From positions 1 through 40,456 of the forward strand of contig DSAP01000138.1 of NCBI GenBank assembly GCA_011046415.1: a stretch of DNA of 40,456 nt, read 5' to 3'. Under the pieces are notes generated by a model that was not told the origin of the DNA, ran no database searches, and saw only the letters and a list, made by a program, of their open reading frames with translations. Of the stretch, positions 1 through 40,456 are shown one piece after another. The translations under genes and the position numbers were made by a program. Within the stretch, counting starts at the first letter, position 1. The number at the start of each line of letters is the position of its first letter. Origin of the DNA: a bacterium (GTDB lineage Bacteria; Zhuqueibacterota; QNDG01; JABMRT01).

Positions 1-643
1 GGTGGGCGAAGAGGCCCGTGGGTTCGGTGTTCAGCGGGAAGATTTCGCAGCCCAGTGCTTCGAGCATTTTCGGGACGATGACGCCGCCTGCGCCGTTCAC
101 GGCGTCGAAGGCCACCCGGAAGCGCCGCTTGCGAAGCGCCTCCCCGTCCAGGAATGAGAGGGACAGGATATGGGCGATGTGGTCCCGGGTGGCATGGTCA
201 AAACGGCCGGCCCGTCCGAGTTGGTCCCACGGCTTGTAGGCGAACGTTTTCTCTTCCGCGATGCGTTTCACGGCCAAGCCTTCTCCGGCGTTCAGGAACA
301 GGCCTCCGCCGCCCAACAGTTTGAGCGCGTTCCATTCCACGGGATTGTGGCTGGCGGTGATGATGATGCCGCCGACGGCGTCGGAGCGCCGGACCGCGAT
401 TTCCACGCTGGGCGTGGCGCAGATCCCGAGATCGACCGGGTCGCAGCCCACGGCGATCAGTCCCGCGAAGACCGCGTGTTTGACCATGTCTCCCGTCACG
501 CGCGGATCGCGTCCCACGAAAACCCGCCCCGGTCCGTAAAAGGTGCCCGCCGCGGATGCAAGATTCACGATAAGTTCAGGGCTCAGGCCTTCTCCGACAA
601 TACCCCGGATGCCCGAAACGCTGATCATGACCGGTTTTGCCAT
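1..643 (-). CDS. Phosphohexomutase family protein (phosphoglucosamine/phosphomannomutase), N-terminal part only
   Basis: The frame is open from an ATG at 643 to the left edge, so only the first 214 residues are present. The family moves phosphate between C1 and C6 of hexose phosphates, which supplies UDP-GlcNAc or GDP-mannose for the envelope. The visible part contains the N-terminal SGIRGIVG motif (residues 10-17) and the phosphoserine loop ITASHNP (residues 95-101), with the catalytic serine at 98. The start follows from this N-terminal motif lying a few residues in, as is usual. The metal-binding and sugar-binding domains lie outside the window, so GlmM cannot be separated from ManB or Pgm. 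The gene lies downstream of a four-helix-bundle gene on the same strand, with a 25-base gap. Confidence 0.9.
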   Translation of the reverse strand, partial: MAKPVMISVSGIRGIVGEGLSPELIVNLASAAGTFYGPGRVFVGRDPRVTGDMVKHAVFAGLIAVGCDPVDLGICATPSVEIAVRRSDAVGGIIITASHNPVEWNALKLLGGGGLFLNAGEGLAVKRIAEEKTFAYKPWDQLGRAGRFDHATRDHIAHILSLSFLDGEALRKRRFRVAFDAVNGAGGVIVPKMLEALGCEIFPLNTEPTGLFAH

Positions 644-668
644 CAGGATTCCCCCGATCGGAAACGGA

Positions 669-1031
669 TTATTTGTTTCTGGTCGAACGGACCAGTCCGG
701 TCAGCATACGGCCGACTTCGTCCACGGCGTGGAGGAGGTCCTCGTTATCCCGGATATATCCCAGATCCCCGGCCAGGATCAGATAGTATTTCAATTCCTC
801 GATGGCATCCTGGCTGTCCTTGTAAGAGGTTTCCTTTTCCTTCGGGCTGCGCCGCATGAAACCCTCCGCGATCTTGACGGGGATTTGCGTCGCGGCATCC
901 CGCATGGACGAGACCAGCTCGTTCCGTTCCTCTTTCGGGAATTTCCGGGTCTGTTCGTAGATCTCCAAAACGAGGGCGTGGGCCTTTTGCCAGACGTTGA
1001 GCTGCTGGAAATCGGTGAGTTTGTCGGTCAT
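669..1031 (-). CDS. Four-helix-bundle protein (23S rRNA-intervening-sequence protein family)
   Basis: This 120-residue protein belongs to the family first found encoded inside 23S rRNA intervening sequences and now known as free-standing genes in many bacteria. Supporting features are the early FQQLNVWQKAHAL segment, the central RDAATQIPVKIAEGF segment and the [15 protein letters not shown] segment, all amphipathic helices, and the typical length. The start at 1031 is chosen over an upstream in-frame start at 1091 because an AGGAGG at 1038-1043 sits six bases before it and the conserved fold begins there. Its function is unknown; the family forms pentamers and has been suggested to bind nucleic acid. 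No rRNA is nearby, so this is a chromosomal, non-IVS copy. Confidence 0.85.
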   Translation of the reverse strand: MTDKLTDFQQLNVWQKAHALVLEIYEQTRKFPKEERNELVSSMRDAATQIPVKIAEGFMRRSPKEKETSYKDSQDAIEELKYYLILAGDLGYIRDNEDLLHAVDEVGRMLTGLVRSTRNK

Positions 1032-1104
1032 GATGAACCTCCTGTCGGGTGCCGGGAATGGGGTGTCTCGGGTCTCTACGGAGCCGATCAATCGGCCTTC
1101 CGTT

Positions 1105-2283
1105 TCATTCGTACTGCTCGCCGACCCGCCGGTAGGCCTCCCGGAAGGGCATGCCCTGTCTGACGAGTTCGTACACCTTCTCCGTGGCGAACAGTTCCTC
1201 CGTCAGGTCCTTCAGGCAGGCCTCTTCATCGATCTCCAGTTTATCCAGAACGAGCCGGATGATTTCGAGGCTTTCCGCCGTGAGGTCCAAGGATTCCATC
1301 ACCGGTTTTTTGGTCAGCTGCAAATCCCGGTGATAGCCGGAGATCAGATTGGATGCCAGGCTTCCGAGCAGTGTCTGATATCCAAGTACTATATGATATT
1401 TGGCGCGAAGGAGTTCCAATACATCCGGATTTTTTTTCTGGGGCATGATGGAACTGCCGGTGCAGAATTCCCCGGGGAGCCTGAAATATCCGAACGCGGG
1501 CATGCTGAACAGGATCAGGTCTCCGGCGAGGCGGTTCAGGTCGAGCATGATCTGTCCGAGCGCGTGGAGCAGCGCCCATTCGAATTTTCCCCGGCTGAGC
1601 TGGACGTAGACGGGACTCTGCTGGACCCTGGAGAACCCCGCCTTCTCGGCCGTGAAAGCCCGGTCCAGATCGAGCGGTACGCCGTAACCGGCGCCCGTGC
1701 CGAGGGGGGACTGGTCGATCCAGCCCCGCACGGCATCGGTCAGTTTGAGGTTATCCTCCATGGATTCCGCGAAGGCGCCGGCCCACATCGCAACGGTCGA
1801 GGGCATGGCCTTGCGTGTGTGGGTGTAGCCGGGCAGGCGGATCGAGCCGGATTTCTCAGACAACGTGTTGAGGGTCCGGATGACCGTCCCGGCGCGTTCC
1901 CGGATTCCGTCCAGCGCCCCGATGTAATACAACCGGAGCGCCGCGAGCACCTGGTCGTTGCGCGAGCGTCCCGTGTGAATTTTTTTTCCCAGATCGCCGA
2001 GCCTCTCCGTGAGGAAACTCTCGATGGCGGTGTGGCAGTCCTCCATCTCCTGCGGGATTTCAAACTTTCCGGCCCCGGCCAGCGCCGCGATTTCGTCCAG
2101 CGTTTCATTCAGCCGGTCCGTCTCGTCCCGCGTCAGGATTCCGGCTTTGCACAGCGTTTCCGCGTGCGCCCGCGAGGCGCGGCAGTCACAGGGGACCAGC
2201 CGCGAATCCCAGGCGGGATCATCTCCCACGGTGTATTTCAGGATGCGATCATCGGTTTCGGTTTTCTTCTGCCAGAGTCTCAT
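1105..2283 (-). CDS. argH: Argininosuccinate lyase, short at the C terminus
   Basis: The enzyme splits argininosuccinate to arginine and fumarate, the last step of arginine synthesis, as a cytosolic tetramer. The sequence has KKIHTGRSRND, PGYTH and the signature GSSIMPQKKNPD with the catalytic serine loop. The N terminus (MRLWQKK, then YTVGDD) resembles Bacteroidota-type ArgH, which supports the ATG at 2283; an ATG at 2313 is also possible, and neither has a strong ribosome-binding site. At 392 residues the protein is about 50 shorter than usual. It stops right after MPFREAYRRVGEQYE, where relatives continue with a final helical segment. I found no continuation in the other frames just past the stop. 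Catalytic residues are all before this point, so activity cannot be excluded. Confidence 0.92.
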   Translation of the reverse strand: MRLWQKKTETDDRILKYTVGDDPAWDSRLVPCDCRASRAHAETLCKAGILTRDETDRLNETLDEIAALAGAGKFEIPQEMEDCHTAIESFLTERLGDLGKKIHTGRSRNDQVLAALRLYYIGALDGIRERAGTVIRTLNTLSEKSGSIRLPGYTHTRKAMPSTVAMWAGAFAESMEDNLKLTDAVRGWIDQSPLGTGAGYGVPLDLDRAFTAEKAGFSRVQQSPVYVQLSRGKFEWALLHALGQIMLDLNRLAGDLILFSMPAFGYFRLPGEFCTGSSIMPQKKNPDVLELLRAKYHIVLGYQTLLGSLASNLISGYHRDLQLTKKPVMESLDLTAESLEIIRLVLDKLEIDEEACLKDLTEELFATEKVYELVRQGMPFREAYRRVGEQYE

Positions 2284-2497
2284 GGGTCGGTTTCCCAAAA
2301 TCGGATGGTTCATGGTGGTTACGGTTTGATTCTCCGGGAATGATGGAGATTCCGGGATAATCCGGCAATTCGGCCTTACCATGCCCGTGATACAATCCGA
2401 TATCCCCAATATCCCGATATGATTTGAAATTAATACATCCGGTTTACGAAAGCAAGCCCCATCGCCGTGAACGCACCTTTTTCTAAAATCGTTCGGT

Positions 2498-2905
2498 TCA
2501 TCCGGAAGAATCGCGTTTTCTCCAGGCCCCGATCAGGGCGTCCAGGCTCCACCTGCCCGCTCCCCGGGCCGCGATATAGAGGAAGATGAAACAGTACAAC
2601 ACCGCGAGTTCGCCCCGGTTCTGGATCGGCCAGAACCCGGCGGGGGCGTGTACTTTAAAGTAGGCCACCGCCATCTGTCCGCTTGCCAGGAATGCGGCTA
2701 TCCGGGTCGCCAGGCCGAGGGCCACGAGACCGCCGCCCAACAGCTCGATGAGTCCCGCGGCGAGCATCAAGGGGTCCGAAAGGCGGCTCGTGCCGCCGAA
2801 AGCGCCGAACAGTTTCTGGGCGCCATGAAACGCGAAGAGCAGCCCGGTGACGATCCGGAGGATCGCATAGACCGGTTCGGAAAATTTCTGAAACCAATGA
2901 TCCAT
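2498..2905 (-). CDS. DoxX family membrane protein
   Basis: This 135-residue integral membrane protein has the DoxX layout of four hydrophobic segments. The first contains ILRIVTGLLFAFHGAQKLFG, a typical DoxX opening helix; a glycine-rich second segment (LIELLGGGLVALGL) and two more follow. DoxX-like proteins are inner-membrane proteins linked to thiol and redox stress in some bacteria, but most members have no assigned reaction. The start at 2905 is preceded by AGGAGG at 2911-2916; the longer frame to 2962 adds no hydrophobic or conserved residues. It lies alone between argH and the isoprenoid operon, on the same strand. Confidence 0.85.
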   Translation of the reverse strand: MDHWFQKFSEPVYAILRIVTGLLFAFHGAQKLFGAFGGTSRLSDPLMLAAGLIELLGGGLVALGLATRIAAFLASGQMAVAYFKVHAPAGFWPIQNRGELAVLYCFIFLYIAARGAGRWSLDALIGAWRKRDSSG

Positions 2906-3000
2906 CTCGGCCTCCTCTGTATTCTTCACCATGACAACTGAACAGGTCGTCCCTGATTTCATGGACGATCAAATGAACCGGAAAAATTCGAAAACGATAC

Positions 3001-3513
3001 TCAATCAGACCCCCTGTCCTGCGGGGCGGGCCGTTTCTTTCTCAGCATCGAGGCGCCGAGGATGCCGCCGACCGTCGCGAAGATCGCGTTGATGAGAAGA
3101 GAGAAGAACAGTCCGGTGATGACCAGGGCCGACGACATGGTATCCGGGCTCTCGAAACCGGCGAGCAGATCGCGGAATCCGGTCGGGATGTCTTCTCCGG
3201 CATCCGCGAGACCCTCGACCAGATAACGTGCCGGGTTGAAATCGAACAGCCCGATGAGGAGATAGTTGAGCAGGGATCCGAACAGGGCGCCGAAAACGCC
3301 GGCGAGCAGTCCGGGTACGGCGCCGTCCCCGCCTGAGAAGTCCGCGTCCGGTGGGAGGCTGCGGCCGTAGAGCCAGGAGGACAGCGCCCCGCCGAAGAGC
3401 ACCCACATGCAGCAGCAGCAGTTTCCCATGTTGATAAAGGGCAGGCTCGAGAAGACCGCGATGAAGGCGCCTCCCGCCAGGGCCGGATTCAGTTTGCTCG
3501 GGGTTTCGGTCAT
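3001..3513 (-). CDS. Small membrane protein with a CCCC motif, unknown function
   Basis: The 170-residue product has a glycine-rich, membrane-spanning sequence. It starts with a hydrophobic stretch that ends in NMGNCCCCMWVLFGG (residues 29-43), followed by two further hydrophobic segments around residues 66-90 and 130-158 and a basic tail. The four consecutive cysteines next to a membrane segment recall an uncharacterised family in several Gram-negative phyla; I cannot name a function. The start codon overlaps the stop of the upstream DUF2085 gene in an ATGA arrangement, with AAGGAT before it, so the two are translationally coupled. It is the last gene of the fni operon. Confidence 0.75.
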   Translation of the reverse strand: MTETPSKLNPALAGGAFIAVFSSLPFINMGNCCCCMWVLFGGALSSWLYGRSLPPDADFSGGDGAVPGLLAGVFGALFGSLLNYLLIGLFDFNPARYLVEGLADAGEDIPTGFRDLLAGFESPDTMSSALVITGLFFSLLINAIFATVGGILGASMLRKKRPAPQDRGSD

Positions 3514-4058
3514 TGAATTATCCTTCCTTTTCTTGTTCTGTTCAACAGGTCATGCAAACCGCTGAGCGTGCACGGGGCGATCAGGCCGCCGAGAAAGAGT
3601 CCCGTGGCCGCGCGCGGCCAGAGATTCGGGATAGGGAGGAGTGAAGAAATCACCCATTCCGCCATGCCCGCCCCGGCTGCCAGAATCAGCCAGAGACGCC
3701 ATGAGAAATCCCTGCCCGTCCGTTTTCGGAAGACGGGGTAGAGCACCGTTCCCAACAGGAAACCCGCATAGATGCCCGCACACCGGGCGCAAACCGGAAG
3801 CGTCCCGTTCGCCATGGAAAAGGAACGGTCCGGATTCTGATGGCAGACACGGCGAAAAAAAAACCGTATCCAGGCCTCTCCGGCAGGGCTGTGCGCCTTC
3901 ACGGCCGGGGCGATTAAAATCGCCGCACACCACAAGGCCGCTCCGCCGAGGAGCAGCCCATATCCGAGACGTGCGTGTTTTTTTGTCTTTGAAAATGCCA
4001 TGAATCCGTAATTCCTGATAGAAACCGTTTTTTTCGTGAATGCCCCGGCCTGCTCCAT
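3510..4058 (-). CDS. DUF2085 family membrane protein
   Basis: The 182-residue protein carries the DUF2085 signature: CHQNPDRSF (from about residue 72), then GTLPVCARCAGIYAGF, with cysteines and a histidine near membrane segments. Three or four hydrophobic helices surround it (about residues 32-50, 95-112, 120-143 and 150-168). The family is of unknown function in the cytoplasmic membrane. The start is taken at 4058, 12 bases after the stop of the prenyl synthase gene, with AAGGGA upstream; an internal ATG at 4001 is an alternative. The gene overlaps the next one by four bases. Its place behind two isoprenoid genes suggests a link to lipid or quinone metabolism, but this is only inference from context. 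Confidence 0.85.
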   Translation of the reverse strand: MEQAGAFTKKTVSIRNYGFMAFSKTKKHARLGYGLLLGGAALWCAAILIAPAVKAHSPAGEAWIRFFFRRVCHQNPDRSFSMANGTLPVCARCAGIYAGFLLGTVLYPVFRKRTGRDFSWRLWLILAAGAGMAEWVISSLLPIPNLWPRAATGLFLGGLIAPCTLSGLHDLLNRTRKGRIIQ

Positions 4059-4070
4059 GAAGGTCCCTTG

Positions 4071-5048
4071 CTAGGAGATTCTGTCGCGGAGGCGATCTAT
4101 CAAATCATTCAGATGGTTCCGCGATTCGCAGTCCGGCAGGATTTCCAGACAAGCGCGGGCCTCTTCAAGCAAATTGCCGATCATGCGGTGTGCAACCCCG
4201 ACGGATCCGGCCTCTTCGAGGAGCGTCCGCATCCGCATCACATCCGCCTGATCCGGATCCGGCTTTTCCCAGATAGGCCGGAACGTCCTGATCATCTTCT
4301 CCGGGGCCTCGTTCAGGAAATGTGTGGTCAGGACGGTCTTTTTCTTTTGATACAGATCGCTGCACATGGGTTTCCCGATCACCGATTCATCCGAAATCAA
4401 ATCGAGCAGATCGTCCTGCACCTGAAAAGCCCGTCCGAGTCGCGCACCGAACTCGCGCAAGGCCGTCCGTCCCTGTCCGGACGCGTTCCCGAGTATCGCT
4501 CCGACTTCGCATGCGACCGCGATCAGTTCGGCCGTCTTCTTGTCGATCATCTCCAGATATGCCCCGAAAGTCACCGATCCGGTCTTCTCGAAGGCTTTGT
4601 CCATGGCCTGGCCCTCGCAGAGCCGTAGCAGGCCATCCGTGACAATCCGTTGAATCTCGATCAAATCAGGATGACGCGCCCGCAGGAGGCAGCGATAGGC
4701 CAGGATCACCAGGCCGTCACCGGACAGGATCGCGGTGGGCTCGTCCCATTTTACGTGTACGGCGGGGAGCCCGCGTCTCAGGCCGTCGTGGTCCATGATG
4801 TCGTCATGGACCAGGGTGAAGGTGTGAAAGATTTCGATTGCGGTCGCGGCGTCGATCCACTGTTCTTCCCGGCCGCCGAAGCACATGCATGACAGGGCCA
4901 GAAGGACCGGGCGGAGCCGTTTGCCCCCCGCCCCGAACGGATAGCGCATGGGTTCATAGAGTACGTCCGGGAGACGCCCCCTGAACTGGTCCGCGAGTCT
5001 TTCCTCGACGCGACGGCGGATGGTTTCGGCCGCCTCTTTGAATTCCAT
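4071..5048 (-). CDS. Polyprenyl diphosphate synthase (FPP/GGPP synthase type)
   Basis: The enzyme condenses isopentenyl diphosphate with allylic diphosphates to build linear prenyl chains, using magnesium held by two aspartate-rich motifs. Both are present: LVHDDIMDHDG for the first and FQVQDDLLDLISD for the second. The N-terminal GGKRLRPVLLALSC segment and the length (325 residues) are typical. The aromatic residue five positions before the first motif (F in TFTLVHDD) is the kind of feature seen in short-chain synthases, so a C15-C20 product is likely but not proven. The ATG at 5048 has GAGGACTT before it and lies six bases after the fni stop, giving a tight operon. Confidence 0.93.
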   Translation of the reverse strand: MEFKEAAETIRRRVEERLADQFRGRLPDVLYEPMRYPFGAGGKRLRPVLLALSCMCFGGREEQWIDAATAIEIFHTFTLVHDDIMDHDGLRRGLPAVHVKWDEPTAILSGDGLVILAYRCLLRARHPDLIEIQRIVTDGLLRLCEGQAMDKAFEKTGSVTFGAYLEMIDKKTAELIAVACEVGAILGNASGQGRTALREFGARLGRAFQVQDDLLDLISDESVIGKPMCSDLYQKKKTVLTTHFLNEAPEKMIRTFRPIWEKPDPDQADVMRMRTLLEEAGSVGVAHRMIGNLLEEARACLEILPDCESRNHLNDLIDRLRDRIS

Positions 5049-5054
5049 AAGTCC

Positions 5055-6071
5055 TCAGATTTCGTACAGGATGTGTTCACGCCGCAGCCCGGACGGCGAA
5101 GCCGAACCGGTGAGCCACAGCACGGTCCGGAAGGCCTCTTTCCACGTCCGGACTTCAGAGATCAGGCCGTCCAGTTTTTTCCGCCGCCAGACCCCGAGAA
5201 AGGGGAGGGCGGCGCCGCCCAGACGTGCGCCCAGTGCGACCGCTTTGGCCAGGTCGATGCCGTTTTCAAGTCCGCCCGAGGCGATCAGGGTCAGTTCAGG
5301 TATGTCCGACGCCATTCTGAGCGAAAAGGCGGTGGGGATTCCCCAGTCCCAGAATTCGCGTGCGAGGCGGTTGTCCGGCGACCTGAATGATTCGATGCCG
5401 GCCCACGAGGTGCCGCCCGCACCCGCGACATCCAGAAACCGCACACCGATGTCCGCCAGGCGTTGTGCCGTCTCCCGCGAGACGCCGCAGCCGGTCTCCT
5501 TGACAATCACGGGGACGGGTATGTCCCTCACCAGCCTCCCGAGGGCATCCAGGACGCCCCGGAAATCCGTGCCGCCCTCGGGCTGAAGCCGCTCCTGAAG
5601 GGCGTTGAGATGGACGGCGAGGGCGTCGGCCTCGATCAGGTCGACCAGCCTTCGGAAGGGCGAAAAGTCTCTGTGACCGATGATTTCCGCCGCCCCGATG
5701 TTGCCGACGAGCGGAATGTCAGGCGCCTTTTGACGGACGATCCGGTAACTCTCCACATACCGGTCGTTCTCGAAGAGCTGGCGCTGGCTGCCCAGACCCA
5801 GCGCGATCCGTTCGGTTTGACAGGTTTCCGCCAGATCCGCGTTGATCTTCCGGGCGCCCGGGAAGCCGCCCGTGATCGCGGTGATCATGAGCGGGAAGGC
5901 GAGTTCCCGGCCGAGGAAGGAGACTCCGGTCTCGATGTCCGAGAGATTCAGTTCCGGCAGGGCGCAATGGACGAAGTCCACCTTTTCGAATCCGTTCGTT
6001 TTGCGGCGGAACCGGATACGCCGGTTGGAGGCGATGTCGATGTGTTCCTGTTTCCGTCTTGATATGGTCAT
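5055..6071 (-). CDS. fni: Type 2 isopentenyl-diphosphate delta-isomerase (FMN-dependent)
   Basis: The enzyme interconverts isopentenyl and dimethylallyl diphosphate using reduced FMN, as a soluble TIM-barrel octamer. Visible family features are the N-terminal RRKQEHIDIA, PLMITAITGG, the LGSQRQ segment, VGNIGA, the HLNALQE motif (metal and substrate binding), VIVKETGCGVS and the FMN-phosphate loop IASGGLENGIDLAKA. The length of 338 residues is normal. It opens a four-gene operon with a prenyl synthase, DUF2085 and a CCCC membrane protein. The ribosome-binding site is weak (AGG a few bases upstream). This enzyme is found with either isoprenoid pathway, so it does not reveal which one the host uses. 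Confidence 0.94.
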   Translation of the reverse strand: MTISRRKQEHIDIASNRRIRFRRKTNGFEKVDFVHCALPELNLSDIETGVSFLGRELAFPLMITAITGGFPGARKINADLAETCQTERIALGLGSQRQLFENDRYVESYRIVRQKAPDIPLVGNIGAAEIIGHRDFSPFRRLVDLIEADALAVHLNALQERLQPEGGTDFRGVLDALGRLVRDIPVPVIVKETGCGVSRETAQRLADIGVRFLDVAGAGGTSWAGIESFRSPDNRLAREFWDWGIPTAFSLRMASDIPELTLIASGGLENGIDLAKAVALGARLGGAALPFLGVWRRKKLDGLISEVRTWKEAFRTVLWLTGSASPSGLRREHILYEI

Positions 6072-6214
6072 AATTGCAGCCTGTTTATCCTTCTTTTAGC
6101 CCCGGCTCACACAGGCGTAGTCAAGGATACGATATTCTATCAAGAATTGAAGTTGAAAAGCATTCAGAACGAATACGGTTTAAAATGAGAATTCCGGGAA
6201 TAAAATGCAAGCAG

Positions 6215-6246
6215 AAAAAAGGCCGGCGGAATAGCCGTCGGCCTTT
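6215..6246 (-). terminator. Intrinsic terminator of the export operon
   Basis: On the minus strand a 12-base-pair stem with one G-T pair (arms at 6235-6246 and 6218-6229, five-base loop) is followed by a run of six T. It sits 27 bases past the stop of the pentapeptide-repeat gene and closes the operon that starts at 13894. Confidence 0.85.
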
Positions 6247-6272
6247 CGAATCATAACGATTAGGATCCCGAA

Positions 6273-6842
6273 TTACTGAATCGTGCCCGAGAGATCCACT
6301 CCCTCGGTCCTGGCGCCGGTCAGATCCGCATTCATCAGCCTGGCGCCGTCGAGTTTCGCACCCCTGAGGTCGGCCTTGCGGAGGTTGGCGCGCTGAAGGT
6401 GGGCGCCCCGCAGGTCCGCGTCTCTCAGGTCGGCGCCCGTCAGGCTGGCCCGCTTCATCTTCGCCTGCGAGAAATTCGCCCCCTTGCAGTTCGCCTCGTC
6501 GAGTTGGGCGCCGAACAGAGAGAGTCCGCTCAGATCGGTTTCTTCGAGGTTTGCTTTCTCCAGATTCGTATCCTGAAAGTTCGCGCCGGTGAGTTTCGCG
6601 CCCCTGAGATCGGCGCCCTGGAGGCTGGATCCGAACAGGAAGGCGTTTTGCAGATCGGCGTCGGACAGGTCGGCCTGATTCAGGTTGGTGTTCTGCAAAT
6701 GGGCGTTCGTGAGACAGGCTCCCTTGAAATCCGCGCCTTTGAGGCTTGAATAGGACAGGTCCGCATCCGACAGATTCATTCCGGCCAGCGATTTCCCGTC
6801 CTGAACGGCCTGGATCACCTGTTCGCGTGTGAATGGTGCCAT
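6273..6842 (-). CDS. Pentapeptide-repeat protein
   Basis: After a short helical N terminus (MAPFTREQVIQAVQDGKSL), nearly all of the 189 residues are A(D/N)LXX pentapeptide repeats, roughly 33 in a row (for example GADLRDADLRGAHLQRANLR). This should fold as a right-handed quadrilateral beta-helix. There is no signal peptide, so it is probably cytosolic. Members range from DNA-gyrase mimics such as MfpA and Qnr to proteins of unknown role; nothing here tells which. The start at 6842 is chosen because GAAGGAG lies just upstream; an ATG at 6857 would overlap the STAS gene. Only one base separates it from the STAS stop, so its Shine-Dalgarno lies inside that gene and the two are probably coupled. 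Confidence 0.9.
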   Translation of the reverse strand: MAPFTREQVIQAVQDGKSLAGMNLSDADLSYSSLKGADFKGACLTNAHLQNTNLNQADLSDADLQNAFLFGSSLQGADLRGAKLTGANFQDTNLEKANLEETDLSGLSLFGAQLDEANCKGANFSQAKMKRASLTGADLRDADLRGAHLQRANLRKADLRGAKLDGARLMNADLTGARTEGVDLSGTIQ

Positions 6843-6843
6843 G

Positions 6844-7188
6844 TTATTCTCCTTCATAACTCATCAGGGCATCCTCCACCGAAGTGAACAGCCGGAGAAC
6901 CTGATCCAGTTTGGTGATTTCGATGGGACGGCGTACGCGGTCGGGAACCCGGGAGAGTCTGAGATCGCCGCCGCTGCCCCGGAGTGTGGTGAGTCCCGCC
7001 ATGAGGATGCCCAGGCCGGAGCTGTTCATCCATTTGACATCCTGCATGTCGACCACCAGTTGCACGTTTCCCTCGCGAATGGCCTCGTAGATGCGCTCCT
7101 GAAAAGGCCTGGCGTCATCGCCTCCCATCAACTCGCCGCCGAGACTGAGGATGAGCACATCCTGTTTTTTTTCTTCAGACATGTTCAT
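6844..7188 (-). CDS. STAS-domain protein (anti-sigma factor antagonist type)
   Basis: This 114-residue single-domain protein has the SpoIIAA-like STAS fold. It shows the GELMGGDDARPF strand-helix start, LVVDMQDVKWMNSSGLGIL with the usual phosphorylation site (Ser57 of the NSSGLG loop, with Asn instead of Asp at 55), and a C-terminal FTSVEDAL helix. Such proteins bind an anti-sigma or other kinase and act as a phosphorylation switch. No partner kinase or PP2C phosphatase is encoded in the window. It is the second-to-last gene of the export operon, 27 bases behind the last permease. AAGGA precedes the start at 7188; a second ATG at 7182 is possible. Confidence 0.88.
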   Translation of the reverse strand: MNMSEEKKQDVLILSLGGELMGGDDARPFQERIYEAIREGNVQLVVDMQDVKWMNSSGLGILMAGLTTLRGSGGDLRLSRVPDRVRRPIEITKLDQVLRLFTSVEDALMSYEGE

Positions 7189-7215
7189 AAACGCGTCCTT
7201 TCCAATTCGATGGGT

Positions 7216-8439
7216 TTATTCATAGCGCAACGATTCGATCGGATCCAGTCCGCTGGCCTTGGCCGCCGGGTATACCCCGAAGACGAGTCCGACCAGTGAA
7301 CAGAAAACGAATCCCAAAACAATCGTGAACACGGGGATCGAGGCCGGGACCGGAGAGACCAGGGCCACGAGCTGACCGATGCCCACCCCGGCCAAAATGC
7401 CGAGGATTCCCCCGATCTCGGAGAGGAAGACGGCCTCCACGAGAAACTGGAACAGGATATCCCGCCGCCGGGCTCCGATGGCCATGCGGATGCCGATTTC
7501 CCGTTTCCGCTCACGGATCGAGACCAGCATGATGTTCATGATGCCGATACCCGCCACGAGGAGGGCGAAACTCACGATCACGATCGCGCCGATGCGGACG
7601 GCCCGGGTCATGTTGTCGAATGTCTCGATCAGGGATTCGCTCGAGAAAATCTCAAAATCATTGGGCTCGCCCGGCGGCACCTTGCGCACGGCGCGAAGCA
7701 CGCCGATGACCTGTTCGATGGCCGTATCCATCAGTTCAGGAGAAGCGGCCAGAACCGTAATGTTCAGGGAACGATTCTGACCGTAGAATTTCAGGAAGGT
7801 CGAGAGGGGAATGACGATACGGTTGTCCTGACTCTCTCCGAATGCGGATCCGCTCTTCTCGAGGGTGCCGATCACCTGGTATCGCCGTCCGTCCACGATG
7901 ATGTGTTCCCCGATCGGGTTTTCATAGGGAAAAAGTTTTTCCAGAATATCCTGTCCGATCACGGCGACTTGCCGGTTATGCTGAATATCCGTATCCGACA
8001 GCGCGCGGCCCGCCTCGATAAAATAGCCGTTATTCGGGAAAAAGGCGGGTACGCCGCCCGCCAGATGATTGGCGGGACCGGTCCTGCGGTCCCTGTATTT
8101 GGCCATGATCCCCCATTGCCAGGCCTCGGGACCGACCTGTGCGACCGCGGTGCAGTATTGCTCGATGACCCGCGCATGGTCCCAGGTGAGATCCTTCCGG
8201 TTTCTGTATTTCTCGCGGTCCTGTTGGCCGAACTGAACCGGGAATTTTTGAACCTGAAATACGCTCGCTCCGAGTTGTTCCATCTGATGCCGGATGTTTT
8301 TCTGGAAACCCTCGATCAGAGATTGCATCCCGATGATGGACATGACACCGATGATCACCCCGAGAAGCGTCAGGAATGAACGCATTTTATGATTTCGGAT
8401 GACGTCCAGCGCGATGAAGACGCTTTCCCTAAACTGCAT
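7216..8439 (-). CDS. ABC transporter permease, MacB/FtsX type (second of two)
   Basis: This protein of about 407 residues has the MacB-type layout: an N-terminal membrane helix after SVFIALDVIRNHKMRSFLTL, a large periplasmic MacB-PCD domain (about residues 45-250), and three C-terminal helices forming the FtsX domain with the IGIMNIMLVSIRERKREIGI coupling motif. It ends in LDPIESLRYE, a common FtsX ending. MacB and LolC/E-type permeases act mechanically on periplasmic substrates rather than forming a classic channel. The start at 8439 has AAAGGAT upstream; the frame reaches 8478 without further conserved sequence. It is a paralogue of the gene at 8475-9710 and probably forms a heterodimer with it. 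Confidence 0.9.
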   Translation of the reverse strand: MQFRESVFIALDVIRNHKMRSFLTLLGVIIGVMSIIGMQSLIEGFQKNIRHQMEQLGASVFQVQKFPVQFGQQDREKYRNRKDLTWDHARVIEQYCTAVAQVGPEAWQWGIMAKYRDRRTGPANHLAGGVPAFFPNNGYFIEAGRALSDTDIQHNRQVAVIGQDILEKLFPYENPIGEHIIVDGRRYQVIGTLEKSGSAFGESQDNRIVIPLSTFLKFYGQNRSLNITVLAASPELMDTAIEQVIGVLRAVRKVPPGEPNDFEIFSSESLIETFDNMTRAVRIGAIVIVSFALLVAGIGIMNIMLVSIRERKREIGIRMAIGARRRDILFQFLVEAVFLSEIGGILGILAGVGIGQLVALVSPVPASIPVFTIVLGFVFCSLVGLVFGVYPAAKASGLDPIESLRYE

Positions 8440-8474
8440 AATCCATCCTTTGCATGCCGTCCCGGGTTCGCTGT

Positions 8475-9710
8475 TCACTCATACCGGAGCGCTTCGATCG
8501 GATCGAGGCGGGCCGCTTTCGAGGCCGGATACAGGCCGAAAAACATGCCGATGGCCACGGTGAAGCCGATTCCCAGGAAGATGATCCATGTGGAGAGATG
8601 AACCGGCAGGGGGGAGACCTGCTTGACGAACAGGGCGATCCCGATGGAAATCAGGAGGCCGATCGTCACCCCGATACCCGATATGAACATGGATTCGACG
8701 AGGAACTGCCACAGGATGATCCGCCGTTTGGCGCCGATGGCCTTGCGTACGCCGATCTCCCGCGTTCGTTCCGTCACGGATACGAGCATGATGTTCATGA
8801 TGCCGATCCCTCCGACCAGCAGGGCGATGGATCCGATGCCGATGAGCACGATCCACAAAACACGCGTCAGGTTGTTGTAGACCTCCATGAGCTGGCTCTG
8901 CTGATTGATCGAGAAGTCGTTTTCCTGTCCCGCCCCCAGCCCCCGTGCGCGCCGCATGAGCCCTTCGAGTTCGTCCCTGAGCGCATCGACGAATTCGGCC
9001 CCGCCGGCCTTGACCTGTATTTCGAACGAACGGTGTCTGCCGAAGAGCTTCTCGAATGTCGAATAGGGGATGATTGCATTGTTGTCCATGCTGTGTCCGA
9101 ACATCTGTCCGCGTTTTTCGAGCACGCCGAGAACCAGGAAGGAATGACCTCCGATTTTCATCCGGCGGCCGACCGGGTTTTCATTTCTGAACAACCGGTC
9201 CGCGACCTCCCGTCCGATCACACAGACCGCACGCCGGACTCCCACATCCGTCTCACCGAAGAACCGTCCCATTTCAGGCAGGGAGTTGCTGGTGGCTATA
9301 TAGTCCTCGGTCGTACCGATGATCTGGACGCGGTCGAGTGATTCATTGCGGTACCGGCTGGTGCGGCGGGTTACGATTTCAGGCACCACGACTCCGGCAT
9401 GCCGGCTGTGCTTTTGGATAAAACGAAACTGGTTTTCGGTGATCCGCTTGCGCTTGCTGACCCTGAGCCATTCCTCATAACTGGTGATCATCCAGGGATA
9501 ACGGCTGATGTACACATTGTCCGTGCCCAGGCTCGACAGCTCTTCGCTCACATAGACATTCAACCCCTGTATCACCGCGATGATTACCGTGACGACGATG
9601 ACGCCGATCAGGATGCCGAGTGTCGTCAAGACGGTGCGCAGCCGGTTTGCTTTCAGGGAGTTGAGCGCGATACGAAGGCCTTCGCCCAGTTCCGACCAAG
9701 AAATGACCAT
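8475..9710 (-). CDS. ABC transporter permease, MacB/FtsX type (first of two)
   Basis: This 411-residue protein has the same build as its neighbour. A first helix (TVLTTLGILIGVIVVTVIIAV) leads into a periplasmic MacB-PCD domain, followed by three C-terminal helices with the GIGIMNIMLVSVTERTREIG motif and the ending LDPIEALRYE. The two permeases are clearly diverged copies. The stop is 35 bases ahead of the second permease start. No strong Shine-Dalgarno precedes the ATG at 9710; the better AAAAGGA lies about 20 bases up. Neither permease carries a fused ATPase, so both must use the separate ATPase at 9834-10511. Confidence 0.9.
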   Translation of the reverse strand: MVISWSELGEGLRIALNSLKANRLRTVLTTLGILIGVIVVTVIIAVIQGLNVYVSEELSSLGTDNVYISRYPWMITSYEEWLRVSKRKRITENQFRFIQKHSRHAGVVVPEIVTRRTSRYRNESLDRVQIIGTTEDYIATSNSLPEMGRFFGETDVGVRRAVCVIGREVADRLFRNENPVGRRMKIGGHSFLVLGVLEKRGQMFGHSMDNNAIIPYSTFEKLFGRHRSFEIQVKAGGAEFVDALRDELEGLMRRARGLGAGQENDFSINQQSQLMEVYNNLTRVLWIVLIGIGSIALLVGGIGIMNIMLVSVTERTREIGVRKAIGAKRRIILWQFLVESMFISGIGVTIGLLISIGIALFVKQVSPLPVHLSTWIIFLGIGFTVAIGMFFGLYPASKAARLDPIEALRYE

Positions 9711-9833
9711 GGAGTTCCCGTTTTATGAGTTCCTTTTCGCAAGACGGTGAAAAGATATTTCAGGCGAGGTTTGCCGGATTGTCAGCATATCAAGCATGTT
9801 CATCCCGGACTCTTTACCCGTCTTTCCACCTGG

Positions 9834-10511
9834 TCAATTGGATTCATCCCGTTCGACCCGGCCGTCCCTCAGCCGGATGATGCGGTCCGAATGTTCCGCG
9901 ATGTATTCCTCATGGGTCACCAGGATGATGGTGTTGCCCCCGTCGTGCAGATCCTCGAACAGATCCATGATTTCGTCGCCGGTGCGCGTATCGAGATTTC
10001 CGGTCGGTTCATCCGCCAGGATGATCGATGGCTTGTTGACCAGGGCGCGGGCCACGGCCACCCGCTGGCGCTGACCGCCGGACAACTCGTTGGGACGATG
10101 CCCCATCCGGTCCTTCAACCCGACCTTGATCAGGGCCTCTTCCGCGAGATCCCTGCGTTGTGATGCGGGTGTGCCGTTGTAAATCAGGGGCAGTTCCACA
10201 TTATGCAGGGCCGATGCGCGGGGAAGGAGGTTGAAGTTCTGGAAGACGAATCCGATTTCGCGGTTGCGGATTTCCGCAAGCTGATCATCGTCCATATGGC
10301 TGACATTCGAGCCGTTCAGGAAATAGGTACCTTCTGTGGGTGTGTCCAGGCAGCCGATCAGATTCATGAGTGTGGATTTGCCCGATCCGGACGGTCCCAT
10401 GATGGCCACATATTCGTTCTGATCGATCCGGATGTCGATTCCGTTGAGCGCATGGACGATTTCGAGTCCGAGACGGTAATCCTTGACGATGCCTTGCAGT
10501 TCGATGAGCAT
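9834..10511 (-). CDS. ABC transporter ATP-binding protein, LolD/MacB type
   Basis: This 225-residue cytosolic ATPase powers the two FtsX permeases. It has the Walker [11 protein letters not shown]-loop [11 protein letters not shown], signature [15 protein letters not shown], Walker [13 protein letters not shown] and the switch histidine in [10 protein letters not shown]. Length and motifs fit the LolD/MacB/FtsE group. The start at 10511 is set by AAGGAG nine bases upstream; the open frame to 10601 overlaps the adaptor gene and carries no conserved sequence. Its place between adaptor and permeases is the standard order of split MacAB-like systems. Confidence 0.93.
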
Positions 10512-10554
10512 AGAAAAAGACTCCTTATGCGGGAGACGACCCGATTCAGACGGA

Positions 10555-11793
10555 TTATCTTTGCAGTTTTTTACTCTGTGAATTATCGACGGTGACGGCA
10601 TCCCCGTCTTTGAGAATCTGGGAGAGGATCCGGTACGGACCGCTCACCACATCCCATCCTTCTTCGAGACCGTTTTTGATTTCCCACTCGGTATCGCTCG
10701 AGATCCCGGTCTGGACCGGGATCTGGCGGACGATGCCGTTATCGACGCGGAACACGACATTGACGGGTTTCTTTTCGGAGGACCTGACATCCCTTTCCGG
10801 GGAATCGGCCGGGGTTCCGGATTCCTCCGGTGTTTCCGATTCACCCTGTTCTTCCTCCAGGGGTTTCCTGAGGGTGACACACTGGATCGGTACCTTGAGG
10901 ACATCCGTCAGCGATTCCGTGATGATGTCGACCGTCGAGGACATGCCCGGACGCAGCCGCTCCGGTTTCTCGATCATCGCCGCCTTGACGAGAAAATTGG
11001 TGACCTGCTCCTGGGTTCCCATGCCCGTGGTCGTTCCCGTGTTGGCGATTTCCGTGACGACGCCCCTGAAAGACCTGTCCGGGAATGCGTCCACCATGAT
11101 ATTTGCCGTGTCTCCCACGGTTACGCGGATGACGTCGTTTTCGTCGATGTCTGTTTCGGCCTGCATGCGCGTCAGGTCTGCGACGATCATGATGACGTCG
11201 AGCGTGAACTGGGAGCCCATGGCCATCTCGCCGAGTTTCTTGTTGAGCAGGCTGACCGTGCCGTCCATCGGGGCGTAGATCGTGGTCTTGTCGAGGTTGT
11301 CCGCGGCCTGTCGCAGGCTGGCATCGGCCTGCGCGACCGTGGCCTGGGCCTGTTCATAGACGGATCGCGCCAATTCCAGCTCCGCCGCAGAAGCCAGGTT
11401 GTCCTCGTGGAGTTTCCGAACCCGTCGATATTCGCTTTCGGACTTGATGAAGCCCGCCCGGGCATAGGCAAGGCTCGACTCGGCCTGTTCGAGCGCCGCC
11501 CTGTAGCCTTCCTGGTCGAGCTGGACCAGGAACTGGCCTTTTTTGACATCGTCGCCTTCCCTGACCCCGAGGGAGACAATCTGGCCGCTGACCTTGGCGG
11601 AAATCTTCACCTGCACTTCCGGCTGGATCTTGGCCGCACCCGAGACGGTTTCGGTGAGCGTGCCCCGCAGGACCTTCTCCGTCTGGATCTTGATTTTATC
11701 TCCCTTCTTGACGAGATTCGCCACGACCAGCACGGCGATGATCACGAGTACGCCGAGAAAAATGAACAGTTTTTTTCTGGATTTTTTTTGCAT
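10555..11793 (-). CDS. Periplasmic adaptor protein of the MacA/HlyD family
   Basis: This protein of about 412 residues is anchored by one N-terminal membrane helix ([20 protein letters not shown]). It then shows a lipoyl half-domain ([21 protein letters not shown]), a long helical hairpin (about residues 85-170, [18 protein letters not shown] onward), the second lipoyl half ([20 protein letters not shown]) and beta-barrel domains. It should bridge the inner-membrane ABC permeases to TolC. A Glu/Ser/Pro-rich insert near residues 318-345 ([19 protein letters not shown]) is an unusual low-complexity linker. ATG 11793 is preferred over GTG 11802 because AGGGAG at 11803-11808 is correctly spaced only for the ATG. 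Confidence 0.92.
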
Positions 11794-11814
11794 GCCGGGC
11801 ACTCCCTATTCGTG

Positions 11815-13146
11815 TTATCTTTTCAATTGCCCCATGGCTCTTTCGAGACGGGCGAGACCCAGCTTGTACTCATACAGCGCGTGCAGATAATTGCTCTGGG
11901 CCTGGGTGTGACTGACCTGTGCGATGATCTGATCGAGTATGGTTCCGGAACCCAGCTTGTATTTTTCCTCGGCGAGCCTGAGGTTCGCCTCGGAGGCTTT
12001 GATGCCGTCTTCGGTCATCGACACTTTCTTTCTGGCCTGTCTGGCCAGAAAATAGGCTTCTTTTACCTCGATGGCGATGTTTTTCTGGGTCTGGGTCAGG
12101 ACTTCTTCCTGATACTGGAAATTCAGCCTGGCTTTGCCCAGTGTGGCGATGCGTGAAAATCCCTGGAAAACCGGGATCGAGAGCGAGACGCCTGTGTACC
12201 AGTTGTAATCCTTGTCCAGCAAGTCGCCGATACGGCTGAATTTCTCATGGCGCCAGGAGTATCCGGCATAGACGGACAGGCTGGGCAAAAACCGGCTGAC
12301 CGCCAAACCGATATTGTTTTGGGAAGCCTTCAGGTCGAATTGTGTCTTGAGGAGTTCCGGGTGATGGAGGCGGCCGGTTTCGGCCGCGTTCTCATACGTC
12401 AGGTCGAGTTCTGGAATCTCCCGGTCGTCCACGACTTCGATCATTCTCTCGACATCGAAGCCGAGGGTATGATTCAGGGCCGATCGCGCGATGGAGAGCA
12501 GATTTTCCGATTCGATGACGGCCAGTTCGGACTCATTTTTCTGAACCACGGCCTGAAGCACATCCGATTTAGGCGCCTTGCCCACCTCGAACAGGACCTG
12601 TGACAGTTTGTACGATTGCTCGGCCGACTCGAGCGCCTTTTTCTGGACTTCGAGCAGTTTTTGCTGCTTGATGAGATTGTAATATCGCTGCTTGACGAGG
12701 AATATGATATTTTGTTTCGTCGCCTCGAGTCCGAATTCGGCGCTTTTCTTCAGGTTTCTGGATTGCATGTAATTCTGATAATCGGAACCGCCGTTGAAGG
12801 TCTGGCTGACCGAGGCGGTCGCCGAGGAGGCCCAGGAACTGATTTCATTCGGCTGCACGGGCACCGGGATGCCGGTTCGCGGATCGATCCGCATTTGAGA
12901 GGAGGGGCCGACCGTGGAATGGTTATATCCCAGGCCGGCGCTGATGTCGGGAAGGAACCCGGCGCGCGCGATCGCGACATCCTTGCCGGCCATCCGGACA
13001 TGGAATTCGGACTGGAGGATCAGGGGATTGTTTTGAAGCGCGATTTCCACGCATTCGTCCAAAGTCAGTGCCGCGGCCTGCTGAGCCGATGCGGCCGGGA
13101 TCATGAATACACTCAGGAATATGATTTTCAGAAGCAATTTCTTCAT
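11815..13146 (-). CDS. TolC-family outer-membrane efflux protein
   Basis: This 443-residue protein has a cleavable signal peptide (KKLLLKIIFLSVFMIPAASA, then QQ). The mature part shows the TolC/OEP pattern, LTLDECVEIALQNNP at the start and two related halves of long helices with short beta segments (INQ-like repeats, for example residues about 170-215 and 370-425). It forms the trimeric exit duct through the outer membrane. The start at 13146 has AAGGG upstream; an ATG at 13161 is less well placed. It is followed after 21 bases by the adaptor gene, so the operon encodes a complete tripartite path. Confidence 0.93.
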   Translation of the reverse strand: MKKLLLKIIFLSVFMIPAASAQQAAALTLDECVEIALQNNPLILQSEFHVRMAGKDVAIARAGFLPDISAGLGYNHSTVGPSSQMRIDPRTGIPVPVQPNEISSWASSATASVSQTFNGGSDYQNYMQSRNLKKSAEFGLEATKQNIIFLVKQRYYNLIKQQKLLEVQKKALESAEQSYKLSQVLFEVGKAPKSDVLQAVVQKNESELAVIESENLLSIARSALNHTLGFDVERMIEVVDDREIPELDLTYENAAETGRLHHPELLKTQFDLKASQNNIGLAVSRFLPSLSVYAGYSWRHEKFSRIGDLLDKDYNWYTGVSLSIPVFQGFSRIATLGKARLNFQYQEEVLTQTQKNIAIEVKEAYFLARQARKKVSMTEDGIKASEANLRLAEEKYKLGSGTILDQIIAQVSHTQAQSNYLHALYEYKLGLARLERAMGQLKR

Positions 13147-13168
13147 CGCAATCCCTTTCATTTATTAT

Positions 13169-13894
13169 TTAATATCCGACCACAAAGGGACCGAAAATAC
13201 TCCAAAGCGGCAGGGAAATTAAAATCCATACGATCCAAAGGCTGATGACAATCATGGCGGATTTCTGGGTGTCAACCTTACTGATCGCAGAAATACCGAT
13301 GATGGTTAAAATGAGAGACCATATCGAAAATACATCCATATGGGCCAGTACTTTAAACAGCAGTGACGGCTCGTCTGTCATGGCCGGTGTGGGCAGGAGG
13401 ATTGCCAGACTGGTCAGGACGCCATAACCTGTCTCTTTGGAATAGATCAGAATCGATTTTAATGCGGTGGCAATGACTCCGATCAGGCTTGTCCAGGCCA
13501 TTACCGAAAACATTTTTTTGAAATTGGTTTCACCCGAAAACACGATATTGGTTGTAAACAAGTAAAGCCCCGTTATGATACACCATATGATGAGTGTCGA
13601 TACCGGGATGAAAATGAGCTGAATATATTTGAACGGACCCGCCATTCTGTCTTGAATGATTTCCAATTGTGCTTCAGGAATGCCCTGGGCTTCAAATTTG
13701 GCCATTTGATCCGCTATACGGATATCCATCAGGAAAAAACTGCTGACCATGATGACCAGAGACAGGATCAAAAAGGGTACGAACCAGGTCGGTTTTTTAT
13801 TGATATCTTCGAATGTTTCCCTCGGCGAGGTAAATATCCCGATCATCCTGTTGAAAACACCCAGTTCTTGGTTGTTGCCGGTTTTCGTGTTCAT
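13169..13894 (-). CDS. YIP1-family membrane protein
   Basis: This 241-residue protein has a conserved amphipathic opening, GVFNRMIGIFTSPRETFEDI, followed by PTWFVPFLILSLVIMV and four more hydrophobic segments, the Yip1 (PF04893) layout. Bacterial members are cytoplasmic-membrane proteins with no settled function and often sit beside export genes. A strong GAGGAGGAC precedes the ATG at 13894. It is the first gene of the export operon, 22 bases ahead of the TolC gene. Its base composition is visibly more AT-rich than the genes that follow, which is worth a check for separate origin. Confidence 0.85.
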   Translation of the reverse strand: MNTKTGNNQELGVFNRMIGIFTSPRETFEDINKKPTWFVPFLILSLVIMVSSFFLMDIRIADQMAKFEAQGIPEAQLEIIQDRMAGPFKYIQLIFIPVSTLIIWCIITGLYLFTTNIVFSGETNFKKMFSVMAWTSLIGVIATALKSILIYSKETGYGVLTSLAILLPTPAMTDEPSLLFKVLAHMDVFSIWSLILTIIGISAISKVDTQKSAMIVISLWIVWILISLPLWSIFGPFVVGY

Positions 13895-14280
13895 GGAGTC
13901 CTCCTCTACGGGTCGTAACGAATTTTCCTTTCAGTAGACGAAGTCCGTCCCTGAAAGTTTCATGGATTCCGGAGAAATTTGGAGAATTCCGGAAAGGGGG
14001 GCGTGTTCGTGCCGGATTCATTGCGGAGGCAACAAACCGGATTTTATTTGTCCTATGTTGATTTGAGCGGGTCATCATGAAGTTTCAGATACCCATTCAT
14101 CGTCATCTGGTTCAAGACAAGAATTCAGTTTTCAGGCAGCCGTCTCATGCGACTCGGAGTGTTGTTGCTTCTTCTGGTTTATCTTTGCCCCTTTTTTCAG
14201 AAAAAAGTGGCGCAAAAAACTTTCGGCTGACGAAAAATCTCCTGAAAATGCCGGGAGCGTTCATTGAAGGAATTGAACTC

Positions 14281-14297
14281 ATCCGCCTGAGGCGGAT
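14281..14297. repeat. Perfect palindrome with 7-base arms
   Basis: ATCCGCC and GGCGGAT are separated by TGA. It lies inside the gene-free stretch and resembles short REP-like hairpins. Only one copy was noticed in this window. Confidence 0.6.
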
Positions 14298-14311
14298 CGG
14301 ACATGAACGCC

Positions 14312-14330
14312 CCGGCCTTTTCCGGGCCGG
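14312..14330. repeat. GC-rich hairpin
   Basis: CCGGCC and GGCCGG flank a seven-base loop, followed on the plus strand by AGATTTTT. It looks like a weak plus-strand terminator, but no plus-strand gene lies upstream, so its role is unclear. Confidence 0.45.
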
Positions 14331-14521
14331 AGATTTTTCGAAGGCCGGGAACAGACTGTCGTCCTTTACGTGGACAGCTTAAACGGATTCCGTGTCACGG
14401 ATACAGGCGAATGGTTTTAACCGGAAACAATTCAGACCTGAAACTGGATTTTTTCAGCAGTATCTACCTGTTCGAATCAACACAGGACCATTTTTTTGTT
14501 GCGCAACGAGCCGAAGAAAAA

Positions 14522-15922
14522 TCAGGACTTTTGGTCTTTGATCCGTAGAAGGTATTCGAACGCCGCGTCGTGGTCGTTTGGGATGATTCCTTCCAGGATG
14601 GCTTCCTCGATCTGTTTCTTGAACCGGCCCACTCGCGGCCCCGGCGGGATGCCGAGAAGCCTCATAATCTCATCTCCCCGGACCGGAGACTGGAAGGCGC
14701 GCAGGCGGTCCTTTTCCTCGACCTCCTGCATCCGCCTGTGTACCTCGTCGAAGTTTCTGAGATGGGTCTCGACACGTTTCGGATTTCCGGAGGTGATGTC
14801 CGCCCGGCACAGGATCATGAGGTCCCCGATTTTATCGTCGGCATCGACAAGCAGCCGACGAACCGCCGAATCGGTGACCTCCTCGCCGATCAGCTGGATG
14901 GGTCGCATATGGAGACGCGTCAGTTCCCTGGCATATCTGAAATATTCCGCCGGTAGCCTGAGCCTGGGAACGATGTGCCTGAGCATTTTGACGCCCGCGA
15001 GTTCGTGGCCGTGAAACGTCCAGCCTGTGCCTTCGACAAACCGTTTCACGCGGGGTTTCCCGATATCATGTACGAGCGCCGTGAACCGGAGACGCATGTC
15101 GTCGCTGACTGCGGAGACATTGTCAAGCACCTTCAGGGTATGGTCGAAGACATCCTTGTGATGGTGGGTGTCGCGCTGCTCGACACCCACCATTTCCGTC
15201 AATTCCGGGAAAATCACCCCGAGGACTCCGGTTTTTTGCAGGACGCGGAATCCGACGCCGGGTCTGGAATGGGACAGGATTTTCAACAGTTCCGCCGTGA
15301 TCCGTTCCTGAGATACGATCCGGAGCCGTTCCCTCTCGGATTCCATTGCCGCGAGTGCATCTTTGTGGATCTGGAAGCCGAGCTGACTCGCAAACCGGGC
15401 CGCCCGCATGATTCGGAGGGGATCCTCCGAGAAAGTCTCGGCCGGGTCGCGCGGCGTGCGGATCAGGCGTTTCCGGATGTCTTTTTGCCCCCCGAACGGA
15501 TCGTGTATGCGTCCGAATTCGGACTCGGAGAGCGACAGGGCCAGGGTGTTGATCGTGAAATCACGCCGTGAGAGGTCGCCGGCCAGATCCGTGGGGGCGA
15601 TGTCCGGTTTTCTCGAATGGTCCCGATACGACTCGCTTCGGGCCGTGACGAATTCGAGCCGGATGTCTTTTACGAGAAACGAGGCGGTCCCGAATTTCGG
15701 GTACACGATCCAGCCGTGGCCTTTCAGCAGATTCCTGGCTTCTTGAGCAAAATCCGGACCGTCTCCCACCACGACGAAGTCGATTTCGGAGGTCTTCAAA
15801 CCCATCAGCTGGTCACGCACGAATCCGCCCACGGCATAAACCGGGAGATTTTTCTGTTCGCTTAACCGTCCGATCCGCCTGAGGATGCATTCGGAATCCG
15901 GAATCGATGCAGCGGGTTTCAT
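14522..15922 (-). CDS. cca: CCA-adding enzyme / poly(A) polymerase family nucleotidyltransferase with HD domain
   Basis: The 466-residue protein adds or repairs the 3' CCA of tRNA. The head shows VYAVGGFVRDQLMG, then IDFVVVG of the metal site, the RRDFTINTLALSLS motif, the DPLRIMRAARFASQLGF nucleotide-binding helix, and a C-terminal HD domain with HHHKDVFDHTLKVLD and LVHDIGKP. The start at 15922 overlaps the upstream dipeptidase stop (ATGA), so it is coupled to that gene; the longer frame to 15988 only reads the dipeptidase in another frame. The catalytic pair normally reads DxD; here it reads E-I-D (see findings). Confidence 0.9.
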   Translation of the reverse strand: MKPAASIPDSECILRRIGRLSEQKNLPVYAVGGFVRDQLMGLKTSEIDFVVVGDGPDFAQEARNLLKGHGWIVYPKFGTASFLVKDIRLEFVTARSESYRDHSRKPDIAPTDLAGDLSRRDFTINTLALSLSESEFGRIHDPFGGQKDIRKRLIRTPRDPAETFSEDPLRIMRAARFASQLGFQIHKDALAAMESERERLRIVSQERITAELLKILSHSRPGVGFRVLQKTGVLGVIFPELTEMVGVEQRDTHHHKDVFDHTLKVLDNVSAVSDDMRLRFTALVHDIGKPRVKRFVEGTGWTFHGHELAGVKMLRHIVPRLRLPAEYFRYARELTRLHMRPIQLIGEEVTDSAVRRLLVDADDKIGDLMILCRADITSGNPKRVETHLRNFDEVHRRMQEVEEKDRLRAFQSPVRGDEIMRLLGIPPGPRVGRFKKQIEEAILEGIIPNDHDAAFEYLLRIKDQKS

Positions 15923-17538
15923 TCCTCTTTCTGAATCTCTCTGACTTCGAAGCGGTCGCCGGTTTCCTCGATGATCCGCCGGTACCACGACTCCGGATAT
16001 CCGGGGTGGGTCACTTTGCCGTGTTCGTTTCTCACGTTGCCGTCCAGATATTTCAAGATCATGAATTCATGAAGTTTCCGCCAGCGCCTGAGGGTTTCAT
16101 CCGATTGGTCCGCAGTGTACTGGGTCAGATATTCCCGCGCCAGGCGGGGGGCCTGTTTATACAGCGACAGCGCGGCCTGGTCCACGGATTCCTGTTCGGC
16201 GACGAATCCGCCTTCGAGCGCCTGCTGGACCTTTTGAATGTCCTGGATCATGTCGCTGTACCGGAGGTAGGCATAGTTCGAGACGGCGTTGAATACCCAG
16301 AACGCGGATTCCCAGGTGAACGTGTTGAAATCGCCGTTGCCGACGGCAAAGGGTTTCGGGGCATCCAAAATGCCGCAATACATGGGCACGTATACCGTGC
16401 TGTAGGTGTCGTCCACCCCGAACCAGAGGACGCCGCCGATCGGACCGGGCAGCCAGCCGCGTGACTGCGAGACGAAGGAGAAACCGGTCTGCTGGGTCGA
16501 AGTCGCGCGTTCGTTGAAGTAGGTGACGCCGTCCACCGTCCATTCCAGCGGGCGCCAGCGGTAGGGGAGATGATAGGGACCCGCGCCGATGTCCCGGGTC
16601 ATGTCCAGTTCCGTACCCTGGAAATGGTCGCGCATGAAGGCCATGACGTCCTGCACGGTCAGTTTCCTCTCCGGCTTGATCCATAACGGCACGGGTTCGG
16701 CGTCCGGGTTGCCCATGATGAAGTCCGGTGGCAAATCGAGCGAGGGCGCCGCACGGCGGAACATCGCCCAGACGCGCGATTCGCAGTATCGGAGTGCGCC
16801 GAAATCCGGGGGGCCGTAGGCCTCGGCGAAGCTGAATTCCTCATCCTGGCCCGAAAAATAGTTTTTTTCGCGCGCGAACGTGATCACATCCGGCGCGTAG
16901 AGGCAGTTTTTCCTGTCGTTGAGCGGGAACCGGCGAATGCGCGGATTGTTGGCATGGGCCGAGATGTAACCGTCCGGAACCCTGCGCGCCACCCAGACCG
17001 CGCCCGTGTTACCCGGGCCCTTTCCGATCATTTCGAGGATCCACACCTCTTCCGGATCGGCGATCGAAAAGGATTCCCCGGAGCTGTAATATCCGTACTC
17101 GGCGACCAGATCCGTCATGATTTGAATGGCCTCACGCGCCGTTTTGGCCCGTTCGAGGACGATGTACATCAGCGAGCCGTAATCCAGGATGGCTGTTGAA
17201 TCCTGAAGCTCTCTCCTGCCGCCCCAGGTGGTCTCGCCGATGGCGACCTGATGTTCGTTGATGTTGCCGACCACGTTGTAGGTTTCCGCAGGCTGTGGAA
17301 TCCGGCCCAGGAAATCGCCGGTATCCCATTCGTAGACGTCCCGCATCGTCCCCGGAGCGTGCCTCGCCGCGGGGGTATGGTAGAGCTCGCCGTAAAGTAC
17401 ATGCGAGTCGGCGGCATAGGTGATCAGGACCGATCCGTCGGCCGATGCGCCTTTCGAGATGAGGAAATTGGTGCACGCCGACAAGGCGGGGGACAGCAGC
17501 ATCACACAGACAACCGTCTTCCAGGTCAAATTTTTCAT
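15919..17538 (-). CDS. C69-family dipeptidase, secreted
   Basis: This 539-residue Ntn-hydrolase is related to PepD and to secreted dipeptidases of the C69 family. A signal peptide (KTVVCVMLLSPALSA) is followed directly by Cys22 in ACTNFLISKGAS; the N-terminal cysteine exposed by processing is the nucleophile in this family. Further family features are YNVVGNINEHQVAIGETTWGG, ERAKTAREAIQIM and the C-terminal part to residue 539. It should cleave dipeptides outside the cytoplasm. The start at 17538 has AAGGGAG upstream; an open frame reaching 18066 is only the epimerase gene read in another frame. A good promoter lies at 17576-17604. The cca gene follows with a four-base overlap. Confidence 0.92.
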   Translation of the reverse strand: MKNLTWKTVVCVMLLSPALSACTNFLISKGASADGSVLITYAADSHVLYGELYHTPAARHAPGTMRDVYEWDTGDFLGRIPQPAETYNVVGNINEHQVAIGETTWGGRRELQDSTAILDYGSLMYIVLERAKTAREAIQIMTDLVAEYGYYSSGESFSIADPEEVWILEMIGKGPGNTGAVWVARRVPDGYISAHANNPRIRRFPLNDRKNCLYAPDVITFAREKNYFSGQDEEFSFAEAYGPPDFGALRYCESRVWAMFRRAAPSLDLPPDFIMGNPDAEPVPLWIKPERKLTVQDVMAFMRDHFQGTELDMTRDIGAGPYHLPYRWRPLEWTVDGVTYFNERATSTQQTGFSFVSQSRGWLPGPIGGVLWFGVDDTYSTVYVPMYCGILDAPKPFAVGNGDFNTFTWESAFWVFNAVSNYAYLRYSDMIQDIQKVQQALEGGFVAEQESVDQAALSLYKQAPRLAREYLTQYTADQSDETLRRWRKLHEFMILKYLDGNVRNEHGKVTHPGYPESWYRRIIEETGDRFEVREIQKEE

Positions 17539-17575
17539 GAGACAGACTCCCTTTAATTGAATACGATACCCGGAT

Positions 17576-17604
17576 AATATACGCCTTTGGGAGCCCAAAA
17601 TCAA
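17576..17604 (-). promoter_or_regulatory. Sigma-70-type promoter of the C69 dipeptidase, with palindromic spacer
   Basis: TTGATT (17599-17604), a 17-base spacer and TATATT (17576-17581) lie 38 bases before the dipeptidase ATG. The spacer contains TTTGGGAGCCCAAA (17586-17599), six-base arms around AG, so it could be an operator. The same element might also act as a weak end signal for the epimerase, whose stop codon it overlaps. Confidence 0.7.
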
Positions 17605-18623
17605 GTCGGGCGGGCGCCCGGTTTTTCCCGCAGGCCGGGGCGGACGGTGGAGATGTACCATGCCGCGGTTTTTCGGACGGCCTCGTCGAAATCGACGGCG
17701 GGACGGTATCCCAGGACGGCCGCGGCTTTCCGGATCGAGAAATGGACGTCCCGCCGGAGATGGCCGGCGACATACCGGGTGACCGGAGGCCGGGAGCGGA
17801 TCCCGAGTGTCCGATAGAGTCCCTCCAGAAGGCATGCGAGGCCGTAAAGGAAATCCCCGTTCAGGGAAAGCCTCGGCCGGGGCGCGCCGACGGCTTCGGT
17901 GAGGCGGATGAAATAGTCCTCCCAGGTACGGCGTGTGCCGTCCGTGATCACGAATGCCTCGCCGGAGGCCCGGTCCGAACCGGCGGCCAGGAGGATGGCG
18001 TCCGCGAGATTCTCCACATAGGTGAAGGCCGCCAGTCTTTTTCCTCCGCTTATGAGCGGCATCCACCCGCGTTCGAGCATGGGGGCGAGCCGGGAGAGGG
18101 TGACGCGGTCGCCCGGGCCGAAGACGTCGCCCGGCCGGATGATCACGGCCTCGATGGCGCCCTCCCGGTGGCGGGCCAGGGTCAGGGTCTCGGCTTCCCG
18201 TTTGGTCTGTACGTAAGGAATGACGGTCGGGTGCTGGGGAGCGTCTTCATCCATATCCGCGGCACCGGTGTAGGTATGCACCGCGATGGAGCTGATCAGG
18301 ATGAACCGTTTCGCCCCGGCACAGATCGCGGCATCCAGCATGTTCCGCGTTCCTTCCACATTGACCCTGCGGAAGTAGTCAGGCCAACCCCAGTCGGAGA
18401 CGGCGGCCGCGGCATGGATCACGATGTCGGCCCCTTCCGCGGCCCTGCGGAGGGATTCAGGATCGTCCAGCGCGCCGGTCACACGTTCCACCGGGATCTG
18501 TACGAGCAGGGAGAGATCGCTCGTCTCACGGACGAGCGCGCGGACGGCATGACCGGCGTCACTCAGTTTCCTGGACAGGTGCGATCCGACGAACCCGTTG
18601 GCGCCGGTGACGAGGATTTTCAT
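17601..18623 (-). CDS. NAD-dependent epimerase/dehydratase (extended SDR)
   Basis: The 340-residue protein has an N-terminal Rossmann dinucleotide site (ILVTGANGFVGSHL), the VIHAAAAVSDWG segment, NVEGTRNMLDAA, a catalytic LISSIAVHTY serine segment and Y-x-x-x-K (YVQTKREAE). After the fold comes IIRPGDVFGPGD and a substrate domain with similarity to 3-beta-hydroxysteroid dehydrogenase-like and dihydroflavonol reductase-like SDRs. The substrate cannot be named; nucleotide sugar or sterol/isoprenoid-like ketones are both possible. The ATG at 18623 precedes KILVTG, a standard start. It sits between a CPBP protease and the dipeptidase, both on the same strand. Confidence 0.88.
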   Translation of the reverse strand: MKILVTGANGFVGSHLSRKLSDAGHAVRALVRETSDLSLLVQIPVERVTGALDDPESLRRAAEGADIVIHAAAAVSDWGWPDYFRRVNVEGTRNMLDAAICAGAKRFILISSIAVHTYTGAADMDEDAPQHPTVIPYVQTKREAETLTLARHREGAIEAVIIRPGDVFGPGDRVTLSRLAPMLERGWMPLISGGKRLAAFTYVENLADAILLAAGSDRASGEAFVITDGTRRTWEDYFIRLTEAVGAPRPRLSLNGDFLYGLACLLEGLYRTLGIRSRPPVTRYVAGHLRRDVHFSIRKAAAVLGYRPAVDFDEAVRKTAAWYISTVRPGLREKPGARPT

Positions 18624-18668
18624 GGACAGATCGATCTCCCATTCCAGTCCAATTTTTTCGGAACGTTT

Positions 18669-19409
18669 CTACAACACCCGGAGCGTCACGAAGATATCCG
18701 TCGCGATGCCGAGAATCGCATGCAAAAGCAGCGGATAATAGATCGAACGGGTCCTGACTGCGAGATAACCGAAGAGGAGCCCGGCCAGTATGGCGCCGAA
18801 ACTCTCGCCCGCCGGTTTACCGATATGCACGATCGCGGAGGGGATGGTCTGGATCAGGATGGCGCCGAGCGCGCCGAAACGGCGTTCGAGGCCGAAGAGG
18901 ATGAATCCCCGAAAGAAAAACTCCCACCCGAAATAGAAGGTCAGATAGAGGCATTCCATGACAAAAAACTGGAGGGGGCGCTCCATGCTCGATTTGGCCA
19001 GCGGATATTCGGCCTGTACCTCCGCCATGGAGGACCCGATCCACGCCGCCCAGAGCGCGAAAGGAATAAGGAAAATCACGAACCGTATGCCGTATCGGGC
19101 GTCCCCTTTTTGGATGCCGAAATCGCTGAGCGGGCGTTTAAAATGCATCCGGATGATCAGAAAGGGCACCCAGAACATCAGCAGGAACGCGGTCGTGTAT
19201 TCGTATACGGCGCTGTAGAAGTCCCGGTTCGTCCGGTCCGCAAATCCCTGGAACAGCCGTTCGAAATCGGCCTGTTTGCCGAAATAGACCCAGAAGAGGA
19301 GGATCAGGGGGATGGTGATGAGGATGAGTACGGATTCCTTTTCCCCCTCGCGCAGCAGGGAGCGCAGCGACAATTCACCGTCCCGGTCTTCGGATTTTCT
19401 CATTTTCAT
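18669..19409 (-). CDS. CPBP-family intramembrane metalloprotease
   Basis: This protein of about 246 residues has six or more hydrophobic segments and the CPBP (CAAX protease/Abi) motifs. Motif 1 reads GWEFFFRGFILFGL, where E and R match but the usual first glutamate is replaced by tryptophan. Motif 2 is PSAIVHIGKPAGESFG, and a final HAILGIATD supplies another histidine. Members cleave in the membrane or act in bacteriocin self-immunity; the substrate here is unknown. The start is placed at the ATG at 19409, with GGAG six bases upstream; the frame also opens at a GTG at 19415. Confidence 0.85.
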   Translation of the reverse strand: MKMRKSEDRDGELSLRSLLREGEKESVLILITIPLILLFWVYFGKQADFERLFQGFADRTNRDFYSAVYEYTTAFLLMFWVPFLIIRMHFKRPLSDFGIQKGDARYGIRFVIFLIPFALWAAWIGSSMAEVQAEYPLAKSSMERPLQFFVMECLYLTFYFGWEFFFRGFILFGLERRFGALGAILIQTIPSAIVHIGKPAGESFGAILAGLLFGYLAVRTRSIYYPLLLHAILGIATDIFVTLRVL

Positions 19410-19510
19410 GGTCACTCCATCGGATCCGGGTTACGGACCGGTTCATGTTCCCATGAGCGTTCCATGGGCGACGGATTTTCCTGTCCTTGTCCCATCCCGG
19501 TATCATAAAT

Positions 19511-20824
19511 TTACGGTCTTTCCAGGATATTTCCCGAGTTTCTGTCCGCCCTTTTCAGGAGAAAGGCGAAAATCAGCCCGAAGAAACCCAGTGACGCGAA
19601 CATGATCATGCTCGCGGTGTAGGTGTGCGTCAGGTCTCTCAACTTTCCGTTCAGGAACGGAAACAGGGCGAGGCCGATGTTCTGGATCATGGTCATGAGT
19701 CCGAAGGCCGTCCCCACGGCTTCCTTCCGCACGATCAGCGGGATGGACGGCCACATTGCCGCCGGAATCAGGACGAACGCGACGCCGAGTGCGATCATGG
19801 GGTATACGGGATAGAGTTGCGTCAGTCCCATCGTCAGATGGCTGGGGATCAGGATGAGCGAGCCGATGATCATGAGCGAGGCGCGTTTGCCGATTTTATC
19901 CACCAGGTGACCCGCGAACGGCGCGCAGACCATGGAGGCGAAGATGATGATGGAGGAGATGCCGCCCGCCGTGCCGGTCATGTGCAGGAAATTGTTGAGC
20001 ACTTGACGCAGGAATCCCCCGGTGGTCTCCGCCACCCGGCTGACGCCCCATTTATCCACGAAGAAATCCGTCGACAGCGCGGTGAAGGGGAAGATAGCCG
20101 AGTAAAATGTCACGCAGAGGAAGGTTACGAACCAGAAATTACTCCTGAATTTCTTGATATCTCCGAACACGATCTTGTCGCCGCTTTCCTGTTCCTTCAA
20201 TCTCAACAGGCGTTCACCGCGCCGGTCCATCAGCACATAGACGATATTCGCGGCGAGGGATACGGCACAGAACAGCAGAGCCGCGATCAGGGCGTAGCGG
20301 TAGCCTCCGAAACGATGTGCGATGAGTTCACCCGTGTTGAAACTGAACAGGGTTCCGATACGGCTGACGGTCAGGGTGACGCCGAAGGCGAGGGCCAGTT
20401 CCTTGCCCTTAAACCAGCGCGATACCATGGCCATCTGAGCGACGATGAGCGGTTCGGATCCCGCGCCGAAGATGAATCTCCCAAAAAACAGAAGCGGAAT
20501 CGACTGGCCGAACGCGACCACCCCCGCGCCGATGAATACCAGGATCGAGAAGATCATGCTCGCGAGCCGGGTGCCCAGCCGGTCGATCAGGATGCCGCCG
20601 ATCAGCACGGACAGGATAGCCGCGATGCTGTACATCGTATACATCGTTCCCACGGTTTCGCGGCCTCCTCCCAGGTCTTCCACCAGACTCGGTGCCACGG
20701 CCCCGATGATGTCGTAGGCGAAGTAACTTCCGAATGTGAGGAGAGAAACGAAAATCAGGATCGTGAAGCGGTAGGCTTTTCCGGCCGGATGCATGAATTC
20801 AATCGAACGCTGCGAATCTGACAT
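19511..20824 (-). CDS. MFS transporter
   Basis: The 437-residue protein has twelve predicted membrane segments in two halves with a charged cytoplasmic loop near the middle (RRGERLLRLKEQESGDK). The A-motif-like LIGGILIDRLGTRLASM after helix 2 and its echo GHLVDKIGKRASLM in the second half identify the major facilitator superfamily. The substrate cannot be told; the sequence resembles the nitrate/oxalate or anion-type members only in general form. AAGGAG precedes the ATG at 20824, and a very good sigma-70 promoter lies at 20870-20898, so the gene has its own transcript. Confidence 0.9.
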   Translation of the reverse strand: MSDSQRSIEFMHPAGKAYRFTILIFVSLLTFGSYFAYDIIGAVAPSLVEDLGGGRETVGTMYTMYSIAAILSVLIGGILIDRLGTRLASMIFSILVFIGAGVVAFGQSIPLLFFGRFIFGAGSEPLIVAQMAMVSRWFKGKELALAFGVTLTVSRIGTLFSFNTGELIAHRFGGYRYALIAALLFCAVSLAANIVYVLMDRRGERLLRLKEQESGDKIVFGDIKKFRSNFWFVTFLCVTFYSAIFPFTALSTDFFVDKWGVSRVAETTGGFLRQVLNNFLHMTGTAGGISSIIIFASMVCAPFAGHLVDKIGKRASLMIIGSLILIPSHLTMGLTQLYPVYPMIALGVAFVLIPAAMWPSIPLIVRKEAVGTAFGLMTMIQNIGLALFPFLNGKLRDLTHTYTASMIMFASLGFFGLIFAFLLKRADRNSGNILERP

Positions 20825-20869
20825 GAGACGGCTCCTTCAGCTGATGGATGGGAATCCCTGGCGAAGATT

Positions 20870-20898
20870 ATTATAGGGAAAAAAGATGAGAAAATCAA
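20870..20898 (-). promoter_or_regulatory. Sigma-70-type promoter of the MFS transporter
   Basis: TTGATT (20893-20898), a 17-base spacer and a perfect TATAAT (20870-20875) lie 45 bases before the ATG at 20824. The expected start of transcription is near 20863. Confidence 0.8.
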
Positions 20899-20921
20899 AT
20901 TGAATGACTGTGAGCAATATG

Positions 20922-20938
20922 AAGCGGGAATCCCGCTT
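20922..20938. repeat. Perfect 17-base palindrome after carB
   Basis: AAGCGGGA and TCCCGCTT flank a single A. It lies 82 bases past the carB stop. The minus-strand continuation has no T run, so it is at best a weak terminator. Confidence 0.4.
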
Positions 20939-21019
20939 TTAAAGCCAGGGTGACGGGTCTTGAGACCGAGAATCCCCCCCCGACATCCCCCCCATAATCA
21001 AGCCGGGCCGGTTGACAAA

Positions 21020-22190
21020 CTATATGACGTCCTGCAAAGCGATGACGGAGAGCGGGCCGGCCATAAGGGACCGGATGGCATTGACCGCCGCCCAGGCCGC
21101 CGACAGCGTGGTGAGGCAGAGGATGCCGCGGGCCATGGCGACCCGGCCGATGTTGTATTCGTCGTAGCGGGACACCTTGCCGAGCGGCGTATTGATGACG
21201 AGCTGGATCTCCCCGTTGATGATCATGTCCACGGAATTGGGCCGTCCCTCTTCCACTTTGAACACCTTCCGGCAAGGGATGCCGATCTTGCGGAACGCCC
21301 GTTGCGTACCTTCGGTCGCCATGATGCCGAAACCCAGGTCGTGAAGCTGGCGTGCGACGGCCGACGCCTTGTCTTTGTCGTTGTCGTTTACACTGATAAA
21401 GACATTGCCTGCGGTCGGCAGCCGATGGCCTGCGGCTAAAATCGCCTTGGCGAACGCGCCTCCGAAGGAGGTGTCCAGTCCCATTACCTCGCCGGTGGAG
21501 CGCATTTCGGGGCCGAGATAGGTCTGCACGTTGGGGAATTTGATGAATGGAAAGACCGGAGACTTGACGGCGACCCGGTTTCCGGGTTCGCGGTGCAGGA
21601 CCCCGAGATCCTTCAGTTTCCTGCCGCACATCACCCTGGCCGCGATCTTCGCCCAGGGAATCCCCGAGGCCTTGCTCACGAACGGCACGGTGCGGGAGGC
21701 CCGCGGATTCACTTCGAGCAAAAAAATCTCCCCGTCCTTCAGCGCAAACTGAACATTGATCAATCCCTTGACGTTAAGTGCCTGGGCCAGGAGAGCCGTC
21801 TGTCTGCAAATGGACTCATAGTCGTCTTCGCCGATCATGTACGGCGGCAGGACGCAGGAACTGTCCCCGGAATCCCGATTCGGCCAGGGCGACCGTGAGA
21901 TTGAGCGCGGTCTGTCCGCCCATGGTGGGAAGAAGGGCGTCCGGTTTTTCTTTGAGGATGATCTGTTCGATCGTATTGACCGTGAGCGGTTCCACATACG
22001 TCCTGTCCGATAATTCGGGATCGGTCATGATGGTCGCCGGATTCGAATTGACCAGGACGGTTTGATAGCCCAGTTTCCTGAGCGCCTTGACGGCCTGTGT
22101 TCCGGAATAGTCGAATTCACAGGCCTGGCCGATGACGATGGGGCCGGACCCGATGATCAGGATTTTTTCGAGGTCGGTGTGTTTAGGCAT
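21020..22190 (-). pseudogene. carB: Carbamoyl-phosphate synthase large subunit, internally deleted and frameshifted
   Basis: The first 106 residues (22190-21873) are a normal CarB start, with [33 protein letters not shown] and [11 protein letters not shown]. The next bases are in another frame and encode the last 283 residues (21871-21020), beginning [11 protein letters not shown] and including LINVQFALKDGEIFLLEVNPR, RTVPFVSKA and YLGPEMRSTGEVMG. Compared with the usual protein of about 1070 residues, roughly 700 residues are missing: most of the first ATP-grasp half and the N-terminal part of the second. Translation from the normal start ends about 18 residues after the junction, at 21816. 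Carbamoyl phosphate is needed for arginine and pyrimidines, so loss should be costly. carA upstream is intact. Real pseudogene or assembly collapse are both open. Confidence 0.9.
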
Positions 22191-22320
22191 TTGTTCGATT
22201 CGTCGCTTATGGTCCGTGGTTTTCGGTGCTGGGTGAATTTTACGAACTTCGATAAGTCAACCTGACTTTTGGCCCAGCACTTTATATGGGTAATCCAGAT
22301 GTTCGAAATCAGTGAACCGT

Positions 22321-23436
22321 TTATTCCATCATTTTTCTGAACTGTTCGAACAGATACAGCGAATCATGAGGGCCGGGAGAGGCTTCGGGGTGACACTGGA
22401 CACTGAAAGCCGGGAGTTCTCTGTGACGCAGGCCCTCGATGGTGCCGTCGTTCAGATTCAGGTGCGTGACCTCGAGACCCGTGGTTCCGAGCGATTCCGG
22501 ACCGACCGCGAAATTGTGATTCTGGGCCGTAATTTCAATTTTTCCCGTTTTTAGGTTCTTGACGGGATGGTTGGACCCGTGGTGTCCGAATCTCAGTTTG
22601 TATGTCTGCCCGCCCAGTGCCAGCGCGAGGAGTTGATGACCCAGGCAGATGCCGAATAACGGATATTCCCTCACCAGTATCCTGATGTTCTCGATGGCAT
22701 ATTTAACGGCCGCGGGATCACCCGGTCCGTTGGAAAGGAATATCCCGTCCGGCTTCAGCGCACGCACCCTTTTAACGGATGTCATAGCCGGCACGACCGT
22801 GACCCGCATGCCGAACGAGGTCAGCAGACGCAGGATGTTGTGTTTGATTCCGAAGTCATAGGCCACCACATGGAAAACGCGTTCCGAATCGGTCTTGGGT
22901 TTGTGGTAATACCATGCCTCCTCTGCCGGGACCTTCCAAATTTCTTCTGAATTCCGCGTGACCGTTTGAACGAGGTCCCGTCCTTCGATCGGCGGATACG
23001 CATCCAGTTTTTGCCGGAGTGTCCCGGTGTCCTGCGTTTCCGTACTCAAGATGCCCATCATACTCCCCGCTGAACGGATATGGCGGGTCAGCCGGCGTGT
23101 GTCGATACCCTCGATGCCGGGGATTCCGTGTCGTTTGAGATACGCATCCAGCGGTTCGGTTGCACGGTAGTTGCTCGGTGTTTTACTCAGTTCACGGACG
23201 ATGAATCCTTCCGCCTGCGGCGATCCGGATTCCACATCCTCTTCATTTATCCCGTAATTGCCGATGTGGGAACAGGTCATGGTGACCATTTGGCCCTTGT
23301 AAGAAGGATCGGTCAGTATCTCCTGGTATCCGGTCATTCCGGTATTGAAGACGACCTCGCCGACGGCGGTGGCCGATGCGCCGAAACCGTCCCCTTCGAA
23401 CCGGGTTCCGTCTTCCAATAACAAGACTGCCTGCAT
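22321..23436 (-). CDS. carA: Carbamoyl-phosphate synthase small subunit (glutaminase)
   Basis: The 371-residue subunit releases ammonia from glutamine and channels it to CarB. The N-terminal CPSase domain is seen in [29 protein letters not shown] and [18 protein letters not shown]. The class I amidotransferase domain has the GPGDP loop, nucleophile Cys264 in FGICLGHQ, and the histidine-glutamate pair in [13 protein letters not shown]. Length is normal and no lesion is visible. The start at 23436 lies five bases after the glgC stop, with AGGAT upstream inside glgC, so the two are co-transcribed. carB follows after 130 bases but is damaged. Confidence 0.95.
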
Positions 23437-23441
23437 GTGCT

Positions 23442-24731
23442 TTATCCTATGATGGTTCCCGCGGGCAGAACCGCGTTTTTGGGGATGATGACGATGCCGT
23501 CCCGGATGACGTAATGGGATTCGCTTACTTCCCGGTCCCTGTTTCGGTCCAGAATCTGGACGCCTTCACCCAATCTGGCGTTTTTGTCGATGATGGCCTT
23601 TTCGATGACGCAGTGCGGTCCGAGTCCGATCGGAGGCAGTCCGACACGGGTATTCTCCCGGATTTCTTCCTCGGTCTCGAAGTAATCGGCACCCATGAGC
23701 ACCGAACGCATGATACGGGATCCCTGCCTGATCCGCGAACGGATCCCGATCATCGAATCCTCGACGGAGGCCTCTTCGAGGATCGCGCCCTCGTTGATGA
23801 CCGACCGGCAGACATGGCATCCCGTGATTTTTGCCCCGGGCAGATATCTCGGGTGGGTGTAAATCGGCCTGCGTGCCTCGTAAAAATTGAATTTGGGGAC
23901 GGGACTGACCAGATCCATCATGGCGTGGTAAAAAGAGCCGATGGTTCCGATATCCTCCCAGTACCCGTCGAAGATGTATCCGTACACTTTCCTGGTCTTG
24001 ATACAAAAAGGGATGACACCTTTCCCAAAGTCCTCGTGGGAACATTCGGAAAGGACGTCCTCCAGCACCTGGCGGTTAAAGATGTAGATGCCCATGGATC
24101 CGATATAAGGTGTGACATCCGGGTCGAATCCGGATTTCCTGATCCAGGTCGCCGGGGCGAGATAGGGGGTGAGTTCCTCATCCGTTTTGGGCTTTTCGAT
24201 GAAATCGGTGATCCGGGACTGGGTATTCAGTTTCAGGATGCCGAATCCCGATGTTTTGTTCCGGCTGACCGGAAGTACCCCGACCGAGACATCCGCTTTC
24301 TTTTCAATATGGAATTGGAGTTGTTCCCGATAATCCATGGAATACAAATGGTCTCCTGCAAGGATCAGATAATACTGGTTGGTCTGATCGTCCAGCAGAT
24401 GCCGCATGTTTTTTCGTACCGAATCGGCCGTGCCCTGATACCAGTCCTTGGTCTCGAGGGTCTGCTGCGCCGCCAGAATCTGGACGTATCCTTCCGAATA
24501 GGGTGCGAAAAAATAACTGCGCGTGATGTGCTGGTTGAGTGAGGCTGAATTGAACTGGGTCAATACGAATATTTTCCGATATCCGGAATTCAGGCTGTTC
24601 GAGATCGGGATGTCGATGAGACGGAATTTTCCCGCGATCGGCACCGCGGGTTTGGCGCGGTTTTCCGTCAACGGCCAGAGACGGGTTCCGGCACCGCCCG
24701 CCATGATCACGGTCACCACATTTTGCTTCAT
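23442..24731 (-). CDS. glgC: Glucose-1-phosphate adenylyltransferase
   Basis: The 429-residue enzyme makes ADP-glucose from glucose 1-phosphate and ATP for glycogen synthesis. It shows the nucleotide site [14 protein letters not shown], the [17 protein letters not shown] segment, [10 protein letters not shown], the [11 protein letters not shown] motif, the [12 protein letters not shown] metal motif, a FIEKPKTD loop and [12 protein letters not shown], then a left-handed beta-helix of hexapeptide-like repeats. The GAGGTGA just before the ATG at 24731 sets the start. Its pairing with carAB is unusual, as there are no other glycogen genes in the window. Confidence 0.94.
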
Positions 24732-25072
24732 GGTTCACCTCACGCTTTCACGAAAAGTGTTTCCCGGTACGCCGAGTATGCAGAGCCATCCGGATTCTTC
24801 CGCGGACCGTGTTTCAGGGGTTCCGGGTCATTTTTATCGCGACTTCTCATAGATAATAACGAAATATAAATTCATAGATATTGATAATTAAAGCATGTAT
24901 ATTCCATTTAAATAGAGAAAATGCTGAATATTTTACGAATTAAATATACCAAAGCATCCTAATAGATGCAAGTAAAACCGATGGAATCGTCGTCAAATTT
25001 CATTCCAGAAAAAATCCCCTCACGTCCAATTCCGGTCCGGAGGGGAATTTAATAATAAATTCGACAAGAAGA
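24732..25072. other. AT-rich intergenic stretch between prfA and glgC
   Basis: About 340 bases, strongly AT-rich from 24840 to 24975. It contains the prfA terminator and must hold the glgC promoter; several TATATTT-like and ATTTATAT-like boxes are present, but none has a convincing -35 partner. No gene is seen. Confidence 0.6.
25009..25046 (-). terminator. Intrinsic terminator after prfA
   Basis: On the minus strand a stem of seven pairs (25040-25046 with 25015-25021), with an 18-base loop that can pair further, is followed by a run of T (25009-25014). It lies 27 bases past the prfA stop. Confidence 0.8.
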
Positions 25073-26161
25073 TTATTTGTTTTCGGCTTTGAGTTTCTCA
25101 TCCCGTTCTACCATGTGGAGTCGTTCAATGACTTCTTCGAGGTCGCCTGCCAGAATTTCGTGTAGCCGGTACAGGGTCAGGTTGATCCGATGATCGGTCA
25201 CGCGTCCCTGCGGGTAATTGTACGTCCTGATTTTTGCGCTGCGATCACCGGAGCCGATCATGGAACGGCGGCTGGCCGTCAGTCTGGCCTGTTCCTCTTC
25301 CAGTTTCATGTCATACAATCTTGCGCGAAGCACTTTCAGTGCCTTGGCCTTGTTTTTGTGCTGGGATTTTTCGTCCTGGCAGGTGACCACGAGTCCCGTA
25401 GGGATATGCGTAACGCGGACTGCCGAATCCGTGGTGTTCACGCTCTGCCCTCCGGGGCCGGACGACCGGTACACATCGATACGCAAGTCTTTCGGATCGA
25501 TGTCGATGTCTACGTCTTCCGCTTCGGGGAGCACGACCACGGATGCGGCGGAGGTATGGATTCGTCCCCCGGTCTCCGTCTCGGGGACCCGTTGTACCCG
25601 GTGCACGCCGCTCTCATATTTCATCGTCCCGAAGGCCTCTGTGCCGAGGATGGAAAAGGTGATTTCCTTAAAACCGCCCAGTTCGGTGGGGTTCGAGGTG
25701 AGGATTTCCTGCTTCCATTCCCTGTCTTCGATAAATTTGGAATACATGCGGTAGAGATCACCCGCAAACAAGGCAGCTTCCTCGCCCCCGGTTCCCGCCC
25801 GGATTTCCATGATGGCGTTCCTGGCGTCCTGCGGATCTCTGGGGATGAGCAGTATCTTGAGTTCCTGTTCCAGCAGGAGGAGTTTTTCTTCGTTTTCTTC
25901 CAGTTCTTCCCGGGCGAGGGCTTTCAGGTCCGTATCGGAGGAGGATTTTAAAATTTCACGGGCCTCGGTCATCTCATTCCACAGCCGGCGGAAGGCGAGG
26001 GCTTTCTGAAGGACGGGTGTCACGCTTTTGTGTTCCCTGGAGAGCCGGACCATTTGCTGCGGATCACGCAGCATTTCGGGGCTTTCGAGGCTTCTCTCGA
26101 TTTCCTGAACCCGGGATTCGATCTGGGAAATTTTCTTGAATATTTCCGGATCCGAGGCCAT
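25073..26161 (-). CDS. prfA: Peptide chain release factor 1
   Basis: The 362-residue factor ends translation at UAA and UAG. The peptidyl-tRNA hydrolysis motif GGQ is at residues 237-239 in [20 protein letters not shown]. Other family features are [25 protein letters not shown], and the C-terminal [17 protein letters not shown]. Length and N-terminal coiled helices (residues 1-100) match RF1; RF2 would normally need a programmed frameshift, which is not seen. The start at 26161 lies four bases after the DUF1385 stop. No prmC methyltransferase gene follows, although it often does in other genomes. Confidence 0.95.
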
Positions 26162-26165
26162 GGGA

Positions 26166-27137
26166 TTATCCCGCCGGTTCCACCGTGGCGTCCGTCTCCA
26201 TGCCGAGGGCCGCTTTCAGGGCGACGAGCGCGACCTCGATCTGTTTCTCATCCGGATCTTTGGTGGTGATACGCTGGAGCCACAATCCCGGTACGGTCAG
26301 GACGGCCGCCAGGGCTCTTCCGTATTTTTGGGTGGAAAGGAGGATGATTTCATATGAGATGCCCCCGATCACCGGGATGAAGAGAAAGCGCAAAAGCCGC
26401 TGTTGAATCCCTTCAGGACGACCGAGCAGCATGAAGACCAGGATCGAAACCAGCATGACGATTAACAGAAAACTCGTGCCGCAACGGGGATGATGAGTCG
26501 TAAAGGCTTTCACACCCTCCAGGGTCAGGGGGGATCCCGCCTCGAAGGCAAATATGGATTTATGCTCTGCTCCGTGATATTCGAAGAAGCGCCGGATATC
26601 CTTCCACAGGCTGATCAGCCCCAGATACAGGAGGAAGATGGAAAGACGGATTCCGCCGTCGATCAGGTTGAACAGAACACCGTCACGGATACCGGTGAAC
26701 TCGGTCAGAATCAGGGGAATATAGAAAAAGAGGAAGAATCCGAACATCAAAGACAAGAGCAGCGTACCGCCGGTCATGAGTGCTTGCTGCCATTCCGGTC
26801 TGTCCGGTTTTCCGGTCTCTTTTCCATCGTGTTCTGACATGGCGATGCGGCTCGAGAAGTTCAGGGCCCGGATACCCAGGACGAGGGATTCGATGAGGGT
26901 CACGGCGCCGCGGATCAGGGGAAATCCCAGGAACCTTTTTCGTTTCGTGAGCGAGACAAAACGGTCTTTTTTAAGGACGATGATTCCGTCGGCTTTGCGG
27001 ACGGCGACGGCGACGTAATCCAGGGAGCGCATCATCACACCCTCGATCACGGCCTGGCCTCCAACGCGTATGGGTTTCTCGCGGGTCATTTTCATAAAAA
27101 AGCGGAATACCCGGCGCACGGCCGGCATCCCGCTCAT
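26166..27137 (-). CDS. DUF1385 membrane protein (YqhQ type)
   Basis: The 323-residue protein opens with the DUF1385 signature [15 protein letters not shown], has a conserved [14 protein letters not shown] segment, and then at least four membrane helices with [13 protein letters not shown] and [13 protein letters not shown]. Its biochemical function is unknown. The gene order rpmE-DUF1385-prfA recurs in distant bacteria, which hints at a link to translation. The start at 27137 has AGGACTTGA just upstream; ATGs at 27095 and 27089, closer to the conserved motif, are alternatives without a clear ribosome-binding site. Confidence 0.9.
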
Positions 27138-27176
27138 TCAAGTCCTGTCCGGTTTCTGTGTAAAAATTGTCAGGTT

Positions 27177-27383
27177 CTATTCTTTGTTCAGTTGATATTT
27201 CCGGCGGTATTTTTCGACGCGTCCGGCCGTATCGACAAGTTTCTGCTTGCCGGTGAAGAAAGGATGGCACTCGGAGCAGATTTCCACATGGATATCTTTG
27301 ATCGTCGATCGGGTCGCGAATGTATTGCCGCAGGCGCAGGTAACCTTCGCTTTTTTATATTCGGGATGGATGTCGCTTTTCAA
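27177..27383 (-). CDS. rpmE: Ribosomal protein L31, zinc-binding form, TTG start
   Basis: The 68-residue large-subunit protein has the zinc ligand pattern of the C+ form: VTCACGNTF early and [14 protein letters not shown] later. It ends in [11 protein letters not shown], typical of the family. The conserved protein begins at a TTG at 27381-27383, placed eight bases after AGGAGG; no in-frame ATG serves this start. The zinc form is usually the housekeeping paralogue. A promoter lies at 27432-27460, so it is probably transcribed with DUF1385 and prfA rather than with rho. Confidence 0.95.
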
Positions 27384-27431
27384 TTGAATCGCCTCCTGTC
27401 ATCGTCGCTTTTTGGAATTCATGCGATGCAA

Positions 27432-27460
27432 AATATAATCAATCCCGCCTGTCAATGCAA
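27432..27460 (-). promoter_or_regulatory. Likely sigma-70-type promoter of rpmE
   Basis: TTGCAT (27455-27460), a 17-base spacer and TATATT (27432-27437) lie about 49 bases before the TTG start. The -10 is good and the -35 is weak; an overlapping TTGACA is too close to the -10. Confidence 0.5.
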
Positions 27461-27502
27461 GAGAAAAGTCCGCCTTGCAAGGTCTCTCTTTCTCCGTCCC
27501 GT

Positions 27503-28753
27503 TCAAGTGCTCATCGACTGGAGGAAATCCTTATTACTCCGTGTGCTGCGCATGCGATCGAGGAGGAAGTCCATCGCCTCGGTTATATTCATTTCGTTGA
27601 GTAATTTACGGAGCACCCAGACCCGGTTCAACTCCTTTTCCGTCAAAAGGAGTTCTTCCTTGCGCGTGCCGGATTTGTTGATGTCGATAGCGGGGAAAAT
27701 ACGCCGGTCCGAGAGCGTCCTGTTGAGCTGGAGTTCCATGTTGCCGGTGCCCTTGAATTCCTCGAAGATGACTTCATCCATACGGCTCCCGGTGTCGATC
27801 AGGGCCGTGGCCATGATGGTGAGGCTGCCGCCCTCTTCTACGTTGCGGGCGGCGCCGAAAAACCGTTTCGGGCGATGGAGGGCGTTGGAATCGACACCGC
27901 CGGAGAGGATTTTTCCGGAATGCGGCACCACGGTGTTATGGGCCCGGGCAAGCCGTGTGATGGAATCGAGCAGGATGACCACATCATGGCCGAATTCCAC
28001 GAGCCGTTTGGCCTTTTCGAGGACCATATCAGCAACCTGCACGTGACGTTCTGCCGGTTCATCGAAGGTCGAACTGACCACCTCGGCCTTCACCGAACGC
28101 TCCATATCCGTCACCTCTTCGGGCCGTTCATCGATCAGGAGCACGATGAGCGTGCATTCCGGATGATTCCGCGTGATGGCGTTGGCGATTCTCTGGAGGA
28201 CGATGGTTTTTCCCGTTCTCGGCTGCGCGACGATCAGGCCGCGCTGCCCCTTGCCGATCGGGGTCAGCAGATCCATCACCCGCGTGGTGTAATCCTTCGC
28301 GTCGGTTTCTAGACACAGTTTTTCTTCGGGGTAGAGCGGTGTCAGGTTGTCGAAGAGGATCTTGGATTTGGCTTCTTCCGGATTCTCGTAATTGATCGCC
28401 TCGACCTTGATTAATGCGAAAAACCGTTCGTTGTCTTTCGGAGGCCGGATCTGACCGGACACCACATCGCCCGTCCTCAGGCTGAATCGCTTGATCTGTG
28501 AGGGGGAGACATAGATGTCATCCGGGCCGGGCAGATAATTCGTATCCGTCGAACGCAGGAATCCGTAACCGTCCGGAAGGATTTCGAGGACGCCGTCCGA
28601 AAAGATGTTTCCGTCCTGCTGGGTCTGGGTTTCCAGGATTTTAAAAATCAATTCCTGTTTGCGAAGTCCTGAAAATCCCGGCACGTTGATTTCCTGGGCG
28701 AGTTCCGAGAGCTCCGCAATCTTCATTTTCTTGAGATCTGCGATTTGCAACAA
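27503..28753 (-). CDS. rho: Transcription termination factor Rho, TTG start
   Basis: The 416-residue hexameric RNA helicase ends transcription. Visible parts are the N-terminal helical domain ([16 protein letters not shown]), the primary RNA-binding OSB fold with [15 protein letters not shown] and [16 protein letters not shown], the P-loop AQPRTGKT, the Walker [13 protein letters not shown], the Q-loop QRGLIVA and the C-terminal [21 protein letters not shown]. No large insert is present. GAGGAGG lies four bases before a TTG at 28753 and seven before another TTG at 28750; both are in frame, and the second has the better spacing. The next ATG (codon 10) has no ribosome-binding site. A 5' leader of roughly 265 bases is predicted. 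Confidence 0.95.
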
Positions 28754-29283
28754 GATGCCTCCTCAACTACTTTTCTGATGACGCAACGGTTGTATATCCG
28801 ACAGGCGGTTGACTTCAATGTAAAAAGCCATATTCGGTGTATTCTATCAATACGATTCGAGGATTCTGATAATACCCAGTTATTTCTTCAATAATTTTTT
28901 CAGGGACGGGATGCGTCTCGGTTTCTCAGGTTGTTTCAATGGCTTTAATGAAAGGGGACTCTGAAAGGTTCTCTTCGTTGATCCACATCCAAAATATAAA
29001 GAACATGGTAAATCAATACGCATGAAATTACATAAAAAAAAAACGTTTGTCAAGAATTTTCGGTGATTTTATCTGACCCGGATAATGCATGAATTGTGTA
29101 AGGGAGGGTTCAAACAAACTTTAGAATAACGGGTTATATTACATTGGTCAGCGGTAAGCGGCGAGCTGTTTGGGTCCGGTTTGCCACCTCAAATTGCGGC
29201 GGGGAGAGTGAAATCGCGCAAGTTTATGCATCGCTCAGGCCAACAGGGAATAGATCACTTCAGGGGCAGGAAAACAGTTTGAC
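28754..29283. other. Leader and upstream region of rho
   Basis: About 530 bases with no clear protein gene. It holds the rho promoter (29025-29053) and a long leader. A 26-codon open frame (29006-28926, minus) lies in the leader but lacks a Shine-Dalgarno. The remaining part (29054-29283) shows nothing recognisable. Confidence 0.6.
29025..29053 (-). promoter_or_regulatory. Sigma-70-type promoter of rho
   Basis: A perfect TTGACA (29048-29053), a 17-base spacer with ten T in a row, and TAATTT (29025-29030) lie about 272 bases before the TTG start. Confidence 0.65.
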
Positions 29284-29697
29284 TCACAAATCCGTCATCG
29301 TGTAGATCAGCCGGACAGGCTCTGATCCGGAAGGTTCCACGCCGACACAGCGGATTCGGAAGTTTCCTTCGTTATGTGTCAACCGGTTGATCAGGTCCCT
29401 TTCCTGACGATCGAGATTCAGCTCTTTTTTTTCACCGATTCGCAGTTTTCCACCCGCCGTGTTCTGGCTCGAAACGGTGATGCGTTTATCATTATTATTG
29501 CCGGTTTTCCAGTTCAGGGAGAATTCGTTCCTGTTCGTTTTCTCGGTTTCAATCACTGTCTCCGGTTTCACTTGTTCGACCATCAGTCGATTGGGACGCA
29601 TGATGCGGATGATTACATTGTGACTCGCAGAGGGACCGGCCGGCGCCGCCGTGGCGAAGGCGAGAAATACGGAAATGATCACGATTCTTTTTTTCAT
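29284..29697 (-). CDS. Small secreted protein of unknown function
   Basis: The 137-residue product has a clear signal peptide (KKRIVIISVFLAFATAAPA, then GPSA). The mature part of about 115 residues has no membrane segment, no repeat and a single cysteine; it contains IRIMRPNRLMVEQVKPETVI and a hydrophilic, beta-rich middle (NEFSLNWKTGNNNDKRITVSS). I do not recognise a family. AAGGAGG precedes the ATG at 29697. The gene is monocistronic by position and has a close match to a sigma-54 promoter directly upstream (29730-29744). It is divergent to the envelope locus that starts at 30230. Confidence 0.8.
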   Translation of the reverse strand: MKKRIVIISVFLAFATAAPAGPSASHNVIIRIMRPNRLMVEQVKPETVIETEKTNRNEFSLNWKTGNNNDKRITVSSQNTAGGKLRIGEKKELNLDRQERDLINRLTHNEGNFRIRCVGVEPSGSEPVRLIYTMTDL

Positions 29698-29729
29698 GAC
29701 GGCCTCCTTGAGATCTGCTTAAAGGATAG

Positions 29730-29744
29730 GCCAAAGACGTGCCA
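29730..29744 (-). promoter_or_regulatory. Sigma-54-type promoter of the small secreted protein
   Basis: Read on the minus strand, TGGCACG-TCTT-TGGC matches the consensus TGGCACG-N4-TTGC at all but one position. The invariant GG and GC are kept at exact spacing. The -12 element is 33 bases before the ATG at 29697. Confidence 0.7.
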
Positions 29745-30032
29745 GGAAAAAAAATAATTAAACCTATCAGGGCTTAAGTATATGAATATAAAAAATTAAA
29801 CGACTCACTTAATATAATATTATTATAAATAGAGTCAGTTAATGATGACAAAGGAATGTGCCAAATTGGAGACGATACGGGAGTAGATTACTATCTAAAC
29901 AAATAAGAAACTAAAATAAAGGTCGTGTATCACAAAAATGACGCTTTCTCCGTCGAGTCCCCCGGCCCCGTTGATTTTTCTTGACCCGATCGCGTTCAGC
30001 CTTCCTAATCATTTGACAAATATGAATTTTCC

Positions 30033-30061
30033 TTGACTTTTTTGCAATATATGATTATTAT
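30033..30061 (+). promoter_or_regulatory. Sigma-70-type promoter of the VWA gene
   Basis: TTGACT (30033-30038), a 17-base spacer and TATTAT (30056-30061). The start codon of the VWA gene is about 160 bases downstream. Confidence 0.6.
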
Positions 30062-30066
30062 CATAT
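30049..30066. promoter_or_regulatory. Inverted repeat over the -10, possible operator
   Basis: ATATGAT and ATCATAT, perfect seven-base arms around TATT, cover the -10 of the VWA gene promoter. A repressor here would block polymerase. The AT-rich form with GAT/ATC arms is loosely like Fur-family boxes, but no regulator is encoded nearby. Confidence 0.45.
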
Positions 30067-30125
30067 GCATCATTTTATTTTATTAAAAAACCGGTTGTCT
30101 GTTACAGGCTTTAGGGGGAACACAC

Positions 30126-30272
30126 ATGGCTGCCGGACAGCATGCTGATCTTATCTATTCGTTTCATTATTTTCCAACCGGATTTTCATTTTTTTCTCTT
30201 CCTCTACAACGATCGGGTGAGAGGTTTCTATGGTACGATTCATACGCCGTGTTCATCGGATTTTCTTTTTAG
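30126..30272 (+). CDS. Possible leader ORF upstream of the VWA gene
   Basis: A 48-codon frame starts at an ATG seven bases after AGGGGG and ends 40 bases inside the VWA gene, in another frame. The product would be rich in Phe and Tyr, without a signal peptide. The strong ribosome-binding site and the overlap would allow translational coupling. It could also be chance. Confidence 0.3.
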   Translation: MAAGQHADLIYSFHYFPTGFSFFSLPLQRSGERFLWYDSYAVFIGFSF

Positions 30273-33200
30273 CCGGGGTTCTTTTTTTCTCCGGTCTTCA
30301 TCTTCTTCCGGCGGATAACAATCTGCGGGTGGAATTCGTGTTTACCTCCGTATCCGATACCACCCGAATCCGCGACCTGTCGGCCGGTTTCCCTGCGCCG
30401 GTCATGTCCCTGATTACGGTCCGGGATGAAAGAGGGCGTTACATTCACGGACTCGCCGATACGACCCGATGGCTGGGTCCTCACGACCGCAACGAGTCCG
30501 GCCGCCTCGTGGATTCGGCCTGGGCCGTGATCCATGAATACCATGAAGAAGATCCGTCCTATCCTCCGAATCCCGACGTCAAGGACATGGTTCCGCCCTA
30601 TTGGGTGACGGAAGTGCTCGACGTGGAAGGATACGGCCTTTCCGTGATGCTGACGATGGATTACAGCGGCAGCATGGGTGACGACATTTTCGTGGCCGAA
30701 GACGCTTCACGGACGTTTGTCCGGCAAATGAGTCCGAACGACGAGGCGGCGTTTATCAAATTCACCGGCAAGGTGAACCTGGTCCAGGAATTCACGCGGG
30801 ACACGACCAAGCTGATGGAGGCCGTGATGCGTCAGCCTGATGACCGTGATTTTACCGCCCTGTACGATGCGGTGTATTCTTCCGTAACCGAAGTGCTCCC
30901 GAGACAGGGCCGGCGTGTCGTCGTGGCCTACACGGACGGCAAGGACAACTATTCGAGCCACAGTGTCGAAGATGTGGTTACCCTGGCAAAAGACAATGAC
31001 ATTCCTGTCTACATGATCGGCCTGGGTCTTGACATCGAGCCGGATAAACTCGACCGGATCGCCTCGGAAACCGGAGGCGTCTTCTGGGCGGCGCCCACGG
31101 CGGAAGACCTGGCGGCGATCTATCTGGAAATTTTAAAGCTGATCCGGGGTTATTATGTGCTTGCCCATACGAGTACGGATCCCTGGAAGAACGGAACCTG
31201 GCGGATCGTCGACCTGTATCTTGATTCCGACGGGATGACAGGCTCAGGCAGGGGTCGGTATTTTGTCCCCTTCGTCCGGCCGAATTTGATGATCGAAAAA
31301 CAGGTCGTGACGGATTCGGTGAAGATTGCAGGACCGGTCACATTACCCTATGCGATGGCCGGAGATACCGTCCTTTACGAAGTACATATCACCAATACCG
31401 GACGGGGAGCGGCCCCGAATGTGCGCGTCGTCGATTTTCTCGCGGATTCCATGGATGTCATCACATACCTTGTCCCGCCGGACACTGTTTTCCCGGATTC
31501 TGCCGTCTGGCAGTTTATGCGTATCGAACCCGGAGAGCGGATTTCAATGCGTTATCTCGCGAGACTGCGATCCGTCATGCCGATGGGAGAAACACCCCTC
31601 GCCAGCCGTGCCAGGGTCTTCTGTGCGATCGATTCCGCCGGGACGGACAAGGAAGCCGGAGTCACCCTGTACGGACTGGGACTTCCCGATTTGACGGTCC
31701 GCTGTCTTCCTCCGGCCGCGGCGGCTTCCCCCGGATTCGCCTTTCCGCTTTCCGCGTGGATTTTCAACCTGGGAAACGCCCATGCCGTGAGGCCGTTCAC
31801 CGTGGGTTACTATTTATCCGATGAAAGCCGTTCCTTCGCGACCGATACCATCCCGCGCCTGATGATCGGCGATTCCGTCCTGACGGAAATTTTTCATGTT
31901 TTCCCCTCACCCGGAATTTATCGGGTGAGGGTGATCGCCGACGACGGACAGGTGATCGCTGAAATCCGCGAGGACAACAACATCGATTCCTGCCGGGTCG
32001 AGGCGGCCATCGATTCACTGTGGGCGCGGTTCAGTGATTATACCTATACAGAGACGATCCGGGATGTCCCCGGACGGTTCTATCAAACCATTTTCATGCG
32101 ACTGCAGGTCGGCGATCAGAATCATTTTCCCGTGCACGGACTGGCGAGCACGGACGCCTGGCTGGGGCCCGATGATCCCGCCGGGACAGGGCAGACCGTC
32201 TCGGCGCACTGGCGGGCACTGAGAGAGAGGCGCATGCATTCCCATGCGGACCCTGCGGATGTGCATCCCACCCTGCGGGTTACGGAGATCACGGAGGATC
32301 CCGTCTCCCTGCTTCTCGCCGTGGATTTCTCATCCGCATCCGCGGGATCTTCGGTGCCGCTCCGGACGGCCTGGAACACGGCCCTCGACGGATTCCGGGA
32401 AGCCGATGCCGCTGCGGTGTATGATCTCAACACCCGGGACGGACCGGTCCAGACGTGGACATCAGACCGGGATCCTCTGACCCTCGCGGTTGAGCGGACG
32501 TATGACGCACCCGGCCGTCCCCTCTACGATGCGCTTTCCCGTGCCGTGAATGCCGCCGCACTCCGAACAGGGCGCCAGGGTATCATCGCGATCCCGGGCG
32601 GCCCGGATGACGGCGGAGGCCGGTCGATGGCCTCGCTCGCCGATCAGGCGCGCGAATCGGGAGCACCGCTGTTTCTTATCGACCTCGCCGGAGGAAGCGA
32701 CAGCCTGAAGACCCTGGCCATCCGTTCCGGGGGGATGTATTTGCCCCTTTCCGGGAGCATGACTCTGGAGGCGGCATTCGACCGGATCCATCGTCAGCTT
32801 CGGAATTATTATGTCCTCTCTTTCGCGAGTCCGGATACGATTCAGGATCGAAGCCGGCGTGAAATCAGCCTGTCCCTGTCCGCATTCAATCATCATGCCG
32901 CCGACACGGGATTTTACCGGGCGCCGCTCGGACCGGCCGATCTTCGCATTCAAAAAACGGCGACCGGCCGAGTCCGGACCCTGTTCGCGGGAGATTCACT
33001 GTGGCAGGTCCAGGCAGGCGACAGCATCCATTACCGGCTTCTTGTCCGGAACGCCGGACATCAGGATGTCCATGATTTCGAAATCCGGGACAGGCTGCCC
33101 GGTAATCTCATCTATTCCCGTTCGAATCCCGTTCCCGTCCGGACGGCATCCGACACCGTGTTCTGGTCCATCCCGTCCCTCCCGATCGGCGGTACCCTCG

Positions 33201-34363
33201 ATGTGGCCTACACCTGTTTCGTGGATACGCTGACCGAAAACCGCACGACGCTACTCATCAACCGGGCGGAAATCCTGGCCGCCCTGGACACGATTCATCA
33301 TAACAATACGGCCAGCGACACCGTGCTCTACGTGCCGCTGGCCGCGGCGGAATTATCCGTCCGAAAAACCGCGACGGGCGATTCCCTGGCGGTTGCAGGC
33401 CGCGACACGCTCCGCTATATCCATGCCGGCGGGTTGATCCGGTACACCACCCGGGTCCGGAATTCCGGGGAACAGGCCTGTACGGCGATCCTGTTTGAGG
33501 ATGTTCTACCCGGATTTATAACGCTCGAAGACCCGCCTTCCGCCGGCCATTCGCTTTCCGGTGATACGCTCAGATGGACCTCGGGACGGCTTGAAAGCCG
33601 CGGCGGGACGGTTTCTTACACTTATACCTGTCGGGTGGATACGCTGCTTCCGCCCTGGTCCGTTCCCCTGGTAAATGTCGTTTCGGCGGCGTGTTCCGGG
33701 GATGAAAACAGCCTGAGAACAACAGATTCCGATACCGTCTGGACCGTGGGCTTGATGCCGCCTGATCCGGAAATCCGCGTCGCGCCGGCGCTGATTCAAC
33801 CGACCGATACGGTGCGGGTCGAGGTGTGGACACCCGTTCACGCCGTCGGCTGGGACCTTGTCCTCTTCTTCGAAGACGGCAGCCGGATCACGGATTACGC
33901 CGACGATTTCATCCGCCGGACGACGCTCACGCCGGGAAACTGGACGGCCGTGCATCCGGCATTCGGAGACACCCGCATGCGGACCGGGAATGAACAGGAA
34001 CGCGTGGGCGTGATATTCCAGACCGAAGACATCTGGGGGGTCGTGCGCGCGGACACCGCCTGGTTTGTCATCCAGAGTTCGGATGAATTCTATCTGGAAG
34101 AAAACCTGTTCAGGCCGGGTGCCGGTCCGCCTCAGGGGTTCCACTTCAAACTCAGTTCCAACCGGTGGGCGACCGTGACTGTCTATGATGTTTCCGGTGG
34201 ATTCGTCAGGAAGGTCGCAAGCGGTCCCTATCAGGCGGGATGGAACACCGAAATCTGGGACGGCCGGGATGAGTCCGGCAGGCAGGTGGGCAGCGGGCTG
34301 TATGTGGCGGTTCTGATTTCCGGGGCTTTCCGGGAAGCGCTCAAATTTATCCTGATTCGATAA
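30230..34363 (+). CDS. Giant secreted protein with two VWA units, CARDB, three DUF11 domains and FlgD-like C terminus
   Basis: The 1377-residue protein has a signal peptide (cleavage near A28). It then holds an N-domain plus VWA (about 30-330), a DUF11 domain (350-470), CARDB (484-590), a second N-domain plus VWA (600-890), two DUF11 domains (903-1030 and 1041-1165), and a C-terminal FlgD-like Ig fold (about 1300-1377, with WDGRDESGRQVGSGLYV). The first VWA has a complete metal site: D144, S146, S148, T209 and D236. The second has lost it. The ending resembles T9SS-type sorting domains, so surface display is likely. GAGAGG precedes the ATG. It is followed after 12 bases by the barrel-OmpA gene. 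Such VWA proteins bind ligands through a metal ion; the ligand here is unknown. Confidence 0.9.
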   Translation: MVRFIRRVHRIFFLAGVLFFSGLHLLPADNNLRVEFVFTSVSDTTRIRDLSAGFPAPVMSLITVRDERGRYIHGLADTTRWLGPHDRNESGRLVDSAWAVIHEYHEEDPSYPPNPDVKDMVPPYWVTEVLDVEGYGLSVMLTMDYSGSMGDDIFVAEDASRTFVRQMSPNDEAAFIKFTGKVNLVQEFTRDTTKLMEAVMRQPDDRDFTALYDAVYSSVTEVLPRQGRRVVVAYTDGKDNYSSHSVEDVVTLAKDNDIPVYMIGLGLDIEPDKLDRIASETGGVFWAAPTAEDLAAIYLEILKLIRGYYVLAHTSTDPWKNGTWRIVDLYLDSDGMTGSGRGRYFVPFVRPNLMIEKQVVTDSVKIAGPVTLPYAMAGDTVLYEVHITNTGRGAAPNVRVVDFLADSMDVITYLVPPDTVFPDSAVWQFMRIEPGERISMRYLARLRSVMPMGETPLASRARVFCAIDSAGTDKEAGVTLYGLGLPDLTVRCLPPAAAASPGFAFPLSAWIFNLGNAHAVRPFTVGYYLSDESRSFATDTIPRLMIGDSVLTEIFHVFPSPGIYRVRVIADDGQVIAEIREDNNIDSCRVEAAIDSLWARFSDYTYTETIRDVPGRFYQTIFMRLQVGDQNHFPVHGLASTDAWLGPDDPAGTGQTVSAHWRALRERRMHSHADPADVHPTLRVTEITEDPVSLLLAVDFSSASAGSSVPLRTAWNTALDGFREADAAAVYDLNTRDGPVQTWTSDRDPLTLAVERTYDAPGRPLYDALSRAVNAAALRTGRQGIIAIPGGPDDGGGRSMASLADQARESGAPLFLIDLAGGSDSLKTLAIRSGGMYLPLSGSMTLEAAFDRIHRQLRNYYVLSFASPDTIQDRSRREISLSLSAFNHHAADTGFYRAPLGPADLRIQKTATGRVRTLFAGDSLWQVQAGDSIHYRLLVRNAGHQDVHDFEIRDRLPGNLIYSRSNPVPVRTASDTVFWSIPSLPIGGTLDVAYTCFVDTLTENRTTLLINRAEILAALDTIHHNNTASDTVLYVPLAAAELSVRKTATGDSLAVAGRDTLRYIHAGGLIRYTTRVRNSGEQACTAILFEDVLPGFITLEDPPSAGHSLSGDTLRWTSGRLESRGGTVSYTYTCRVDTLLPPWSVPLVNVVSAACSGDENSLRTTDSDTVWTVGLMPPDPEIRVAPALIQPTDTVRVEVWTPVHAVGWDLVLFFEDGSRITDYADDFIRRTTLTPGNWTAVHPAFGDTRMRTGNEQERVGVIFQTEDIWGVVRADTAWFVIQSSDEFYLEENLFRPGAGPPQGFHFKLSSNRWATVTVYDVSGGFVRKVASGPYQAGWNTEIWDGRDESGRQVGSGLYVAVLISGAFREALKFILIR

Positions 34364-34375
34364 ATGAGGCCGGTC

Positions 34376-37303
34376 ATGATTAAACCGCGATTGAAATCCG
34401 TCATCCTGTTTCTGATGTTGTTTCCCGTCCTGCTTGCCGCGCAGGATCCTGTGGGACTTCCTTTCCTCAAGATCGGATCGGGGGCACGTCAGTCGGGCAT
34501 GGGCGGCGTGTTTTGCGGGGTGGGCGACGACATCCAGACACTGACCTGGAATCCGGGCGGGCTGGGGCATCTGCGGCGATGGCAGTGGTCTGCCACCTAC
34601 AACCGATGGTTCACGGATGTTTATCAAGCCGGCTTTTCCTACGCGGGACAGTTCCGGGCTGCAAAGAGCCGAAAATCCAGCATCGGTTTCTATCTGCACC
34701 ACATGGGAATGCCTGATTGGGATGCGACGGGGGGACGCCGTGAATCGGTGTCTGCCGGCCATCTGGTCGGCGGCCTGACAGTCGCGCAACGGTTCGATTA
34801 CCTCCATCCCGCGATCGCCGTGGGCATGACGATCAAGGGCATACACAGCCGTCTGGGAACTTATTCCGCATCCGGAATGGCCATGGACTGGGGTATTCTC
34901 ATCAAGCCGTCCCGTATCCGTCTGGGTGCGCTGGGGTTCGGGGTATTCGACTACGGGCTGTTTGCGTTCGGTGCATCGGTCTCGCATCTCGGACTCCGCA
35001 TGACCTTCGACAGGGAAGAGACGGCTCTTCCTCAAACCTGGCGCGTGGGTGCATCCTATTTCATGGGGCGGTATAACGGATGGAGTCTGCTTCTGGCCTC
35101 CGAAGTCGTCGGTGTGAAGCATCGCGATTTGATTTATGCACTGGGGGGTGAGGTATGGTGGCGTGATCTGCTCGGGGCTCGTTGCGGGTATCCGTTCAAC
35201 GGGGACGATCTCGAAGGGTTCAGTTTCGGATTCGGATTCCGCTGGAACGACGTATTCCGCAGCGCCATGGCCCTGCCGACACGTTTTGCCGATGCCTTCG
35301 AATTGAATTTCGGAGATGCAGGATACGGGGAGGTGCTCCAGCAGACCTATCGCGGCTCCGTCTCGCATTATTCCATTGCACCCGAACCGTTCTATATCGA
35401 AGAAGCCGAGGAGGTCCAACCGTGGATCGATTCCGGATCGATGACCATCCTGCCGCAAGGATCGATGGTCAGACTCACCTGGGAAGAATCCATCGATCCC
35501 GATCCTTTCGACGAGGTCAACTATCTCCTGATCATCGATAAAAGCGAGGCCCGGGTGAAACGGGCGATCCGGGAACTCGAACGGGACATGCCGCGGTTTC
35601 TGAAATCCGCCCTGTACGATTCTCTCGGTCTCGTCGAGGGTCAACCTGGCACCGAATACACCTTTGTCCCGACAGAAGGCGGAACCTATTACTGGGCGGT
35701 GGCGGCGCATGACCTGGCCTTCAATGCCCGGCTGGCGAAAAAAGGGAATCAACCTTTTGCGGAATTCATGGTCGCGGTGCCGGATCTGTCGGTCCGGGAG
35801 ATCGCCTTCGAACCCGGCCGATGGATTACCACCACACCCGAGCAGGGAGTCCTTTCGGTCCGAATCGGAAACGGCGGGACGGCTGCCACCGACACCTTTC
35901 GTCTGCTGATACGGGAAGGCCGGGATCCGGTTGATCCGGAGCCGCGCGTCCTGCTCGATGCGCATATCCCGTATCTCAGGCAGGGTACAGACACGCTGAT
36001 CGTCCTGGGATGGAATACGACCGCACGGGGCTGGCGCTTCATTACCGCGGTGGTCGATCCGGATTCTGCGATCGTGGAATTCGATGAAACCAACAATACG
36101 TTGACACGCCGGTTCATGACGATTCCCAAAGGCCGCATCGAGGCTTCGGATTCCGTCCAGGTTATGGCCACGGGATATGATTCGACCGAAATTTCCATTG
36201 TCCCCGAAATTTATTTTGACGCGCATTCTCCCGAAATAAAATCCGAATTCATCGGATCCCGGTTCGGGATACCCGGTGTCCTCTCGGTGCTCGGACAGCG
36301 GCTCAGGCAGCATCCGGAAGTCACGTTGCGTGTCCTGGGGTCCGTAGACATGATGAGTCAGGAGACGGATCCAAGCCTGGCTGATGCGCGCGCACGTGCG
36401 GTACGCGATACCCTGATCCGGATGGGTGTCTCTCCGTCCCAACTCGTCGTGATCTCGGATCATCCCAACCAGATTCTCGGAACGGTGAAGAGACCCCGGC
36501 CCCCGCAGGATGATGCGTGGGTGAGCCAGGAGAACCGTGTCGTTTCCTTTTCCGCAGACCGGGCGCATGAGGAGAAGCTGTTCAGTCCCATCCCCGTGGC
36601 CGTGGATACCACGCTGCGCGACAGCGTCCGCTTCGCGTTGCAGGTGGTGTCGCCCGGCGGCGTGGCGTCCTGGGAATTGGGAGGCAAGGAGAAATCGGTG
36701 TATATGGTCGATGCCGTCCCCTTCCGGAAAGACAGCCTCTGGCGGGAACTGTACTGGTACGGCACGGATCGCGAAAAGGTCATCGTACCGCGTGACCGCT
36801 GGTATGCCTTCCAGCTCATCCTGTCCGATACGCTCGGCCGGACTTTTTATACCCGCCCCGATTCGATTTTCCTCCAGGAAAAGAGCACCATCCGGCGGAA
36901 AGAAGTTTTCGGCGCGGCAAAATTTGCCAGGACCGAACCCGTCTTTCAATTCTACTGGGACCGCCTGATGAGGCTGGCCGAGGATCTTATCGACAATCCG
37001 CACATGCACATCCGGTTTGAGGGTCATGCCTGTGCGATCGGGCCTGAGGATGTCAACCTGCGGCTTTCGAAGCGGCGTGCGGACTATTTCACGAACGGAT
37101 TCCTCGATCGGCTCAGGAAAACCTACCCTTCCCATTATGAAGACATCCGGAGACGGATCGAAACGCCCACGGGTTACGGGGAACAGGATCCGCTGCGCAT
37201 CCGGTTCAGAGATGTCGGGGAAGTGCTTCTGGGAGACAATCAGTCTCCGGTCGGACGGTATCGAAACCGGCGGATTTCCGTCATGCTCTACCGGGAGAAC
37301 TGA
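34376..37303 (+). CDS. PorV-like outer-membrane barrel fused to CARDB and two OmpA-like domains
   Basis: About 975 residues with a signal peptide (cleavage near A22). Residues 25-325 match PorV/PorQ (UPF0164) barrels, opening with LKIGSGARQSGMGGVF and TLTWNPGGL. Then come a fibronectin-like stretch (340-465), CARDB (466-585, ending IVEFDETNNTL), an OmpA-like domain (602-728), a beta-sandwich stretch (736-838) and a second OmpA-like domain (844-975). The second keeps LRLSKRRADYF and NRRISVML but has Cys where OmpA has the peptidoglycan-binding Asp (GHAC for GHTD). The first keeps an Asp (GSVD) and the arginine helix. It should tie an outer-membrane barrel to the cell wall. ATG 34376 has GAGG six bases upstream; ATG 34364 directly follows the VWA stop and has none. 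Confidence 0.88.
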   Translation: MIKPRLKSVILFLMLFPVLLAAQDPVGLPFLKIGSGARQSGMGGVFCGVGDDIQTLTWNPGGLGHLRRWQWSATYNRWFTDVYQAGFSYAGQFRAAKSRKSSIGFYLHHMGMPDWDATGGRRESVSAGHLVGGLTVAQRFDYLHPAIAVGMTIKGIHSRLGTYSASGMAMDWGILIKPSRIRLGALGFGVFDYGLFAFGASVSHLGLRMTFDREETALPQTWRVGASYFMGRYNGWSLLLASEVVGVKHRDLIYALGGEVWWRDLLGARCGYPFNGDDLEGFSFGFGFRWNDVFRSAMALPTRFADAFELNFGDAGYGEVLQQTYRGSVSHYSIAPEPFYIEEAEEVQPWIDSGSMTILPQGSMVRLTWEESIDPDPFDEVNYLLIIDKSEARVKRAIRELERDMPRFLKSALYDSLGLVEGQPGTEYTFVPTEGGTYYWAVAAHDLAFNARLAKKGNQPFAEFMVAVPDLSVREIAFEPGRWITTTPEQGVLSVRIGNGGTAATDTFRLLIREGRDPVDPEPRVLLDAHIPYLRQGTDTLIVLGWNTTARGWRFITAVVDPDSAIVEFDETNNTLTRRFMTIPKGRIEASDSVQVMATGYDSTEISIVPEIYFDAHSPEIKSEFIGSRFGIPGVLSVLGQRLRQHPEVTLRVLGSVDMMSQETDPSLADARARAVRDTLIRMGVSPSQLVVISDHPNQILGTVKRPRPPQDDAWVSQENRVVSFSADRAHEEKLFSPIPVAVDTTLRDSVRFALQVVSPGGVASWELGGKEKSVYMVDAVPFRKDSLWRELYWYGTDREKVIVPRDRWYAFQLILSDTLGRTFYTRPDSIFLQEKSTIRRKEVFGAAKFARTEPVFQFYWDRLMRLAEDLIDNPHMHIRFEGHACAIGPEDVNLRLSKRRADYFTNGFLDRLRKTYPSHYEDIRRRIETPTGYGEQDPLRIRFRDVGEVLLGDNQSPVGRYRNRRISVMLYREN

Positions 37304-37316
37304 TTTCCTCCGATCA

Positions 37317-37332
37317 TGGCATGTTTTCTGCT
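37317..37332 (+). promoter_or_regulatory. Sigma-54-type promoter of the 37381 gene
   Basis: TGGCATG-TTTT-CTGCT matches TGGCACG-N4-TTGCW with two changes and keeps the invariant GG and GC at exact spacing. It begins 14 bases after the previous stop and its -12 lies about 50 bases before the ATG at 37381. Confidence 0.6.
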
Positions 37333-37380
37333 ATGAGTCCAGTGATATGAGAGCCGGGTGATGACAACGCGGAAAGGGAT

Positions 37381-37914
37381 ATGCGAAAGTTACTCGTTTT
37401 ACTTTTCATTTTTATTTTTTGTGGAACGCTGATCTCTGAAGATCGGATCGTAACCAAAGCCAGACAGGAATATCGCGGCAGGGTCGTCCGGGTCGTGAAA
37501 GAGAATTATGTCATCCGTCTGACGAACGGGAGTCTGATCGCCCTGCCCCAGTCCCAGATATCCAGGATTTACCGCGGCAATCGTCTCCTCGACTTTGAGG
37601 AGGGGATGAGTTACATCATCCAGAAGAAATATCCCTATCTGCCTTTCGGGGTTCTGACCATCGCAAGCGGGGCCTATGCGGTCAACCGGTATCAGGAATA
37701 CGAACGGCGGAAAGAAAGATTCAAGGAGGCGGATACCGGCGAACAGGACCTCCGGGACAACAGCGGAAACGCCCTCGCCGAGAGCGTGATTTTCGGCGTG
37801 GTCAGCCTGGGTGCCCTTTATGTGGCTTTTCGTCCGCTGGAGATTAAGGTGCCGGTCGGCAAGATCAATCTGAGTGCCGTTCCGGGTCAGGTGAGGTTGT
37901 CTCTCAATTTTTAA
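37381..37914 (+). CDS. Small exported or membrane protein, unknown function
   Basis: The 177-residue product starts with a hydrophobic signal (RKLLVLLFIFIFCGTLIS). It is followed by a small beta-rich domain (YRGRVVRVVKENYVIRLTNGSLIALPQSQISRIYRG, shown here in part) like those that read a residue-by-residue 'response to strand' fold in FCB lipoproteins. It has two weaker hydrophobic stretches (about residues 90-102 and 138-150). I do not recognise a family. AAAGGGAT precedes the ATG. It lies 77 bases after the barrel-OmpA gene and may have its own sigma-54 promoter. It probably serves the same envelope locus. Confidence 0.8.
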   Translation: MRKLLVLLFIFIFCGTLISEDRIVTKARQEYRGRVVRVVKENYVIRLTNGSLIALPQSQISRIYRGNRLLDFEEGMSYIIQKKYPYLPFGVLTIASGAYAVNRYQEYERRKERFKEADTGEQDLRDNSGNALAESVIFGVVSLGALYVAFRPLEIKVPVGKINLSAVPGQVRLSLNF

Positions 37915-38186
37915 ACCGGGAATTATTTTTCTACATTCTTTCTTGTTTGTGCCTTCCGTTTGTCGATTCGAGGTTCGGCGTGCCGGGTGCGACGATGTAC
38001 AAAAGACCGAGCAATTCTGAACCATTGTTTTTTCCCATAACTGATCAAGAATATGGATTTGAATTGTCTTGATATGTTTCCCTGCGAATGATTTAGGAAC
38101 CATTTTTTGGATTCTTCGTAATAATTCTTGAATTTCAATGATACGCGTGATGATTAAAAAAGGGCGGATGACGAAAGGAGACCCGA

Positions 38187-38873
38187 ATGCCTTTTTTCTT
38201 CTATGATTCCACGATATGGCTGCTTATGCCCGCGGTGCTGCTCGCCCTGTGGGCGAATGCACGGGTCAAAAACACATTTCAAAAATACTCCAAGGTACCC
38301 GCATCTTCCGGTCTGACCGGAGCCGAGGTGGCCGGCAGGTTGCTGGGTGCGAGCGGCCTGGGGGACGTGCCTGTCGAGGCGGTGGGAGGGACTCTGTCCG
38401 ATCATTACGACCCGAAGGGACGGATCCTGCGTCTTTCCAACGGGGTCGCACGCGGCCGTTCCGTGGCGGCGGTCGGCGTGGCTGCCCATGAAGTCGGCCA
38501 TGCGATCCAGCATCAGCAGGCCTGGGGCGCGTTTCGGCTCCGGCAATCCCTTTTTCCCGCCGCCCATATCGGATCACGGCTGGCGTTTCCCTTGTTTATC
38601 GCCGGTCTGCTGTTTTCCATCCCCCCGTTGCTGGATGTCGGAATCATCCTGTTCAGCGCCGCAGTCGCTTTCCAGCTGGTGACCCTGCCCGTCGAACTGG
38701 ACGCCAGCCGTCGCGCCCTGGCACTTCTCGACACCCGGGGATTTCTGCACCAGGCGGAGGTCGGACAGGCGAGAAAGGTGCTGAGGGCCGCCGCCCTGAC
38801 TTACGTGGCTTCGACGGCCGTGGCCGTCATTCATCTGCTCAGGCTGGTGATCTTACGCGGTTCCAGGAGTTAG
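38187..38873 (+). CDS. Neutral zinc metallopeptidase, YugP type
   Basis: The 228-residue membrane protein carries the zinc site HEVGH at residues 101-105 (AAHEVGHAIQHQQAW) and the third ligand Glu170 in VELDASRRAL, as in the YugP/DUF2268-like neutral peptidase family. An N-terminal membrane helix (TIWLLMPAVLLALWANA), two helices near residues 130-165 and a final one place the active site at the membrane. Its substrate is unknown. AAAGGAG precedes the ATG at 38187. HtrA follows after 31 bases, so a protease pair acting at the membrane and in the periplasm is likely. Confidence 0.92.
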   Translation: MPFFFYDSTIWLLMPAVLLALWANARVKNTFQKYSKVPASSGLTGAEVAGRLLGASGLGDVPVEAVGGTLSDHYDPKGRILRLSNGVARGRSVAAVGVAAHEVGHAIQHQQAWGAFRLRQSLFPAAHIGSRLAFPLFIAGLLFSIPPLLDVGIILFSAAVAFQLVTLPVELDASRRALALLDTRGFLHQAEVGQARKVLRAAALTYVASTAVAVIHLLRLVILRGSRS

Positions 38874-38904
38874 AAACTTCCAAATTCTTCTGAGGAGGAA
38901 AACG

Positions 38905-40428
38905 ATGAAAATACAGAAAAACACATGGATGTCCGTCACCGGATTCGTTCTCATCGGCGTCGCCGTGGGGATCATTTTTGCCTCCAATATGCGCTGGGTG
39001 ACGCTCGGCAATGCGGCGCGCAGTGAATCGCCCGTGTTACTGGAGTCCCAAAGGGAGCCTTCCGAGACGCTGCTCCGGCTCCAGAACACTTCTCAGGCGT
39101 TCGTCGAGATCACGAAGGAAGTGCTCCCTTCCGTGGTGGCCATCTATTCCACCAAAGAGATCAGTCGTCCTTCACGTCAGGGCAGTCCCTTTCCTCCCTT
39201 CTTCGAGGAATGGTTCGGGAGGCGCTTCCAGGAGCCGACCGTACCTCAGCGTCAGACCGGACTCGGGTCGGGCGTCATCGTCAGCCGGGACGGATACATC
39301 CTCACCAACAATCACGTGGTGGAGGACGCCGACGAGATTCGGGTCGAACTGCATGACAACCGGCATTTCGACGCGAAAATCGTGGCCACCGATCCGCTGA
39401 CCGATGTGGCCGTGGTGAAGATCGAAGGACAGGACCTGCCGACCGCCCGTCTGGGGAATTCCGACGACATTCAGATCGGAGAGTGGGTGCTGGCGATGGG
39501 CAATCCACTCCGGCTCAATTCCACGGTCACGGCCGGGATCGTCAGCGCGCTGAACCGGAACATCGACATTCTGAGGGGGAGTACGGATTCCGGGAATTAT
39601 GAGATCGAGAATTTTATCCAGACCGATGCGGCGATCAACCGGGGCAACAGCGGCGGCGCGCTGGTCAACCTGCGCGGCGAGGTTGTCGGCATCAACACGG
39701 CCATTGCGTCCGGGAGCGGATTCTTTGCCGGCTACGGCTTCGCGATTCCCATCAATCTGGCCCGCAAAGTCATGGATGACCTGATCACGAAAGGGTATGT
39801 GACGCGCGCCTATCTGGGCATCGGGATGCTGCCGGTCGATGAGAACATCGCCCAGCGTTACGGCATGGAACATGTGCGGGGGGCGATTGTCGATCAGATC
39901 ATGCCCGAGAGTCCCGCGGGAAACGCCGGCCTGAGACGCCTCGACATCCTCATCGCGGTGGACGGAAAAGAGATCGTCCAGCCGAGTGACGTCCAGGGGC
40001 TGATCGCGCTGATGACCCCCGGAGACAAGGTGACGCTGACCATCCTGCGCGACGGTAAGCGCAGGGAGGTCGAAGTCAAACTCGGCCAGCGGGATACCGG
40101 GAAAGAGGCGCCGCCTGCCCGAGATGAGGGCGACGTCATTTCGAAACTCGGCCTCGAGGTGGAGAACCTTACCGACGAGATCCGGGGCCAGCTTGGTCTA
40201 GACAAGGACGCTCAGGGCGTGGTGGTAACCCGCGTCGAACCCTTCGGTGCGGCCTCGGATGCACGCATTTCCAGGGGCGATCTGATCACGGCTATCGAGG
40301 ACGTGAAAGTCAGGAATGTCTCGGAATATCGAAGCGCAATCCGGAAATTCGAGAAGGGCAAGGTCGTGATCTTCCATCTCAAACGCCGGGATACGGAGAC
40401 GGCGGCATTTGTGAAGCTGCCGCGGTGA
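38905..40428 (+). CDS. HtrA/DegP-family periplasmic serine protease
   Basis: The 507-residue protein has an N-terminal signal anchor (WMSVTGFVLIGVAVGIIFA), a trypsin-like domain with the triad His137 (TNNHVVEDA), Asp167 (DVAVVKI) and Ser249 (NRGNSGGAL), and two PDZ domains (about 305-395 and 415-500). The mature part contains the flexible LA loop near residues 85-115. It degrades or refolds damaged envelope proteins. GAGGAGG precedes the ATG at 38905. It is probably co-transcribed with the zinc peptidase. Members of the family are often under envelope-stress control; no such signal is visible in the 31-base gap. Confidence 0.95.
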   Translation: MKIQKNTWMSVTGFVLIGVAVGIIFASNMRWVTLGNAARSESPVLLESQREPSETLLRLQNTSQAFVEITKEVLPSVVAIYSTKEISRPSRQGSPFPPFFEEWFGRRFQEPTVPQRQTGLGSGVIVSRDGYILTNNHVVEDADEIRVELHDNRHFDAKIVATDPLTDVAVVKIEGQDLPTARLGNSDDIQIGEWVLAMGNPLRLNSTVTAGIVSALNRNIDILRGSTDSGNYEIENFIQTDAAINRGNSGGALVNLRGEVVGINTAIASGSGFFAGYGFAIPINLARKVMDDLITKGYVTRAYLGIGMLPVDENIAQRYGMEHVRGAIVDQIMPESPAGNAGLRRLDILIAVDGKEIVQPSDVQGLIALMTPGDKVTLTILRDGKRREVEVKLGQRDTGKEAPPARDEGDVISKLGLEVENLTDEIRGQLGLDKDAQGVVVTRVEPFGAASDARISRGDLITAIEDVKVRNVSEYRSAIRKFEKGKVVIFHLKRRDTETAAFVKLPR

Positions 40429-40456
40429 GTCGAGAGTGATTCGAACTAGAAGTGAC

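What the first reader, a model, noticed from the sequence alone, without database searches (positions are those of the whole stretch)
30230..37914. Candidate undescribed envelope system: VWA/DUF11 giant, PorV-OmpA fusion and a small exported protein
Three adjacent plus-strand genes encode a secreted metal-ion-dependent binding protein with a sorting-like C terminus, a barrel-plus-cell-wall anchor, and a small exported protein. A lone secreted protein is divergent to them. PorV is the shuttle of the type 9 secretion system in Bacteroidota, so the barrel and its likely cargo would be encoded side by side. I know of no named system with this set.
Basis: inference. Interest (0 to 1): 0.7.

Follow-up and report, generated by a model that had tools for sequence, protein, structure and literature searches.

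The report
Cell-wall-tethered carrier paired with surface protein
A phylum of uncultured bacteria encodes, side by side, a large surface protein with an export tag and an outer-membrane barrel fused to a cell-wall anchor, which together look like a one-piece version of the carrier-and-anchor pairs that hold exported proteins on the surface of Bacteroidota.

Summary
The VWA giant (30230-34363) and the barrel-OmpA fusion (34364-37303) are an old linked pair: 71 of 82 genomes of the phylum match the fusion's profile, most full length, and 77 of 82 sampled fusion-type barrels, paralogues included, have a protein with the same export-type C-terminal domain (CTD) directly upstream. The constant parts are that CTD and the fusion; the VWA domain is optional, the small protein order-specific, the divergent gene family-specific. 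The barrel belongs to the broad PorV/PorQ family but is not PorV. The genome has SprA and PorU above curated cut-offs and a better PorV candidate elsewhere. In one genome outside the phylum the barrel and OmpA parts are separate neighbouring genes behind a CTD protein. Best reading: a type 9 cargo with a dedicated carrier fused to its own peptidoglycan anchor, a one-chain analogue of the PorP-PorE and SprF arrangements of Bacteroidota. Export route, CTD-barrel contact and wall binding are inferred, not shown. New variant of a known kind.

The parts
30230..34363 (+). Cargo: 1377 aa exported protein with VWA, CARDB, DUF11 repeats and C-terminal FlgD_ig domain
   Evidence: Pfam and NCBIfam matches; directly upstream of the fusion in nearly all relatives
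30632..31267 (+). First VWA domain (residues 135-346) with intact metal-site motif DxSxS, T, D
   Evidence: TIGR03436 136 bits; motif conserved in the order, absent in 10 of 25 orthologues
32048..32911 (+). Second VWA-like unit (residues 607-894), a degenerate tandem copy of the first
   Evidence: 27% identity to the first copy, E = 5e-25; metal-site residues lost by direct reading
34106..34360 (+). C-terminal domain (residues 1293-1377), FlgD_ig type, ending ...KFILIR; proposed export and binding signal
   Evidence: Most conserved part of the pair; G1345, G1354, G1356, Y1358 and K1372 invariant in 40 sequences; model without its own order scores it 82 bits against at most 51 for other CTDs of the genome
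34364..37303 (+). Carrier-anchor: 979 aa fusion of PorV/PorQ-family barrel, Ig-like/CARDB part and two OmpA domains
34454..35260 (+). PorV/PorQ-family beta-barrel (residues 31-299)
   Evidence: NF033709 112 bits, cut-off 90; match to PorV 6h3i_F
35780..36109 (+). CARDB domain (residues 473-582)
   Evidence: Pfam 33 bits, cut-off 23
36146..36457 (+). OmpA domain 1 (residues 595-698), D662 and R676 of the peptidoglycan-binding pair kept
   Evidence: D in 41 and R in 42 of 42 sequences; structures of OmpA-type lipoproteins match
36965..37288 (+). OmpA domain 2 (residues 868-975), R905 kept, C890 in place of the Asp
   Evidence: Cys in 36 and Asp in 5 of 41, Arg in 41 of 41; aligned to OmpA structure 3td3
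37381..37914 (+). Small exported protein (177 aa), follows the fusion only within the order; accessory at most
   Evidence: Present in all 9 order loci with room; N-terminal beta domain and two long helices in a low-confidence model; weak Lepto_7_Nterm match below cut-off

Best explanation
The two genes encode a cargo and its dedicated carrier-anchor. The cargo enters the periplasm by Sec, is exported through the SprA translocon of a type 9 system with its CTD as signal, and the CTD is then held by the outer loops of the downstream PorV/PorQ-family barrel. The C-terminal extension of the barrel (Ig-like, CARDB, OmpA, OmpA) reaches into the periplasm and grips peptidoglycan, so the surface protein, here a VWA/DUF11 binding rod, is fixed to the wall instead of being carried freely or linked to LPS. 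Shown: gene pairing, domain content, motif conservation, SprA and PorU in the genome, separate barrel and OmpA genes elsewhere. Inferred: export route, CTD-barrel contact, wall binding, ligand binding by VWA.
For: 71 of 82 phylum genomes match the fusion profile; 77 of 82 fusion-type barrels have a CTD protein directly upstream, paralogues included; the CTD is the most conserved part of the pair while the passenger varies; split CTD protein, barrel and OmpA genes in a row in G138; SprA 841 bits and PorU 844 bits in the genome and SprA in 82 of 82 phylum genomes; peptidoglycan-binding pair conserved in OmpA domain 1; invariant Lys near the CTD end, as in type A CTDs where it contacts PorV (PMC10994853); same gene order as SprB-SprF, where the downstream carrier is needed for export (PMC12618676).
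Against: No experiment and no usable structure model of the barrel or complex. The CTD falls below the curated type A cut-off (16 of 23 bits). OmpA domain 2 has mostly lost the Asp. Motor genes were not detected, though without a working control. Eleven phylum genomes lack a match to the fusion at 1e-40, so it is not essential everywhere.
Confidence: 0.6

Rival explanations
1. The fusion is a core structural part of this phylum's type 9 machine, the counterpart of PorP plus PorE that ties the machine to the wall, and the upstream protein is a cap on it, as proposed for PG1035.
For: Near phylum-wide presence; PorP not detected in the genome; PorE model touches the OmpA part; PG1035 is thought to cap PorP (PMC9143113).
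Against: SprA is in all 82 genomes but the fusion in 71; several genomes have two or three pairs with different passengers, which suits cargo-specific carriers better than one core part.
Confidence: 0.2
2. The fusion is a Pal/OmpA-like envelope stapler with no role for the cargo; the cargo is exported by the ordinary PorV on contig C88 and the genes are merely co-expressed.
For: OmpA domains and barrel alone would tie outer membrane to wall; a PorV candidate exists elsewhere; other CTD proteins of the genome have no adjacent barrel.
Against: Pairing persists in 77 of 82 barrels down to about 29% identity and in paralogues; the paired CTD is a distinct subclass; same pairing in split form outside the phylum.
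Confidence: 0.13
3. The pair is part of a surface motility or mechanosensing device in which the VWA rod is pulled against the wall anchor.
For: SprB-SprF, the gliding adhesin and its carrier, has the same gene order (PMC12618676); VWA metal site intact here.
Against: A carrier tethered to peptidoglycan suits a fixed, not a moving, protein (PMC9143113 makes this distinction for PorE); VWA is absent in many orthologues; no gliding gene was found (GldL negative but uncontrolled).
Confidence: 0.05

Closest known systems
PorE-PorP-PG1035 complex of Porphyromonas gingivalis (PMC9143113)
   Same: CTD surface protein, FadL-type outer-membrane barrel and OmpA-type peptidoglycan anchor acting together
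   Different: There three proteins, a PorP-family barrel and a type B CTD; here barrel and anchor are one chain, the barrel is of the PorV/PorQ family and the CTD is FlgD_ig (type A-like)
SprB-SprF and other type B cargo-carrier pairs of Flavobacterium johnsoniae (PMC12618676)
   Same: Large repetitive surface protein with a CTD, dedicated carrier encoded by the next gene, several pairs per genome
   Different: SprF is a PorP-family barrel without wall anchor; CTD type differs
PorV shuttle with type A CTD cargo (PMC10994853)
   Same: Same barrel superfamily; solved PorV is the best PDB match; near-terminal Lys conserved in the CTD
   Different: Fails the PorV and PorQ equivalog models and carries about 680 further residues with OmpA domains; dedicated to one neighbour
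OmpA/Pal-type peptidoglycan-binding outer-membrane proteins
   Same: OmpA domain with conserved Asp/Arg pair, barrel plus periplasmic domain
   Different: PorV-type barrel, two OmpA domains, CARDB linker, obligate upstream CTD partner

Membership tests
PorV equivalog (T9SS shuttle) | Score above the curated PorV model cut-off | tested here: not met
   30 bits against 250
PorV/PorQ family (broad) | Score above the curated family cut-off | tested here: met
   112 bits against 90
PorP/SprF family carrier | Match to the PorP family model TIGR03519 | tested here: inconclusive
   No hit to it for the fusion or in the genome, but the model had no working control
Type A CTD (TIGR04183) | Score above the curated cut-off | tested here: not met
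   16.1 bits against 23; FlgD_ig of the same general fold class is met, 29.9 against 27
Type 9 secretion system in this genome | SprA/Sov translocon | tested here: met
   841 bits against 200; 82 of 82 phylum genomes
Type 9 secretion system in this genome | PorU sortase | tested here: met
   844 bits against 420
Type 9 secretion system in this genome | GldL/PorL motor subunit | tested here: inconclusive
   No match, but no genome rang over the cut-off in the controls
Type 9 secretion system in this genome | GldK, GldM, GldN, PorT | not tested
   Not searched
OmpA-type peptidoglycan-binding domain | Conserved Asp and Arg that hold the peptide | tested here: met
   Domain 1: D 41 of 42, R 42 of 42; domain 2: R 41 of 41 but Cys for Asp in 36
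PorE-PorP-PG1035-like complex | Physical cargo-barrel-anchor complex | not testable with these tools
   Barrel and anchor are one chain here; cargo contact needs a complex model or pull-down

The most novel reading that the evidence does not exclude
A third class of type 9 carrier: type A-like CTDs with dedicated, non-shuttling PorV-family carriers built into the cell-wall anchor, evolved in a phylum outside Bacteroidota separately from the PorP/PorE solution and multiplied into several cargo-carrier pairs per genome.
Probability: 0.4. Interest if true: 0.75.

Novelty: new variant of a known kind. Interest (0 to 1): 0.57.

Why it matters
Reviews describe type 9 secretion as confined to Bacteroidota and know two fates for its cargo: PorV with release or LPS attachment, and PorP/SprF-type carriers with or without PorE. 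A phylum-wide pair in which one polypeptide is both carrier and wall anchor would show a third way to fix cargo on the surface, is a natural fusion that supports the proposed PorP-PorE link, and makes a compact test system: one CTD, one carrier, adjacent genes.

Tried and rejected
Filing the barrel as PorV: rejected on score. Treating VWA as the defining part: rejected, absent in 10 of 25 orthologues. Treating the small protein and the divergent gene as core: rejected, order- and family-restricted. Structure prediction of the barrel with the two sequences allowed gave pLDDT 36 and was not used; the small protein gave 54, with only its N-terminal beta domain usable; no fold search was run on these models. 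Naming the phylum failed: the only named relative is an unclassified Zodletone MAG record, and paper searches gave no name. Absence of PorP and GldL could not be established. Paper searches found no description of this fusion or pair, but the library holds open-access papers only.

Full report
What is there. The window is contig C15 of a 3.1 Mb, 92% complete genome. The 1377 aa protein has a hydrophobic signal-like N terminus (direct reading), a VWA domain of the TIGR03436 kind, CARDB, DUF11 repeats, a second VWA-like unit that is a degenerate tandem copy of the first (27% identity) and a C-terminal FlgD_ig domain. The 979 aa protein starts with a PorV/PorQ-family barrel (112 bits, cut-off 90), continues with CARDB and ends with two OmpA domains. 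A profile from 34 homologues finds solved PorV (6h3i_F, 1.1e-14) and many peptidoglycan-binding OmpA structures.

Is it more than chance? A search of all 82 held genomes of the phylum found long matches of the fusion in most. With the profile, 71 of 82 pass 1e-40, most over the full length, some as fragments or with a diverged second half, against 3 of 208 genomes outside the phylum, where only the barrel half matches. I fetched 80 neighbourhoods. Of 82 fusion-type barrel ORFs, 77 have a protein with the same kind of C-terminal domain directly upstream, mostly overlapping or within 20 bases; two are at contig edges, one (L053) is in fact paired but its start was called too far upstream, and two (L150, L164) are not directly paired. 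The CTD model was built from the first 40 pairs, so those are partly circular; the 40 later loci, many of them paralogues in the same genomes, were not in it, and 36 of them are paired. In the window's own genome 7 of 12 informative PorV-family genes have a CTD-type gene directly upstream (my count; two of these CTD calls are weak), and two other barrels there carry a TPR extension instead of OmpA. Pairing of cargo with a barrel that has a periplasmic extension looks like a general habit of this genome.

What is constant and what varies. Among 25 pairs the CTD is the most conserved part (45% mean identity), then the barrel half of the fusion (38%), then its OmpA half (33%). The first 360 residues of the cargo average 24%, because the VWA metal-site motif is missing in ten of them. 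Cargo of paralogous pairs are mostly DUF11/CARDB proteins with the same CTD. The paired CTD is a recognisable subclass: a model without the window's order scores the window's CTD at 82 bits and other CTDs of the genome at most 51. CTD and barrel distances correlate (r = 0.74), which linked inheritance alone would also give. The small protein follows the fusion only in the order (9 loci) and the divergent gene recurs in one same-family genome only.

The split form. In G138, a complete genome outside the phylum, locus L212 holds in order a CARDB/DUF11 protein with this CTD, a 478 aa barrel (PorV family, 147 bits) and, 13-16 bases further on, a separate exported OmpA protein. Parts that are separate genes in one lineage and fused in another support a functional contact of barrel and anchor. 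F. johnsoniae likewise has porP-like genes next to porE-like genes (PMC9143113).

Is there a type 9 system? SprA (841 bits) and PorU (844 bits) are clear in the genome; the best PorV candidate tested is on C88, just below its cut-off. SprA is found in 82 of 82 phylum genomes and in the outside genomes with related barrels. The motor subunit GldL and PorP were not seen, but these models had no working control here.

Mechanism. In Bacteroidota the CTD of type A cargo is wrapped by PorV loops within SprA, with an almost invariant Lys touching PorV (PMC10994853); type B cargo leaves with a dedicated PorP/SprF carrier, often encoded by the next gene (PMC12618676); and PorP with PorE links cargo to peptidoglycan (PMC9143113). 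The pair here has the gene order of the second case, a barrel of the first kind, and the anchor of the third in the same chain. OmpA domain 1 keeps the Asp/Arg pair of peptidoglycan binding; domain 2 keeps the Arg but has Cys for Asp in 36 of 41. I therefore favour a cargo held on the surface by a carrier that is itself tethered to the wall. Export, contact and wall binding are inferred.

Limits. The phylum could not be named from the tools. Structure prediction of the barrel failed with the only two sequences allowed. Absence from the literature rests on open-access papers only.

Noticed in passing
38187-40428: Downstream of the small protein a Zn_peptidase_2 gene (38187-38873) and an HtrA-type protease gene (38905-40428) follow the pair; in the same order the peptidase gene recurs in 6 and the protease gene in 7 relative loci, but not outside the order.
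   Followed up: partly
L001 / L181 (contig C27) and 82 phylum genomes: The type 9 translocon SprA is present in every held genome of this phylum, which is not Bacteroidota by its size here, although reviews call the system Bacteroidota-specific.
   Followed up: partly
L173:3237-5156 and L175:5602-7794: Two further barrels of the window's genome carry a C-terminal TPR extension and also follow CTD proteins (2301 aa in one case): possible further cargo-carrier pairs with another periplasmic domain.
   Followed up: partly
36965-37288 (fusion residue C890): In OmpA domain 2 the peptidoglycan-binding Asp is replaced by a conserved Cys in 36 of 41 sequences; meaning unknown, a disulphide or a different ligand is possible.
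   Followed up: no
29284-29697 (minus strand): The divergent secreted protein has no family match and was seen again only in one same-family genome, L052, also divergent to the pair.
   Followed up: partly
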